From assembly GCA_903850425.1 (NCBI GenBank), contig CAINLR010000066.1, positions 1 through 64,000 of the forward strand: DNA of 64,000 nucleotides, given 5' to 3'. The first letter of the stretch is position 1; each line of letters starts with the position of its first letter. The notes beneath the pieces were generated by a model, which saw nothing but the letters and a program-made list of their open reading frames with translations, was not told the DNA's origin and searched no databases. The DNA is from an uncultured Verrucomicrobia subdivision 3 bacterium (GTDB lineage: Bacteria; Verrucomicrobiota; Verrucomicrobiia; Limisphaerales; UBA11358). The position numbers and the translations under genes are program-made. Below, piece after piece: positions 1 through 64,000 of the stretch.

Positions 1-98
1 ACCGCCTGCCGCGTCATGGCCAAACGCCTGCGCGACGTTTGCGCGTTGCCGGAAAGCAGGAAATCCTCGACGAGCAGATTGCGAAGAAGCTGGTGTGA
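1..98 (+). CDS. 3' end of an unidentified gene (partial, enters from the left edge)
   Basis: An open frame enters from the left edge (first full codon at base 3) and stops at TGA 96-98. The 31 visible residues end in GKQEILDEQIAKKLV, a plausible soluble C-terminus rich in Glu and Lys. The frame stops just before a block of palindromic repeats, as expected where a gene ends and an intergenic region begins. The stretch is too short to identify a family. The overlapping frame that starts at ATG 16 runs on into the repeats and is less likely to be real. Confidence 0.45.
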   Translation, partial: RLPRHGQTPARRLRVAGKQEILDEQIAKKLV

Positions 99-460
99 AG
101 CGTCTGCCGTCCCTGACGGGACTAATCAATTTGAATTGCGCTCCAACCCAGCCTTGAAAGGCTGGGCTATTATCGGCGGTCAACTTGGATTCGCGATCTG
201 GTCGTAAGCCTTTGAAAATAGCCCAGCCATTTATGGCTGGGTTCACGATTTGGGAATGCTCCAAGTCCCGTCAGGGACGAAAGAAATGGCCTGTCGTCCC
301 TGACGGGACTTTAAAATTCGGATTGCGCTTTTTCCCAGCCATAAATGGCTGGGCTATTTTCGGGTGAGGTCACTCCGACGGAGCTTTTGATTATTTGATT
401 TCGTGGGTTGCAAAGATTTCGCACCGCCGGTGCTGGCAGATTTGATTTCACCTCCTAGCT
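99..460. repeat. Block of interleaved palindromic intergenic repeats
   Basis: Two palindrome families alternate. Family 1 is the 14-mer GTCCCTGACGGGAC, at 109-122, 265-278 (reverse orientation) and 296-309. Family 2 is CCCAGCC-N6-GGCTGGG, at 148-167, 222-241 and 334-353, usually flanked by the text GGCTATT. Bases 361-460 continue with low-complexity text resembling dispersed verrucomicrobial intergenic repeats. No credible gene is seen from 99 to 634; bases 461-634 hold the presumed upstream region of the next gene. The elements resemble REP/BIME-type repeats, but no transposase is nearby. Confidence 0.75.
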
Positions 461-634
461 CAACCCGGCCATCTCGCTTCGGAGCGGGAGCATGGTCTTA
501 AAAACGGGCGCAGAAGTCCGGAAATACGATGACATAAAATGTAAGATATTGGGCAATTCACGTTCTTCTCCCCAGCCGCGTTCCTGTGGTTTAATCGCGA
601 TCGTCACCCAAAAGCAAATCATCACTAAAATCCT

Positions 635-1027
635 ATGAGCTATATTGATCCCGACCAATTCCACGGCGCGCTGAACAGCACGATCACGTTTCTCAAAGAC
701 GCGGACAATCAGGCCGAACTGACCGCCGGCGGCGTGGTTCCCGCGACTTTGCAAACCAAACTGGGTGGCCTCCTGGCCGACCAGGAAACCAAGAAGAGCA
801 CGCGCGACAAGGCCAAGACCGCGCACACCACCGCGCAAGGTGCTTTCGCGGACGGCGCAGCCAAGAACTACGCCGCCTACAGCAGCGTCATTGAAGCCGT
901 CGCCGGCGCGCTGGGCAAGGCTACCCCCAAGGGCAAGCAGGTGCTGGGCTACCGTCATCATCTGAACGCGAACGCCCATAAACAGGCGGCGGCACCATCC
1001 CCGGCGGCGGACAGCCCCAAACCCTGA
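635..1027 (+). CDS. Small Ala/Lys-rich hypothetical protein
   Basis: This encodes 130 residues from ATG (MSYIDPDQFHGAL) to TGA. I do not recognise the family. The composition is Ala-, Thr- and Lys-rich with few aromatics, and the central part (about residues 45-95) should be largely helical. The C-terminal tail is Pro/Ala/Ser-rich and probably disordered. There is no signal peptide or membrane segment, so a small cytoplasmic helical protein is likely. It stands alone and convergent to the sulfatase gene; the 21-bp palindrome array fills the gap between the two 3' ends. No strong Shine-Dalgarno sequence is visible. The start was chosen because it gives a well-behaved N-terminus and the upstream bases look non-coding. 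Confidence 0.7.
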   Translation: MSYIDPDQFHGALNSTITFLKDADNQAELTAGGVVPATLQTKLGGLLADQETKKSTRDKAKTAHTTAQGAFADGAAKNYAAYSSVIEAVAGALGKATPKGKQVLGYRHHLNANAHKQAAAPSPAADSPKP

Positions 1028-1061
1028 CAATTTGGCATAAGTCATTGATTTTACACCACAT

Positions 1062-1342
1062 CACCGGTGCCGTTGCTAATGGCACCGGTGCTTTTTTTAT
1101 CGGCACACGTGCCTTTCCCATCGGCACCGGTGCCGCCGTCAACTCCACTGGTGCTTTTGGGAACGGCACGCGTGCCGTGGCCGACTCCACCGGTGCCTGC
1201 TTGAACGGCACATGTGCCGTCGTCAACTCCACCGGTGCCGATGACAACTCCACACGTGCTTTTCAGAACGGCACCAGTGCCGGCGGCACCTCCACGCGTG
1301 CCGCCATGAACTCCACGCGTGCTTTTCTTAAAGGCACCGGGG
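1062..1342. repeat. 14-unit array of CACNNGTG palindromes, exact 21-bp period
   Basis: CACNNGTG cores begin at 1062, 1083, 1104, 1125, 1146, 1167, 1188, 1209, 1230, 1251, 1272, 1293, 1314 and 1335, always 21 bp apart with no indel; the last is degenerate (CACCGGGG). The central bases vary (CACCGGTG, CACACGTG, CACTGGTG, CACGCGTG, CACATGTG, CACCAGTG). The 13-bp spacers are divergent but end in either CGG or CTC. Because 21 is divisible by 3, several frames stay open: one plus-strand frame reads as heptads (T-G/R-A plus four residues) and one minus-strand frame as A-P/R-V heptads. The array lies between two convergent genes. I consider a DNA-level element more likely than a gene. Confidence 0.85.
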
Positions 1343-1365
1343 TTTTTCGGCTCAGGGAAGGAGGT

Positions 1366-2877
1366 TCAATCCGTGCTGGCTTTGTCGAGTGTGGCTTTGT
1401 AGGGAAACTCAGTTGAAGGCGTGTGCTGCTCGGCCAAGATCTTTTCCAGCTTCGCCACGAGGTCGGGATGCGCGGCAGCGACATCGGTGGTTTCGGCGGG
1501 ATCAGTTCCTAAGTTATAGAGTTCAGTCGTCGGCGCGGCAGGCTTCTTCGGCGTGTCGAGCAAATGGAGCCGCACCAGTTTCCAGTCACCCACGCGCACG
1601 GCCTGCATGCCGCCGACGCCGTGAAATTCGCGATACAAGAACGGGCGCTCCGGTTGTTTGCCGCCCAGCAACGTGGGGGCAAAGCTGATGCCGTCGGCCG
1701 TTTTTGGGATTCCGTTTTTCGCACCGGCCAATTCAAGTAGAGTCGGAAACCAATCCTCAAATCCCGTCACCAACGAAGCGGTTGTGCCGGCGGGAATGTG
1801 ACCTTTCCACGACACGATGAGCGGCTCGCGGATGCCGCCTTCGTAGATGTCCTGCTTGTAGCCGCGCAATTTGCCGTTGGATTGAAAATAGACGGGATCA
1901 ATGCCGGCGAGCGGAAATACCGCGCCGTTGTCCGAGGTGAAAATAATGATCGTGTCTTCTTCGAGGCCGAGATCCTTGACCAATTGCACCATCCGGCCAA
2001 TGTCGCGGTCCATCCGCGTGATCATCGCGGCGTAGGAGGCGTGTGGATATTGGTGCGGGAGATAACCATTGCCGCCGGGATAAGGCTTGTCGTCGAGCTT
2101 GCCCTTGTATTCTGCGAGCGAATCCTCCGGCACTTGCAGGGCGAGATGCGGCACGGTCGTCGGATAATAGAGAAAGAACGGCTTGTCCTTGTTGTCGCGA
2201 ATGAATTTCAGCGCGCGTTCGGTGCAGAGGTCGGGCGCATATTGTTTGCCAATGAAGCTGGCATAGCTGGCCGGATCATTCGGGTCCGCGCCGGGCGGGA
2301 GGGACAATCCTTCCTTCTCCGACACGTTCGTATTGCCGGTCAAGATGAACTTGCCCGCGTCATCATTCAGATATTGCGGAAAGTAGTTGTGCGCCTGCCG
2401 CTGATCGTTGAAGCCGAAGAAATGATCAAAGCCTTGGGCCAGCGGTTCGCCGGTTGAACCGACACCGCCAAGCCCCCATTTACCAAATGCGGCAGTTGCG
2501 TAGCCGGCAGATTTCAACGCCGCGGCGATACTTGGCTCCGTGGCGGGGAGCGGAATCTGACCTTGGAACGAATACCAGGTGCCGATCTCATGATTGTCGC
2601 GCACAAACTCATGGCCGGGATGCTTGCCCGTGATCAACACGCAGCGCGACGGCGCGCAAACTGGACTGCCCGCGTAATGCTGCGTGAACTTCATGCCGTC
2701 CGCCGCCAGCTTGTCGAGCGTCGGCGTGTGGATGATTTTCTGCCCGAACGCCCCGATGTCGCCGTAGCCCAAATCATCGGCCAGCACGAAAATAATGTTG
2801 GGTTTTCTTGCCGGCTCAGCCGCAGTCAAGTCCGCAGCAGCAAAAACCAATGTGAGCAGTGGGATGATTCGTTTCAT
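1366..2877 (-). CDS. Secreted type I sulfatase (arylsulfatase family)
   Basis: This is a 503-residue sulfatase that hydrolyses sulfate esters, probably on sulfated glycans, in the periplasm or outside the cell. Residues 1-20 form a signal peptide (MKRIIPLLTLVFAAADLTAA). The N-terminal metal-binding motif NIIFVLADDLGYGD is at about 27-40. Cys74 lies in C-A-P-S-R, the substrate for conversion to formylglycine, followed by LITGKHPGHE. A second metal-binding segment, FTSDNGA, is in the middle of the protein. The length suits the family. It is the last gene of a minus-strand cluster, 21 bp downstream of the GH95-like gene. The exact substrate cannot be read from the sequence, although the neighbouring GH95 homologue suggests a sulfated fucose-containing glycan (inference). 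No sulfatase-maturating enzyme is encoded in the window. Confidence 0.93.
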   Translation of the reverse strand: MKRIIPLLTLVFAAADLTAAEPARKPNIIFVLADDLGYGDIGAFGQKIIHTPTLDKLAADGMKFTQHYAGSPVCAPSRCVLITGKHPGHEFVRDNHEIGTWYSFQGQIPLPATEPSIAAALKSAGYATAAFGKWGLGGVGSTGEPLAQGFDHFFGFNDQRQAHNYFPQYLNDDAGKFILTGNTNVSEKEGLSLPPGADPNDPASYASFIGKQYAPDLCTERALKFIRDNKDKPFFLYYPTTVPHLALQVPEDSLAEYKGKLDDKPYPGGNGYLPHQYPHASYAAMITRMDRDIGRMVQLVKDLGLEEDTIIIFTSDNGAVFPLAGIDPVYFQSNGKLRGYKQDIYEGGIREPLIVSWKGHIPAGTTASLVTGFEDWFPTLLELAGAKNGIPKTADGISFAPTLLGGKQPERPFLYREFHGVGGMQAVRVGDWKLVRLHLLDTPKKPAAPTTELYNLGTDPAETTDVAAAHPDLVAKLEKILAEQHTPSTEFPYKATLDKASTD

Positions 2878-2898
2878 GTTTTGCCGAATGGTTGCCGG

Positions 2899-5241
2899 TT
2901 ATTTTTTAATTTCCACCACTGCGGCCAAATTTGCCGGAGCGGCCGGAATTGATTTAGGTTTGTCGAATAAAGCCTCAAGTCGCTCGCCTGCTTTCATTTT
3001 GATTTCAAAATTGTCCCCGACTTTCTTCACGCCGCGCAGATTCCATTTTGGCTCGCGCCCGCCGAAGTTATCCCGAATGCGGACGACCCCGTCACAACCA
3101 GCGATGACGCGCAGCCACGTCGTCGCGTTGTTCTCACGGTTCGCCGAGACGCGATGACCGCCCTCGGCGCGCAAATCAGTAAATGCCGCATCGTGCCAGC
3201 GCCACGGCGTCGCGGGAAAGATGCGGATAGCTCCCCAATCACCGCTGCCGAGTTCACCGCTCCAGCTTTGCAGCAACATTTCGTGAACCGCTTCCATCGC
3301 GAGAAAATTTCCTTCCAGCGTGAAGGGCCGGTAGGTGAAGCCGCTGAAACCGGATTTCGTCTGATCACCATTTGCGTGAAAACCGTTGCGCAGAATGAAA
3401 GCGCGGGCGTAGATATCGAGGTTGCGCAGCGCGGTCTCGGCGTCGCCGACACGCGCGCGCAGACAAGCCATCCATGAAAAGCTATAGCCACACCAACCGC
3501 CAGTGCCTTTGCTTGCCCAATCGGCAAGGCTGGCCGCGATCATCTGCCGGTCACGCTCACCGCCGTCCGTGGTGATGGTGTTGAACGGATGGATTGCAAT
3601 CAGGTTGGAGAGATGCCGGTGGCTGCCGGGCAGCGGCGTGGTTTCGTCGAGCAGCAGCGTGCCGTCGGCCTTGGCGTGAAAATCCCCGAGCTGTTTCGCG
3701 GTCGCGCGCCAATCGGCGGCAGCCTTGGCATCGCCAACAACCGTCGCCATCTCGGACAACGCGAGGAAGAGCATCTTCATGCTCGCGAGATCGTAGTTGC
3801 TGTTCGGCTGGAGAAAGGCGCGACGCGAGTTGTCGAAAATTTCCGGTGAACTCGACAACGGCAGCACCAGCACACCGTTGGTATCCGGCTTCAGCCGAGC
3901 GCGGAGACACGCGCCGATCTCGCGGCAAAAGGGATAAGCGCGCTCGCGCAAAAACTTTTCATCACCCGTCGCGCGCCAATGCAGATAGAAGAGATGCGCA
4001 TTCCACGCGCCCATTGTAGGCGAAAGACTATACTGACCCCAACCACCCAGTGGTTGCCCGGCCAGACTCATTACCCCCGGCACGGCGGCACCGGGCGCAT
4101 CGTAAAACTCTTTTGCGAATTGACGGAAGGTGGGCAGACGCTCCCAAAGGTAATCAAGAAAGCAGAGGCCCTCGTCAAAGTTGCCCGCCGTGCGATAGGC
4201 AAGATAGGTCATCTGGGTGTTGAGGTCGTTGTGATAATCGCCTTTCCACGGCGGCAGCGAACCGGCGTCCGCCGACCACACGCCTTGCAACGGCATCGGC
4301 GGTGCGCCGCGACGCGAGGCTGCGCCGTAGAAATAGCGCACGAGGTAATAGTGCTGGAGGATCTGCGGCTCGGGGACGAAGACTTGCGATCGATCCCAAA
4401 ATGCTGCCCACCACTTCGCGTGATCGGCGAGCAGTTTGTCGTAGCCCGCCTTGAGCGCAGTTTCGACGCGGCGTTGCGCGACGGCCTGCGGACTGTTGGC
4501 TTCAGCGCGCGTGGCGACGGTCACCGCGAGCAGAGTTTCATTGCCAACGCGCTTCCATGCGGCGCAGACGGCATATGAAAAACCATCCGCAGCGTCTTGC
4601 TCAAACCAGCGCAAGCCTTCGGCTTCTCCCATGCGCGGGGGCACGTAGCCGAGTTTCTTCACCGAGTCGGGAGATTGCAAACGCACGTCTTTTAGCGGCG
4701 GACCGGAGATGCGAACCAAGGCCACCGGCTCTTTGACATTGGCCGCGTTGACAAATGTGCGGATCAATTCGCCGGCCTTACCATTAACGACGCCTTCTGC
4801 CGTGGCGAGATTCAACTCGAATGCTTGGACGCTCTGCGATTCGTCTAGGGTTATCTCTACTCGTCCGGCAGGAAGCTTTGTGGGCGGGCCGTTATAGTCA
4901 TAGTTCGAGTCAAAGACTTTGTTGAACTCGTCCATCTTATTATTGGCCACCATGCGCTGCATCTCGGCCCAGGTGAAACGGCTTTTGACCTTGAGAAATT
5001 CCTTCGACGGCCGCTCGTCCCATAGGTCGCCGCGATCCAGCGAGAGCCGAATGGTATTATCCTTGCCCCAGAGCAGCACGCCCATCGCGCCATTGCCCAG
5101 TGGCACCGCTTCATCCCAGGTGGTGATGGGCGCGGCGAGTTTAAGGTTGAGGGATGAATCCGGCGGTAGCGGCTTGCCCCACGCCGTCAAGGCCAGCAAC
5201 GCCAACACGCCCAGCAGAAAAATTGATCGGCGCATTTTCAT
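2899..5241 (-). CDS. GH95-like glycosidase (alpha-fucosidase/galactosidase family), secreted
   Basis: This encodes about 780 residues from ATG 5241 (MKMRRSIF). ATG 5259 is an alternative; a longer frame to 5487 would overlap kbl. A signal peptide covers roughly residues 1-26. Family marks include PLGNGAMGVLLWG near the N-terminus, NDLNTQMTY, LSSSPE, HRHLSNL and LEGNFLAMEAVHEMLLQS, which match the order of motifs in GH95 (1,2-alpha-L-fucosidases and relatives). Two positions differ from characterised members as I recall them: the N-x-N motif reads D-L-N and the D-G-N-F motif reads E-G-N-F, so specificity or mechanism may differ. The gene sits 35 bp after kbl and 21 bp before the sulfatase, consistent with one transcript. 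Confidence 0.8.
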   Translation of the reverse strand: MKMRRSIFLLGVLALLALTAWGKPLPPDSSLNLKLAAPITTWDEAVPLGNGAMGVLLWGKDNTIRLSLDRGDLWDERPSKEFLKVKSRFTWAEMQRMVANNKMDEFNKVFDSNYDYNGPPTKLPAGRVEITLDESQSVQAFELNLATAEGVVNGKAGELIRTFVNAANVKEPVALVRISGPPLKDVRLQSPDSVKKLGYVPPRMGEAEGLRWFEQDAADGFSYAVCAAWKRVGNETLLAVTVATRAEANSPQAVAQRRVETALKAGYDKLLADHAKWWAAFWDRSQVFVPEPQILQHYYLVRYFYGAASRRGAPPMPLQGVWSADAGSLPPWKGDYHNDLNTQMTYLAYRTAGNFDEGLCFLDYLWERLPTFRQFAKEFYDAPGAAVPGVMSLAGQPLGGWGQYSLSPTMGAWNAHLFYLHWRATGDEKFLRERAYPFCREIGACLRARLKPDTNGVLVLPLSSSPEIFDNSRRAFLQPNSNYDLASMKMLFLALSEMATVVGDAKAAADWRATAKQLGDFHAKADGTLLLDETTPLPGSHRHLSNLIAIHPFNTITTDGGERDRQMIAASLADWASKGTGGWCGYSFSWMACLRARVGDAETALRNLDIYARAFILRNGFHANGDQTKSGFSGFTYRPFTLEGNFLAMEAVHEMLLQSWSGELGSGDWGAIRIFPATPWRWHDAAFTDLRAEGGHRVSANRENNATTWLRVIAGCDGVVRIRDNFGGREPKWNLRGVKKVGDNFEIKMKAGERLEALFDKPKSIPAAPANLAAVVEIKK

Positions 5242-5276
5242 TTCGGCGTTTGAATGCATCGTCCAAAAGCCGATCG

Positions 5277-6461
5277 TCAAACCTTGAGTTCCTTTTTCAC
5301 TTCCGCGAAGGCGCTGATGGCTTTCTCCAAATCGTCGCGCGAATGCGCGGCCGAAATCTGTGTGCGGATGCGCGCCCTGCCCTGCGGCACGACCGGATAC
5401 GAAAAGCCGATGACATAAACACCTTTGGCAAGCATCGCCTCGGCAAATTTTCCCGCCAGCGCGGCGTCGCCGAGCATTACTGGACAAATCGGGTGCGTGC
5501 CGGGAAGAATGTTAAAACCAAGTTGCCCCATGCCTTCGCGGAAAAATTTCGTGTTCGTCTCCAGCTTGTCGCGTAGTTCTGTCGAACCACTCAACAATTC
5601 CAGCACTTTCAGCGAAGCGCCGGCAATACTCGGGGCCAGCGTATTCGAGAATAGATATGGCCGTGACCGCTGGCGCAAAAACTCGATGATCTCCTTGCGT
5701 CCGCTCGTGTAGCCGCCGCTCGCACCGCCGAGCGCCTTGCCGAGTGTGCCGGTAATGATGTCCACGCGGCCCATGACATGATTGTATTCATGCGTGCCGC
5801 GCCCCGTCTTGCCCATGAAACCGACCGCGTGCGAATCATCCACCATCACGAGCGCGCCATACTTTTCGGCAAGATCGCAAACGGCGGTAAGGTTGGCGAT
5901 GTAGCCATCCATCGAAAAAACGCCGTCCGTCGCGATCATCTTGAAGCGACAATTCGCGGCCTCTTTCAACTTCGCTTCGAGGTCGGCCATGTCATTATTT
6001 TTATAGCGATGCCGCTGGGCCTTGCAGAGTCGGATACCGTCAATGATGCTCGCGTGGTTCAGTTCGTCGGAAATGATCGCGTCTGGCTCGCCGAGCAGCG
6101 TCTCGAACAAACCTCCGTTCGCATCGAAGCACGAGCCGTAGAGAATAGTGTCCTCCGTGCCGAGAAACTCACTCAGCTTCGCCTCCAGCTTTTTGTGAAC
6201 CCCCTGCGTGCCGCAGATGAAACGCACACTCGCGCAACCGTAGCCCCATTCATCAATCGCCGCCTTGGCGGCTGCGGCGACGGCGGGATGCTGTGCGAGA
6301 CCGAGATAGTTGTTGGCGCAAAAGTTCAGCACTGGTTTGCCATCGGTCACGCGGATGGTGGTGCCCTGCGGCGTAATGATGACACGCTCGTTTTTGTAAG
6401 TGCCCGCGTGGCGAATCTCGGCGAGCTGCGTTTGAAGATGCGGTTGAAAAGTATTAAACAT
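5277..6461 (-). CDS. kbl: Glycine C-acetyltransferase (2-amino-3-ketobutyrate CoA ligase)
   Basis: This 394-residue PLP enzyme of the alpha-oxoamine synthase family converts 2-amino-3-oxobutanoate and CoA to glycine and acetyl-CoA in the cytoplasm, the second step of threonine breakdown. Lys242 in [11 protein letters not shown] is the expected PLP lysine. [10 protein letters not shown] (about 208-217) and the N-terminal [10 protein letters not shown] (47-56) are typical of Kbl. Length equals the usual 395-398. The start at 6461 (MFNTFQPHL) was preferred over a frame extension that would overlap the upstream gene. It is 13 bp from the DUF3472 gene. Its partner tdh is three genes upstream, so the pathway pair is split by a cysteine synthase-like gene and the DUF3472 gene, an unusual arrangement. 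Confidence 0.95.
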
Positions 6462-6474
6462 ATTTTCGTCGTCG

Positions 6475-7734
6475 TTATTCCGGCAGCGGCGGCAGCGCCA
6501 AATCTGACGGCGCTTTCCCCGTGGCTGGACGATTGAAGAGTTCGCCAAACGGAGTGAAGCCCGGACCGAAGCCGCCGGTCGAAAGGAAGAACTGTCCGTT
6601 CTCAACGCCCATGAAGCGGTCGAAGCGATCAGCTTTTCCGGTCGGATCACAAGTGAACTTCGCCGTAGTCACTTCGTGCCATTCGCCGTCGGCGGTGCGC
6701 AGCCATTGATTGCCGAAGCGGGCCTTGCGGTTGAGGAGTCCATTGTCGCCGCCGAAATTTTCGACGAATGAGTAAAGTCCGCTCAAATACTTTCCGTCCT
6801 TCGGCGCTTTCCAACTGGAAATCAGCATCCACTTTTTCTGCTCGGGATGAAACCAGTAGCCGGCGTAAATAGTGTGCGTGGCATCCGTCGGTTTGGAAGT
6901 CATCAGGAAGCGTTGCTTCTCGCCCGTCTTCCAGTCATAGACCAGATGGCTGTGACCGCCGGTGCCTTCGTTGCCAAAGTCGCCGCTGGAGACATCCTTA
7001 CCTTTGGCGATGAGGGACACCCTATCTTCTTTGCCAACCTTGTCGCGACTTACGGCTTCATTGCCGCTGTCCCACACGCTAAAGATGATACGGCGCTCGG
7101 TCGGGCTATTGACTTGCATCCCAAAATAACCGCGATGCCAGCCGCAGGCCTCGAAGTAAGTCCATAGCGGAGTTTCCGTCGCAGTGACTTCGCAGTAAAA
7201 GGCATTCACGTTGGTGAACTCTTTGGACGGATATGCGAGATGCACCGACGCGGTGTTTCGACGCGACTTGAGATTGAAATGCGCGTCCGTAGTCGCGGTG
7301 CCGTTCAACACCAACGCTTCGATGTTGCCTGCCGATTTACCGGCCGCATTTAGTGATTCCAGGGCAAACTTCTGATAACCCGCCGTCGCGATGGCGAAGG
7401 AACCGAAATCTACCTTGACCACTTCTTCACCGGCACCTTTGACCGTGGCCTCATGAGATTTACCGGCGACGGTGAGACGCAGCTTGCTTTCCACACCAGC
7501 CGGCAAGCGCAAGGTCAGCGAGCATTCGAGCGGACCCGACATTTTGATTTCACCAAACCAGAGCACGCTGATCTTCGGGTCATTCCACTCGCTAATACCG
7601 GAGCGACCGGAAACCCGCGCGCCTTCCACATCGGGACTGAGATAGGCGGTGAACGCGGGCACGCGGAGTTCGGTTTGGGCTTGGGCAGCCAGTCCAGTCA
7701 GCAGCAGGACGGCCAGGAGTCGGGATGATTTCAT
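6475..7734 (-). CDS. Secreted DUF3472 protein with DUF5077-like N-terminal domain
   Basis: This encodes 419 residues with signal peptide [20 protein letters not shown]. An N-terminal beta-sandwich region (about 22-130, [16 protein letters not shown] onwards) resembles DUF5077. The rest (about 150-400) carries DUF3472 features: [22 protein letters not shown], a [16 protein letters not shown] stretch, IIFSVWDSG and [19 protein letters not shown]. The biochemical role of this family is not established to my knowledge. Members are extracellular and often adjoin glycan-degradation genes. It lies between the cysteine synthase-like gene (29 bp) and kbl (13 bp), apparently in one operon. A second DUF3472 domain forms the N-terminus of the giant protein at 19826-25849, whose promoter region carries the same motif as this operon. 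Confidence 0.85.
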
Positions 7735-7763
7735 TAGGTGTTTTTGTTGGAAAGGAACGAGGA

Positions 7764-8705
7764 CTATTTCGGCGCGTCAAACAGCGGCGTGCTGAAATAA
7801 CGTTCCGCGCGGTCGCATATCAATGTGACTACCGTTGCCCGCGGGCCGAGCTTTTGCGCCAATCGCAGCGCGGCGACGATGTTCGCCCCGGAGGATGTGC
7901 CGACGAGCAGACCAAACTCCCGGTGCAATCGGCGCGTCATCGCCATGGCCTCGGCGCTTTTGATTTTCTCCTCGCCATCCAGCGGCGCGTCCCGCAAGAG
8001 TGGCGGAATAAATCCATCCGCGACGCCTTCGATGAGGTGGCAGCACGGACATTCGCCCGCGAGCAAAGCCTGTTCCGCCGGTTCCATGGCGATGATCTTT
8101 GCGTCCGGCCAGCGGCGCTTAATGGCCTTCCCGCAACCCGCGAGAGTGCCGCCAGTGCCGAACCCGGTGACAAAGGCGTCAATTGGTCCAAGCATCTGCC
8201 GGAGAATTTCCGCGCCCGTGAAATGTTCGTGATCTTCCGCATTGATGGAGTTCTCGAACTGGCGCGGCAGAAACACGCGCGGATCTTTCGCCGCCATTTC
8301 ACGCGACATATCAATGCCGGTTTGATACTTGCCGCCGCTCTCGAACAAAATCAGTTCCGCGCCCAGTTGGCGGATGATTTTTCGCCGTTCTTCACTGGCG
8401 CTGGCAGACATCAGAATTCTCACCTGATAGCCGAGCGTCGCGCCGATCAGCGACAACGCGATGCCGGTGTTGCCGCTGCTGCACTCCACAATGATCGAAT
8501 CCGGCTTGAGCAGGCCGCGCTGTTCGGCGTCCACCAGCACACACTTGGCAAAGCGATCCTTGATGCTGCCGCTGGGATTGAAAATCTCGCACTTGGCGTA
8601 AATCGTCAGGCGCTCGGCTTCGAAATGCAGCGGCACCAGCGGCGTGTTGCCGATGAGCGACAACACCGCTTCGCTGCGGCTGCGGACTAGAGTGGAACGG
8701 TTCAT
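7764..8705 (-). CDS. Cysteine synthase / cystathionine beta-synthase family PLP enzyme
   Basis: This encodes 313 residues of the fold-type II PLP family, expected to make cysteine from O-acetylserine (or a related activated serine) and sulfide in the cytoplasm. Lys49 in NPSGSIKDRFA is the Schiff-base lysine. SSGNTGIALS binds substrate and TGFGTGGTLAG binds the PLP phosphate. The C-terminus keeps VTLICDRAERYFSTPLF. The start at 8705 (MNRSTLVRS) avoids overlap with tdh and matches family length. A Cys-rich patch (GECPCCHLIEG) lies where classical CysK has a G-H-K-I-Q-G-type loop, so CysK and CysM cannot be separated here. Its place in an operon with a sulfatase may link to sulfur use, but sulfate would first need reduction (inference). 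Confidence 0.88.
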   Translation of the reverse strand: MNRSTLVRSRSEAVLSLIGNTPLVPLHFEAERLTIYAKCEIFNPSGSIKDRFAKCVLVDAEQRGLLKPDSIIVECSSGNTGIALSLIGATLGYQVRILMSASASEERRKIIRQLGAELILFESGGKYQTGIDMSREMAAKDPRVFLPRQFENSINAEDHEHFTGAEILRQMLGPIDAFVTGFGTGGTLAGCGKAIKRRWPDAKIIAMEPAEQALLAGECPCCHLIEGVADGFIPPLLRDAPLDGEEKIKSAEAMAMTRRLHREFGLLVGTSSGANIVAALRLAQKLGPRATVVTLICDRAERYFSTPLFDAPK

Positions 8706-8733
8706 AATAGAGAATCGCGGAGAGTTAGTTAAG

Positions 8734-9759
8734 TTACCGCCAGTTGAGCACCACCTTGCCGGATTGGCCGGACAGCATGGCATCAAATCCTTTTTGAAAT
8801 TCCGTATAATGAAACCGGTGCGTGATGACCGGCCGGATATCCAGCCCGCTTTCGAGCATCACCGTCATCTTATACCACGTCTCATACATCTCGCGGCCAT
8901 AAATACCTTTGATTGTAAGCATGTTGAAAACCACTTTGTTCCAGTCAATCGCAATTGGCTCGGACGGGATGCCGAGCAGCGCAATTTTACCACCGTGCGC
9001 CATCGCGTCAATCATGTCGCGGAAGGCGGCCGGACTGCCTGACATTTCCAGTCCCACGTCGAAACCTTCCTTCATGCCGAGCTTTTGTTGCACGTCAGCC
9101 AGTTTCCCCTGGCTGACATTCAGCGCCACATCCGCGCCCATTTTTTTGGCGAGGTCCAGCCGGTAATCGTTCACATCCGTGATGACCACAAACCGCGCCC
9201 CGGCGTGTTTGGCAATGCCGGCGGCCATCACCCCAATCGGCCCGGCACCGGTGATCAACACATCTTCGCCCAGCAGATCAAACGACAGCGCCGTGTGAAC
9301 CGCGTTGCCAAACGGATCAAAAATGCTCGCCACGTCGCGGTCAATGTCCGGCTTGTGATGCCACACATTCGTCATCGGCACGGAAATGTATTCCGCAAAT
9401 GCGCCCGTGCGGTTCACGCCGATGCCTTGGGTGTCTTTGCACAGATGGCGGCGACCCGCGAGACAGTTACGGCAGCGGCCACAGACAACATGTCCTTCGG
9501 CGCTGACCACGTCCCCGATTTGAAAGTCGTTCACGTTCGCGCCGACCTCGATGATTGCGCCGACGAACTCATGGCCGACCACCATCGGCACGGGAATCGT
9601 CTTCTGCGCCCACGCATCCCACTTGTAAATGTGCAGATCCGTGCCGCAGATGCCAGTGCGATCCACGCGGATGAGCACGTCGTTGATGCCGGTTTTCGGC
9701 TCTGGAACATCTTGCAGCCAGAGACCGGGTTTGGATTCTTTTTTGACCAATGCTTTCAT
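8734..9759 (-). CDS. tdh: L-threonine 3-dehydrogenase
   Basis: This 341-residue zinc-dependent medium-chain dehydrogenase oxidises L-threonine to 2-amino-3-oxobutanoate with NAD+ in the cytoplasm. The catalytic zinc ligand is Cys38 (TGICGTDLH), with His63-Glu64 in VVGHEF. The structural zinc is bound by Cys93, Cys96, Cys99 and Cys107. The Rossmann motif GAGPIG is followed by an Asp (ITDVND), consistent with NAD rather than NADP. Length and motif positions match E. coli Tdh closely. It is the first gene of the minus-strand cluster, 28 bp before the cysteine synthase-like gene. The conserved CCCCC..GTGGTATGG promoter-like element lies about 70 bp upstream. Confidence 0.96.
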
Positions 9760-9809
9760 AATAAATGCCGTCGGGATGAATATGTAAAATCGCGATGTCT
9801 GTCTGCTTT

Positions 9810-9851
9810 ATATCAGTTTCGAGCGCCGCAGCCATACCACGTTTTGGGGGG
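9810..9851 (-). promoter_or_regulatory. Candidate promoter of the tdh operon (GTGGTATGG / TGATA type)
   Basis: On the minus strand, CCCCCCAAAACGTGGTATGG (9851-9832) is followed after 16 bp by TGATAT (9815-9810), giving a leader of about 45 nt to the tdh ATG. The same block with a TGATA element 16-18 bp downstream recurs upstream of the genes starting at 19614 and 25849. It may be a -35/-10 pair of a non-housekeeping sigma factor or an activator box over a -10. No transcript data are available. Confidence 0.5.
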
Positions 9852-9923
9852 TATTGAAAGCAACAAGGAGCTTCATCGCCAACAATCGCGTCAGGCTGCC
9901 ATTTATTTTCACAGCGAACGAGT

Positions 9924-10649
9924 TCAGCGCGGCTCGTAATAGACGATCTGCCAACCCTGATCAATCGGAGCCAGTTTCAGCCATTTGACCCAGGTTGCCG
10001 AAGCGTCCACACGCCCCACGGCCAGACCGTCAGCCGCCGGTGGCTTGGTTCCGATGGGATACGTCTTCGCCGCCCCACCTTTCATGTGGGGCATGAACGA
10101 GCCGTAAGAAGAGGTATCATCCCAGTGTTGGCAGGCGGTGAGGGTTTGTGAACCGGGATTCAATACATCCGTGGTCTTCACCGGACGGAGATATATTAAT
10201 TTCCCGCCACCCATGATTTTGTCATCGCTAGCGACATTGTCCCCGCCGTAGTAAGTCCAGCCCAAATAGCACCAGCCCGCACCTTGGGCGTCCTGGCCGA
10301 TATCGGCTCCCAGGAGTTTTTTAACCCCGCCCGGATACCGCCAGATGCTCTGGCAGGCGGTCGCATTGGAAGAACAGCCGTAGGCCAGTAATTGTTTCCA
10401 ACTGGTCATGGGAAAGTGTGCGAAATCATAGGCTCCTGGAATCAAATAGTCTTTGAAGTCGGCGGCATACATGGAGTTCGCCAAACCAAACTGATGCAGG
10501 TTGCTGACATCAGTGATGCGGAAGGCACGCTCCTTCGCGCGCGCCAGTGCCGGCAGCAGCATGGCCGCCAGAATGGCGATGATGGCAATGACCACCAGCA
10601 GTTCAATGAGCGTAAAGCCACAATAACGGCCGGGAGGATTGGGTTTCAT
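9924..10649 (-). CDS. Prepilin-like (type II pseudopilin-type) protein
   Basis: This encodes 241 residues. After a short basic leader ([11 protein letters not shown]) comes the type IV prepilin methylation motif [20 protein letters not shown]: cleavage by prepilin peptidase is expected after Gly11, with Glu at mature position +5. The C-terminal domain is a Trp/Tyr/Gly-rich globular region of the kind found in the large verrucomicrobial and planctomycete families of pseudopilin-like proteins. It should be an inner-membrane or periplasmic component, but whether it joins a type II secretion pseudopilus is unknown. It follows the PATR gene at 10819-19614, with a strong terminator between them, so it probably has its own promoter. 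Confidence 0.88.
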
Positions 10650-10724
10650 GTTTGACTTTTTCTGGCCACGGCAGTTGCGGAACCTTTTACTAAAGGATTA
10701 CTTTACGCGGAATCGTAGCGGGTT

Positions 10725-10743
10725 CAATCCCACATTCGGGGGA
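10725..10743 (-). promoter_or_regulatory. Variant of the CCCCC..GTGG promoter element
   Basis: The minus strand reads CCCCCGAATGTGGGATTG about 76 bp before the prepilin ATG at 10649. It matches the element upstream of the gene at 19614 through CCCCCGAATGTGG and then diverges (GGATTG for GTATGG). A TGATA element at the expected spacing is not seen, so this copy is weaker evidence for a shared promoter. Confidence 0.35.
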
Positions 10744-10753
10744 ACCCTCTGGC

Positions 10754-10793
10754 TAAAACAAAAATGGCCGGGAAGGCTGCCCTTCCCGGCCAT
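10754..10793 (-). terminator. Rho-independent terminator of the PATR gene
   Basis: Perfect 13-bp arms at 10764-10776 and 10781-10793 (ATGGCCGGGAAGG and its complement) enclose a 4-nt loop. On the minus strand the stem is followed by TTTTTGTTTT. It lies 26 bp after the stop of the PATR gene at 10819 and before the prepilin gene, so the two are probably transcribed separately. Confidence 0.9.
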
Positions 10794-10818
10794 GCATTCA
10801 CGAAGGTCTTTCAATTCC

Positions 10819-13800
10819 TCAATAGACCATGCGGTAGAACACCGTCGGCGCGACCGGATCAATGGTGTTCGTGTAACTGTTGCTCAATTCCGTGTTCGGA
10901 ATCGTCACCCAGCCTGCCGGATTCAAGCCGGCATTCACGCTGTTGGTCTGCGCCTGTAGCTTCCAACCGGTGTGATCGGCCGGCCAGGACAGGATCAATT
11001 GATTGCCAACCACGGCCGTAGTGAGGTTGGTGCGACTCGTGTTAACGGTGGCGACCACTTGAATACTGCCATCGAGCCACAGGTTGGTGCTCCAACCCAG
11101 ACCACTATTGAGCGGCGGCAGGGTGATGCTGCTGAAGGTGCCTTGCAACAGTAGCGCGCTGAACAGGCTGAACTTGACGCCATTGGTCAGGCTATTCTGA
11201 CTGCCAAGGTTGTTGACCACCAGCGAGCCACCGTAGTTGAGCGTGACCAAACCCGTCACCGCGTCGTTGGTGCGAACCCCGTCACCATTCACTTCCATGA
11301 CCGTGCTGCCCGCCAGGTTCAAGGTGTTGTTGATGGTCAGTTTGCCGATGGCATTGACGCCGGGCTGCAACGAGGCACCCGCATTGACCGTCACCACGCT
11401 ATTAATGGTGCCACTGCCGCCGAGGATGCTGGCACCCGCGCCCGAGATACTCACCGGGCTGCCGGCGGGGATGGTGCCATTCACAAACAATTTGCCCGAG
11501 TTCACCACCGTCGGGAAGACATGCGTGTTGGCGCCATTCAAGGTGAGGGTGCTCCCGTTGTTCACGGTCAGCCAAGTGGCCCCGCTGATGGCGGAGTTCA
11601 CGGTCATCGCGCCACCATTGACGGAGAGGCTGCCACCGGAGATGACCTGGGTTCCATACGTCAGCGTGCCCGCGCCCGTCTTGGCCAAGGGCTGATTCAA
11701 CGTCCCGCCGCTGGGATTCCAAGTCAGCGAGGCGCTGGCGCTGGGAATGTCAATGGTGCCACCGACATTATTATCCATCCACAAAATGCGGGTCATCGTC
11801 TCACTACCGGTGCCGGTATAGCGGAAGGTGCTGCCATATTTGATCGCAACATAGGCCGTGCCCAGATTGGTGGAGGCTGCCACCGAAAGCGTGAGCGGCT
11901 GCTGCAATTCAAAGCCCCCGCTAAAAGTATTGAGGCCTGTCAGCGTCAGGACACTATTCGTGCCGCGCGGATAAATGGTGCCAGCCCCGCTAATCAAACC
12001 ACTGATCGTGGCGTTGTTTACGGTTTCCGGCACTCCGTCGCCATTGTTGTCCCCGAACAGGTCGAAATACACGGGGTTGTTGACCGCGTTGATCGGATGC
12101 GCCAGTGTGACGGCGGCCGCATCAATGCGAACCGTGCTGCTGGCGGCCGGGGCCAGGGTATTCCCCAGGTTGCCCAACGCATCGGTGGTGAGCGCCAGCG
12201 TGCCGCGATTGACGATGATTCGGCCCGCCACGAAATCGTTGGCCGGATTGCTCAAGCGGATCACCCCCACATTGCCAACCCCGTTATCGAACCAGTTGGT
12301 GAGCGCCGTGTGACCGCCACTGATCTTGCCGGACAAGGTAACGGCACTGCTGCCATCACGCCCCTGCAGAGCGACGTTGGTGATGATGGTGGTCGGCAGG
12401 TTGATCGCATTAGGGACAATGCCGCCGGTGAGGTTGAACTCCACTGGGCGGAGGATGTTCGTTCCGAAGTAGGCCGCATTGGTGGACAGGCTGCTATAGG
12501 AGGACCCACTGATCGTCAGCGGCCCGCTGCCCAAGGCGCTGGCGTTGGCCACAATCAAAGCAGCCGTGCCGGAGGTGCCTGCGCCGATGATCGTGGCCGG
12601 CGCGTTGCCGATGATCGTGCCGCCCGCGTAACTATTGGCATTGGACACCGTCACTGCCGCCACGCCGCCGTCCAAGGTGATGCCACCCGGCCCGGAGATG
12701 ATGCCGGAGACGATCTGCGCCGCGTTGTTACTGAACACAGATGAGGAATCCACGCGGATCGGGCCGGCCCAATTGGGCGTGCCGTTGCCTTCGTTCTTGA
12801 CGACGGCACCGTCGAGCACGAGCGGGAGCCCGATCATGAGTCCGCCGTAATTGCCCAGGCTGGCCCCCGGCTTGATATAGTTGGTCGTCGTGGCCGTCCA
12901 CGCATTGGTCTGCTGATAGTTCTCATAGAACATGTAGCCATTGCTCACCGTGATACTCGCCACGTTGGTGATGAACTGGGCCCGCATGTCCAAAGTGCCG
13001 TTGCCTACTTTGGTCAGACTATAGCCCTGACCGTTCACCGTGCCGTTGGTAAAGGGACCAATATCCCACCGGGTGGTGCCGCCGGAACCGATGACCGAGT
13101 TCGCGGTCAAGGTCAGGTTGGAGACGTTCGCATAGCTCACAATGTTTAAGTTCTCATTGCGCAATGCACCCTGCCCGTCCGGCCCGGAACCGGCGATGAC
13201 AAAGGTGTGGGCCAGACCAAGCGTATTGTCGTTGTAGCCGGCAAAGTCAAACGCCGCGCCGTTGGACACCGTCACGACCGTGGCCCCAACGTAAGTATCA
13301 TTTTTGCCCAGAGCATAGGTTCCCGCATTGACATTGATGGGGCCAACCGCCGTGTTTTTGGCGTTCATAATGACGGTGTTGACGTTCTGCTTCGTGATGG
13401 TGAGGTTGCCGGAAATCTGGCCCGCTCCCTGAAGCGTATAGTTGTTGACGCTGTCAAAGGTGATGCTCGCCGGAGTCACCGTAACCGGGATGTCAACGGT
13501 GGTGTTGGCCGACGTATCATCGAAGCGCACCGCGTCGAATTGGAAGAAGTTCGTCAGCATCAGCGCGGCGGCATTCGACCAGTTGATGGAAGAGGTGGAG
13601 ACATCCCACGAGTTGCCCCCGCCATCACCCTGCCAGACGAGCGATTGCGCCGGTGGCGCGACGAAAGTGACCCGCACTTCCTTGGCCGAGGTATCCACGG
13701 TGAAAGTGCCGTTGAAGGTATTAGTTAGCCCCGCAGCGGTGCCGGTCACATTCCCAGTCCACTTAAGGATCGTGTAAGTTCCAGCCGCCGGTGGACCGTT

Positions 13801-16800
13801 CAGGAACGCAAAGTTCACCAGTGTCGGCGCGGAGTCATTAAGCGAAAGATCGCCGTTGACCTGGATCAGGTCATTCACGCCGCTGCCGACAGTGGTGGTG
13901 GTGCTGTTCAATTCGATCGCCAGCGTGCCGCCGGAGCCATTCAAGACCAAGCCACCGACGGTGAGAGTGCCAGCGCCACCCGAACCAGGGGCGATGACGC
14001 TGGTGGCACCATCCGAGACAATGCCGAGGACCGTGCCGCCGCCTTTCAGGGTCTCGCCGGTCGCGCTCAATGTCAGCGTGCCCAGCGCCGAAGCGTCCAG
14101 GGTGGCTCCGCTGGCCACCGTGATACTAGAAGTAGGCAGTGTGGCGGCCGCGCCTAGCTTAATCACGCCGTTGGAAATAACGGTCGAGCCAGTGTAACTA
14201 TTGAGGCCGTTCAATTCCAAAGTGCCGGCACCGGTTTTAATCAAACTGCCGCCGGTGGTGGCGTTGGCCGGAGCATGGAGGAAGGTCGTGCTGGAGCCGC
14301 CGCCCACAATGAGGTCGGAATTCGCATTGCCCGTGACATCGGCAACATCGAAGGTGGTGCCGCTGGATTGCAGATCAAACGCCGCCGAAGTTCCCGTCCC
14401 GAGCATGTAGGAAGGTCCATTGCCGCGCACCAACACCGTGCTCGGCAGCAGCCACGATTCGTAGTTGCCATCCGAACTGTTGGTGCCGGTCATAGTCGCG
14501 TTCGCCAGATAGAGATAGCCCGCATTGGCCGCCATGCTGATATAGCGGTTGCAAATCCAGGAACTATTATTCAGCACCACGTTGCCAGCGTAGCCGTTCA
14601 ACGTGTTGTTAATACTATTGAAAAAGACCGCACCGTTGTTGCCGACGATATTGCGGCCCAGCGTATTTCCGGCGTTCGCTCCCAAGTAGGCGGAGCCAGT
14701 CGTGCCGCCAACGGTGATGATGCCGCCGTTGTTGGTCAGATTACCCGTCCAGTTGGCACTGGCACCTGTCAGGGCCAGCGTCCAGAGGCCGGGCGTCTGG
14801 CTGAAAGTCACATTTAGAGGCTGGCTGGCTCCGTCGGCAAACGTGCCGCTATTGGTTGAAATACCCAGCACCGGTGCCAGCGTCACCGTCGTCAACGCAT
14901 TAGTGCTGCCGTTTTGAATGGACGAACTGGCATTCAAGTTCAGGTAGGGACCAAACGACTTGCTGAAGCCATTCAGTTGCAGCGTGCCACCGTTCATATA
15001 CAGCGGAATGTTGTTCGGAAGGGCGTTGGCATTGCCGGCAATGGTCTTGGCTCCCGCCGTGCCGATGCTGACTCGCAACGAGGCAAACGTGTTCGGGGTG
15101 GACGGTGCCAGAATGAGCGCGGCCGTCGCGTTGCCACCGTAGGTTTCCAATTCATACGCCGCACCAGTGATGGTGCCCGTGATGGTGTTGGTGGAGGCGG
15201 TGTTCACGCCGATCCGCGCATTGTTCGCCAGCGTGATGGGGCCGGCCCAAGTGACGCCCGGATTACCCACGACATTGGGCTCCATGCGCAGCGCGCCCAA
15301 GCCGTCTTGCCAACCGGTGCCGGCCAGCGTGAGCGGCAGGTTAAAGACTGAACTAAAAGGCTGTGACACCGCATAGACCTGGCTGAGCGGATTGACCGTG
15401 ATACTGGAAGGATTGCCGAAGCTGAGAGCTCCGTAGCCGCTCTGAATCCGCGAGAGCGAGAGAACCACCGGACCAGTAAAGGTATTGGTGGCGTTCAAGG
15501 GGTAAGAACTCTGCGCGGCGATGCCCGTGCCCAGAAAGGTGAGCGAGCCGCTGCCGCTGAGCGCCGTGGCCACGGAAAGGGCGGTTTCATAGAAGATCAA
15601 GGCGCCGTTATTGGTGGCGGTGCCGTTACCCAGCGATCCAGAATTAGCCAGCAGGCCATTACCGATCTGAACTGTGGAGCCGGCATTGATCAAGGAGCCG
15701 CCGAAATGCGACTGATTCGCGACCAGGATCAGCTTGCCCGGACCAGAGACGGTGAGAGTGCCCGAACCGCTCATGGTGCTATAATAGGTGGACTCGGTGG
15801 AATGATTAAAGGTGACAGTTGCGTTATTGACGATGTTATTGGAGAAGTAGCCCGTGGAACCGCCATTGCCAATCTGGAGCGTGCCCGCATTCACGAAGGC
15901 CCCACTCGTAAACCAGTTATAGTTGTCCAGAGTCAGCGTGCCCGAGCCATTCTTGGTCAAGGTGCCCAAACTCACGACATCGCCGCCGGCGAGCTTGTAG
16001 TTACCTGCGGCGTTGACCGTGACGCTAGCCGGGTTGATCGTCGAAGCCAGCGTGATGTTTGGTTGCGCGATGCCGGTGTTGTCAAGGATCACCGCGTCGG
16101 ACTGGTAATACCTGTCTGCCGAAGCTCCATTCAGCCAGTTCAGCGTGTTGTTCACGTTCCACTGATTGTCAATGTTACCCTTCCATACTAGGTTGGCGTT
16201 GGTGCCGGTGAAACCCGTGGAGATGAAATTAGGATTGCTTTGGTCCAAGGTCATGGCGTAACGAGTCGGATTCACATAAACGAGCGATCCCACCCGGGTG
16301 CCGGTGTTGGTGACGATGATGTTGGTGCCGCCGGTGTAAGGCAGTCCGCCGGTGAAATTGAGATAGAGCGGGGTCGCGGCATCCAACGTCAGATTGCCAA
16401 CGACCTTGATCAAATCGGTGCTGGCGGCGGTGCTCGCCTGATCCAGGACGAGGCTGGCACCTTGGTTGACCGTGACGTTGTTGCTGACGGTCAGTGTTCC
16501 ACGAGCATAGGTGCCGCCGGCCGAGAGAACCGCATTGGTCTGGACGATCACGGGGCCGCTAATGACGCCGCCACCCTGCAAACGGCCGCCGGCTACGGTG
16601 GTCGTGCCCGAATAAATGTTGGTTGCATCGAGTTGGAGCACGCCGGTGCCGGCTTTGGTCAATCCGCCATTGCCTTTGAGGACGCCGGTAAGCGTGACGT
16701 TGTTGTTGTTGTTGCTGAAAGTGGGCGTGCCGTTCGTGAACCACATATGCAACGAAGACGTGAACCCAGCCGGAGCCACGGCTGAAATGGTGCCGCCGCC

Positions 16801-19614
16801 CAATTGCACGGTGGGCACCACCTGGTTGGTGGTCGAAACGCTGGTCAGGCCGCCGGTGCCAAGGTTGAGCAGCCCGCCGGTCATGTAGAACGTGCTGTTG
16901 GTGCCATTCACCGAGCCAGTGATGCCATTGTCATCCACCGTCAGGCGCACGCAGTTGACCGTGCCGCCGATCATATTCATGATGCCAATGCCATCCCAGC
17001 CCACCGCCACCTGGCCGTTTGGAACATTGAGCGTGCCGCCGTTCATGACATAGGTGCATTGAGTATTGAGATCGTTGCCCCAGTGACCGATGCGAACATG
17101 GTTGACAACATTGATCGTGCCACCGTTCTGGATGACATCGCCTTTGAAGTTGCCCGGGTTGCCCAAGAGTAGAATCGCACCGACATTGACCAATCCACCC
17201 GCATTGACGGTCATTTTACCAACAAGACTCTGACTGACGCTGAAGTTACCATTGTTGCCCGACGAGAGGCTGGCGGTGCCGTCCACCGTCATGCCACCCG
17301 CACCGCGAATATTAATATCCCCGTAGCCGAACTGGTTCAGATTGCCGTCGCTGGTGATGAAGTTCTGGTTGGTGAAGGCATCGGTGCGGGAGATGTAGAG
17401 CGAACCATAGTTGGTGATGTTGCCCGCCGTGCTGCTGCCGGCGGTCGGCGTGCTGCTGCCCAGATAGAGCGTGCCGTTCAGATGCGTCAGGCCACCGGTG
17501 AAGGTGTTGGTGCCCGTCAAACTCAACGTGGCGCCGGGAATAAAAGTGGTGACGCTGCCCGTGCCGCTCATATTGCCGGCATAAGTGCTGGAGAGACTCT
17601 GGTTGAAGCTGACTTTGGTATTATTGGTCAAAAGACCGGAGCCGAGCCCGCCGGGGTTGCCGCCGTTGCCCACATTGACCGACCCACCGCTCAACAGGCC
17701 GCCACCGGTGTTATCATTGGCGGTAAGAATGGTGAGGGTGCCGGAACTGGTCTTGTTGAGCCGGGACGAGCTGGAAAGTTTGCCGCTGCCGGCAAAGGTA
17801 TAGTCTTTAGTGCCCGCCACGGTCACGATATTGGCCGGGAGTGCGCCGACGAGATTGACCGGCGGCGTATTCGAACCGGTGTCGTTGAAAGTGGCGTTAT
17901 CGCCCGTGAGGAAGACATCCTTGTTCACCCCATTCATGAAATTGGCCGAGGTGTTGAGATCCCAATTGTTGGTCGCACCATCACCGCGCCAGACCAGCGG
18001 AGCGGCATTGGGGACGACCGTCACCTTGATCGAAGTGCCATCGCTCGTGAATGTATAGGTGGAACGCGAGGCCGCCGCGGCGAGCGTCGTCACCGGACCC
18101 GCCGCCGGACCCTGGCCAAGGGGATAGGTGATAAGCGTATAGGGACTGGCGGACGGCGTGCCGCTGAACGTGAAATTGACTATATTCGTGTTCCCAGTGG
18201 AGAGCGAGAGGTTGGTGCAAGTGATCAAGTCGTTCACCCCGCCGCCCACGGTCGTGACGCTAGCCAGATTAAAATTCAAGACCAGCGCGTTGCCGTTGAA
18301 CGTCAAGCCATCCATCGCGAGGGTGCCGGCCACTGCGCCGCCGGGGCTGATCACCGACCCAATCGCGCCGGCGTCGTTGTCAATCACGGTGCCCACCACC
18401 CGGCCCACGCCCACGAGCGCCTGATTCGTGTTCAGGGTAAACGACGTGGCGGAGACGTCGAACGTGCCATTCGTGCCCAGGGTGATGGTCGGAGTCCGCG
18501 CAATGCTGCCCGGCCCGGTCAATGCCAGGGTGCCGGCGTTGATGATCGTCGCGCTGGTATAAGTGTTGGCTTCCGCCAAAGCCAGCAAGCCGGCACCGGA
18601 TTTGATCAGGCCAAGGTCAGTGGCCGAAGCGGTATGAGCAATCACGCTCGAAACATTCACCGTGTCGCCCGCGCCGATATTGAACACCGTGCCGCCGGTC
18701 TGGCCCAAAGTGACATTGCCGCCCTCGATGCTGGAGGTGGAACCGTTGGTGAGAGTGGAGACGCCATAATCCAAATTCCAGTTGCCATAATCGCTGCGGG
18801 GGGTCGTCGCGGACAGCGTGCCACCGTTCAAGATCAGGGCGGACACATGACCAGAACGGTCAACCGTCGTCACGAGGCCACCCGCGTTAATGGTAACACT
18901 GCGAGGTGGCGCGAGCGTCGCGCCGTTGCCAAACACAGAATTATCCACCAGCGCGTTGACCGTCGCCCCGCTATTAACGACCAGGTTGCTGGTGCCGACG
19001 CAACCCGAACCAGTGGAGTTGGCGCTCCGAGCATTGATCGTTCCGGCATTGGCGGTGAGTCCCCCGGAGTAAGTATTGAGCGCGGCAAACGTCAAAGTTC
19101 CCGCGTCGTTCTTGACCAGGGAGCCGGTCCCCGAAACCACGCCCGCCAGCACGACGTCACCATCGCCAGCCATCGTGAGCGCGTTCGCGCCCACGCTGAG
19201 CGTGTTCGATACGCTCAGGGTGCCGCCCGAGGCACTCGCAAAACTCTGCGCCGCGCTCAGGGTCAGTGGCAAGGTAAGGGTGTTGGCACCGGAAGTATTG
19301 GTCATGCCGGCAGCCAGCGTGATGGCGTTCCCACCCACGGTGAAATCGCCGATATCGAAGCGCAGCCAGCCCAAGTTCAAGCCGACAATATCGTTGGTGT
19401 TGAACGTCCGGTTGCCCGTAGCGAAGATGACATTGTCGCCGCTCACGGGTGTGACATCCCAGTTGCCCGCGCTGTTCCAAAAATCATCGGTGCCGCTGCC
19501 GCCAGCCCAAGTGCGATCCGCCGCCCAGGCGGACGGCCCGCCAACCAGCAGGAGTGACACAATCCCCAGCCGCGCGGCGAGGACACAGTTCCAGTTTATG
19601 AGTTTTGTTTTCAT
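10819..19614 (-). CDS. Giant secreted PATR (autotransporter-associated beta-strand repeat) protein
   Basis: This encodes 2931 residues. A signal peptide covers about residues 1-31 (cut near SAWA-ADRTW). The rest is Gly/Asn/Thr/Ser-rich with dozens of PATR units of the form L-x-K-x-G-x-G-T-L-x-L...N-x-Y-x-G-x-T...G-T-L, the right-handed beta-helix stitch found in autotransporter passengers. A different module (W-x-G-D-G...N-W-D...D-x-V-x-F-D-D-T) restarts at about residues 33, 538, 1141 and 1990. No autotransporter barrel is visible; the last ~75 residues form a conserved module ending VFYRMVY, shared with the genes at 38887 and 51589. A role as a surface fibre or adhesin is inferred. Long open frames on the opposite strand are composition artefacts. 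Confidence 0.88.
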   Translation of the reverse strand: MKTKLINWNCVLAARLGIVSLLLVGGPSAWAADRTWAGGSGTDDFWNSAGNWDVTPVSGDNVIFATGNRTFNTNDIVGLNLGWLRFDIGDFTVGGNAITLAAGMTNTSGANTLTLPLTLSAAQSFASASGGTLSVSNTLSVGANALTMAGDGDVVLAGVVSGTGSLVKNDAGTLTFAALNTYSGGLTANAGTINARSANSTGSGCVGTSNLVVNSGATVNALVDNSVFGNGATLAPPRSVTINAGGLVTTVDRSGHVSALILNGGTLSATTPRSDYGNWNLDYGVSTLTNGSTSSIEGGNVTLGQTGGTVFNIGAGDTVNVSSVIAHTASATDLGLIKSGAGLLALAEANTYTSATIINAGTLALTGPGSIARTPTITLGTNGTFDVSATSFTLNTNQALVGVGRVVGTVIDNDAGAIGSVISPGGAVAGTLAMDGLTFNGNALVLNFNLASVTTVGGGVNDLITCTNLSLSTGNTNIVNFTFSGTPSASPYTLITYPLGQGPAAGPVTTLAAAASRSTYTFTSDGTSIKVTVVPNAAPLVWRGDGATNNWDLNTSANFMNGVNKDVFLTGDNATFNDTGSNTPPVNLVGALPANIVTVAGTKDYTFAGSGKLSSSSRLNKTSSGTLTILTANDNTGGGLLSGGSVNVGNGGNPGGLGSGLLTNNTKVSFNQSLSSTYAGNMSGTGSVTTFIPGATLSLTGTNTFTGGLTHLNGTLYLGSSTPTAGSSTAGNITNYGSLYISRTDAFTNQNFITSDGNLNQFGYGDINIRGAGGMTVDGTASLSSGNNGNFSVSQSLVGKMTVNAGGLVNVGAILLLGNPGNFKGDVIQNGGTINVVNHVRIGHWGNDLNTQCTYVMNGGTLNVPNGQVAVGWDGIGIMNMIGGTVNCVRLTVDDNGITGSVNGTNSTFYMTGGLLNLGTGGLTSVSTTNQVVPTVQLGGGTISAVAPAGFTSSLHMWFTNGTPTFSNNNNNVTLTGVLKGNGGLTKAGTGVLQLDATNIYSGTTTVAGGRLQGGGVISGPVIVQTNAVLSAGGTYARGTLTVSNNVTVNQGASLVLDQASTAASTDLIKVVGNLTLDAATPLYLNFTGGLPYTGGTNIIVTNTGTRVGSLVYVNPTRYAMTLDQSNPNFISTGFTGTNANLVWKGNIDNQWNVNNTLNWLNGASADRYYQSDAVILDNTGIAQPNITLASTINPASVTVNAAGNYKLAGGDVVSLGTLTKNGSGTLTLDNYNWFTSGAFVNAGTLQIGNGGSTGYFSNNIVNNATVTFNHSTESTYYSTMSGSGTLTVSGPGKLILVANQSHFGGSLINAGSTVQIGNGLLANSGSLGNGTATNNGALIFYETALSVATALSGSGSLTFLGTGIAAQSSYPLNATNTFTGPVVLSLSRIQSGYGALSFGNPSSITVNPLSQVYAVSQPFSSVFNLPLTLAGTGWQDGLGALRMEPNVVGNPGVTWAGPITLANNARIGVNTASTNTITGTITGAAYELETYGGNATAALILAPSTPNTFASLRVSIGTAGAKTIAGNANALPNNIPLYMNGGTLQLNGFSKSFGPYLNLNASSSIQNGSTNALTTVTLAPVLGISTNSGTFADGASQPLNVTFSQTPGLWTLALTGASANWTGNLTNNGGIITVGGTTGSAYLGANAGNTLGRNIVGNNGAVFFNSINNTLNGYAGNVVLNNSSWICNRYISMAANAGYLYLANATMTGTNSSDGNYESWLLPSTVLVRGNGPSYMLGTGTSAAFDLQSSGTTFDVADVTGNANSDLIVGGGSSTTFLHAPANATTGGSLIKTGAGTLELNGLNSYTGSTVISNGVIKLGAAATLPTSSITVASGATLDASALGTLTLSATGETLKGGGTVLGIVSDGATSVIAPGSGGAGTLTVGGLVLNGSGGTLAIELNSTTTTVGSGVNDLIQVNGDLSLNDSAPTLVNFAFLNGPPAAGTYTILKWTGNVTGTAAGLTNTFNGTFTVDTSAKEVRVTFVAPPAQSLVWQGDGGGNSWDVSTSSINWSNAAALMLTNFFQFDAVRFDDTSANTTVDIPVTVTPASITFDSVNNYTLQGAGQISGNLTITKQNVNTVIMNAKNTAVGPINVNAGTYALGKNDTYVGATVVTVSNGAAFDFAGYNDNTLGLAHTFVIAGSGPDGQGALRNENLNIVSYANVSNLTLTANSVIGSGGTTRWDIGPFTNGTVNGQGYSLTKVGNGTLDMRAQFITNVASITVSNGYMFYENYQQTNAWTATTTNYIKPGASLGNYGGLMIGLPLVLDGAVVKNEGNGTPNWAGPIRVDSSSVFSNNAAQIVSGIISGPGGITLDGGVAAVTVSNANSYAGGTIIGNAPATIIGAGTSGTAALIVANASALGSGPLTISGSSYSSLSTNAAYFGTNILRPVEFNLTGGIVPNAINLPTTIITNVALQGRDGSSAVTLSGKISGGHTALTNWFDNGVGNVGVIRLSNPANDFVAGRIIVNRGTLALTTDALGNLGNTLAPAASSTVRIDAAAVTLAHPINAVNNPVYFDLFGDNNGDGVPETVNNATISGLISGAGTIYPRGTNSVLTLTGLNTFSGGFELQQPLTLSVAASTNLGTAYVAIKYGSTFRYTGTGSETMTRILWMDNNVGGTIDIPSASASLTWNPSGGTLNQPLAKTGAGTLTYGTQVISGGSLSVNGGAMTVNSAISGATWLTVNNGSTLTLNGANTHVFPTVVNSGKLFVNGTIPAGSPVSISGAGASILGGSGTINSVVTVNAGASLQPGVNAIGKLTINNTLNLAGSTVMEVNGDGVRTNDAVTGLVTLNYGGSLVVNNLGSQNSLTNGVKFSLFSALLLQGTFSSITLPPLNSGLGWSTNLWLDGSIQVVATVNTSRTNLTTAVVGNQLILSWPADHTGWKLQAQTNSVNAGLNPAGWVTIPNTELSNSYTNTIDPVAPTVFYRMVY

Positions 19615-19772
19615 GAGTTTTAGGGGTTGAGCAATGCGGTTGAGGGCGGGCGGAATAAACTAAAGTAGAGGGACGCGGACCGTGAAGCTGACGGTGTGAA
19701 TTGCGCGATTCAAGTCTACGCGGAACCTTTGGCGGGAAACAGCAGCCATAATTGATCGGATTATTTTTGACA

Positions 19773-19814
19773 GTATCAGCGGGAAATCTGAATTGACCAT
19801 ACCACATTCGGGGG
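19773..19814 (-). promoter_or_regulatory. Candidate promoter of the 2931-residue PATR gene
   Basis: The minus strand reads CCCCCGAATGTGGTATGG (19814-19797), then after 18 bp TGATAC (19778-19773). This predicts a leader of about 150 nt before the ATG at 19614. The CCCCC block through GTGGTATGG is almost identical to the copies at 9832-9851 and 25944-25961. Confidence 0.5.
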
Positions 19815-19825
19815 AGACCGCAAGA

Positions 19826-22800
19826 TCAAGGTGAGCGGAGGCGATAGAACCGCTGACCCTCGTTAGTCGCGACCGGATCGGTGAAGCTAAAAACGCCATT
19901 CGTGCCGGCCACGTTTGTGGCAATGGGCATCCACACCGGCGAAACCAGGTCCGCCGCCGTCAGCAAAATGTAGGTCTGCCCTGCCCCACCCGTCCCGCCC
20001 AAGCTAAAGCTGCCGCCCACCAACGAAACCGAAGCGAGGTCTATCACCGGCACCACCGGCGGCGGATTGGCCACAAAGTTCGCCGTGACCACAAGGTTGT
20101 TGGTAACGCCGCTGTCAGTTCGCGGATTCGCCGGCGAGCCATCGGACCAGTTCGTGAAGGAGTAGCCGGAGTCAGCGACTGCGCTGACCGCTGCGCCACT
20201 GGTTCCATAAAAAACAGTCTGCGAAGTTGCGCCGCTAATCGTCCCGTTGCTCCCGGCCAGATAGGCCAAGGTGCAAGTGAGGTTGCTCACTGCCACCGTG
20301 CCATTAACCAATAGACTGTTGGTATTCCAAACTAATCCAGCCCCCAGCAGCGGCAAATTCGTCGCGGTAAGATTGCCAGAGTAACCACCCGCCGTGAACA
20401 ATTTGAAACTATCCCCGGCTGCCAGCGCATTGGGGCCTACATTGGTCACCATCAAGGTGCCGCTAAACGTCAGCGTGCCTGACGCCACCACCAGATCATT
20501 CGTCAACAAGCCGCCATTCTTGCTGATTTCCATTATCGCATTGCCGGCCAAGGCCAGGCTGTTGTTGATTGTGAGCGTGCCAATGGCGTTGTTGCCCGGC
20601 GTTAAAGTCGCACCGGCCGCGACAGAAGTTGGGCCTTTGAGCACCCCAGTCCCACCCAGCGTGCCGCCGGACGCCACAGTCACCGTGCTGCCCGCCGCGA
20701 GCGAACCGTTCACCAGCAGCGTGCCCGCGCTGACGATGGTAGGCTTGGCATAGGTGTTCGCGCCCGACAGCCGCAAGGTGCCCAGGCCAGCCTTGGTCAG
20801 CACCGCACTCGCCGCATCGCCACTAGGAGAAGTCTTGATGACCGAGGATATATCCAAGTCTATGCCCGAAGGAGTCGTGCCCGCAGCCACGGTAAAAACA
20901 GTGCTGCCTTGCCGCAGCGGCGACAACGCCACGCCACTAATGGTCGCGGTCGTGTTCGCCGCCAGACTGTTCAGGGCGGAAGCGCCGCCGAAGAAATCCA
21001 GATTGCCGCTGGCGGTGCCAGTAATCGAACCGCCGGTGAGATTGATGACCGCACTACCCAGCGTTTGATTGGCGGTAGCACTTACGTTGAGCGTGCCACC
21101 CACCAGATTAATCACGGTCAAGCAAGTGGCACCGCCGTTGTAGCCGGTGGCGTCGCCCGCGCTGAGTTGCAAAGTGCCGCCCGCGTTGACTGTGACCGTG
21201 CCGCGAATCGTGCCGCTGCCGCCACCGCCGCCGGTCAGGTTCAGACTGCCGCCATTGATCGTTGTGCCATCAGTGTAAGTGTTCTGAACCGAGAGAGCCG
21301 TAGTCCCTGCCCCACTCTTCACCAAGCCGCCGGCTCCGGAAATGACGCCGGAAACCGAATTACTGCCCGCGCCGTCGAGCGTCAGGGCATAGCCGCCGTT
21401 GGTCACGGCAGCAGTGAGGCTCAGGATGCCGTTGCTGCAAACAAAGGATTGTGGAGCGGATAGGGTGGAACCAATCGCCCAACTATTATTGCCCGCCTGG
21501 TTGACCAACCCCCACAGCAGCGACACGGGACTGCCCGCCAGCGCAAAGCCGCCATTGCTGAATAGAATCTGGCCCACGTTCGTCAGTAAATTGTTGGTGT
21601 TACTGGTTCGCAACGCTCCCTGGAACGTGAGCAACTGTCCATTGGCCGGCACAGTTCCGCTCCAGTTCGCCGCCATGCTCCAATTGCCGTTGGTGCCGCC
21701 GCCGTTCCATAGACTCACGCCGCTAGTAGAGATGAGCAGCGTGCCGTTGGTGGGCAGGTAGCTGGTATCCCAAATTAATCCCACCGGCAGAGATGGTAAA
21801 CTGAAAGTAGAGAATGCCCCGGTATAACTCGGAGCACTAAATAGCGTAAAGACATCTCCCGCCGCCAGAGGGCTGGCACTTAGATTAGTCACCGCCAGGC
21901 TGCCCGCATAATTAATCGGATTCGCAGTCACCACCAACCTGCTGCTATTGGTGGAAGCACCTTTGTTGATCGCCATCTGCAAGGTGCCCGCCAGCGTCCC
22001 ACTGGCCACTGTCAATGTGTTGGTGCCGCCAAAGTTCACCGTGCTGCCGGCGGCGGCGGTGAGCGAGGCGATGGTCTGACTAGATCCGTTGAGCAGCAGG
22101 CTAGCTCCACTGGATATAGGCACGGCGGCATTGGCTCCAATACAGTTGACCGCGCCACAAATGATGCTGCCACCCTGAAGATTCAGCGCGGTGTTGGCCG
22201 TGGTCGCGGCGCTTTTCAATGCCAGCGAACCACCACCACGTTTGTAGAGACCTTGATTGCCGACATTGAGTGAACCATTGAGCGTGAGGTCGCCGGTGGC
22301 GGTATTCGGGCCGGCATCCACCTGGACGGACATGCCATAGCCCGAACTGATCAGTTGGATATTCGCATCCAGCGCGGACCCGGAGGCGGCGGCAGTGCAC
22401 CACAATCCGGTGCCATTGATGTCGAAGATACCAATCTTGGCCAGGCCGGAGCCATACTGGCGGATCGTAGTCGGCGCGGTCAGGAGGACGATCCCACCAC
22501 TGGAGTTATAGCTCTTGCCACCCAGCAAGTAGAATCCCGTCATGGCCGCAACGCCATCGCCGTTGATCGCCAGGCCTGTGTTCGCATAGCCGCCGCCGGT
22601 GCTGTAGCCGAACTTCAGCGTCGCGCCCTGGCCCACGGCGTAGGGAGTATCGCCCGACTTATTTTGGACTTCGAGCGTGCCGCCGCTGACGGTGGCTGTG
22701 CCCGTAAATGTGCCGGCCCCACTGAGCGTCAAGTAACCTGCGCCGGTCTTGGTGAAACCCTGGGTGCCCGCAATGATCGCACTGAGGATGTTCGTCGCGT

Positions 22801-25800
22801 TCTTCACGGCGATATTCGGCGTGCCACTGCTCAAGGCCAGGGTCAGCGGTCCACCCGCGCCAGTGCCCAGCGTCCAGTTATGTTTCGTGCCTGGATTCAA
22901 ATCATCAAACACCAGTGTGCCAATGGTCCTAGCGCCGTCGAGCGTAACCGCCTGGTTCGCGGCGAGACTCAAGGTGCTGAAGTCGGCCACGGCGTCAGTG
23001 CCGCCCGCGATGAATCCGCCGTTCCAGTTATTACTCGTCGTCCAAGAGCCGCCAGCGAGATTGGTCCACACGCCCGATCCCGCCGGCGCGCTGATCAGCA
23101 GGAAGGCGGGAGAACTGGTCACACTATTGGCCGCCACCGTGTAGCTGCCGACATCGTTGCCGGTGACGCTGGCAATCGCGTAGCTGGCGTTGGTGGCATT
23201 GGCGATATTCGTTCCATTCAACTGCCATTGGTAGCTGGAAGGAATTGGGCCGATCACCGAGGCGGAAAATGTCGCCGGCAGACCGCCGATCACTGCGTTC
23301 GTTTGCGGGCTGATACTCACGCTCGCCAGGCCGACCACATTGGTGCCGGTCAGACTGAAGCTATCGAAACTAGCCAGGTGAATATTTGGATTCAGCGACT
23401 GAACCGCGTGGATGAACACGCCCGCGTAAATGGTCGAACCGAAACTGGCGAGGTTGGTTGTGTTGGCCACCGTCCAGTTTATCCCGTCCATCGAGACGGA
23501 ACTGGTGAACTGATTCCCCACCCGCTGCAGCCGATACCAGCGGTTGCCGCCGCCGAGGTTGCTGGACCACCCATTGGCATCTCCGTTGCCATTGCGCATG
23601 GTGTCGTCTTCAAAGTAAGTGCCGCCGCCGACCGTGCTGAAAAGCGCTGCGAAGCGGGTGGAACTGCCATCGCCCAACGGCTCGCCAATGGTGGTATTGG
23701 TCGTGCCCCGCAGAATGATGCCGGCGCGCCAATCGGTGCTCGGCGCAACGCCATCCGGCCCGGCGGCGCTGGGCGTGATGCCGGCCAGCCGACCGATCAG
23801 CGTGCAATCGCCCGTGACCTTGCGGCTCAAAAGGTTCATGCCATCGCCCAGCAGCGTGGAGGCATTGGCTTGAATTTTCGCCCCAGCGGGATAGTTGTGC
23901 ATTTCCAGCGGCGACCAATACCAGGCCCCAAACGATGAGTTGGTCGTGGCCAGAGTGACCGGTGTCGAATCAATCGTATTGGTGCCGTTATAGACTAGCC
24001 GCGCCCGCACCAAGTTGGTTGGCGCGGTCCAGATCATGGAGTTCAACCCATACGGCGCACCCATATCCTGACCAATGAAGTAATCCACGCCTTGACTGGG
24101 ACGGTTATAGTAGGAGTAATAGTCGGTAAGGTAGAAACGAACACTGTTCACCGTCGCGCCATTGGCCAAGACCGTGGCGCTCAGACCAGGACTGGAGTTG
24201 GGCACACTGGCATTATTCGTCGGTGAATCCAAGGTGATGGCGGGTTCGCTGCCACCCGGCACGCGCGAAAAAGCGGCGGCAGGAACATCCATTTTGGCAA
24301 TGCCGGGGCCTTCGTAGGCCAGCCCCAGACCGTCGGTGTAGGCGGAAGTATTGACCGGGTTGGCCGCGCCTTTGAAGAACTGGAGATTGAAGGCGTGTTG
24401 CCCCGCGGCCAGCGCAATGCCGCCACTCATGAATTGCGAAGAGTCATGCAGTCCATCGAAGTTGATCACCGTGGTTCCGTCAATCATCAGCTTGCTGCCA
24501 TCACCCGAATGGAGTGTGAAGGCATACAAGCCATCGGCGGGCACGGTGAGGTAGCCGGTGTAGTTGAATCCGTAGTTCACCCGTTTCTTCCGGGGCGTTA
24601 CGTCGGGAAAGCTTACCGCCCCCTGATACACCGGCGTCAACGCACTGAAGTTCGGCAGGCTGGTCCAGTTACCCGAACTCGCTTCGTAGTATTGGTAAGC
24701 GAGCCCGCTCACCGTGCCAGCCACCATGGTTGCCGGGCTGGGCGTGGCGGTTGTCGGCGTGATGAGAATCGGCGTATTGGTATTATAGAAAATATCCGCG
24801 ATGGTGAGGCGGACATAAGGCGTCGCCACGCCGGAGAGGTTCAACAGCTGCTGCCGGGTCTCAGGCTCACGATCGTAAAAACTCACTGCGGGCGTGCCAC
24901 TATAACTCGGGTTATTGAAGACCTCGAGGCGATAGTCGAGCGGCGGGGAACTGGACAGCGGCAGTTGCCACTGCACCAGCAACTGCGTGCTCACCACGCT
25001 GGCAGTGGCGCTGCTGACCACAATCGGATCGAAGGTCGGCAGCAAGGGCTGGCCGCTCAAAGTTAAAGTGATGGGGACATTATACAAATTGGTGAACGAA
25101 TTACCGACCTGCGATTCCGCCGCCGTGTTCGTGTCAATCAATGAAACATAGCCCCGCGAAGTGAATTGAATCTGGTTGGCCCGCTGCCAGACGCCGCTCT
25201 TGTGGTAATAACCGCCGGCGTGATCCACAATATAGTCGCCCGTGTAGCCCGAAAAATTCTCCTGCCAGCCGCTCATTCCGTTCACGCCCGTCACCGCGAA
25301 CGGATACATGAACGTGCCCACATGATACCAGCTGCCGCTCACGGGCTCTTTCATCCACATACCCTGATAACCCAGATGCGCCGTGCCGTCGGCCGGCTGC
25401 CAATAGCGCACCACGAACCGGCTCCAGAGGTTCGTGGTGAACTGCGGCCAGTAGCCTTTGATCGCACAACTGCTGCCCTCGCCGATCTGCGCATACCCGA
25501 CCATGTTCGTGCCGGCGAAGGTGGGAATCTGCTGCGAGTAGGGCGCGAAACCGCCGCTCGCCGGCCAGCAGACATACTGCACCAGTGTGCTGGTGCCGCC
25601 GTTGTTTTGATGCGTCATGCCGCCGTAAAAATAGCCCGACCCGCCGTCCGAGCTGGTCACATTTTCCTCGTGGATGGCGTCGTAGATCCCGCCCGGCACA
25701 TTAGGCGAGCGGTAATCCTGCTGGATGCAGTCCGCGCCGCTGGCGACATTGTAGTAATGATACTGCGCCAGACCGGCTGAGGGGGCCAGCAAAGCGAGTC

Positions 25801-25849
25801 CGAGCAAGACGAGAAGCGGCAAGGCCGCCGGGCGGAGCGTGTGTTTCAT
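19826..25849 (-). CDS. Giant multidomain secreted protein: DUF3472, PA14, Ig-like, PATR, InlB-type repeat
   Basis: This encodes 2007 residues with signal peptide [29 protein letters not shown]. Approximate domain order: DUF3472-like 30-260 (a [11 protein letters not shown] stretch, [19 protein letters not shown]); PA14 carbohydrate-binding-type 385-520 ([20 protein letters not shown]); a LamG/DUF1349-like sandwich 680-835 ([17 protein letters not shown]); Ig-like 845-920 ([19 protein letters not shown]); PATR repeats 930-1850; InlB-type bacterial repeat 1855-1930 ([18 protein letters not shown]); and a C-terminal module ending QRFYRLRSP. The C-terminus resembles that of the PL8 fusion at 46771, not of the other PATR giants. 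It is probably an exported glycan-binding surface protein. It is followed by the PATR gene at 19614, which has its own promoter motif. Confidence 0.85.
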
Positions 25850-25920
25850 GGCAAATCAAGGTTGACCCCACGCGCAAATGAGTTTGGAAAAAAAGCGCGG
25901 CGGGTCAGAATGCACGAAAG

Positions 25921-25962
25921 TTATCACGCGCTTTCCGGCCCGGCCATACCACATTGGGGGGA
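25921..25962 (-). promoter_or_regulatory. Candidate promoter of the DUF3472-PATR gene
   Basis: The minus strand reads CCCCCCAATGTGGTATGG, then after 17 bp TGATAA (25926-25921), predicting a leader of about 65 nt to the ATG at 25849. This is the third member of the GTGGTATGG/TGATA group in the window. Confidence 0.5.
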
Positions 25963-25974
25963 GGTCAGTCCCAG

Positions 25975-26217
25975 GTGCGTCCGGCCACGGTTCTGAGCCG
26001 TGACCTTGCAGAAGACTTTTGCCGCCAAGCCGTCAAGCCGCAAAGGCATGGCGGGGCGGAGCCGCAACCAAAGGGCTGCGTAGCGCGATCAGCCCAAGGC
26101 ACCCGTAGTATTGCCGAAACCGCCTGGTCACGGGAATAAATGTCATGGGCATGTTCGCTATTTCGCTGACGTTTATTCCTCGGTCTCTGTGCTCCGCAGT
26201 GCCCTTGGAAACACTTC
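25975..26217. repeat. Intergenic repeat debris with a GGAATAAATGTCA inverted repeat
   Basis: No gene is supported here. The stretch resembles dispersed verrucomicrobial intergenic repeats. An inverted repeat (GGAATAAATGTCA near 26131-26143 and TGACGTTTATTCC near 26167-26179, one mismatch) encloses about 23 nt. Its GGAATAAATGT text also occurs in the nested palindrome at 51446-51504. Confidence 0.45.
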
Positions 26218-26427
26218 GCGGCGCGCGAGGAAAAGAACCGCCCGCGTTTCGGCCTGCCCATCATCGAGGCCGACCGCTGCAAAATTACCATCGTGATGAA
26301 CCGCTCGATGGCCGCCGGTTTCGCCGGCATCGAAAATCATCTGTTCTACAAGCACTACACGCGGATGCTGCTCGGCGACGCCAAGGCCTCGCTGGACGCG
26401 TTCGTCGTGCCGGTGCAGGCGAATTGA
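26218..26427 (+). pseudogene. pntB: Remnant of pntB (NAD(P) transhydrogenase subunit beta), 3' end only
   Basis: In the frame ending at TGA 26425-26427, about 69 codons match the C-terminus of PntB, the NADP(H)-binding subunit of the proton-translocating transhydrogenase. They begin at A-A-R-E-E-K, continue FGLPIIEADRCK and IVMNRSMAAGFAGIEN, and then LLGDAKASL. In intact PntB this segment follows N-P-A and closes the protein. Upstream in the same frame the similarity stops abruptly, and a stop lies at 26167-26169. No start, membrane domain or pntA is present. This is the stump of a deleted or displaced gene between repeat blocks. The junction falls inside the conserved protein, so it is not simply a short protein. 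Confidence 0.8.
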
Positions 26428-26927
26428 AATTAGCAACCACGGATGGGCACGGGTAAACCCGGCTTTCCAAATTGAAGGCCAACCACCGAGACTCAGCGCC
26501 CGTCAGGGTTCGCGGAGTTTGTTCCAATTCTTTGCGCTCCTCCGCGTTCTCCGCAGCTCTGTGTAAAACCAGGTTATTATCCGTGTCCATCCGTGTTAAT
26601 CCGTGGTTGAAAAAAAACATGTAAATAAAAATTGACGCACGGGCACGACTCTTGTTTTGGCTCATTAACAACGCATGAGGAACCAGCCAATAATCCAAAC
26701 TCGCACTGATGGTGTCAACTCGCCCGCCATTGTTATATCGCAATCCGGCCAGCTTCCGCCACTGCCAACATTTTCGGGACCCTGACGGGTTTTACGAAGG
26801 GTTGCCGCCAGTTTTTTCGCGCTGCCTCCATTTCGAAAGCGCACGGTTGCGAGAGTTCTCAAAACCAAGAACTGACTTCTTCAGACTTCTTCACGGCTGG
26901 CGCGGCCTGCCTTCTGCGGCTTGGGTT
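26428..26927. repeat. Intergenic region with CCACGGAT/ATCCGTG-type repeats
   Basis: Bases 26435-26620 carry text typical of dispersed bacterial intergenic repeats: ACCACGGATGGGCACGGG at the left and TCCATCCGTGTTAATCCGTG at 26587-26606, with TCCGCGTTCTCCGCAG between. Bases 26640-26927 hold nothing I can assign. A 67-residue minus-strand frame (26665-26868) lacks supporting features. Confidence 0.6.
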
Positions 26928-29900
26928 CTACCGAGCCACGCGCAAGGTGACAGTGCCCAACTTGGAAACACGGATCGCTTCGGGAGCTTTTGGCCCTTGC
27001 TCCTCCGCCGCACTGGAAAGCCAGGTGTGACCGACCGGCTGACTCCAATGCAAGCGGGTCGTCTGCGGCTGCTCCGTTGGGTTATACAGACAAACCATCA
27101 GTCCCTTGCCATCGTCACTTGGCTTTAGGGACGAAACAATGACCTGATCTGAGTCCAGAGTCAGCAACCCCGCAACTGATGATTTGCCAGAAGCCGGTGC
27201 GACGATTAATGGTTGGGTGCTTTCAATGCCAAAGTGCGTCGCGGCGACGGCATCATAGGCAGCATGCGGCCACAAAGCATAGTGGAACCAGGTCGAACCT
27301 TCCTGGTCCGCACGATAGTTCGTATGCCAGTGATTGTTCATCACCCAGGAGTAGAGGGTGGATGCTGGTTCAATGTCTTTGAGATAAGCGTTGGGATTCG
27401 GCTGGCTGCGCGGCAGGTTGGCGATTAGTCCGCCAAGTTCCATCAGCGGCGCATCGGCCGTGGCCCAAGTCACACCCAGCTTGGTGTTGGAGATGTCCAC
27501 CCAGCGTTCGACCGAGAACCAGTTCTTGCAAGCACCAGGCAATTGATCTATCTGCGGCTGGCCGATCGCGCCGGCACTATTGATATGCACCTTCGGTTCC
27601 GGCACATTGAAACCAAAACCGAAGTGAACCCCTTCCACGGCACGCACAGCTTTTTTATCCACCAAGTCAATGATCTCAACGCGATCGAGTCCGTCAACCA
27701 GGCGCACTTCGCGGACAAGCTTGTTGCATCCGGGAGCGTCGGATTCCACCAGCAGCGAGGCCACGAGCGGTCCGCTTTCTTTGATGGTGATTTTGGCGGG
27801 CCCGCTGGGCTTGACGTTCTTAATGTCGCCCCCCGGAAGATAGAGATAGTTGTTGATCCTATCCTTGACCAACTCACCCGATAGCCCAACTCTTCTCAGG
27901 CTGACGATATCGCCAGTGATCTCATCCAGCTTAACTTGGATTAAAGGAGTTGTTAATGAGTTCCCGGCAGCTCTGGCATTGGCGGTGGCGGATGAGCCGC
28001 TTCCAATCATATAGCGCTTTGCACCAAATGAAGGAATGTCGCTGGCCAAGAAGACGAATTCACCTGTCGAGAGTCGCTGCGAAGGAACTAAATTGCCGGT
28101 TTCATCCCTCACGGACTCCCCGACCGTCGCGGACTTCAGCGTCACCAGATCCGTGCGCGGCCAGGAGCAGGTATTGAAAACATCAACGGAGGAAGCATCG
28201 GGCGGCTTGGCTCCGAGAGCTTTATCCAGCAATTCGCGGGATACCTTGTCCGCCGTCAGTGCGTAGCCTTGCTTGTAGTTCCATTGGTTTGTAACGAACG
28301 GCAGGTCCGGCTGACTGATGCTGTTGTGTGCGCCCCAGGTGTGTTCGCTATACATTGCGGCGTTCTTCCACGCCAAGGCAAACTCAGCCAGCGGAAACAA
28401 TCCGGGATTATGCATGGCCCAGAGCGTCTCGGCTTGCAGCAGGCGATCCACGGAGTGGCGGTTCAGCGCCGTCTCCCGGGCGGAAGAACCGGCGCCATCT
28501 TCCCAATACGGCGTCAGGTCGCCGCGAAACGTCGGCAACTTGGCTCCGTAGCGCTTTTCAAACGCGTGAAAGGCTTCACTCGTCGTAGCGATGATCAGTT
28601 TAGGATAGACATACTTGGCGTTCCACTCGCGCACGGCGGACATTACGCCTTCGTCGGGCGGCCCGTTGTCGCCTTTGGTCCAGCGCAGTTGCACGATGTC
28701 GTAGAGATAGTTCTGCTCTTCGAGTCGCTGAAGCAGAAATGGCAACCCTTCCGTGATGGAGGAGAAATGGTGTCCGAATGAATAACCGCCTTGCGCGCCC
28801 CAATACAAGACTTTTTCTTCGCCGGATGGCGAGAGCCAGTAGAACGGAGTGTTTTCCCATTGCACCCGCACATAGCCGATGCGGTCGCCAGCCATCGTCC
28901 GCGAAGCGTTTGGACCGTTGGAAACATACTTCACTCCGTGACTGGCCAGCGCCGGCACGATGCCCCAAGTCAATCCGGGCACGTCGCTGATCATCATGGA
29001 ATCCACCTTCACCCCGTTGCGCTCGCCCAAAGTGGTTCCATAACCGATTTGCCGCACCAGCTCTTCATAGCGACATAAGCCCGTCAACAGATTGCCATAC
29101 ATCGCGTCCACCCCGATGTTGCCATCGTGAATGGCCTGGTCGAACGCGCGCATTTGGACCGGCGTGGCGACGCGGGCAAATTGGTCAGCCGTCCACACAA
29201 CCTCCAGATTCCATTTGAACCGCGCGCCGACGGGATAGTCCTTGGTCTCGCGGATCAGGTCGAGCGCATGAATCACGTTCTGAGCCTGTTTCCTTTCAAT
29301 GTTCGGCTGCAGGTCGGTATAACCAATATCGGTATGGGAGTGCATCAGCACATAGACCTCCCACTTACGCACAGGCTTCAAAACTATTTTGCGACTGGCC
29401 AAGGTCTTATTGCCCGCGACCAGAGTGATTGTGGACTCAGTCTCCAGATCCACAGCCGGAACGAAGGTTTCCAATGCATGATTGCCTTGGGTGAGGTTCA
29501 CTTGGCTCAGTTCCTTCCCATTGAGGCAGACCGAGGCTGGTTGAGCCACTCCGAAATAACTCACGGACAGCTCTACCGGTTGGAACAGCTTGCCGCTCCG
29601 CTCGGACAGCGCCGGAATAGTGCGGGTGGTTCGGATCTCCGCAAAGCTATTAACGGCCGCGCTGGCAAGCCCCACCGGAGTTTCCAAAGTCACGCAATCA
29701 TACAGCGCCCAACTGCCAGCCACACTGGAAATATCAATGCGGTTGTTGCCTGACTTCAGTAGCGAGACTGGGAAATTAATGGTGAGTTGATACGGCTTGC
29801 CTTTGGCGGGATTGCCTTGCAGCGATTCATCGCCCGCGCCGGGCGGCAGTTGCTGTTCAAATCGGCGGCCGTTGACTTCGACTTGAAGTTTCGGCGGAAA

Positions 29901-30248
29901 AGGCTGTTGCGTATCCAGCAAATTCACCTGCAACTTGCACTCTCCTTCGGCCGCCGCACCCTTTACTCCGAACGCGATGGTGAAGGTGTGCGCGCGTCCA
30001 CCGGCCCAGCGATCATCGGGACCGGGTTGCACATAGGGCCAATCGCGCGTTGGTTCAGAGACGCCGACCACAAAAAAGGCGTCGGACTTGAACTCAGTCC
30101 AACCCTTCGGCGCGAGCGCGAACTCGGTGTTATTGGTGTCGGCTTGGCCGAACTGCCAGAGAGTGTGAGTATCCGCCGCCAACGCATTGCCCAGCGAAAG
30201 CCCGAGCGCCAGCACGACCAGACAACAGTTGGGTAGTAGCAGTTTCAT
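26928..30248 (-). CDS. GH38-type alpha-mannosidase, secreted
   Basis: This encodes 1106 residues with signal peptide MKLLLPNCCLVVLALGLSLGNALA. Residues about 30-175 form a beta-sandwich similar to the C-terminal domain of family 4 polysaccharide lyases (LWQFGQADTNN, FPVSLLKSGNNRI). The GH38 catalytic domain follows, with HSHTDIGYTD (metal-binding His and Asp), MMISDVPGLTWG (likely nucleophile Asp) and SEHTWGAHNS. The remainder is the beta-rich GH38 C-terminal region. It should release alpha-linked mannose from glycans outside the cytoplasm. It is transcribed divergently from the GH2 beta-mannosidase gene. A 12-bp perfect palindrome lies 6 bp upstream of its ATG, where it would cover the ribosome-binding region. 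Confidence 0.87.
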   Translation of the reverse strand: MKLLLPNCCLVVLALGLSLGNALAADTHTLWQFGQADTNNTEFALAPKGWTEFKSDAFFVVGVSEPTRDWPYVQPGPDDRWAGGRAHTFTIAFGVKGAAAEGECKLQVNLLDTQQPFPPKLQVEVNGRRFEQQLPPGAGDESLQGNPAKGKPYQLTINFPVSLLKSGNNRIDISSVAGSWALYDCVTLETPVGLASAAVNSFAEIRTTRTIPALSERSGKLFQPVELSVSYFGVAQPASVCLNGKELSQVNLTQGNHALETFVPAVDLETESTITLVAGNKTLASRKIVLKPVRKWEVYVLMHSHTDIGYTDLQPNIERKQAQNVIHALDLIRETKDYPVGARFKWNLEVVWTADQFARVATPVQMRAFDQAIHDGNIGVDAMYGNLLTGLCRYEELVRQIGYGTTLGERNGVKVDSMMISDVPGLTWGIVPALASHGVKYVSNGPNASRTMAGDRIGYVRVQWENTPFYWLSPSGEEKVLYWGAQGGYSFGHHFSSITEGLPFLLQRLEEQNYLYDIVQLRWTKGDNGPPDEGVMSAVREWNAKYVYPKLIIATTSEAFHAFEKRYGAKLPTFRGDLTPYWEDGAGSSARETALNRHSVDRLLQAETLWAMHNPGLFPLAEFALAWKNAAMYSEHTWGAHNSISQPDLPFVTNQWNYKQGYALTADKVSRELLDKALGAKPPDASSVDVFNTCSWPRTDLVTLKSATVGESVRDETGNLVPSQRLSTGEFVFLASDIPSFGAKRYMIGSGSSATANARAAGNSLTTPLIQVKLDEITGDIVSLRRVGLSGELVKDRINNYLYLPGGDIKNVKPSGPAKITIKESGPLVASLLVESDAPGCNKLVREVRLVDGLDRVEIIDLVDKKAVRAVEGVHFGFGFNVPEPKVHINSAGAIGQPQIDQLPGACKNWFSVERWVDISNTKLGVTWATADAPLMELGGLIANLPRSQPNPNAYLKDIEPASTLYSWVMNNHWHTNYRADQEGSTWFHYALWPHAAYDAVAATHFGIESTQPLIVAPASGKSSVAGLLTLDSDQVIVSSLKPSDDGKGLMVCLYNPTEQPQTTRLHWSQPVGHTWLSSAAEEQGPKAPEAIRVSKLGTVTLRVAR

Positions 30249-30253
30249 AGTTA

Positions 30254-30265
30254 TAGAGCGCTCTA
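30254..30265. promoter_or_regulatory. TAGAGCGCTCTA palindrome, candidate LacI-type operator
   Basis: This is a perfect 12-bp palindrome with a central CG, close in form to LacI/GalR-family operators such as the GGGAGCGCTCCC type reported for CebR-like regulators. It lies 6-17 bp upstream of the GH38 start codon in the divergent GH38/GH2 promoter region. No LacI-family gene is in the window, so the regulator is unknown. Confidence 0.45.
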
Positions 30266-30333
30266 AAAATCAGCGCGTGGTCCAGGAGGTTTGTTTGAAT
30301 AACGTAGCGCGGGAGCAAAGTGTGCGTCAACGC

Positions 30334-30345
30334 ATTTTCGAAAAT
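30334..30345. promoter_or_regulatory. ATTTTCGAAAAT palindrome in the divergent promoter
   Basis: This is a second perfect 12-bp palindrome with central CG, centred 80 bp from the first and 54-65 bp upstream of the GH2 start. It is AT-rich, so chance is more likely than for the first. It could be an operator for the GH2 promoter. Confidence 0.3.
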
Positions 30346-30398
30346 CCGTGCAGTCGAACTTAAAAACTGCCACGCTGCGGCCTGATTCAATTATCTGT

Positions 30399-32945
30399 AT
30401 GAAACAAATCTGCCTGATGCTTTCCACGGCGCTCTGCTGGGCCGTCCTGCCGCCCGCACTCGCCGAAACTACACCCGCACTCGCCCGTCTCGATTTGGAT
30501 GGCGCGTGGCAAGTGTCCGTCAGCGGGAGCAACGACTGGTGCGCCGCCACCGTGCCCGGTTGCGTGCATACCGATTTGTTGGCGGCGAAACGGATTCCTG
30601 ATCCGTTCTTCCGCGACAACGAGAAGAAGGTCCAGTGGGTGGGCGACCAGACTTGGACTTACCGGCGAACCTTTGAAGTCACTGAAGCGCTGTTGAAACG
30701 CGAACATATCTGGTTGCGCTGCGAAGGACTCGACACGCTCGCGACCATCCTCATCAACGGCGTTCAGTTGGGCGAGGCGGACAACATGTATCGCACTTGG
30801 GAGTTCGATGCGAAAAGCTGGCTGAAACCTGGCGCCAACGCCATCGAAGTCCACTTTGCTCCAGTGCCGCCGTTCATTCGCGCCAAAGAAGCCCAAAAGC
30901 CGTTGCCGACCTGGCAATATCCCGGGGCGGGTTATATCCGCAAGATGCCTTGTAACTTCGGCTGGGACTGGGGCCCGACCTTGATCACCTGCGGTATCTG
31001 GAAAAATATTTCCCTAGTCGCCTATGATACGGCGCGGTTGGATAACGTGCAGATTCTGCAAGATCACAGTCAGGCGAATAAAGTAAAGCTGACCATTCAA
31101 GTTGCCGTCGAGACCAAAGCTCAGTCGTCGTTGAGCGCGCGGATCACCATCACTTCTCCCGATGGCAAGACGCAGAAACCGGTTGCGACACCGCTCGCAA
31201 ACGGTAGCGCCGCCGCCGAACTCACCCTGACTCACCCGCAACTCTGGTGGCCGGCCGGCATGGGCGCGCAGCCGCTATACACGATTAGAGTCGAGCTGCT
31301 GGATGCGAATGGCAAGCTGCTGGATACCACACAAAAGCGGATTGGCCTGCGCACGATGAAAGTGGCGCAACAAACGGACTCCGCCCCGATGCACTTCATC
31401 GTGAATGGCCGGCCGTTCTTCGTCAAAGGCGCAAACTGGATTCCCGCCGATGCGTTTCAGAATCGCGTGACCAAGGCGCGTTTGCGGCAATACATCGCCG
31501 ACGCTGCCGCCGTCAACATGAACGCGCTGCGCTTCTGGGGCGGTAGTTACTATGAGGAAGATGATCTGTTTGATGCCTGCGATGAACTGGGCATCTGCGT
31601 GTGGCTGGATTTCAAGTTTGCTTGCTCCACCTATCCAGCATTTGATCCGCACTTTCTGGAAAGCGTCCGCTTGGAAGCGATGGACCAGGTGAAACGGTTG
31701 CGGCATCACCCTAGCATTGGCGTCTGGTGCGGCAACAACGAGATCGTGTTCTTTCGCGGCGACAACGAGTGGACGACGAACAAGATGAGCGCGCCGGACT
31801 ACTACCGTTTGTTCCGCGATACTCTGGGCGGCGTCATGAAAACACTCGCGCCGCAAAGCGAATACGTCACCGGTTCACCGGACTGCGGCGATGTCCACTA
31901 CTGGGAAGTCTGGCATGGCGGCAAATCATTTGAAGCCTATCGGAACATTCACGGTTTTGTCAGCGAGTTTGGTTTTCAATCCTTCCCCGTGCCTGCCACG
32001 ATCAACGCCTTCACCGCGCCGGAGGACCGCACGAATGTCTATGCCCCGATGATCAAACATCACGAGCGCTCCAATCGCGCCTCGGTGGATACGGCGGAAG
32101 ATGGCACCATCGGCACGGACAAGATCATGAAGATTGTGCGGCTGAATTTTCGCGAACCGAAGGATTTTGCAAGCACCCTCTGGTTAAGCCAGATCAACCA
32201 AGCTTACGGCATCGAGTTCGCGGCCGAGGGTTGGCGACGCGAGATGCCCAAGAGCATGGGCTGCGTCTATTGGCAATACAACGACAACTGGCCGGGCAGT
32301 TCGTGGTCGTCGGTGGATTACTTCGGCCGCTGGAAGGCGCTGCAATATCGCGCGCGGCATTTCTACTCCCCCATCCTGGTGTCCGGCGATTTTAACGCCA
32401 CCAACAACGCGCTCGCCTTGTGGCTCACCAGCGACAAGTTGCAACCGATGGCCGGAAAATTGAACTGGCGCGTCTCGGATCTCGCCGGCAAGGAACTCCG
32501 TGCTGGCCAGCAAAGTGTATCCGTGGGTGCCCAAACGAGCTTGCAGGTTGGCGAACTCGCCTTAGCTGATTGCGTGCAAAAGCACGGGGCGAACAATCTG
32601 CTCGTCTGGCTATCGTTTGAGGTGAGCGGGAAAACCATTTCACAAAACACCGTGTTGTTGGCGAAACCAATTCAGCTTGAATTGCTCGACCCACAACTCG
32701 CTTCGGACGTGTCTGGATCGGGCACCGCTTATACGGTCAACGTGCGCGTCCAGCATCCTGCGCTATGGGTATGGCTCGACGTCGGCGGCGGCAGCGGGCA
32801 TTTCTCAGACAATTTCGTCCACCTTGAGCCCGGGGCCACGCAGCGGTTCACCGTCAAGCTCGACCAACCAATGTCAAAAATGGACTTCGCGAACGCATTA
32901 AGAATACACAGCCTTTACGACACCTATGCTGGCCAGGCCCAGTAA
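30399..32945 (+). CDS. GH2 beta-mannosidase, secreted
   Basis: This encodes 848 residues from ATG 30399 (MKQICLMLSTALCW); an in-frame ATG at 30348 would put a charged stretch before the signal peptide. A signal peptide covers residues 1-24. The order is GH2 sugar-binding domain (LDLDGAWQVS, FEVTEALL), immunoglobulin-like domain (LWWPAGMGAQPLY) and TIM barrel. The acid/base Glu is in WCGNNEIVF and the nucleophile Glu in VSEFGFQSF. CNFGWDWGPT is typical of beta-mannosidases rather than beta-galactosidases. It removes beta-linked mannose, such as the core Man-beta-GlcNAc of N-glycans, and is divergent to the GH38 alpha-mannosidase, consistent with joint regulation. Confidence 0.93.
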   Translation: MKQICLMLSTALCWAVLPPALAETTPALARLDLDGAWQVSVSGSNDWCAATVPGCVHTDLLAAKRIPDPFFRDNEKKVQWVGDQTWTYRRTFEVTEALLKREHIWLRCEGLDTLATILINGVQLGEADNMYRTWEFDAKSWLKPGANAIEVHFAPVPPFIRAKEAQKPLPTWQYPGAGYIRKMPCNFGWDWGPTLITCGIWKNISLVAYDTARLDNVQILQDHSQANKVKLTIQVAVETKAQSSLSARITITSPDGKTQKPVATPLANGSAAAELTLTHPQLWWPAGMGAQPLYTIRVELLDANGKLLDTTQKRIGLRTMKVAQQTDSAPMHFIVNGRPFFVKGANWIPADAFQNRVTKARLRQYIADAAAVNMNALRFWGGSYYEEDDLFDACDELGICVWLDFKFACSTYPAFDPHFLESVRLEAMDQVKRLRHHPSIGVWCGNNEIVFFRGDNEWTTNKMSAPDYYRLFRDTLGGVMKTLAPQSEYVTGSPDCGDVHYWEVWHGGKSFEAYRNIHGFVSEFGFQSFPVPATINAFTAPEDRTNVYAPMIKHHERSNRASVDTAEDGTIGTDKIMKIVRLNFREPKDFASTLWLSQINQAYGIEFAAEGWRREMPKSMGCVYWQYNDNWPGSSWSSVDYFGRWKALQYRARHFYSPILVSGDFNATNNALALWLTSDKLQPMAGKLNWRVSDLAGKELRAGQQSVSVGAQTSLQVGELALADCVQKHGANNLLVWLSFEVSGKTISQNTVLLAKPIQLELLDPQLASDVSGSGTAYTVNVRVQHPALWVWLDVGGGSGHFSDNFVHLEPGATQRFTVKLDQPMSKMDFANALRIHSLYDTYAGQAQ

Positions 32946-33040
32946 CGGTTCGACATCTTCAGTGGTGGTGGGGCAGCGCACCTGACGGCCTGGCGGGCCG
33001 TGGCGGGCGTAGCCGCCGAGGGAATACGACTCAAATCCTT

Positions 33041-33055
33041 GGAGGTCGCGCCTCC
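33041..33055. repeat. Short GGAGG/CCTCC hairpin
   Basis: GGAGG-TCGCG-CCTCC lies between the convergent GH2 and response-regulator genes. There is no T-run on either side, so it is a poor intrinsic terminator. It may be part of a dispersed repeat. Confidence 0.35.
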
Positions 33056-33122
33056 ATGTGTCGGCGGCTACTGCTTGAACTAACCACTCCCATTTCCGGT
33101 CCGGGTTGCGAAGGATCTCTGG

Positions 33123-33767
33123 TCAGCGGCGCAGATACTTGTTCACGGCTTCCACCTTGGAGTGGACATGGAGTTTCTCGTAGATGCGCCGGATGTAATT
33201 GCGCACGCCATGCACCGAGATACCCAGATGATCTGCGATTTCCTTGTAGGCGTAGCCATGCGCCAGCTCTTCCAGAAAGTTCTTCTCGCCCGCAGTTAAT
33301 TGTTCCAGCTCGGCGGCGGAACCTTTCGCAATTTTCGGCGCGTTGGAAAAGAATTGCACCACGCGGCGCGCGATGTGTGGTGTCATCGGCGAACCGCCGG
33401 CATGAAGTTCCTGAATCGCCTGGAGTAACTTGGCCGAAGAGGTGCGCTTGAGCAGGTAACCGCCGGCCCCGGCCTTGAGTGATTCAAAGAGACGATCGCT
33501 GTCCTCGTAGGCTGTGAGCATGAGGAAATTCACTGCGGGCAGAGCGGCTTTCAGTTCGCGCACACATTCCACGCCATCCACGCCGGGCAGTTGAATGTCC
33601 ATCACCACGACGTCGGGCTTCACCAGCGGAATCCCGTTGAGGGCCGACGGCCCATCCGGGTAGGCACCCACCAGCTCCAGATTCGGCGCGTCTTGGGCGA
33701 GTTCCACGAGTTTACTGCGGAACTGTTCGTGATCCTCGACAAAGACTACTTTGATGGCTTTGTGCAT
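33123..33767 (-). CDS. NarL/FixJ-type response regulator
   Basis: This encodes 214 residues. The receiver domain (about 5-120) has the acidic pair Glu11-Asp12, phosphoacceptor Asp57 (VVVMDIQLPG), a Thr in LMLTAYED and a Lys in YLLKRTSS. The LuxR-type helix-turn-helix (about 152-210) contains LTAGEKNFLEELAHGYAYKE and then IADHLGISVHGVRNYIRRIY. It is a cytoplasmic transcription factor activated by phosphorylation. It lies 119 bp downstream of the sensor kinase at 33887-36961 on the same strand and is almost certainly its partner. A long inverted repeat occupies the gap, so the kinase:regulator ratio may be set post-transcriptionally (inference). Likely targets are the flanking glycosidase genes, though no binding site can be assigned. 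Confidence 0.93.
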   Translation of the reverse strand: MHKAIKVVFVEDHEQFRSKLVELAQDAPNLELVGAYPDGPSALNGIPLVKPDVVVMDIQLPGVDGVECVRELKAALPAVNFLMLTAYEDSDRLFESLKAGAGGYLLKRTSSAKLLQAIQELHAGGSPMTPHIARRVVQFFSNAPKIAKGSAAELEQLTAGEKNFLEELAHGYAYKEIADHLGISVHGVRNYIRRIYEKLHVHSKVEAVNKYLRR

Positions 33768-33789
33768 TTTATTGGCGAAAATACAACAT

Positions 33790-33880
33790 CGAACCTCGAA
33801 CCTTCAATATCCAACAACCAGAGAATTTCCATCGCGTGAACATTGGCGGTTCGAGGTTGGTTGTTGAATGTTGAAGGTTC
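33790..33880. repeat. Long inverted repeat between kinase and regulator genes
   Basis: The left arm (33798-33820, GAACCTTCAATATCCAACAA and three more bases) pairs with the right arm (33858-33880) with one mismatch; partial pairing of TCGAACCTC with GAGGTTCGA-like text extends it. About 37 nt form the loop. It resembles the GAACCTTCAA..TTGAAGGTTC dispersed repeats of this group. It could act as an RNA processing or attenuation structure. Confidence 0.7.
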
Positions 33881-33886
33881 ACAACT

Positions 33887-36800
33887 TCAAACGTTCGGCA
33901 CTGGCTTGGTTCCCGCCGCGTGGCCGCGGGGATAAGCCACCGTCAGCTTGATCGTCGTGCCCTGGCCGGGCTTGGTTTGGATGCTGAATCGTCCGCCCAA
34001 GGCTTCAATTCGGTGGCGCATGTTATCCAGACCATTGCGCTCGTTGCGCTCCGAAACGGTGGCGAGATCAAAACCATCGCCATTGTCGTGCAGGCAGATT
34101 TCAAACTGTTGTCCAATGGTTTTGGCGCTCAGGGAAATTTCCGTGGCGTGAGCATATTTGAGCGCATTATTCAACGCCTCTTTCACCACAAGGAAAAGGT
34201 GGTGACGCATCTCGGGCGGCAAGGGGACTTCCGGCAAGTTGTCGGCAATTTGAAAGCGACAGTGGGCCTCCGTGTTTTCAAACAGCTCGCGGGCAAGTTG
34301 GGTCAGGTATTCCACCAGACTGCGGAGGGAGTCATTGCGGGGATTCACCGCCCAGACAATTTCATCCAACGCGCGCGCGGTGCGGACGGCGAAGTTGGAA
34401 ATCTGCTCGACCCGGGCCTTCAACTGTTCCGCGCTATTTTCTTTGGACTGGCCGATGTCGGTGATGGACATGGAAATGTAGGTGAGGCTGGAACCGAGTT
34501 CATCGTGGAGGTCGCGGGCGATGCGCACGCGCTCGCGTTCCATCGTCTGCTCCTGTTCAATGCGTTTGAGTCGGGCACGATAGCGACGACGTTCCACCAG
34601 CCGGATTCCCGCAGCAATCAAACCAACCATGCCGACGACTGACAACACTTGAAACCAAAGCGTCTGCCAGAAGTATGGCAACACCACCAAGGCCATGCCG
34701 GTTCCCGGCTCGTTCCACTGGCCGTTGAGGTTGCTGGCCTGGACATGGAAGCGATACGTTCCCGGCGGCACATAGCTATAGTGCGCCACGCGAATGTCGC
34801 CCCATTCAGTCCAGCCCGAATCCAGTCCTTCAAGCCAGTAGCGGAACTGGATTTTTTCCGGCGCATCAAAGGCGATGCCAGTAAAATGAAAATCAAAACT
34901 ATGCCGGCCTGCCGGAATGGTCGCGGCCCCATTGAACGCCTTGCCCTGCGTCGGCGCCGCCGGAAGCGGCATTGTGGCCGGCGGGTTTTTAAGAAGCTGC
35001 TTGTCCACGAAGACATCTTCCATCGCCGCGACTGGCAACGTGGCGACATGGGTTGGTTGGCGCGGATCAATCACCACGATGCCCTTGGCGGTGGCGAAAC
35101 ACAGTTGGCCGGACCGGGTCTTCAAGGCCGCTCCAAAATTTCCGACGCATTGTTCCGAAGCCATGCCCTCCGACATCCCGCAATTCATCAGGTGCAACGA
35201 CACGGTCCGGCCGGCGGCCACATCGTTCAACACCCGCTTGCTGACGCGGCAAATACCGTGGTTGCCACCGAGCCACAGATTGCCGTCGTCGTCTTCCAAA
35301 ATTTGCAAAACGCTGTTGTCCGGCAGCCCCTGCTCCGTCGTGAAATTGTGCATCTGCCCCTGCGACCAGCGGTTCAAACCGCCGCCGTCGGTGCCGATCC
35401 ACAGCGTGCCGTCAGCGTCCAGCAACAGGGCGCGGACCAGGTCGCTTTGCAAACCGTCCTTGGTGGTCAGCAGGGTGAGCCGGCCATTTTGCCACCGGCC
35501 CAGCCCGCCGCCGAGCGAGCCGATCCACAAGGTCCCATCCGGCGCCTGCGCCAGGGCGGTCACCGGCCGGGCCGGCAAGCCTTTGATGGCGGTGAATTTT
35601 TTCTGTTTCAAAAATTGGAGCTGGCCGTTGTAAGTTCCAAACCACAACCCCTCGTTACGGTCTTCGCATAGGCACCAGATGCGGTCGCCGGCGAGCAGCC
35701 GCTCATCATATCTGGAAAGCAATTTCCCATCCTGCCATTGGTAAAGCCCCGGTCCGGCCCCCCACCACAAGCTGCCATCACGCCCGCCCAGCAAGGCTTC
35801 CACGATGACATGATCCTGCCAAGGCGTGCCGGGCAGTTGCTCGATCTGTCCCGCCTGCCAGTGATAAAGTCCCTGGCCATAAGTGCCGAGCCAGATCTCC
35901 CCGTTCGTGGTTTCGGCCAGCGAACGCAACTGACATTCCGACAAACCAGCCATCGGATGATAGACGGAAAGTTTTTTCGGGCCAATGCGGCACAGGCCGC
36001 CCGACTGCGTGCCGGCCCAGAGAAATTGCCCGTCGCAGAACAGCGAAAGAATTGCATCATCCGACAAACCGTCCTTGCGTTGCAGGGCATGGAACCGTCC
36101 GGCGCGCACATAATGCAATCCCTCGTTAATAGACGCAGCCCAGATGGTGCCGTCCGGCGTTTGCGCCAGCCGGTTCAACACAATTTCCGGCAACCCATCA
36201 TTCGTGCCGAAGCGCGTCCAGTTGCCCTGGTCCAGGCAATAGACACATTTATCCCGCGCGCCGACCCACACGCGATTTTGATTGTCCACCAAAACACAAC
36301 GCGGACTGAAATTCACGAGCCGCAACGCCCCGGTCGGCCGGCTGTTGGTAAAAGTATTAGCCGCCGAAAACCGCAGCAGCCCGTTGTGCAGCGTCGCCAC
36401 CCAGATGTCGCCTTGCTGGTCGCGCGCCAGGTCGGTGACATACATCGAACCCAGGCTGCTGGCCAGCGGCTCAAACCGGCCGTCATGCCAGCGACTCAAG
36501 CCGGTGGGTGTGCCGGCCCACACCTCGCCGCTTCCAGCCTCAATCAAAGCCTGGATGGAATTGCCGGCCAGTCCATCCTTGGTGGTGAAAGTTTCGATAA
36601 CTCCATTCATCAGCCGGCTCAAACCGCCGCCAGCGGTGCCAATCCACAGCGCGCCGCGATGGTCTTCGAGCAGTGCGGAAATTTGCAGACTGCCCAATCC
36701 TTCCGGCAAGCCCAGCACCCGGCAGTGTTCGCCATCAAAGCGCGCCAGCCCCGCATCCGTGCCAAGCCAGAGATAGCCGTCGCGGGTTTGCGCCACGGCG

Positions 36801-36961
36801 TTGACGGTATTGTTAGGCAAACCCTGCTGGTTCTGCCAGGAGCGGATGAAAAAAGGCGCCGCCGGCAAATTGGAAATTTCCTGAGCCTTCGCCGGCGGAA
36901 AAGAAAACAGGGTCCCGACCAGCAAAGATCCGAGAATACAGTTGCGAAAAGCAGCGGCCAC
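33887..36961 (-). CDS. Two-component sensor histidine kinase with extracellular beta-propellers
   Basis: This encodes 1024 residues from GTG 36961. A signal peptide is followed by about 13-14 two-component regulator propeller repeats (LWLGTDAGLARFDG, LWIGTAGGGLSRL, LWIGTDGGGLNRWSQG), enough for two seven-bladed propellers (about 40-620). A Y_Y_Y domain (about 680-760), one membrane helix (about 767-788) and a HisKA_3 dimerisation domain with the phosphorylated His in IARDLHDELGSS follow. The HATPase domain contains VVKEALNNALKYA, DNGDGFD and GLDNMRHRIEALGG. The sensor half matches the hybrid two-component systems that control Bacteroides glycan loci, but here the regulator is a separate LuxR-type protein. 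It probably senses an oligosaccharide in the periplasm. Confidence 0.94.
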   Translation of the reverse strand: MAAAFRNCILGSLLVGTLFSFPPAKAQEISNLPAAPFFIRSWQNQQGLPNNTVNAVAQTRDGYLWLGTDAGLARFDGEHCRVLGLPEGLGSLQISALLEDHRGALWIGTAGGGLSRLMNGVIETFTTKDGLAGNSIQALIEAGSGEVWAGTPTGLSRWHDGRFEPLASSLGSMYVTDLARDQQGDIWVATLHNGLLRFSAANTFTNSRPTGALRLVNFSPRCVLVDNQNRVWVGARDKCVYCLDQGNWTRFGTNDGLPEIVLNRLAQTPDGTIWAASINEGLHYVRAGRFHALQRKDGLSDDAILSLFCDGQFLWAGTQSGGLCRIGPKKLSVYHPMAGLSECQLRSLAETTNGEIWLGTYGQGLYHWQAGQIEQLPGTPWQDHVIVEALLGGRDGSLWWGAGPGLYQWQDGKLLSRYDERLLAGDRIWCLCEDRNEGLWFGTYNGQLQFLKQKKFTAIKGLPARPVTALAQAPDGTLWIGSLGGGLGRWQNGRLTLLTTKDGLQSDLVRALLLDADGTLWIGTDGGGLNRWSQGQMHNFTTEQGLPDNSVLQILEDDDGNLWLGGNHGICRVSKRVLNDVAAGRTVSLHLMNCGMSEGMASEQCVGNFGAALKTRSGQLCFATAKGIVVIDPRQPTHVATLPVAAMEDVFVDKQLLKNPPATMPLPAAPTQGKAFNGAATIPAGRHSFDFHFTGIAFDAPEKIQFRYWLEGLDSGWTEWGDIRVAHYSYVPPGTYRFHVQASNLNGQWNEPGTGMALVVLPYFWQTLWFQVLSVVGMVGLIAAGIRLVERRRYRARLKRIEQEQTMERERVRIARDLHDELGSSLTYISMSITDIGQSKENSAEQLKARVEQISNFAVRTARALDEIVWAVNPRNDSLRSLVEYLTQLARELFENTEAHCRFQIADNLPEVPLPPEMRHHLFLVVKEALNNALKYAHATEISLSAKTIGQQFEICLHDNGDGFDLATVSERNERNGLDNMRHRIEALGGRFSIQTKPGQGTTIKLTVAYPRGHAAGTKPVPNV

Positions 36962-37035
36962 GCGCCCATGCCATCAAAAGCCGCGGTTCAACTCAAGGTC
37001 AATGTTCGCAACCGACCCGAACCGCAAGATTTTGA

Positions 37036-37051
37036 GGGCATGTTTATGCTC
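37036..37051 (+). promoter_or_regulatory. GGGCAT-N4-ATGCTC inverted-repeat motif
   Basis: GGGCATGTTTATGCTC lies between the divergent kinase gene (start 36961) and GH20 gene (start 37243). It matches the motifs upstream of the PL8 gene (51421-51436) and a prepilin gene (58870-58885); the consensus in gene orientation is GGGCAYRTTYATGCTC. Here the orientation points toward GH20, while the distance (75 bp) fits the kinase better. The rest of 36962-37242 shows nothing firm. Confidence 0.5.
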
Positions 37052-37242
37052 TTTCTGCATGTTGACCAACACTTCATCATGAAAGTTGAAATGCCTGCCT
37101 GACAGTTTCGCCCGTCAGCAACAAGCGAATTCCGCCGGCGATCACGATGCACACCAACTTAACACCTATCAATTTCAGGACGCGAACCAGCGTCGAAAGC
37201 CCGCCGGTTTGCTCGGCAGTGAAAAAAACGACGCCGCAGATT

Positions 37243-38796
37243 ATGAGAAATTTGATAATCGTGATCAGTCTTTTGGCAACCTCGCTGGCCGCGTCGTCTG
37301 CCGAACTCAATCTGATTCCCTGGCCGGCAAAGGTGCAGCCGCGAGCCGGACAATTTTCGCTGGACGGAAAAACCGTGGTCATGGCCGATGCCCCATTCAC
37401 TAATGAAGCCGCACGGCTGGCGAGTGCGATCCATTTACAAACCAACGCTGCAGCGGGAAAAAACCGAATCCGCCTGACCACGGACGGAGCCGAGGGACTC
37501 GGCGAAGAAGCTTACCGGCTGGAAGTTGATCCGCAAGGCGTGACCATCCACGCGCGCTCGGCGGCGGGCGTGTTTTACGGCGGTCAGACCCTCCGCCAAC
37601 TGCTTGATCCAAAGACCAGACAAATTCCGTTTGTGAACATTGAAGACGCGCCGCGTTACGCCTGGCGCGGATTGATGCTGGATGTCAGCCGGCATTTCTT
37701 CGATAAGCCGACGGTGCTACAACTGCTCGATTGGATGGCGGACTACAAACTGAATCGCTTTCATCTGCACCTCACCGACGACGCAGCCTGGCGGCTGGAG
37801 ATAAAAAAGTATCCCGAACTGACACAAGCTGGCGCGCGCGGAAATTTTACGGACGCGAATGCGCCGGCACGGTTCTTCACCAGAGCAGAGATGCAGGCAA
37901 TCGTCCAGTATGCGGCGCAGCGGCATATTGTCGTCGTGCCGGAGATTGATATGCCCGGCCACGCCAGTGCCGCCACCCGCGCGTTGCCGCACCTGGATGG
38001 CGGCATGCACACCTACCATCCCGCCCGCGAGGAGACGTATGACTTTCTTCAGAATGTGCTCTTGGACGTGATGCAGACGTTTCCCTCGCCCTGGATTCAT
38101 TTCGGCGGCGATGAAGTCAATACCAGCGGCTGGAGCAAGGATGCCGACGTGGCGGAGAAACTCCGAGCCGTGGGATTGGCGAAGCCGCAACAATTGGAAG
38201 GTTACTTTGTGCGCCGCATGACTAAGTATATTAGCGAACAGGGCCGCACACCGATGGGCTGGGATGAAATCGTTTCTGCCAAGCCCACGACCAACACGGT
38301 GGTTTTCTGGTGGCGTCACAACAAGCCAGAGATGCTCGAACAAGCGCTGGCCGGCGGTTATGCCGTCGTGCTGACGCCGCGTTCGCCATACTATCTTGAT
38401 TATCCGCAAGACCAGTCCTACCCCAAAATCGGCTGGAAACTTCTCAACACGCCCGAAGCAGTTTATCGTGGTCCACTCCTTCCGACCAACCTGCCATCGG
38501 CGCAACGAAAACAAATTCTCGGCGTGGAAGCTTGTGTCTGGACCGAACGCATCGCCAGCGTGCCGTATCTGGAATTCATGGTCATGCCGCGCATGGTGGC
38601 GCTGGCGGAAATGGCGTGGACGCCAGATAATCAGCGGGACTTCGCGCAGTTCAGCGCACGTTTGAAACCGTTCATGGCCCAATACCGGCAACTGGGAATC
38701 CAAAGCTACGACGCAGACCAACCGGATAGTTCACTGCGCGAAGCCAGTCCTTTACCAACTCCCGCCAGCGCAGCGGCTGCCCACGCGAATAATTAA
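37243..38796 (+). CDS. GH20 beta-N-acetylhexosaminidase, secreted
   Basis: This encodes 517 residues from ATG 37243 (MRNLIIVISLLATSLAASSA, signal peptide); an earlier in-frame ATG at 37147 would add 32 residues in front of it. The GH20 N-terminal beta/alpha domain (about 22-140) is followed by the catalytic barrel: RGLMLDVSRHFF, FHLHLTDDAAWRLE, VPEIDMPGHA, and HFGGDEVNTSGW with the catalytic Asp-Glu pair. MGWDEI and VEACVWTERI further along also fit the family. It removes terminal GlcNAc or GalNAc from glycans by substrate-assisted catalysis. Beside the mannosidases and a glycan-type sensor kinase, N-glycan or chitin-like oligosaccharides are plausible substrates (inference). Confidence 0.94.
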   Translation: MRNLIIVISLLATSLAASSAELNLIPWPAKVQPRAGQFSLDGKTVVMADAPFTNEAARLASAIHLQTNAAAGKNRIRLTTDGAEGLGEEAYRLEVDPQGVTIHARSAAGVFYGGQTLRQLLDPKTRQIPFVNIEDAPRYAWRGLMLDVSRHFFDKPTVLQLLDWMADYKLNRFHLHLTDDAAWRLEIKKYPELTQAGARGNFTDANAPARFFTRAEMQAIVQYAAQRHIVVVPEIDMPGHASAATRALPHLDGGMHTYHPAREETYDFLQNVLLDVMQTFPSPWIHFGGDEVNTSGWSKDADVAEKLRAVGLAKPQQLEGYFVRRMTKYISEQGRTPMGWDEIVSAKPTTNTVVFWWRHNKPEMLEQALAGGYAVVLTPRSPYYLDYPQDQSYPKIGWKLLNTPEAVYRGPLLPTNLPSAQRKQILGVEACVWTERIASVPYLEFMVMPRMVALAEMAWTPDNQRDFAQFSARLKPFMAQYRQLGIQSYDADQPDSSLREASPLPTPASAAAAHANN

Positions 38797-38827
38797 CTGA
38801 ACGCCGAAGTCGGAATTCCGGCCGGTA

Positions 38828-38854
38828 GTGGGACAGGCAAGATGCCTGTCCCAC
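38828..38854. repeat. GTGGGACAGGC perfect hairpin between convergent genes
   Basis: Arms of 11 bp (GTGGGACAGGC and GCCTGTCCCAC) enclose a 5-nt loop, between the convergent GH20 and PATR stops. There is no T-run. Sequences of this form recur in intergenic regions of Verrucomicrobia and relatives as REP-like elements, and this copy could also help end transcription from both sides. Confidence 0.75.
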
Positions 38855-38886
38855 TGCAGCTGGCTAACGCGGCTTCCGAGTGCGGG

Positions 38887-41800
38887 TTAAGGATAGATGA
38901 GACGGAAGAACACCGTCGGGTTCGCCGCATTTAATGGAATAGGAACCGTCGTTACATTCGTCGAGTTGGGCCAGGTGAACCAGGTGCCGCCGAGGCCGGT
39001 GTTCAAGGAGTTGGTCTGCGCTTGCAGGCGCCAGCCGAGATGATCCGCCGGCCAGGATAGTGTCAGCGTATTGCCAGTGATGGAATTGGTCAGCATCGGC
39101 GAGTTGGTATTGACCGTCACCACTGAGGTCACCGCCAGTTTCACGGCGGAACCCGTGTTCAGCAACTGCGCGGTCACGCCCGATGGCAGCGGGCCGAGTT
39201 GGAAGCCGCCAAAGCCGTTGGTGCCGCCAATCGTGCCGGTGTAGGTGAACAGAGTATTGGTGCCGATCGTCAGGCTGGGATCAAGAATCTGAACAATGTT
39301 CGTGCCGCTCACATTCAGTGCGGTAGCGGCAACCTTGCCGCCGGCCGCCACGTTGAACTGACTATAGGTCGTGATCGCGTTAGTATTCCCCAAATTCAAT
39401 GTGGCCACGGTCAAAGTATTGGCGCCAGTAGCTGCCCCGCCTTGAATCGTGCCGCCGGCCTGGACGGTCGTCACGCCGCCGACATTGCCTGAGCCGCCCA
39501 GCGTGGCGCTGGCTTGAACGATCAATCCGCCGGAACCGACCACGCCGTTGACCAGCAAGGTTCCGCCACTGACCGTCGTGTTGGTGACATAGGCGTTAGT
39601 TCCCGCCAAAGTCCAGGTGCCGGGACCGACCACGGTTACTCCGGTCAGTAAGTTTGTGCCGTTGTCTGCAATGACGCCTGACACGGTGCCGTTGCCCACG
39701 CCGCCCAATTGAACCGTGCGCAAAGTGGTGGTGGGAACCAGAGTTCCCGCCAATTTCAACGTCCCGCCATTGACCACGAAGGCGCTGCCGCCGCCACCGC
39801 TGAACAAGTTGAAATTGCCGTCAATCTCATTGTTGCCCGCTTCATTGATCAGCACGCCGGCGCTGCCGCCGCCGCCAATCCAACTGGTGGTGAACGCGAG
39901 CGTTGCCGGCAGCAGCAGGTTGCCGCTGACGCCGTTCAGATGGAGTTCGGGATGACCAGCGGTGCCGTTCACGATGGTGATCATTTTGGAGCCGCTGCCC
40001 AACGCGGCGGCATTGGTGATCCACAACGCGCCGGCATTGATGGTAACACCGTTGGTGAAGGTGTTCATGCCGTTCAAAGCCAAAGTTCCACCAAACCCAT
40101 TTTCCAGCAATGAACCGGGGCCGCTGATCACGCCGCTGTAAGTCTGGCTGGTATTGGTAGCCACCACAAAGGCGAGCGTCGTATTGGTCACCGCGATATT
40201 CGCGTTGCCCGGCAGCGTGCCGTTGACAAGGCCATTGCCAATTTGAAGCGTCGTGTTGCTGATCGTTGTGCCGCCAGAGTAAGTGTTCGCGCCAGTGAGG
40301 ATGACAGTCTGCGCGCCGAGTTTGGTCACGCTGTAACCGCTGCCGCCATCGCTGATCACGCCGCTGATCGTGCCGCCGCTGGTGTTTTGGGCGCCAATGG
40401 TCGCATTCCCCAACAGATGCACCGGGCCGGAATAATTTCCCGCAGTGTCCACGCGCAGTGCGCCCCAACCCTCGCTATTGCCGGGACCGATCAAATTGAG
40501 CGTGGCCGGCACGGCCACACCCGTGTTGGCGACCCATAAGGTGCCGCCGCTGGCGACGTTGATCACTGCGGTGGCATTCAGGTTGATATTGGTGCTGGTG
40601 ATGTCTCCTTTGGCCGTGAGCGTTGTGCCGGCCGGAATGTTAATCGTCCCGGTGAAACCAGACATGGAGCCCGGCCCGCTGAAATTGATTTCCTCGGTCT
40701 GCGGCAAATTGATGATGCCGACCCCACCGATGGTGTTGGTCACCGTCACGAAGGCCGGAATGCCACCACTATTGGTGATGGCCAAAACACTGTTGTTGGT
40801 AATCGGCCCCGTGCCGGCGGCAGTCAAATTCGCCACGGTGTTATTGGCGACTAACTGCAGCGTGCCGCTGCTGATGAGCGTGCCGCCGCCGTAAGCATTC
40901 ACACCACTCAAGGCCGCCACACCGGTTCCTGACTGCACGAGATTGCCCGCGCCGGAAATGACGCCGGACACGGCAAGACTGTTCGCGCGTTGCAGGATCA
41001 AGGTTCCGTTGTCCGTCACGCTCCCGCCCGGCAGAGCGCCGTTGGCGTCGCTGTTGCCAATCTGCAAAGTGCCGGCGCTGCCAATGGTCGTGCTGCCGGA
41101 AACGGCGCTGTTGGCGTTGTCCAAAATCAATTTGCCGCCATTCTGACCAACCGTGATGCCACCGCTGAAATTGTCACCGCCCGTGCCCGCCAGGGTGAGC
41201 GTTCCACCGCCGGATTTGGTAATGCTGGCCGCTCCGGTAATGCGCCCACTCCCGCCGAATACATAGTTCAGCGTGTTGTTGGTGACATTGATTTCACTTG
41301 GCGAAACGGTCGCCACCAGAGTGACCGCGCTGTTGCTGGCGGAGTCATTGAAGGTCACAAATTCCGGATCAGCATAAGCCGCGGGGGAGCCGAGGTTTTG
41401 CCAGTTGAAGTTGCTGAAATTCCAATTGCCATTGAGCGTCGCCCCGACGGCTCCCACCCAAGCCAGCGCAGTTGGCGTCGTGGTGAGACTCAAATCAATT
41501 CGAGAGTTGGCCGCGTTGTCAACCAATGTCCCGGCAAAGCCCGCCGGCAGCGTGCCGAGGGTAATGCTGCTGTAGGGATCGGACCCGGTGTAGCTGATCA
41601 ACGGAAAGGTGGTCAGCCCGAGGCCGTTCACGATCGCGCCAATGTTCAGCGTGGTGGCGCCGCCCGCGTTGATCGTGATGGCGACGATGTTGGTCACCAG
41701 CGCGCTGCCGTTGACGTTCAATTGTAGCGTGCCGCCGTTAAGATTCAGCGTGTTGATCGGCGCGGCGGGCGAGCCCGCAAAGTTTGTGACCACGAGCGTG

Positions 41801-44800
41801 CCGCTGTTCTCCAGCGTGAGGGTGCTCACCGCACCGTTGGCGCCAGCGACAATCGCATTCGCTTGCAAAACTCCGCCGTTGATGTCCACGGTGCCCGCCG
41901 TGGAGGGCGAGTTCACGTTGACCGCCAAGTTCAAATTGCCGCTCACGGACAATGTGGCGTTGGTGACAATGCTCGGGTTGGTGCCGATGGTGATGGTGCC
42001 CTTGCCTACTTTCGAGGCGCTGGAGACCGAGTGGAAGCCAATGTTGACGGTGCTGGCGCTAATATTGCCGGCGTCGAATTCCAGCGTGCCGGTGGTGGTG
42101 CCAGCGCCGCTGGTGGCGGTGGAAGCGTAGCCCACGCTGAGCGTGCTGATTTTCGCATTGACGATCCCGCCGGTTAAATTGGCGTCAGCGGTCAGCGTGG
42201 TCGTGCCGGTGTTAAAGGCACCACCGCCGACTTCAAACAAGCCGACGGCACTGCTGCTGTAACCTTGGAAGGTCACTGTGGGATACGGGGCAACGTTAGG
42301 GTAAATGGGGTTGAACTGTAGCGTGGCGCTCGTCTTCTGCCGGCCAATCGCTATGGTGTCGGCATTGATGGTGTTGGCCTGCCCCAGGTAAAGGAAGGAT
42401 GGCAAGCCCGAGTTGAAAATGGAATCGCCCACCGTAATTCCGGCATTGGCTTGGTTTCCGCTCGTGTCCGTGGTGGTGGTCTGGAACGTCGTCGTGATGT
42501 TATTCGTCTTGGCCAGGTAAAGAATGCCGCTGACATAATTGATGGCGTTGGCGGCGGTCGCGCCAACAGCGATTTGCGCGACGGTGCAATTGTAATTATC
42601 CAAGCCGGACATATCCAGTATGGCTTGGCTGCCGCTGACGCCCGTGGTGGTAGATGCCGCAGCCCCATCGCCATTCCAAACCTGCACGCTGGCATTGGAG
42701 TTCACCACGCTCAACGTGCCACCCGCGCCGTAGATGTTCACATAACCCTTTTGCACCGGATTGCCCGTGTTGATCGCGCCGATGGTCAGCGTGTTGGTAA
42801 TGGACAGCGTCGCGCCACTGACAATTTCCGTGTTGTGATAAGTGGTGAGATTCGTGAAGGTCACCGTGGACACGGTGAAGTTTGCATCCACGATGTTGTT
42901 GAAGTTTTCAGGAGCACTCAACGCGCCCGCGCCACCACCCAGAGTTGAGAGCACCGAAGCACTGACCGCCGCCGTGTTGTTGAAGATGAGATTATCCACC
43001 GGAGTCGGCACGCCGGGCAGGAACCAATTCAACCGGTCGGACCAATTCGTGTTCAGATTGAGACCGTCGGCACCGGACCAGATCACGTTTGGTCGAATCC
43101 CAATCGGCCCGCTGGTGACCGTGAGCAGCACCGCAGTATTATCCGGACTCTCGGAAATGCTGCCGGCATAACCTGCGGGGAGGCTGCCGACGGCAAAGTT
43201 AAAATTGCCGGCTGCCAAATTGATGCCGGCGGATTGGATGACGGTGAACGTGACCGGGTAACTCGCGAGGATGGGCAACGCGAGCACATTGATTTTGTTG
43301 CTCGCGCTGATGATGCCGTCGGCATTGAGGCTGGACACCACGCTGATGGGGGCTTGCAGCCCGGAGAGCGCCACGTTGAAAGCGGCATTAGTCACCGTCA
43401 AGCTGTTCAGCACCGCCGTCTGCCCGACCAAACCCGACACGTCGAAAGTTCCGTTGCTGACCAGCACGGACACGCTATTGGAGAGCGATACGGCATTGGT
43501 CAACGCCAGCGTGCCTTTGCCAATGATGGTATTGCCAGTATAACTCACCGGGCTGCTCAAGGTGAGCGTGCCATTGCCGTTCTGGGTCAGCCCGCCACCG
43601 CCGCCAAAGCTCGTGGCCAAAAGAACATTGTCCGAGCGACTAAACGCCAAGGTTCCTTGATCGTCCACCACACCAGCCGGCAAAGCGCCGTTGGTGTCGT
43701 TATTGCCGATTTGCAACGTCGCGCCGTTGGTGATGCCCGCGCCGCCGGAAATGGCGCCGTTGGCGTCGTCGAGAATCACCGTGCCACCGCCGACCACGAT
43801 GCCGCCGCTGAAATTATCCCCGCCCGTTTCGGCGAGCGCCAGCGAGGCGCTGCCTTGTTTGTTCAAGCCCACGGGACCGGTGAGACTCCCGACGCCGTTG
43901 AAGGTGTAGTTCAAAACATTGTTGGTCACGTTCAAACCCAGCGGCATGCGGGTGGCGGTCAGGTTGACGGTGCTGGTCTTGCCCAAATCGTCAAAGTTCA
44001 CGGAATCGTTTTCCACGTAAGCCACCGCCACGCCAGCGTTCGTCCAGTTTAAAGTGGTGGTGTTCCAAAGATTGTTCACGCCCCCGCCCCATTGATCAGC
44101 TTTCGCGGTGGAAGGTCCGTTGGTGACGACCAGCCAGACGACGCTGGTCAGGTCGTTGGAAACATAACCCTTGAACGTGCCCGGCAGCGTGCCAAGACTC
44201 ATGCTGCCGCCTGAGAATGAGGCGTAGCTGATCAGCGGAAACTGGCTCGGATAACCGAACAGCACCGGGACCGCGGAAACATTGATGACGCTGGCATCGT
44301 CCGCAAGGGTGAGCGAACTCACGACAACATTGGCCACGGTTTTGCCCGCCGGGATTTGCAGCGTCGCACCGCCAAGATTCAGCGTGCCGATGGGGAAGCC
44401 CGGCGTGCCCGCCGTGTTGCTCACGACGAGCGTGCCGCCGGTCATGTTGATGGCGCTCGTAACGTTTCCGTTGGTTGAAGTAATGTTGTTGGCCAAAACC
44501 ACGCCGTTGGAGATGTTCAAAGTCGCCGCCGGGTTCGCGGAAGCAGCCCCAGGATTGTAACCCAAAATGAAGTTGGTTATCACCACGAGCGTGCCATTGG
44601 TGACATTCACCGTGCCGGTCACTTTGCCGACAGCGGTATTGATGTTCACATATCCCGCATAGAGTGTATTTACGTTGAAGACGCCCGCGCCGATGGTCAA
44701 CGCGCCCGTGGCCGTTCCGGTGCCGGTGCCATTTTGCCCACGGCCAACATAGCAAGTATTCACCTGCGCATCCACGGTGCCCAAACTCAAATCCACGATG

Positions 44801-45732
44801 CCCGAACACGGCGAACCGCTGGTGGTTTGCACCGAATTGTCGCCAATGGCCAGGGCCGCCACGCGGTTGGTCGCGCCTCTTCCGCGCAGATAAACGGATG
44901 GGTTGCCGCCGGCGAGCGACGGATTGAACAGGAGGTTCCCATACGATTTGCTGTGTCCGACGGCAATAGTGTCAATGAACAGCCCGTTGGTCTGGCCCAA
45001 TTGCACATTGTTGGGGTCGCCCGAGCCGCCGTTGGAAACCGCGTCGCCAATGTTGAGCGTCGGCGTGGTGGTGCCATTGAGCGAAATGAGGTTGGTTTTC
45101 GCCAAGATCAACAAACTGGTGAGATGATTACTCGCGTTATTGTTGGGAGACGTGTTGGAAAGCGGCAATCCGCCCGGCAGCAGCCGGCCCGCCGTCAGGT
45201 TAAAGTTGTCTAATCCGGAGAGATCCAGAACGGCCAGGTGGGCACCGGAGGAACCAGACCCCTGTTGCACGACCATGGTCGAAGCCACGTTGGTGCTGAT
45301 AACCATCAAGCGCCCGCCCGCTCCGGTGACCGTAGCGTTCACGATTTCGCCCGCGCCATTGTCGGCCAAGGTGCCCACGAACATAAGGTTGGCCGCCGCG
45401 TTGTTGGACACAGTCAACGTCACTCCCGGTTTGATCCAGGTGGTGTGGTAATTGTTCGTGTTCCCATACCGGAGCGAGAGAATGGTCAGGTTGCCATCCA
45501 CGATATTATTGATGTTGGATACGGTGGCGTCGGCGCCCGGATCATAGAACCGGAGGTCATTACCCGCCGGCGTGCCACCAGTCCAGTTTAGGCCGTCGGA
45601 CCAGTTGGTATTGCCACTAACTAAATCGGCACCGCTCCAGATAATCGTGGCGGCCAGCACGGGCTTTGCCACGAGCAAACCGGTCAACAGGATGACGCGG
45701 CGGAGGCTAATCAATGAGGTATTCATAAGCAT
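38887..45732 (-). CDS. Giant secreted PATR protein with an internal duplication
   Basis: This encodes 2281 residues with a signal peptide ending near KPVLA-ATIIWSG. PATR units of the L-x-K-x-G-x-G-T-L-x-L type fill the protein. The opening W-S-G-A-D..N-T-N-W-S-D..L-N-W segment at about residue 30 recurs at about 881. In both places it is followed by the same order of features: N-x-Y-H-x-T, L-D-x-S-G-L-D-N, Y/L-L-A-K-T-N, I-A-x-G. This indicates duplication of a segment of several hundred residues. W-x-G restart modules also occur near 544 and 1420. The C-terminal ~75 residues (SWPADHLGWRLQAQTNSLNT through VFFRLIYP) match those of the genes at 10819 and 51589. It is probably a cell-surface fibre. 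Confidence 0.87.
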   Translation of the reverse strand: MLMNTSLISLRRVILLTGLLVAKPVLAATIIWSGADLVSGNTNWSDGLNWTGGTPAGNDLRFYDPGADATVSNINNIVDGNLTILSLRYGNTNNYHTTWIKPGVTLTVSNNAAANLMFVGTLADNGAGEIVNATVTGAGGRLMVISTNVASTMVVQQGSGSSGAHLAVLDLSGLDNFNLTAGRLLPGGLPLSNTSPNNNASNHLTSLLILAKTNLISLNGTTTPTLNIGDAVSNGGSGDPNNVQLGQTNGLFIDTIAVGHSKSYGNLLFNPSLAGGNPSVYLRGRGATNRVAALAIGDNSVQTTSGSPCSGIVDLSLGTVDAQVNTCYVGRGQNGTGTGTATGALTIGAGVFNVNTLYAGYVNINTAVGKVTGTVNVTNGTLVVITNFILGYNPGAASANPAATLNISNGVVLANNITSTNGNVTSAINMTGGTLVVSNTAGTPGFPIGTLNLGGATLQIPAGKTVANVVVSSLTLADDASVINVSAVPVLFGYPSQFPLISYASFSGGSMSLGTLPGTFKGYVSNDLTSVVWLVVTNGPSTAKADQWGGGVNNLWNTTTLNWTNAGVAVAYVENDSVNFDDLGKTSTVNLTATRMPLGLNVTNNVLNYTFNGVGSLTGPVGLNKQGSASLALAETGGDNFSGGIVVGGGTVILDDANGAISGGAGITNGATLQIGNNDTNGALPAGVVDDQGTLAFSRSDNVLLATSFGGGGGLTQNGNGTLTLSSPVSYTGNTIIGKGTLALTNAVSLSNSVSVLVSNGTFDVSGLVGQTAVLNSLTVTNAAFNVALSGLQAPISVVSSLNADGIISASNKINVLALPILASYPVTFTVIQSAGINLAAGNFNFAVGSLPAGYAGSISESPDNTAVLLTVTSGPIGIRPNVIWSGADGLNLNTNWSDRLNWFLPGVPTPVDNLIFNNTAAVSASVLSTLGGGAGALSAPENFNNIVDANFTVSTVTFTNLTTYHNTEIVSGATLSITNTLTIGAINTGNPVQKGYVNIYGAGGTLSVVNSNASVQVWNGDGAAASTTTGVSGSQAILDMSGLDNYNCTVAQIAVGATAANAINYVSGILYLAKTNNITTTFQTTTTDTSGNQANAGITVGDSIFNSGLPSFLYLGQANTINADTIAIGRQKTSATLQFNPIYPNVAPYPTVTFQGYSSSAVGLFEVGGGAFNTGTTTLTADANLTGGIVNAKISTLSVGYASTATSGAGTTTGTLEFDAGNISASTVNIGFHSVSSASKVGKGTITIGTNPSIVTNATLSVSGNLNLAVNVNSPSTAGTVDINGGVLQANAIVAGANGAVSTLTLENSGTLVVTNFAGSPAAPINTLNLNGGTLQLNVNGSALVTNIVAITINAGGATTLNIGAIVNGLGLTTFPLISYTGSDPYSSITLGTLPAGFAGTLVDNAANSRIDLSLTTTPTALAWVGAVGATLNGNWNFSNFNWQNLGSPAAYADPEFVTFNDSASNSAVTLVATVSPSEINVTNNTLNYVFGGSGRITGAASITKSGGGTLTLAGTGGDNFSGGITVGQNGGKLILDNANSAVSGSTTIGSAGTLQIGNSDANGALPGGSVTDNGTLILQRANSLAVSGVISGAGNLVQSGTGVAALSGVNAYGGGTLISSGTLQLVANNTVANLTAAGTGPITNNSVLAITNSGGIPAFVTVTNTIGGVGIINLPQTEEINFSGPGSMSGFTGTINIPAGTTLTAKGDITSTNINLNATAVINVASGGTLWVANTGVAVPATLNLIGPGNSEGWGALRVDTAGNYSGPVHLLGNATIGAQNTSGGTISGVISDGGSGYSVTKLGAQTVILTGANTYSGGTTISNTTLQIGNGLVNGTLPGNANIAVTNTTLAFVVATNTSQTYSGVISGPGSLLENGFGGTLALNGMNTFTNGVTINAGALWITNAAALGSGSKMITIVNGTAGHPELHLNGVSGNLLLPATLAFTTSWIGGGGSAGVLINEAGNNEIDGNFNLFSGGGGSAFVVNGGTLKLAGTLVPTTTLRTVQLGGVGNGTVSGVIADNGTNLLTGVTVVGPGTWTLAGTNAYVTNTTVSGGTLLVNGVVGSGGLIVQASATLGGSGNVGGVTTVQAGGTIQGGAATGANTLTVATLNLGNTNAITTYSQFNVAAGGKVAATALNVSGTNIVQILDPSLTIGTNTLFTYTGTIGGTNGFGGFQLGPLPSGVTAQLLNTGSAVKLAVTSVVTVNTNSPMLTNSITGNTLTLSWPADHLGWRLQAQTNSLNTGLGGTWFTWPNSTNVTTVPIPLNAANPTVFFRLIYP

Positions 45733-45915
45733 TAAGTCGAGAGGTTGTAGTTATCAAATCGAAAGAACCTATTTAGTAAGTCAGGGTTCCAAAGTGAACA
45801 ACAGTTTTGGGTGATGGGAATGAGTTATTCATAAATACACTTCACAGGTCAAGCGGAAAACAGGTGGAAAATGGCAATACCACTAGAAGCGACGAGTTGG
45901 CTGCGTGTCGCGCGC

Positions 45916-46650
45916 TCAAATAGATCCCGCCAGCCCAACTTTCTTGGAGCTGACATGTTGGTCAAAGTAGATGTAGTTCCTCACGCTGCCATGGACTGGC
46001 TTGGCCGGCAATTCATTGGCCCAGCCGGCGGTCGGGAATGCCAACTGGTCGGAGTCCATCAGCAACCAGACTTCGGACAACGAGCGCAGGCTGGAAATTC
46101 GGGCGAGTTTGGAGGCAGCGAAGCCGGGCGTGCCATTGAAATCGGGATAACCAAAGGCATCAATCACAGCGCCACTGGCATTAGTCAGGCCGTTCGCCCG
46201 GGCATCGGTCCGGCAATAAACCACCACGTTGGACATCGTCGTGCTGGCGGTGTTTTGGTTGTAGCGCTGGTAACCGGGGCAAAACATCGCCGGGGCCAGC
46301 CGCGTGGTGGCATCCGGAGCCCGATAGCCAAGGTAAGTCGCCACATAATAGATAAGGTCGTTCTTGGAGTTTTGATCGTAGCTCACGGGCTGGCCGGTCC
46401 AAAGGCCGGTGGCGTTCTCCCGTCCGGGCGGCAGATAACCGTCGTTGTCATCCACCCACATATTCACCGCCAGACCGGTCTGCCGCAGGTTGCTCAGGCA
46501 GCCGGTCTGCTGCGCTTTGCGCTTGGCACTGGCCAGCGCCGGCAACAGCAGCGCCGCCAGAATCGCGATGATGGCAATGACCACCAGCAGTTCGATCAGG
46601 GTGAATCCTCGTCGCGAAGCCGCCCGACGGAATTGGTTTGGTGCTTTCAT
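45916..46650 (-). CDS. Prepilin-like (pseudopilin-type) protein
   Basis: This encodes 244 residues. The basic leader [15 protein letters not shown] precedes the methylation motif [20 protein letters not shown], with Glu at mature +5. [26 protein letters not shown] follows the N-terminal helix (in two parts: [12 protein letters not shown] and [12 protein letters not shown]), the usual layout of this expanded family. The C-terminus contains [20 protein letters not shown], like the H-x-G-x-x-N..D-G-H-V type ends of DUF1559-like pseudopilins. It lies between the PL8-PATR gene (120 bp upstream) and the PATR giant (183 bp downstream) on the same strand. It could assist export or assembly of its giant neighbours (inference). 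Confidence 0.88.
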
Positions 46651-46770
46651 GGAATCAGGGTTTTAGTAGCGCAATAAAATCCGCCTGTCAAAAGCTTTCC
46701 GCGCGAGGGCTGGTGCTTCCCCCAGTGGCACACCGCCAATGGACAAGCGCGGCCGGAAACTAAATTTGTA

Positions 46771-49700
46771 TCAGGGCGAAACAATGCGGTAATACTGCTG
46801 CGCATTGGTCGCCGCCGGATCAGAGAAATTCACCCCGCCACTGCCAAATATGCCGTCGGCCACGGTCGGCCAGTCGGCCAGCGGCAGCGCCAAATCCGAG
46901 CTCGTCACCACGCGATAGGGCTGGCCGTTCACACCGGTGAAACTAAAGGAGAGCGTGCCGGTGACATAAGTTGCCGTCCCGACCAACACCGGCACCGCCA
47001 ACGACATCACCACGAGTTGCACCGCTAAGCTATTGATCTGCAAATACGCCGTGGTCCCGGCCGGCAGGGTTGGCAAAGCGCCCAATTTGAAACCAGCGAA
47101 ACCGCTTCCGCCAATCACTCCCGTGTAGGTAAATAGCGTGTTGGTCCCAACCGCGAGGCTGCCATCCAGGATGCTAATAGTATTGGTGCCATTGATGTTT
47201 AGCGATGTCACGGCGATCTTCCCGCCGGCCGCAATTATGAAGCGACTGGTCGTCGCGGCGCTGGGACCGTTGCCCAAATTCAAAGTGCCGATGGTCAACG
47301 TGCCGGCTCCGGCCACGTCACCCGCCTGAATAGCTCCACCAGCTTGCACGGTCGTCACACCGTTGATTCTGCCAGCGCCACCAACCGCCGCGTTCGCCGC
47401 GACAGTGACAGAATTGGTGCCAAGCGCACCATTCACCAACAGCGCGCCGCTGTTAACCGTGGTGGGGCCGGTGTAAGTATTCGTCGCGGCGAGAATCAGC
47501 GTTCCGTTGCCGCCGCTTTTCACGATGGCACCGGCTCCCGCGATGATCGCATTCACCGTGGCAACGCGGCCATTGCCAATGGTAAAGGTGCCCGCGCTGG
47601 CCGGACTCAAATTCACATTCAACCCAGCGGCAATCGTCAGGTCCGTGGCATCGTCATAGCTGCCGATACTGCCGTTGTTCCAATTGAAATTCCGCGTCGC
47701 CGCATTCGCCCCGGGCGCGATGGTCTGCGCGTTGAGGGTTCCGCCATTGAGATTGTAGCTGGCGTTGAGCGTGTTCGTGTTCCCGGTGGTGCGGTCACCG
47801 AGCGTGAGAGTCCCGACCTTGACCGCTCCCCCACCCTGCGTGAACGTTCCATTCACATTACCAAGACTCTGGCTTACCGAACTGCTCTTTGCTCCGACAA
47901 TGATGGCAGTCGCATCCAGACTTCCACCGCTCATCAGAAAACTACCGTTTAGAATATCCGACGCGGTAAGGCAGTAGCCTTCGTTGGCGATCTGGAGGGT
48001 TCCAATCAGCGCATCCAAAAAGCTTGCGCCGCTCACGTTGCTATTCAGGTCCACCAGCGCCGTGGTGGTGGTGAAGTAGCTGCTGCTGCGCGTGCCCACG
48101 ATCACGTTGGCGCGCCCCAAGCCATCTGTCGCGCGAATGACCACCACGGGATTGGTCTGGGTGGCGGCAAACTGGATAGCACCGTTGTCCCGCGTCAAAC
48201 CCACGTTCAGCGTATTAGCATTAATGGTGGTGCTCCGACCGAGATACAAACTGCCGGAACTTTGCGCCGAGGTTGCACCAACGACATTCTGCACACCAAC
48301 TACGTTAGCCGTGATACTGCTGGTCGCCGCCAAATAAACGGTGCCACTGCCGCCAACACCGCTGCTCTGGCCGCCAACGGCAAAAGTATTCGCCGGCGCG
48401 ATGTAGCTGAAGCGGTTCAAGCCGGACATCTCCAACATCTGCGCCGCACCCGTCGTCTCGCCGCCAACTCTTAGATCAGCCGCCGCATTCACGAACAGGC
48501 TGCCTCCGCCAGTCATTCGATTGGTCACACCGTCACTCAAGCTCATCGCTCCAATCGTCTGCGCACCGGCGCTGATCGCCAACGTGGTCCTATTTTGAGT
48601 ATCCACAAAATTCAGCGAACCAATGTTGGTGGAAATTTGGTTAGTCCCTCCGAGATTCACGGTGCCCGCGCCAACCAACGACAAGACGACCGGCCCCGAC
48701 GCCGAAATCGTTCCGTTCACATTCAGCGTTAAGTTGCTCGCCACAGTCCATACCTGATCCATGCCCAGGTTCAGCGGCACGTTGATTGTGGCGGAGGTAT
48801 TGGCTGTAAGACCATTGCTGACCGTGAGTGTGTCCGTGCCGTTAAGGGTATAATTGCTGCTTGTCACCGGATTGAAAATAAGCGCGAAGACAGTGTGTGC
48901 ATTGGCCAACGACACTATTCCCGCTGCTCCACCCGCACCAAACGCCGCCATGCCCGGTGCCGCGTCGTTCCAAGCCACATTGCCGCTGCCGTTCCACCAA
49001 TTGGTGTTGCTGCCGTTCCAAACTCCACTGCCATCCTGCGCGCCAGCGGCAGCCAGATTCACATCCCAGCTCAGGGTCGGCGCCGGATAGAAAAACGCCA
49101 CCTGATAGGTCTTGCCCAATGACCCGCTCACGTTCACCGTGAAAATGATTTGCGGCGAGAGCTGCAGCACCGTCACCCCCGTGTCGGCCGACAAGGTGCC
49201 GAGCGCCGCGCGATTCAAAGTCACTTTGATCGTGCTGGTATTGGTTTGCGTGGGATCGGCCACGCCCACGGCAATGCCGGTCGAACTCTCCAGAGTGATG
49301 ACTGACGATTTCTTGTTCACGGTAATTAAGTCAGCGGAGTTGGTGCCATCCGTCCAGAAATTCGCCGCCACCAAACCCAGCGCGGGCTTGCCCGCCGCCT
49401 GAACCGTGGCGGTGTTCGTCAGCACCACGATATCCGGCGCGGCGGCGTAATTGGTCATGCCGTTCGCCGTCACGTTGGGCAGGATCACATAGGCGTAAGT
49501 ATAGTTGGTCGGCTTGACGCCGTGGTTGAACCAGAGCTTGAGATAAGTGTTGGTGCTGAGATTGGTGGTCGAGGCAACATAGGTGCCGTTGTTGATTTCC
49601 GCCCAGGCGTGGGCGCGCAATTCCAGCGTAGCTTGCAAATTTGTCGCGCCGCCGGGGAAATAGTATCCCGCCACGCCGGCAAGCGAACACCACGACGCGC

Positions 49701-51351
49701 TGGTTAGATTCGAACTCCAGCCGACGGCGGACGGATAGGACAGGCCGTTGACCTGGAAATTGTTGGTCGGTGTGATCCCCAGGCGCCGGTCTTCTACCGT
49801 CGTGTGGACTTCATTCGTGCCGCCGCAAGTGATGCCGGCGCCAAGACAAAGGACTTCATTGTCGAACATGAACCACGATTTCTTAGCGGTGAGCGAAGTT
49901 CCGTAGGACGCAAGCGACATCCCGGCGACGCCGTAACGCTTCGCCACCTGCGCCCCGCCCACCCAGTTCTGCGTGGACAACGCGCCCTGACCGCTCCCAT
50001 CGGCCCGATTGGTGATGGCCACCGTGGTCCCGGGCAGATGATACGGATCCACCGTCGGCCAGAAGTCGCCGGCAAATTGTGATTCAGGATTACCAAGATA
50101 GAGATAGGTCATGCCATCGCCGGTGAACCACCCGTGCAAATTTTCGCCATTGATGCTCTCGTAGTTGGCAATGCGGCTCGACATCATGCTCAAGCCAAAA
50201 CAAAAGTTGGAGCGCCACGCCACCGCGCGATCCATGTCGGCGAAATGATACTGGCTCGGCGGCATCACGGGGGAATTCGCCCAGTTGGTGAATGCGGCCG
50301 CCGTCGCTGGCGGGGCAAAGGTGGCGATCTGCCGGATGTTGTTGATCGCGCCGCTGGCATTGCTCGCCTGCGTGGTGCTCACCCGCGAAATGGCGCGGCC
50401 GCGCACCATGTCCATCATCTCGCCGTTGTAGATCAGCGGCTCGAAGGAATCCGAAACCCAATTGAAAACATTCGTCACGCCCGGGTCCGTGATCTGCCAC
50501 GTCGAGCCGTCCAGCAGCGTGAGCAGTTGCGCGACATCGGCCAGCAACACCAGGCCATAGCTTCCCGTGTAGCCAAACTTCGTGTGCTGGATAAACGAGC
50601 CGTCGCGATAGAAACCGTCGCCGCTGGTCACATAGGGAAAGACTGGACTCAGGTTCGTCTGGCCGTAACTCATGCGTCCGCTGTTCTTGCCGTAAATTCC
50701 GCGGATGAGGACTACCTTGCACTGGTCGGTGAGATTGGCTCCGGTCAGCAGCGCCTTCGTTGGCGGACTGTAATGATCAATCGAGTTGTTGTAGCTGGTA
50801 ATCTGCGTTCCGGTCAGCGAGGCATACATCATCACCACCGTGTCATTGAAAGCCTGCGGGCCGCCAATCTGCCAGTCCCACCAGTTGTCATATTGTGACC
50901 CCGTCGCAATCGTCGGCGAATAAATGTTGGTGGCCATCCAGTCCAATCCGCTGTTGATGGCCGCAGCGAGATTGGTGTTGCCCGCCAACGAACACCCCGG
51001 CGACGTCCAGGCCAGCGCCATCGTTTTCAGCCGGTTGAAGGTGCTGGAAATGTTCGCCGACTTGCTGCCCAGCGGCAGGTCGCTCCAGAGGTAAGTGCGA
51101 CCGGCATTGGTGTTCAGGCTGGTCCAGTAAGTGTTCGCGCTGTTGGCCCGGCTCGTGAGCGTGGACGCGCTATTGTTGGATCCGCCAGTCAGCGTGGTCC
51201 ACCAATATTGCCGCAGCGGGTCAAACTCGTCGGCGCGCACGGGGAAAGTGGCCATGAAAAACAAAAAGCAGACAGTAAAAAGCAGAAAATCTTTCGGTTT
51301 TCTGCTTTCCCAATTTCGGCTCTTGCTCGGCTGGCTCTTGCAATGGGTCAT
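46771..51351 (-). CDS. PL8 polysaccharide lyase fused to PATR repeats, secreted
   Basis: This encodes 1526 residues. A long basic n-region is followed by a signal core (FLLFTVCFLFFMATFPVRA, cut before DEFDP). Residues about 42-750 form a family 8 polysaccharide lyase (hyaluronate, chondroitin or xanthan lyases): NWWDWQIGGP with the catalytic Asn, DGSFIQHTKFGYTGSYG with His and Tyr, and MMDMVRGRAISR with Arg. The beta-sandwich lyase domains follow. Residues about 755-1440 are PATR repeats, including the MSGLNRF..YLAATS module seen in the gene at 38887. The C-terminal module ends QQYYRIVSP, like the gene at 19826. The fusion suggests an enzyme anchored on, or exported as part of, a beta-helical surface protein. 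The substrate among PL8 targets cannot be resolved. Confidence 0.87.
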   Translation of the reverse strand: MTHCKSQPSKSRNWESRKPKDFLLFTVCFLFFMATFPVRADEFDPLRQYWWTTLTGGSNNSASTLTSRANSANTYWTSLNTNAGRTYLWSDLPLGSKSANISSTFNRLKTMALAWTSPGCSLAGNTNLAAAINSGLDWMATNIYSPTIATGSQYDNWWDWQIGGPQAFNDTVVMMYASLTGTQITSYNNSIDHYSPPTKALLTGANLTDQCKVVLIRGIYGKNSGRMSYGQTNLSPVFPYVTSGDGFYRDGSFIQHTKFGYTGSYGLVLLADVAQLLTLLDGSTWQITDPGVTNVFNWVSDSFEPLIYNGEMMDMVRGRAISRVSTTQASNASGAINNIRQIATFAPPATAAAFTNWANSPVMPPSQYHFADMDRAVAWRSNFCFGLSMMSSRIANYESINGENLHGWFTGDGMTYLYLGNPESQFAGDFWPTVDPYHLPGTTVAITNRADGSGQGALSTQNWVGGAQVAKRYGVAGMSLASYGTSLTAKKSWFMFDNEVLCLGAGITCGGTNEVHTTVEDRRLGITPTNNFQVNGLSYPSAVGWSSNLTSASWCSLAGVAGYYFPGGATNLQATLELRAHAWAEINNGTYVASTTNLSTNTYLKLWFNHGVKPTNYTYAYVILPNVTANGMTNYAAAPDIVVLTNTATVQAAGKPALGLVAANFWTDGTNSADLITVNKKSSVITLESSTGIAVGVADPTQTNTSTIKVTLNRAALGTLSADTGVTVLQLSPQIIFTVNVSGSLGKTYQVAFFYPAPTLSWDVNLAAAGAQDGSGVWNGSNTNWWNGSGNVAWNDAAPGMAAFGAGGAAGIVSLANAHTVFALIFNPVTSSNYTLNGTDTLTVSNGLTANTSATINVPLNLGMDQVWTVASNLTLNVNGTISASGPVVLSLVGAGTVNLGGTNQISTNIGSLNFVDTQNRTTLAISAGAQTIGAMSLSDGVTNRMTGGGSLFVNAAADLRVGGETTGAAQMLEMSGLNRFSYIAPANTFAVGGQSSGVGGSGTVYLAATSSITANVVGVQNVVGATSAQSSGSLYLGRSTTINANTLNVGLTRDNGAIQFAATQTNPVVVIRATDGLGRANVIVGTRSSSYFTTTTALVDLNSNVSGASFLDALIGTLQIANEGYCLTASDILNGSFLMSGGSLDATAIIVGAKSSSVSQSLGNVNGTFTQGGGAVKVGTLTLGDRTTGNTNTLNASYNLNGGTLNAQTIAPGANAATRNFNWNNGSIGSYDDATDLTIAAGLNVNLSPASAGTFTIGNGRVATVNAIIAGAGAIVKSGGNGTLILAATNTYTGPTTVNSGALLVNGALGTNSVTVAANAAVGGAGRINGVTTVQAGGAIQAGDVAGAGTLTIGTLNLGNGPSAATTSRFIIAAGGKIAVTSLNINGTNTISILDGSLAVGTNTLFTYTGVIGGSGFAGFKLGALPTLPAGTTAYLQINSLAVQLVVMSLAVPVLVGTATYVTGTLSFSFTGVNGQPYRVVTSSDLALPLADWPTVADGIFGSGGVNFSDPAATNAQQYYRIVSP
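51277..51308 (-). other. Terminator-like hairpin inside the PL8 signal-peptide codons
   Basis: Perfect 11-bp arms AAAGCAGAAAA (51279-51289) and TTTTCTGCTTT (51298-51308) enclose 8 nt; on the minus strand the hairpin is followed by TT. It lies about 40-75 nt after the ATG, inside codons for the signal-peptide n-region. It could attenuate transcription or affect translation of the lyase. The stem is AT-rich, so the effect may be mild. Confidence 0.4.
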
Positions 51352-51420
51352 GGTTATATTTTAACGGCCTTCGGCAACATCGCCAGTGCAGAATCTAGCT
51401 CGGAAGACCACTAGCAAACA

Positions 51421-51436
51421 GAGCATAAACGTGCCC
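51421..51436 (-). promoter_or_regulatory. GRGCAY-N4-RTGCYC motif upstream of the PL8-PATR gene
   Basis: The plus strand reads GAGCATAAACGTGCCC (minus: GGGCACGTTTATGCTC), 70 bp upstream of the PL8 ATG. It is a near-perfect inverted repeat of 6-bp arms around 4 bp. It shares CGCAGGGCA before and CT after with the copy at 58870-58885. Confidence 0.55.
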
Positions 51437-51445
51437 TGCGGATGA

Positions 51446-51504
51446 AGTCAGAGGAATAAATGTAGGGAATCTTCTTCATTCCCTTGACAATTATTCCTCT
51501 GACT
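51446..51504. repeat. Nested perfect palindrome (14-bp outer, 7-bp inner arms)
   Basis: Outer arms AGTCAGAGGAATAA (51446-51459) and its exact complement (51491-51504) enclose a 31-nt loop. Inside lies a second perfect hairpin, AGGGAAT-CTTCTTC-ATTCCCT. It sits just upstream of the GRGCAY motif of the PL8 gene and downstream of the next gene's terminator. It may be a REP-like mobile element or a regulatory RNA structure. Confidence 0.7.
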
Positions 51505-51532
51505 CGGTTCCCGGGAAATAATTTCGAGAAGC

Positions 51533-51571
51533 AAAAAAAGGCCCGCGGCGCAGTTTTTTGCACCGCGGGCC
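51533..51571 (-). terminator. Rho-independent terminator downstream of the 51589 PATR gene
   Basis: On the minus strand GGCCCGCGG pairs with CCGCGGGCC (with further GC pairing around one mismatch) over a short A-rich loop, followed by TTTTTTT (51533-51539). It ends transcription about 18 bp after the PATR stop at 51589, separating it from the PL8 gene. Confidence 0.9.
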
Positions 51572-51588
51572 GTGAAGTTTCTTTTAGC

Positions 51589-54500
51589 TTACGGATAAAT
51601 CAGGCGGTAGAACTCCGTGGGCTTGGTGGCATCCAGCGGCATGGATACCTTGTTCGTGGTGGCGGAACCGGGCACGGTGCCCCAGTCATTCGTGTTCGCG
51701 CTCAGACCGGTGTTGAGGTGATTGGTCTGCATCACCAAGCGCCAGCCGATGTGGTCGGTCGGCCAGGAGAGATTCAGATTTCCGCCGCTGACACTATTTG
51801 TGAGTGTCGGCGGGTTGGTGTTGACCGTCGAAGCCCCAGTCACCGTCAGATAGAGTTCATTTCCACTGAGGCTGAGAGTCGCCGTTCCGCCCGCGCCCAG
51901 GCCGTTGCCCGCGACGATGACGGTGGCCGGGGCGGTGCCCGCCACCACGCCGCCCGCAGCAACGGAGATGAGCTTATAATTGCCGTTACCCAAAGCGGCA
52001 CCGGTATTGTTCACCGTCACTGGAGTAGTTGCCCCAACCGTCAACGCGCCGTCAGGAAGGTTCAGTGAAGGCACGCCCGACGAATAAGTCAGGCTGAGCG
52101 CTGCCGGAGCGGCGGCAACGTCCACGCTGCCGAGCAGCACGGCCGTCGAAGAGAGGTTGCCCAGCACTTGATAATCCGCCAGCACATAGGGCTGGGTCGC
52201 CAGCAGGGCGACATTCAGTTTCGCGCCACCAGCAATCAGGATGTTGGTGCTGGTCAACGTGGCGGAGTTGGACAAGACCAGCGTGCCGCCGGTGATGAAC
52301 GTGTCGTTGGTATAGGAGAGCTGCGCCGGATTCGCCAAGGTCAGTGTGCCCGCGCCCGCCTTGGTGAAGCTGCCGTTGCCAACAATGTCATCGTTGATGA
52401 TGGTGTCGAAGCCCGCCGTATCAATCGCGCCGCCGCCCGTGCCCGTGCCGAATTTCACCGTGTAGGCATTGGCCAAAATTGGATTCAATTCCGGCACCGC
52501 CGCCGTGAGCTTTAGCGTGCCGCCGCCGGCCAAAATGACTTCGCCAAAACCCGAGGTCGGCGTCGTGTCCTGTTCGAATGCCGCCGGCGTGTTGAACTGG
52601 CCGCTGATGGTGAGCACGGCCTGGCCGCTGTTGCCGTCCGCCCCATTCACCTTGATCGTGTTCGTTCCTTTGTAAGTGAAGACGCTGCTCGCGCCCACAG
52701 TGAAGCTGGCGCTGTAACCACCCACGCCCAACAACTCCATGTCGCCATTTTGCAGCCAGAAACCGCCCGCGTTGAGCGTAGTGACCGAAGTGCGCGCCGC
52801 GATGAGCGTGCCGTTATTGGTGATTGAACCGGCGACATTCATCGCGACGGTAGTGGTGCCGGCGGCGTTGGTGTTGCCGATCTGAATTTGATTGGTCGCT
52901 CCCAGCAAGTTGGTGACGCCCACTGAAACCGTCGCGCCTGCGGCCACGGTGAGCGTGCCGCCCGCGCTGGCCGGGCCGACATAGAGTCCCCCGCTCGCCG
53001 CGCTCTGATTGCCCGCCAAAATCAGGTTGCCGGCATTGACCGTAAGGCCGCCGGAGTAAGTGTTCGTGCCGGAGAGCCGGGCGGTGCCCGCGCCCGCTTT
53101 GGTCAATCCAAAGCCAAGCCCGCCGTCACTGATCACACTGCTGACGGTCAGCACGGCCGAACCGCTCGCAGTGATCTGGCGGTTCGTGGTCAAGACTACT
53201 CCGACCGAGCCGAGCGTGAGATCTTGATTGCCACTGTAGGCGAAATCGTTGTTCCAACTCTGCGCGTTGGTCACGGTGACGGGACCGCTGCCGGTGTTGT
53301 CGAGCGTGCCACCGTTGATGGCCAGCGCACCACTGCCCAGCGCGGCATTGTTGTTGATGTTCAATGTGCCGGCGGAAAGTGTCGTGCCACCGCTGTAAGT
53401 GTTGGGGCTGGACAGCGTCACGGCGGCGGTGCCGAGTTTGGTCAAGCTATTGGTGCCGCCAATCGGACTGCCACTGAAGGCATAGTTCTTCGCGCTATTG
53501 TTCACGAACAGGCCCTTGGGCAGAACCGTGGTGGTGACATTAACCGTGGTGTTGCTCGCCGTGTCGTCGAACTGCACCGTGTTGCCGTTGGCGTATTTCG
53601 CAACCGCGCCGTTGAAGTTCCAATTCGTCGTGGCGTTGATATCCCAGTTGCCGTTCACGATGCCCGTCCAATATTCAATGGCGACAGCCGAGGATACATT
53701 CAAGGCAATCGTGTTGCCATTGGTGATGATGGTGCCGGTGACCAAGGGAGGCAACGTGCCCAATGTAAAACCGCCCGCGCCGCTGATCGTGGCAAAGTTG
53801 AGGAGCGGATAAATCTGGCCGGCCAGAAAACTGCCGCTCAGAATATTGATGGTGGTCGGGCCATTGACCACGAGGTTGGTGGCGTTGATCGGCGCGATCG
53901 TTGTGCTGGACACGTTGCTGAACTCATTCGTGACCGGGCCAACGCTGCTGCCCAGCGTCAAGGTATCCGTCTTCAATTGGCTGACACCGGCGACGGTGAC
54001 GCCCAAAGTCGTTCCGTCATTTTCCGTGATCACACCCACGCCGGTCTGCCCACTGCTGACCACCAGCTTGCCGGCGGTAACCGTGGTTGATCCGGTGTAG
54101 CTATTGGGTGCCGCGAGCGTCAAGGTGCCGACTCCAATCTTATTCAAGTTGCCCGCGCCGCTGACCGCGCCGTTAAACGTCAACGAAACACCGCTACCAA
54201 CGCTCACGGTCGCGCCCCCGCCAGTGTCACCCAGCAGGTTTACCGAACCGACGATGGTATTAACTCCGCTGCCAGCAACCATCGTGGAGTTGTCGGCCAA
54301 GATGATCTTTTTGTCGAGCGGGTTCGCAATGGCCCACAATTGGAAAGTGGCGGCCCCTTCGACCATCAGCGTTTTGGCCGGATTGCCCAATCCCGTGCTG
54401 CTCGTCTCATAGCTCAAGATGCCGGAACGCACGTCCACATTGCCCAAGGCCGGGTCAACGATCACGCCCGTCAGGCTCACTTGATTGGCCCCGACCTTGA

Positions 54501-56976
54501 TAAGGTTATAGGCATTGCCACCGGTCGAGAGCGACGCGGTGGGATTCGCGCGCAGGTCCCAACGCCCCGTGCCACCAAGGGCGGTGTCACCAGTTAACGT
54601 GACGAAACGCAGCGCATTTTGCTGGGCCGTGGCGGAAGAATTGATGATGGCCCCGTTGGTCGTGCCGCTAATGGCGTTAAGAATCGGGTCGCCCATGCCG
54701 GAAACAAACACCGGCTTGGCATCCATGTTTTGGGCGTTGAGATCCAGCGCGCCGCCGTTGATGAACAGCGGCGTGGTGAGATTCACACCAAACACGCTGA
54801 CACCGGGAATTTTGAAAATGCCACCGAGGATCGTATTCGTGCCATCGAGAACTTGTTGCAGCGTCCAAGCCACCGTGCCGGGTCCGGTTTTCGTGAACGA
54901 ATGACCCGTGGCCACCCAGCCGCCGCTGGTGGTGAATGAAAGCACCGCGCCCCCGGTGTCCACTTGCAGCGTGCCACCATTCGGCCCGATGCTGAAGTCG
55001 CGGGCGCTGGATTCGCCGGCCCCGGTGTATTCCAAAGTGCCACCGTTGATATATTGGTTCACAATGTTGTTTGGAGCCGCACCCAAAGGACTCGCTGCCC
55101 CACCCGCGCCAATCGTGGGGACGGCAATCGTGCCGCCGCTGATGGTGGTAATGCCGGTGTAGGTGTTGTTGTTATTGTTGGTCAGAGCGCCCGAGCCGCT
55201 CTTGGTCAAACCGCCGGTCCCGCCGATCGCGCCACCATTGAAAGAATAGTTGTTGGTCGAGTTTACCGTGATATAGCCAGCGATTACATCCGTCGGCAAA
55301 GTCACGACAAAGTTGGTGGCGGTGTCGTCGAAGGTAACTGCGTCGTTGTTATAGAATTCATCCTGACTGACCCCATTCAACCAGTTCGAGGTAGTCGTGA
55401 TATCCCAATTGTTTGCCGCGCCGTCGCCGCGCCAGACCAGGTTGGCCGGCGGCGTGCCGGTGACGACCAAGTCAATGCTGCCGGTGTTGGTTAAGATGAA
55501 GCCGCCGACCGCGCCGCGTCCGCCCGTCGGAAAACCGCTGACGGAAAAATTATTGGAACTGCCGGTGAACGAGCCGCCAAATTTGATCAGCCGATAGGTT
55601 CCGCTCCCGAGCGCGCCACCGATGTTGGCACCCAGGGCAAAGTTGTTGACGCCCGTCGCAGCCAGATCGCCCGCCACCACTACTTGGTCGTTGCTCTTGA
55701 TGGTGCCGCTGGGATCGGATGAGAGGTTCATCTGGATCGCCGCGCCACCCAACGTGAGATTGTTGCTGAAGGTCAGCGTGCCCGCCGTGGTGGCACCCGC
55801 GCCTGAGTTCAGCGCCGGCACGGTGCCTGGAATGATCGTCGCGGTGGTGGTGGTCACGTTGCCGACCACCACCCCATTGCCTTGAAGCGTCTTGCCCGCC
55901 GCGAGCGTCCAGGCGCTCGGCACAGCGGAAACATCCAGGACGGAAGTTCCGCCCAGCACAATCGTCAGGTTGACAATCGAGCCCCCGGCCCCGAGGGCAA
56001 TCCGGCCATTGTTGATGATCAGAAAACCGGTGGTGGTGTTGACCCCGTTGAACACCCAGGTGCCGGTGCCGTCCTTCCAAATAACAAACGTCGCACTGCT
56101 TGGTCCGTTCGTGATGGGGCCATTGATCACGCCGAGGCCGGAGCCGTTCAACTCAACGCCGCGGCTGGTGATCGTCGGTCCAATGCCGCCGTTCAGCGTC
56201 AGCAATCCGCCGCTGGCCTTGAACGACTCGCCGTTGCCGCCAGAACCGGTGACGATCAGCGGACTGAAGATGGTGTTTGAGCCGGAGATGTTCTCGATGC
56301 ACGGCACGGTCAGGTCGCCTAAAGCCGTGGTGGAACTGAAACCGCCAAACGCGTTGGTGATATTATTCGTTCCGGTCAAATTCAATTGCAGGAAGCCGCT
56401 GAGCACCGCGCCGGCTTTGTTGAGCGCCACGGTGCCTGTGCCAAGCGCCTGCGGGTTGGTGATGCGCACCACGCCGAGACTGCTGCCAATGGTGGTGCCG
56501 CCCGAGTAAGTATTGGTGGCGGTGAGCACCAGCGTGCCGACGCCGGATTTGGTGAGGTTGTTTGTGCCGCTGATCACTCCGTTCATGGTCAGTTGGTTCG
56601 CGGTGACAGCAATGGTCCGCGCTCCCGAAGGCGCGAACGGCGTGTCCACATTGAGCACGTTCGTGCCGATGGCGCTGGTCAGTGTGCCGCCGAGCCAGAC
56701 CGGGTTGCCATTCAAAGTCCAACCGCCGCTGTTGAACGTCATGGTGTTGGTAATCACCGCATAATCGTTGGTCATGGTCAACCGATTGGTGCCGGCAAAG
56801 ACCAGGGCGTCACCGGTCACCGCTGGAATGCTGGGATAGGTGTCCCAGTTGGTCGCGGTGGTCCAGAAGCTGTTGGGCCCCGCGCCGGTCCAGTTGCGGG
56901 TGGTGGCGTCAGCGCTGCCCGCCAGGAGCAACAGGCCAAGGACGGTGGAGGTTAGGGATGGTCGGAGGGTTTTCAT
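51589..56976 (-). CDS. Giant secreted PATR protein
   Basis: This encodes 1795 residues with signal peptide MKTLRPSLTSTVLGLLLLAG through SADA. The mature protein starts TTRNWTGAGPNSFW, the W-x-G opening module, which restarts at about 511 (LVWRGDGAANNWD) and 1097 (YWTGIVNGNWD). Between these lie many PATR units (SGVGTLVLTATNTYSGGTTI is typical). There is no obvious catalytic domain. The last ~75 residues (SWPTDHIGWRLVMQTN through EFYRLIYP) form the same C-terminal module as the giants at 10819 and 38887. It should be an exported beta-helical surface protein. Two prepilin-like genes lie immediately upstream on the same strand. A 17-bp tandem duplication sits in its leader, and a strong terminator follows the gene. 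Confidence 0.87.
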   Translation of the reverse strand: MKTLRPSLTSTVLGLLLLAGSADATTRNWTGAGPNSFWTTATNWDTYPSIPAVTGDALVFAGTNRLTMTNDYAVITNTMTFNSGGWTLNGNPVWLGGTLTSAIGTNVLNVDTPFAPSGARTIAVTANQLTMNGVISGTNNLTKSGVGTLVLTATNTYSGGTTIGSSLGVVRITNPQALGTGTVALNKAGAVLSGFLQLNLTGTNNITNAFGGFSSTTALGDLTVPCIENISGSNTIFSPLIVTGSGGNGESFKASGGLLTLNGGIGPTITSRGVELNGSGLGVINGPITNGPSSATFVIWKDGTGTWVFNGVNTTTGFLIINNGRIALGAGGSIVNLTIVLGGTSVLDVSAVPSAWTLAAGKTLQGNGVVVGNVTTTTATIIPGTVPALNSGAGATTAGTLTFSNNLTLGGAAIQMNLSSDPSGTIKSNDQVVVAGDLAATGVNNFALGANIGGALGSGTYRLIKFGGSFTGSSNNFSVSGFPTGGRGAVGGFILTNTGSIDLVVTGTPPANLVWRGDGAANNWDITTTSNWLNGVSQDEFYNNDAVTFDDTATNFVVTLPTDVIAGYITVNSTNNYSFNGGAIGGTGGLTKSGSGALTNNNNNTYTGITTISGGTIAVPTIGAGGAASPLGAAPNNIVNQYINGGTLEYTGAGESSARDFSIGPNGGTLQVDTGGAVLSFTTSGGWVATGHSFTKTGPGTVAWTLQQVLDGTNTILGGIFKIPGVSVFGVNLTTPLFINGGALDLNAQNMDAKPVFVSGMGDPILNAISGTTNGAIINSSATAQQNALRFVTLTGDTALGGTGRWDLRANPTASLSTGGNAYNLIKVGANQVSLTGVIVDPALGNVDVRSGILSYETSSTGLGNPAKTLMVEGAATFQLWAIANPLDKKIILADNSTMVAGSGVNTIVGSVNLLGDTGGGATVSVGSGVSLTFNGAVSGAGNLNKIGVGTLTLAAPNSYTGSTTVTAGKLVVSSGQTGVGVITENDGTTLGVTVAGVSQLKTDTLTLGSSVGPVTNEFSNVSSTTIAPINATNLVVNGPTTINILSGSFLAGQIYPLLNFATISGAGGFTLGTLPPLVTGTIITNGNTIALNVSSAVAIEYWTGIVNGNWDINATTNWNFNGAVAKYANGNTVQFDDTASNTTVNVTTTVLPKGLFVNNSAKNYAFSGSPIGGTNSLTKLGTAAVTLSSPNTYSGGTTLSAGTLNINNNAALGSGALAINGGTLDNTGSGPVTVTNAQSWNNDFAYSGNQDLTLGSVGVVLTTNRQITASGSAVLTVSSVISDGGLGFGLTKAGAGTARLSGTNTYSGGLTVNAGNLILAGNQSAASGGLYVGPASAGGTLTVAAGATVSVGVTNLLGATNQIQIGNTNAAGTTTVAMNVAGSITNNGTLIAARTSVTTLNAGGFWLQNGDMELLGVGGYSASFTVGASSVFTYKGTNTIKVNGADGNSGQAVLTISGQFNTPAAFEQDTTPTSGFGEVILAGGGTLKLTAAVPELNPILANAYTVKFGTGTGGGAIDTAGFDTIINDDIVGNGSFTKAGAGTLTLANPAQLSYTNDTFITGGTLVLSNSATLTSTNILIAGGAKLNVALLATQPYVLADYQVLGNLSSTAVLLGSVDVAAAPAALSLTYSSGVPSLNLPDGALTVGATTPVTVNNTGAALGNGNYKLISVAAGGVVAGTAPATVIVAGNGLGAGGTATLSLSGNELYLTVTGASTVNTNPPTLTNSVSGGNLNLSWPTDHIGWRLVMQTNHLNTGLSANTNDWGTVPGSATTNKVSMPLDATKPTEFYRLIYP

Positions 56977-56979
56977 GTG

Positions 56980-57013
56980 TTATGGTTCGGGTTTAGTTAT
57001 GGTTCGGGTTTAG
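56980..57013. repeat. Perfect 17-bp tandem duplication in the PATR gene leader
   Basis: TTATGGTTCGGGTTTAG occurs twice head to tail at 56980-56996 and 56997-57013, starting 4 bp upstream of the ATG at 56976. Two identical copies suggest a recent slippage event or a repeated binding site. Copy-number change here would alter the spacing upstream of the start codon. Confidence 0.85.
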
Positions 57014-57095
57014 CTGCATGGCTGGATTCAAACTCAGTGGAGTTGCGGACAAGTTAAGCATCAAAGTGGTTTTGTTCTTACAAGCGGATCAACGA

Positions 57096-57896
57096 TCATT
57101 GGGGAGTCGGCGTGAATTTCAGCGCGGCCAACTGGCTCGCCGGAATGGTTGACAGATCTTCCTGATAAAAATACCACCAGTAATCTAGGTTTCCCCAACC
57201 GGTGATTTCATACATCTTTTCCACTTTCACCCAGTTGGCCGAACCGTCGCTGTAGAGTTGATTCGCGCCATCCGAATGGACGGCACTCTTCCGTTGATGC
57301 ACCGGCTTTTTTCCCCACAATCCGGTGGTGGTGTAAACGACGCAGTCCGCCGCCAGCACCCACGAAGGTTTCGACTGGCCCAGTTTGATGGGGCTGCATG
57401 AAGGATTGGCGCTGCTGGCGCTATTATAGACATGGTTAATCCACCATCGCACGCCGCCAAAATACTGGTAGCCGATGGTCCATTGATTGACAGTGCTGTT
57501 CCAACTGGCATGGCCGTCACCCCATTCGGGACAGGACCAGACCGAAGTGCTGTTCGTCTGGGTCGGATCTAGATTACATTCCCTGGCCAACGCAGCTTCG
57601 GGCGCATTGATGGCGTTTTGGTTGAAGCCTTGTTTCGTCGCAAGCGGAATTCCCGCACTGGCAGGCCGGGCCTGAACCACATAATCATTGGCATCGCCGG
57701 CGTAAACCGTCATCCCAATGCCGATCTGCCGCAGGTTGTTCAAACAGGAAATGCGCTTGGCCCGCTCCTTGGCGGAAGCCAGGGCTGGCAACAACATCGC
57801 CGCCAATATCGCGATGATGGCAATGACCACCAGCAGTTCGATCAACGTGAAAGCTCGGTCATGCCTGGGCAGACTCGATTGTCTTTTTCTGGTCAT
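57096..57896 (-). CDS. Prepilin-like (pseudopilin-type) protein
   Basis: This encodes 266 residues. The leader [15 protein letters not shown] precedes [20 protein letters not shown]; the residue before Phe is Ala rather than the usual Gly, which is tolerated by some prepilin peptidases but less common. [20 protein letters not shown] follows, typical of the family. Near the C-terminus [20 protein letters not shown] matches the D-G..N-x-x-x-x-D-G-S form of DUF1559-like pseudopilins. It starts 39 bp after the stop of another prepilin-like gene (57936-58817), so the two are probably co-transcribed, and it ends 119 bp before the PATR giant. Confidence 0.87.
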
Positions 57897-57935
57897 GCTA
57901 ACACTTCTGCGATTGGCGAACTCCGCTGCCCGGGT

Positions 57936-58817
57936 TCAAGGCCGCGAGGCGTGGTCTTGCAGCCAGAGCACATCATGCGGCGCGGCGAGCGTATTATAGG
58001 CTCCCACAGGAATGCTCGGTAAAAGCGTGTTGCCATCTTTCCACTTGTGAATTTCCGAGTGGCCGTCCGCAAACGCCACGCCTGCCGCGCCGCCATGGTA
58101 GATGGCCGGAAAGTCAGCCAGGAGCGGCGGCGTCGTTGGATAGCCCACCATGGTTACGAGAAACAGCCCGTCATTAATGCTCTCATGCCGTTCGTCCACA
58201 AACACCATCGCGTCGGACGGACTCATTTTAGAAGAGATGTGGCTGAGTTTCTTGAATACCGTGCCGTTGGCGCGCCCATAGGTTCCGTCATCATCGCTGG
58301 CACCGTTGCCTTTCCAAACTCCGCCCACCCAGCCGTTCATACTCATGCTGCGCACCCGTGGACCGACCTTGCCAGTGGGATCCTTGCCCTGACTCGGATC
58401 CGCCGGACAGTGCCAAATGCCACGGTTATTGCCGCAATACTTCAACAGGGGACTTTTATCAATGGTGTTGGCGTAATCCCAGTTCCCTTGGGCTGCCGGA
58501 TTGGCGAAGTCCAGCATCAGAGCCGCTGTCACCCAGGCGGGCGGAGTGATCGCCGTGCCGTCGGGGGCGGCATTGTAGGCCGCCAGCAGCCGGTCATTGT
58601 TGTCCTCGGCATACATGCGCCAGGCAAAGCCCAACTGCCGCGAGTTGCTCATACAGGAGATGCCGGAAGCCTTCTGTTTGGCCTTGCTCAACGCCGGCAA
58701 TAGCATGGCGGCGAGAATGGCAATGATGGCAATGACCACCAGTAATTCAATCAACGTGAACGCTGAAACTAGTGCGTTAAACGCCCGCCTGCCGCTGGCA
58801 AGTTTGAAAATCATCAT
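57936..58817 (-). CDS. Prepilin-like (pseudopilin-type) protein, first of a pair
   Basis: This encodes 293 residues (ATG 58817; an adjacent ATG at 58814 is equally possible). The leader runs to residue 20 ([19 protein letters not shown]), and the methylation motif [20 protein letters not shown] follows; as in the next gene, Ala rather than Gly precedes Phe. [20 protein letters not shown] continues in family style. The C-terminal part holds [20 protein letters not shown], the H-x-G..G-x-x-F-x-D-G-H-S-E signature of this expanded group. An inverted-repeat motif shared with the PL8-PATR gene lies 53 bp upstream. It leads a pair of prepilin-like genes placed before a PATR giant. Confidence 0.9.
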
Positions 58818-58869
58818 GCTCGTATGAAATCAGTGAAAACAAACTTAGCAGACCAGACCAGCTTGTATA

Positions 58870-58885
58870 GAGCATGAATATGCCC
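58870..58885 (-). promoter_or_regulatory. GRGCAY-N4-RTGCYC motif upstream of the prepilin pair
   Basis: The plus strand reads GAGCATGAATATGCCC (minus: GGGCATATTCATGCTC), 53 bp upstream of the ATG at 58817. It matches the sites at 51421-51436 and 37036-37051 and is a likely binding site for a dimeric regulator or part of a shared promoter. The remaining bases to 59007 show nothing else. Confidence 0.55.
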
Positions 58886-59007
58886 TGCGTCGGCGCGGAG
58901 GAAGGTTGCGAATTACCGGTCGCGATCAGGAAATAAGGACCGGGGTTGGCGGGCGAAGCGCCGTGGGCCGAGGGCGCGCGATTGCACCGGACCGAAAAGT
59001 GTGCCCT

Positions 59008-59397
59008 TTATTTCAACCGCTCGCGACCGCCGTAGCCGGTTTCCAGGTCGTGCCAGAATTCGATGTCGTCCTCGTCGGCTTCCCAGCAGAGAAAAACTTC
59101 CTTGTCGCCCATGATCGCGGGAAAATCCAGCAGTCCGCGCTCGACGTCCTTGATGGAAATTTCCCGACGCTCAAATTCCATGAGCACCGCTTGCAGCGAG
59201 GAAATGGCGCGGATCCAATTGTTCACCGTTTCTCCGCCCGTGTCTTGTCCGTCCGCGTTCAGCCCGCCCAGGCGTTTGTCGTAACGATCCACCTCGACGC
59301 GCAACTGCTTGATCTGCGCCAGCCACGCGCGGCATTGCGGCAGCAACGCCCGCGCTTCGTCGCGGGTATAGTGTTTGCTAAAGCGATATTTCATCAC
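59008..59397 (-). CDS. DUF2203 family protein
   Basis: This encodes 129 residues (MMKYRFSKHYTRDEARALLP; the second ATG at 59394 is as likely a start). The family signature is in the C-terminal half: IKDVERGLLDFPAIMGDKEV, then FLCWEADEDDIEFWHDLETG. The N-terminal half is a helical pair (about 8-50 and 60-85). It is cytoplasmic and its function is unknown. It lies downstream of the small ribosomal-type gene, separated by a strong terminator, so it may have its own promoter or be read through. Length suits the family (about 120-140). Confidence 0.88.
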   Translation of the reverse strand: MMKYRFSKHYTRDEARALLPQCRAWLAQIKQLRVEVDRYDKRLGGLNADGQDTGGETVNNWIRAISSLQAVLMEFERREISIKDVERGLLDFPAIMGDKEVFLCWEADEDDIEFWHDLETGYGGRERLK

Positions 59398-59400
59398 CGA

Positions 59401-59446
59401 AAAGAAAAGACCGTCGGCGGCGAAGACTGAGCCCCGCCGCCGACGG
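59401..59446 (-). terminator. Rho-independent terminator after the hisG/COX24-type genes
   Basis: Perfect 12-bp arms at 59411-59422 and 59435-59446 (CCGTCGGCGGCG and complement) enclose a 12-nt loop and are followed on the minus strand by TCTTTTCTTT. It separates the 33-residue gene from the DUF2203 gene. Confidence 0.85.
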
Positions 59447-59466
59447 TTGAATTGTTCGCGCCGCAG

Positions 59467-59568
59467 CTATTTCTGCCAGGTGCGCTTCTTGTGACGATTC
59501 AAGCGCAATTTTTTACGACGTTTATGCTTATTAATTTTTGCCTTACGGCGTTTTTTGAGTGAACCCAT
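59467..59568 (-). CDS. 33-residue AURKAIP1/COX24-type (mS38/bS22-like) protein
   Basis: This encodes [20 protein letters not shown] followed by a further 13 residues ending RTWQK. About half the residues are Lys or Arg. The M-G-S-(L/V)-K-K-R-R-K start and K-H-K-R-R-K core match the AURKAIP1/COX24 domain found in mitochondrial mS38, mycobacterial bS22 and similar short proteins annotated in Bacteroidetes and Verrucomicrobia. These bind rRNA near the small-subunit decoding site. It starts 55 bp after the hisG stop on the same strand and is followed by a strong terminator. It is easily missed because of its length. Confidence 0.85.
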
Positions 59569-59623
59569 AAATTATTGAACCGATTACTTAACCATAAATC
59601 GGCGGAAAGCCAATCAAATTTTA

Positions 59624-60499
59624 TCAATAAACGATTTTGTTCAAGGGATACTCAATGATGCCTTCCGCGCCAGCCGCCTTGAGTTGCGGAATCAATTCGC
59701 GCACGACGTGCGTGTCAATGATCGTTTCCACCGCCACCCAGCCCGCCTGACTCAACTGCGAAATGGTGGGATTGCGCAATGCCGGCAGGCTTTTCAGCAA
59801 GGCGTCGAGGTGGTCGCGCGCGATGTTCATCTTCAAACCGACCTTGGATTCGGCGTCCAACGCGCCCTTGAGCAGCAGCGCCATCGTTTCAATTTTTTTC
59901 CGCTTCCAGGAATTTTTCCAAGCCTCCACGTTCGCGATCAAGCGCGGCGTGGAACTCAAAAGTTCGTCCACGATGCGCAGTTTGTTCGCCCGCAGCGACG
60001 AACCCGTCTCGGTGACTTCGACGATGGCGTCCACCAATTCGTGCGCCTTCACCTCGGTCGCGCCCCAGGAAAATTCCACCTCGGCCTTCACGCCGTGTTT
60101 CTTGAGATATTTTTTGGTGAGGTTGACGACTTCGGTGGCGATGCGTTTGCCTTCCAGATCCTGCACCGTTTTCACCGGTGAATTTTCCGGCACACACAGC
60201 ACCCAGCGCGCGGGCTTGCGCGACACTTTGCTGAACAGAAATTCGCCCACCTCGTGAACCTTCGAGCCGTTTTCGATGATCCAATCATGGCCCGTGATGC
60301 CACAGTCCAAGTAACCATGCTCGACGTAGCGGCTGATCTCCTGCGCGCGGATCAATCGGATTTCCATTTCCTCATCGTCCACATACGGCAGATAGGAGCG
60401 GCTGCTGACTTGGATGTTGTAACCGGCCTTGGCCATCTTCTCGATGGTGGCCTCCTGCAAGCTGCCCTTGGGCAGACCGAATCGTAATTTTTTGCTCAT
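59624..60499 (-). CDS. hisG: ATP phosphoribosyltransferase, long form
   Basis: This encodes 291 residues from ATG 60499 ([18 protein letters not shown]); a frame extension to 60538 lacks family similarity. HisG joins ATP and PRPP to form phosphoribosyl-ATP, the first step of histidine synthesis, in the cytoplasm. [12 protein letters not shown] binds the substrate end, [12 protein letters not shown] and [17 protein letters not shown] (the PRPP-binding segment, E-V-T-E-T-G-S-S) are diagnostic. The C-terminal ~75 residues (about 215-291) form the regulatory domain of the long, hexameric form, which is inhibited by histidine and needs no HisZ. No other his gene is adjacent, so the pathway is scattered. 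Confidence 0.95.
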
Positions 60500-60593
60500 T
60501 GATTTTTCTTTCTGCCAATAGTTTTCCTGCCCGGACACGAACTGGCGAACTTATTTTTGGCTTTCCGCGGGCCAATCTTGTGTCGTTTTTTAT

Positions 60594-60683
60594 TAAGCCG
60601 CTGATGAACGCAGATGAAGAAGGCCCAGGTCGCCCTCCCGTTGGTTATTGAATCCGTCTTTATCCGGGTCCATCCGCGGTCAA
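60594..60683. repeat. Dispersed intergenic repeat (ATGAACGCAGATGAA / ATCCGCGG type)
   Basis: The stretch contains GCTGATGAACGCAGATGAAG at the left and ATCCGGGTCCATCCGCGGTC at the right, near-repeats of the kind dispersed in intergenic DNA of Planctomycetes and Verrucomicrobia. It lies between purN and hisG. Bases 60500-60593 show only the hisG leader. Confidence 0.55.
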
Positions 60684-61304
60684 TTATTTCTTCCAAATCA
60701 CCCGCCGGCCAACCACGGAAATTTCTCCGCGCGCAATGGCCGCAACGCATTTCGGATACAACTCATGTTCCGCCGCGTGAATGCGCTGGTGCAAACTCTC
60801 CGGCGTGTCGTGGTCCAGCACCGGCACGGTTTGCTGGCCGATGATCGCGCCGGAATCCACGCCCGCGTCCACGAAATGCACCGTGCAGCCAGTCACTTTC
60901 ACGCCGTGATCCAGCGCCTGTTGCCACGCGGCGAGGCCGGGAAACGACGGCAGCAACGACGGATGGACGTTGACGATGCGGCCTTCAAACGCGCGCAAAA
61001 ATTCGCCTTTCAAAACGCGCATAAAACCGGCAAGGACCACCAGATCCACTTTCGCCGCGCGCAACGCCTCAACGACGGCGTGCTCGGCGGCCTCGTCCAG
61101 CTTGGTGCGAAATTTTCCCGGCGGAATAAATTGTGCGGGCAGCTTTCGTTCGCGCGCGTGGGCCAGAATGCCAGCGTTCTCGACATCGCTCAACACCAAC
61201 GCGACCTCGGCCGGAATGGTCCCCGCCGCAATTGCGTCGGCGATGGCCACGAAGTTGGAACCTTTTCCAGAACCTAAAACGCCGAGTCGAAATGGTATGC
61301 TCAC
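60684..61304 (-). CDS. purN: Phosphoribosylglycinamide formyltransferase
   Basis: This encodes 206 residues from GTG 61304 (read as [17 protein letters not shown]). PurN transfers a formyl group from 10-formyltetrahydrofolate to GAR in purine synthesis, in the cytoplasm. [11 protein letters not shown] binds the phosphate of [24 protein letters not shown] (catalytic Asn and His) and [19 protein letters not shown] (catalytic Asp) are all in place. Length is normal for PurN. It lies upstream of hisG on the same strand, with a 184-bp gap that carries a repeat, so a separate promoter for hisG is likely. Confidence 0.95.
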
Positions 61305-61370
61305 GGCGAGTTGAATAGCAGAGCGGCGGCTTAATTAAAAGTTGAAAGGCGCAAATCGGGCGGCGGGAAA

Positions 61371-63740
61371 TCAGTTCACCCATAGGCTCCCCGCCGAGCT
61401 GACCGGCATGAACTGGTTGTTGCCGATGAATTGCAATTCCACCGCCGAACCCTGGCTGCCAGTAATAAAACTATTGGTGCTAGTGTTCAAACTCTGGCCG
61501 TCAGCGCTGAAAAAATAAAGTCCGCCGCTGGCCGTGTTGACTCCGCCGGCCATTTTGGTGCCATCGGCGGAAGCGCCCAGGGCCGACCAAACTTGACTGC
61601 TGGAACCTGCGAGCAGCGACCAGTTCGCCCCAAAATTGGCCGAGGCGTAGATCGGGCCGTTGTTGACGCCCGCCACCAACCGCGAGCAGTCTGACGATGC
61701 GGCCAGACAATTCCAGGCCGCCACGGGGGCCGCGCTGGCCGCATAGCTCGCGCCGCTGTTGGCGGAAACATAAACAAGACCGGAACTGGAACTCGCGGCG
61801 AGCTTGCTGCCATCGGCAGAACAAACCAGCGCGGTGAAATTGGCCGAATACGCGGGCGAGCCGCCGACCAATGAAAAGGTGTTGCCGACGCTGTTGGCGG
61901 CGGCATAGTTGCTGCCGTTGCCAGCGTAAGCCACAACCCAGGTGCCGGCGGCCAGACCAGTGCCCGCCCAACTGCCACCGGAATTGCTGGAGACATAGAC
62001 CGAACCGTTCTTCACGGCGGCGATCACTTTGGTGCCGTCGGCGGAGCACGCGATGGAGAGACAATTACTCGCCACCAGGCTGTTGACCGGACCCCAACTC
62101 ACTCCGCCATCGCTGGAAACCTCAATCGCTTTGCCGCTCGTCACCAGGTAAACCTTGATGCCATCAGCGGAAGTCGCCACGGCCGTCCAACTACCGGAAA
62201 AAAATGTGTTTGGCCCGGTCCAGGTATGGCCTGCATCGGTGGAAGTGTAGAAGCCTCCGCCCAGGGCGCTGTTGGCCACCGCATACATCCGCGAGCCATC
62301 CGCCGAGGAGGCAATGGAAGTCCAGTTGTTGCCCGTCAAGACCGAGGCGGGAACCCAAAGCGAACTCCGATAACTGGAGAAGTTGCCGATGAAAGTTTGA
62401 CTGCCGCTGCCCACGGCACGCCAGCCGCCGGAACCCGCGCCGGAAATCCGCACGATGTCGCCCGCGAAGATCACACTCGGCATAGTAATGATCGTGAGCT
62501 GCGAGCCCGTCAGCAGATAACCGGTGTCGCGCACCGCCTGCGTGCTCGTGCCGGCATACGGAATCCAGCCCACCAGTCCGTTGCCGAAGAAATTACCGGA
62601 AAAACTGTTGGCAATATTCGTGAAGTTGTTCGCGCCGGTGAAAAAATTCGCGCCGCCATTGGTCTGGCTTTGATTCAGCAGCGCGACGTTTGTGGACAGC
62701 CGCACATCCGCTACCGTGCCCGTCGCGAGCATCGTCGCGCTCAAATTTGTCAGCCCGATGCCGTTCCCGGCATGGGCACCGAAGAAGGTATTCCCGCCGT
62801 TCGTGAACGCATTCACGCCGGCAAAAAGGTTTGTGCCGGTGAAGTTGTTCGGGCCGGCGAAGCCATTGGCCGCGCTGAAATAATTCGACCCCGTGAACAC
62901 GTTCGCGCCGCCGTAAATCTGGCTCTGGTTTAGCAGCGCCACATTCGTGGAGAGCCGTAGATCTGCCACCGTGCCGACGATCAACTGCGTGGCGTTGAGG
63001 TTTGTCAGCAAATTGCCATTGCCGGCAAAAGCTCCGAGGAAACTATTTCCGCCGTTCGCAAACGTATTCGGCCCGGTGAAGGTATTGCCGCCGGTGAACA
63101 GGTTTGCGCCGCCGTTGGTCTGGCTTTGATTGAGCAGCGCCACATTCGTGGAAAGGCGGGCGTCGGCCACTGTGCCGGTGGCCAGCATCGAGGCGCTCAG
63201 ATTCGTAAGCCCAATGCCATTGCCGAAAAATTTGCCAAAGAAAGTATTCGCCGCGTTCGTAATATTCACCGCACTGGAATAAGTCCCTGCCAACTGCGCC
63301 GACGGCAGCGTTCCGGCGAGTTGCGTGGCGGGCAACGCGCCGAGCAAGTTGCTCGTGCTCGCCGCAAACATCGCATACGGCACCGGCAGCAACGGCTGAC
63401 GCGGCCACAGCAGCGTGAACGCATTGGTGCTGCCATTGGTCCGCACGCCGATGGCCAGCCAGTAGTTCGCGCCGCTGAAGATCGGCCCGAAATCCAGTGT
63501 GGCCGTCAACAGTCCGCCGCTGACGACTGCGGCGAAATTGGTCTGCGAAAAACTGACGGCATTGCCATTCGTCGCCGCGTCATAGATGGCAAACCGCAGA
63601 TCGTAAGTCGCATTGGCCGGACTGCCATTGTCATTCAGGCGGCCTTGATACAAAAACGCCGTGCCCTGCGCCGGGACATTGCAAACCGCGCCGCCAAACA
63701 ATCCTGCCAGCAGCAGGTAAGAACAGACTTTGATTTTCAC
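61371..63740 (-). CDS. Secreted repeat and beta-propeller protein
   Basis: This encodes 789 residues from GTG 63740, which gives a clean signal peptide (VKIKVCSYLLLAGLFGGAVC, to about residue 26); a longer frame to 63788 would add 16 non-hydrophobic residues. The N-terminal domain (about 28-150) begins TAFLYQGRLNDNGSPANATY and LRFAIYDA, common at the start of large exported proteins of this group. Residues about 150-390 contain three related repeats with GNGIGLTNLSA, GTVADARLSTNVALLNQSQ and NTFTGPNTF. The second half (about 430-780) is a BNR/sialidase-like propeller with recurring S-A-D-G-(S/T)-K and V-S-S-(D/N)-(G/S)-G-x-S-W. No catalytic residues are evident. It may be a structural or binding surface protein. 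Confidence 0.8.
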   Translation of the reverse strand: MKIKVCSYLLLAGLFGGAVCNVPAQGTAFLYQGRLNDNGSPANATYDLRFAIYDAATNGNAVSFSQTNFAAVVSGGLLTATLDFGPIFSGANYWLAIGVRTNGSTNAFTLLWPRQPLLPVPYAMFAASTSNLLGALPATQLAGTLPSAQLAGTYSSAVNITNAANTFFGKFFGNGIGLTNLSASMLATGTVADARLSTNVALLNQSQTNGGANLFTGGNTFTGPNTFANGGNSFLGAFAGNGNLLTNLNATQLIVGTVADLRLSTNVALLNQSQIYGGANVFTGSNYFSAANGFAGPNNFTGTNLFAGVNAFTNGGNTFFGAHAGNGIGLTNLSATMLATGTVADVRLSTNVALLNQSQTNGGANFFTGANNFTNIANSFSGNFFGNGLVGWIPYAGTSTQAVRDTGYLLTGSQLTIITMPSVIFAGDIVRISGAGSGGWRAVGSGSQTFIGNFSSYRSSLWVPASVLTGNNWTSIASSADGSRMYAVANSALGGGFYTSTDAGHTWTGPNTFFSGSWTAVATSADGIKVYLVTSGKAIEVSSDGGVSWGPVNSLVASNCLSIACSADGTKVIAAVKNGSVYVSSNSGGSWAGTGLAAGTWVVAYAGNGSNYAAANSVGNTFSLVGGSPAYSANFTALVCSADGSKLAASSSSGLVYVSANSGASYAASAAPVAAWNCLAASSDCSRLVAGVNNGPIYASANFGANWSLLAGSSSQVWSALGASADGTKMAGGVNTASGGLYFFSADGQSLNTSTNSFITGSQGSAVELQFIGNNQFMPVSSAGSLWVN
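62577..63250 (-). repeat. Three diverged in-frame repeats inside the propeller protein gene
   Basis: The coding DNA repeats a block that encodes GTVAD-x-R-L-S-T-N-V-A-L-L-N-Q-S-Q, G-G-A-N-x-F-T-G and N-x-F..G-N-x-F-x-G. Copies centre near 62680, 62940 and 63140. Copies are diverged but share long stretches of bases such as the Q-S-Q-x-x-G-G-A-N segment, indicating in-frame duplication. Confidence 0.7.
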
Positions 63741-63815
63741 GGCATGATTCTCGCCTGACCTTGGCGGCATTTCAACCTCGAATAACAATGGTGTTTGCGG
63801 CCCACGGCAACCCTC

Positions 63816-63849
63816 TCATTAGCACCCCGCTGCAGCGATGTGCTAATGA
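63816..63849. repeat. 34-bp extended palindrome upstream of the propeller protein gene
   Basis: Perfect 10-bp arms TCATTAGCAC (63816-63825) and GTGCTAATGA (63840-63849) flank 14 bp that contain a perfect inner palindrome CGCTGCAGCG (63828-63837). Only two base pairs break the full dyad. It lies 76-109 bp upstream of the GTG at 63740 and is either a dispersed repeat or an operator. The rest of 63789-63951 shows no gene. Confidence 0.7.
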
Positions 63850-63951
63850 AAACTGAGGCCACAAATCAGGAGAGTCTGTGAAATGTCCAGATTAACCAGC
63901 CGAAATACAAACCGCGGACGGCGCGAATAAAAAAACAACTCAAACCAACCC

Positions 63952-64000
63952 ATGAATCCGCAGCCGGCAATTCCGATGATTCGCCTAAATCATTCGTGCA
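63952..64000 (+). CDS. Possible 5' end of a plus-strand gene (partial, leaves the right edge)
   Basis: An ATG at 63952 opens a frame (MNPQPAIPMIRLNHSC) that continues off the window. No Shine-Dalgarno sequence is visible (upstream is AACTCAAACCAACCC), and 16 residues are too few to identify anything. Confidence 0.25.
   Translation, partial: MNPQPAIPMIRLNHSC

Follow-up and report, generated by a model that had tools for sequence, protein, structure and literature searches.

Non-coding arrays of short direct repeats that lie beside a small gene are known from plasmid centromeres of the ParR/parC type, in which families differ from one another in the repeat and, in step with it, in the specificity of the binder, and in which the repeats of pSK41 are 20 bp long (PMC9426499). 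In type III toxin-antitoxin loci a repeat array adjoins one small gene with a terminator nearby, and in toxI-toxN the array is 5′ of the gene (PMC5086642). The BrickBuilt minisatellite MITE of Porphyromonas gingivalis is an intergenic tandem array with a 23-nt unit, one conserved sequence and 19 copies per genome, and is not known to have a companion gene family (PMC4596501). Tandem dyad-symmetric repeats whose palindrome varies between sources are also described for PARCEL, as 75-nt units that code a 25-residue motif (PMC2996958). REP/BIME and the Rickettsia palindromic elements share palindromic units with the locus described here, and the latter occur in frame within genes. Both are known as dispersed copies rather than as phased tandem arrays. 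CRISPR repeats are near-identical and are longer than the whole 21-bp unit considered below.

We analyzed a stretch of 64,000 nt (the window), in which a 21-bp array fills the gap between a small gene on the plus strand, here called X, and a convergent sulfatase gene on the minus strand, as the original prediction had placed it. The features of the locus are as follows.

635..1027, plus strand: gene X, a 130-aa open reading frame of no known family; predicted helical bundle with a low-confidence Pro/Ala-rich tail
1062..1334, no strand: 21-bp array of 13 exact units, each a CACNNGTG core, an invariant C and 12 more-variable bases
1062..1098, plus strand: terminator-like hairpin for gene X, with a 13-bp stem (1062-1090), a loop of 3 and then a T-run; also the first array hairpin
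1335..1342, no strand: degenerate 14th core, CACCGGGG
1366..2877, minus strand: sulfatase, convergent neighbour of the array and outside the module

The units start at 1062, 1083 and so on to 1335, with a step of 21 bp and zero indels. This is the predicted spacing, although of the 14 CACNNGTG cores that had been claimed 13 are exact and the last reads CACCGGGG. Throughout units 1-13 the CAC and GTG ends are invariant and the centre and spacer vary, as had been noticed, and the C following the core proved to be invariant as well. Exact CACNNGTG occurs 13 times in 1055-1345, compared with 0.1 expected from letter shuffles of the same stretch. Tandem Repeats Finder reported rows of period 21, 42 and 63 at the array and no second period-21 array in the 64-kb window, and a DNA search of the window's genome found a single place and no further copy. 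Folded on its phase, the array has a dyad score of 0.65, as against 0.43 ± 0.04 with the 21 columns permuted (z 5.3, p 0.003), under a null that is somewhat lenient in that arrays of other periods also pass. With a unit of 21 bp and nine conserved positions per unit, the locus was rejected as a CRISPR array. Terminator-like sites number three in 560-1500 and 1.7 are expected in shuffles, so the terminator call at 1062..1098 is a consensus match only.

The orthologous locus of a sister species, G026, carries a gene X with 88% DNA identity and a dN/dS of 0.26. Gene X and the array are common to both species, and the sequence past the array does not align. The two arrays align gap-free, and their second unit is identical. 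Over the 13 units none of the 91 positions in the CAC and GTG columns and the next C had changed; 35 of 65 positions in spacer columns 12-16 and 15 of 26 centre positions had. For this one species pair, dN/dS is 0.91 in the open sense frame of the array and 0.61-1.06 in the other five frames, and the differences are spread over the three codon positions as 28, 24 and 26. Together, the unchanged cores, the dN/dS of 0.91 and the even spread over codon positions show the half-sites to be held and the frame to be free, in line with the earlier claim that selection acts on the dyads and their spacing over any reading frame. Homologues that keep a frame and lose the dyads had been named as the sign of a coding repeat; against G026 we found the opposite, a kept dyad and an unconstrained frame. 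Judged by this comparison the window array is non-coding, and a coding repeat was rejected for it on the dN/dS of 0.91 and the even codon-position differences. Silent sites of gene X had changed at 24.5 of 93.7, and spacer columns 12-16 and the centre of the array diverge more than this. Pairing orthologous units gave 78 differences, compared with 99 for random pairing, the minimum among 500 random pairings being 76. Spacers and centres that outrun silent sites, together with a unit order that is only moderately kept, imply that the units turn over.

A search of related genomes for phased CACNNGTG, which the original prediction had foreseen, recovered three in-phase cores in 3 of 320 genomes of the window's order, G026 among them. 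Given so few, a search with CACNNGTG alone would miss the class, which itself has other cores: X homologues elsewhere mostly have 21-bp arrays downstream, with other palindromes. The link to gene X and the place of the window array as one of many with different cores are absent from the original prediction. We scanned 799 kb of four genomes in the genus for periodicity, on contigs mostly chosen for holding X, and obtained 32 period-21 peaks, some of them the same array, versus 15 peaks for the remaining periods between 10 and 40 combined; by eye, coiled-coil coding tracts account for five of the 32 (four in L077, one in L086). The tract at L077:6991-8117 (contig C66 of the window's genome, G000), by eye a long heptad coiled-coil coding tract with a period of 21 bp, is a natural coding control for the scan. 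One genome, G019, has 14 arrays of 7-17 units each, with differing cores, in ~267 kb, a count that omits the coiled-coil tract L086 and three weaker places with scores of 0.50-0.53 (L082 at 18, L087 at 2573 and L093 at 16887-17106). An array of this genome, L083:12032-12301, lies in frame within an alaS-like gene (by eye), to which it would add ~12 GANPPTV-type heptads. On contigs chosen for X in four further families of the order (400 kb), period 21 made up 7 of 21 peaks, four of the seven beside X genes, and a 400-kb sample of 20 genomes from the rest of the phylum yielded a single period-21 peak, which has the look of a coiled coil. A further 384 kb from 12 genus genomes without detected X or Y had one such peak, which falls within an open frame of 1413 nt; in genomes that do have X or Y, 369 kb contained seven, three of them (L259, L260, L264) beside Y genes on contigs chosen for that and one (L252) in a 1803-nt open frame.

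The dyad test (p ≤ 0.05) was passed by 28 of the 40 arrays that are not coiled-coil tracts, and the other 12 lack significant dyads. Arrays of other periods passed in 9 of 32 cases, and since the null is lenient the fair contrast is 70% vs 28%. One of three coiled-coil tracts passed, and 20 further Y arrays divided into 14 that passed and six that failed. A ~590-bp segment with a CACATGTG array is present in two copies in G017 (L010:2116-2707 and L011:5641-6251, 94.5% over 546 bp), one between a tyrosine-recombinase-like and a Y-like gene (both by eye) and the other by unrelated genes. In the open literature, which our search covered in part, we found no published description of 21-bp phased arrays in Verrucomicrobia; as far as that search reaches, the class is apparently undescribed.

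We detected gene X in 20 genomes among 320 of the order and in one of 194 sampled over the phylum, the window's own. A protein search named six relatives, all of them metagenome-assembled genomes: four carry the label Verrucomicrobia, including three of subdivision 3, and the other two are labelled only 'bacterium'. The AlphaFold2 model of X, built on an alignment of five, has five helices, no strand and a mean pLDDT of 80. Among seven X proteins scanned there was no credible Pfam match and no PADLOC match. NCBIfam and PHROG gave weak single-member matches only, including TIGR04320 (E 0.0007) and a phage tail family (E 0.002), and Foldseek returned no neighbour below E 1. The best VIA Z score for X, 9.9, is within the range in which this tool scores helical bundles that lack true relatives, among the families present in VIA. 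X had no match in plasmids, and its alignment A2 had none in viral contigs. Across the 22 X sequences that were aligned a single residue is invariant, an Arg that lies within a basic C-terminal stretch; this is compatible, weakly, with nucleic-acid contact.

Two further gene families, Y and Z, adjoin 21-bp arrays. Y proteins are ~220 aa long; the one in L093 has no Pfam match, and two Y-like proteins match fn3 (E 4e-6 and 0.02). At the curated Pfam cut-off X, Y and Z had no match apart from fn3 in one Y-like protein, and no known DNA-binding domain was found in any of the three. X and Y were rejected as a single family (profile comparison probability 2%), and Y was not found in viral contigs, plasmids or phages. 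We scored an array as beside a gene when period 21 was best, with a score of at least 0.5, within 900 bp. By this measure 23 of 27 X loci have an array on the 3′ side and none of the 27 has one on the 5′ side; tandem or split matches are counted once, and leaving out the window locus, which is included here, gives 22 of 26 on the 3′ side. The four X loci below threshold are L014 (score 0.45, with period 21 best), L055, L067 and L059.

For Y the side is reversed, with the array 5′ in 12 of 19 loci, or 11 of 18 once the query is dropped, and 3′ in none of the 19. This first set held 20 loci including the array-led query L185, 19 of them with at least 300 bp of flank, and it leaves out array-led Y-like genes recognized by eye (L076, L084, two in L085, L103 and L010). 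A later profile search added 14 loci absent from the first set, three further places without a locus being left out, and here the array is 5′ in 10 and 3′ in none; the 10 include L214 and L226, which have an identical array on two contigs with only ~155 bp of 5′ flank. At three Y loci scored as misses (L225, L220, L222) period 21 is best, with scores of 0.43-0.49. Z was searched after a single sighting beside a G017 array and has 25 loci; among the 24 that offer 300 bp of flank on the counted side, the array is 3′ in 14 of 24 and 5′ in 1 of 24. Loci without an array at threshold thus number 4/27 for X, 7/19 and 4/14 for Y and 10/24 for Z on its 3′ side. Background tiles of 900 bp under the same test were positive in 35 of 1319 cases in the order's genomes, where the tiles include some of these loci themselves, and in 1 of 440 outside the order. 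The linkage is incomplete from the side of the arrays as well: in G019, 8 of 14 have no X or Y-like neighbour, one of these being the array in frame inside the alaS-like gene, where the genes of L084 and two in L085 are treated as Y-like by eye and the Y profile omits them. In L084 (10482-12674) a protein that is Cas9-like by eye adjoins the array, and the Y-like gene is on the array's other side. In the window's genome, at L079:13132-13386 (contig C7), a second X gene has an array that starts where an aspS-like gene (by eye) stops; this array and the end of the aspS-like gene also align in G235. The same genome has a Z-like gene with a 21-bp array 3′ (L283, contig C37, 67998-68537, score 0.54).

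Set against the described systems, the array would work most like the ParR/parC centromeres, with their joint divergence of repeat and binder. The differences are that the present arrays lie on chromosomal contigs, number several to many per genome and have dyad units, that the X array is 3′ of its gene, that X is modelled as a helical bundle and not as ribbon-helix-helix, and that no motor gene was recognized among the two genes flanking the window array, X without a family and the sulfatase (PMC9426499). The resemblance to type III toxin-antitoxin loci extends to the 5′ position of the Y array, but X and Z arrays are 3′ and there is no RNA-strand signature (PMC5086642). The type III order of array, terminator and toxin gene is not what we found for X (3′ in 23/27, 5′ in 0/27), and neither PADLOC nor a credible Pfam match pointed to a ToxN-like endoribonuclease among seven X proteins. 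Unlike BrickBuilt (PMC4596501), the window array is at one place in its genome and the G017 segment at two, cores differ from array to array, and the arrays are linked to X, Y and Z. The window unit differs from that of PARCEL in its 21 bp and its freedom from coding constraint. The in-frame habit of the Rickettsia palindromic elements has its counterpart in the alaS-like array.

Cores tend to go with the subfamily of X more than with the genome, with subfamilies set by eye from alignments and core motifs chosen after viewing the arrays. TTCCN4GGAA, with one mismatch allowed, occurs 4, 11, 8, 0 and 7 times in the five subfamily-II arrays, that is, in four of five; the zero is G145, which by eye has the same half-sites wider apart. 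GTTTN3AAAC occurs 5, 5, 3, 1 and 2 times in the five subfamily-III arrays, hence in all of them. The arrays of subfamilies II and III come from three and two bacterial families, respectively. In the other 19 arrays TTCCN4GGAA was met 1, 1, 2, 3 and 3 times (window, L046, L050, L052, L068), and outside subfamily III GTTTN3AAAC was met 1, 5 and 4 times (L063, L068, L132). In each of three genomes (G000, G019 and G025) two X subfamilies occur and their cores differ, so the genome alone does not set the core. The pattern could equally arise if gene and array had descended together vertically.

If selection acted on an RNA helix, GT mismatches should be favored over AC. Dyad pairs over 21 arrays, counted in the sense of the neighbouring gene, have 100 GT and 92 AC mismatches (p 0.61); arrays without a gene have 28 GT and 20 AC, and the window array, in the sense of X, has 7 AC and 1 GT. 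The balance points to double-stranded DNA, short of proof. Within-unit covariation about the best dyad axis was positive over 28 arrays (z 5.4, opposite axis -4.2); we set it aside because the data that gave the value had also served to pick the axis, and because arrays with indels (L010, L094) inflate it. A structured 3′ RNA had been one of three options in the original prediction, and we regard it as quite unlikely. It would be a transcribed chain of hairpins, a scaffold or antitoxin-like RNA for the neighbouring protein comparable to type III loci. On either strand the array does fold much better than its shuffles (z -8.5 and -6.2), and a spacer-centred hairpin with a 3-nt loop exists; however, good folding is expected of any periodic palindrome, there is no strand bias between GT and AC, window positions 1-3000 match no Rfam family at gathering score, and the phasing is exactly 21 in the window though RNA loops could vary. 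Terminator-like hairpins at the start of the window array and, by eye, between gene and array at two subfamily-III loci also stand against it. That the arrays are terminator or insulator blocks separating genes is very unlikely in our view: the window array lies between convergent genes with terminator-like sites at its first and last units, but the region has three such sites against 1.7 in shuffles, a single hairpin would be enough, and other arrays are 5′ of Y or between divergent genes, where terminators are unneeded.

The third of the original options, a heptad-repeat protein, could draw on the one sense and one antisense frame that stay open through the window array and on the in-frame alaS-like array of G019; against the lack of frame constraint toward G026, and with stops in all three sense frames of the array of a subfamily-I X gene in G019 (L088), it is extremely improbable. 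A reading outside those options, which we consider unlikely, is that the arrays are selfish or neutral palindromic minisatellites that grow by slippage, with template switching keeping the palindromes and X, Y and Z as passengers of mobile segments. The outpacing of gene X silent sites by spacer and centre, the loosely kept unit order, the doubled G017 segment, the array inside the alaS-like gene and the differing cores within one genome all suit such a process. It is less easily squared with the absence of any core change in 91 positions, with related cores across bacterial families and with a fixed polarity to three gene families. Among a binding array, a structured RNA and a heptad protein, the binding array is the best supported.

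We tentatively favor, as a plausible reading of these patterns, a cis-acting double-stranded-DNA array of dimer sites that is cognate to the small protein of its module, a module being the array and the adjacent small-protein gene (X in the window, Y or Z elsewhere). Each 21-bp unit would be an operator-like dyad, in the window with CAC and GTG half-sites and a 2-bp centre, read by a symmetric, probably dimeric protein. With two helical turns to each 21-bp unit, twelve units or more would lie on one face of the DNA, where they could nucleate a cooperative protein-DNA filament or loop. Because each module has its own core, the likeliest ligand would be the module's own protein or a partner that it recruits. 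We speculate that such a complex may serve self-regulation, partition or addiction-like maintenance. A bolder extension, which we think unlikely, is that the order carries many self-specific modules, each a fast-evolving small protein with a private 21-bp array on which the protein or its partner assembles, forming mutually orthogonal chromosomal address systems. In any event there is now a partner that can be tested for each of X, Y and Z, namely the phased array found to one fixed side of its gene. Should each protein bind the array of its own module, the modules would make up a natural collection of protein-DNA pairs whose specificities co-vary, of use in studying how recognition diverges and as a source of orthogonal DNA addresses; if they do not, the arrays would be palindrome-keeping minisatellites whose unusual core conservation would still have to be explained.

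Other repeats were seen in the window. Positions 120-375 hold repeated short REP-like palindromes of GGCTGGGCTATT and GTCCCGTCAGGGAC types, and the Rfam family Acido-Lenti-1 (RF01687) matches 147-180, 207-241 and 334-374 below its gathering score. In G026 (L008 1-363) a transposase-like frame, recognized by eye, is just upstream of repeats that resemble those of 120-375. At 56979-57013 there are two perfect copies of a 17-bp unit, GTTATGGTTCGGGTTTA.
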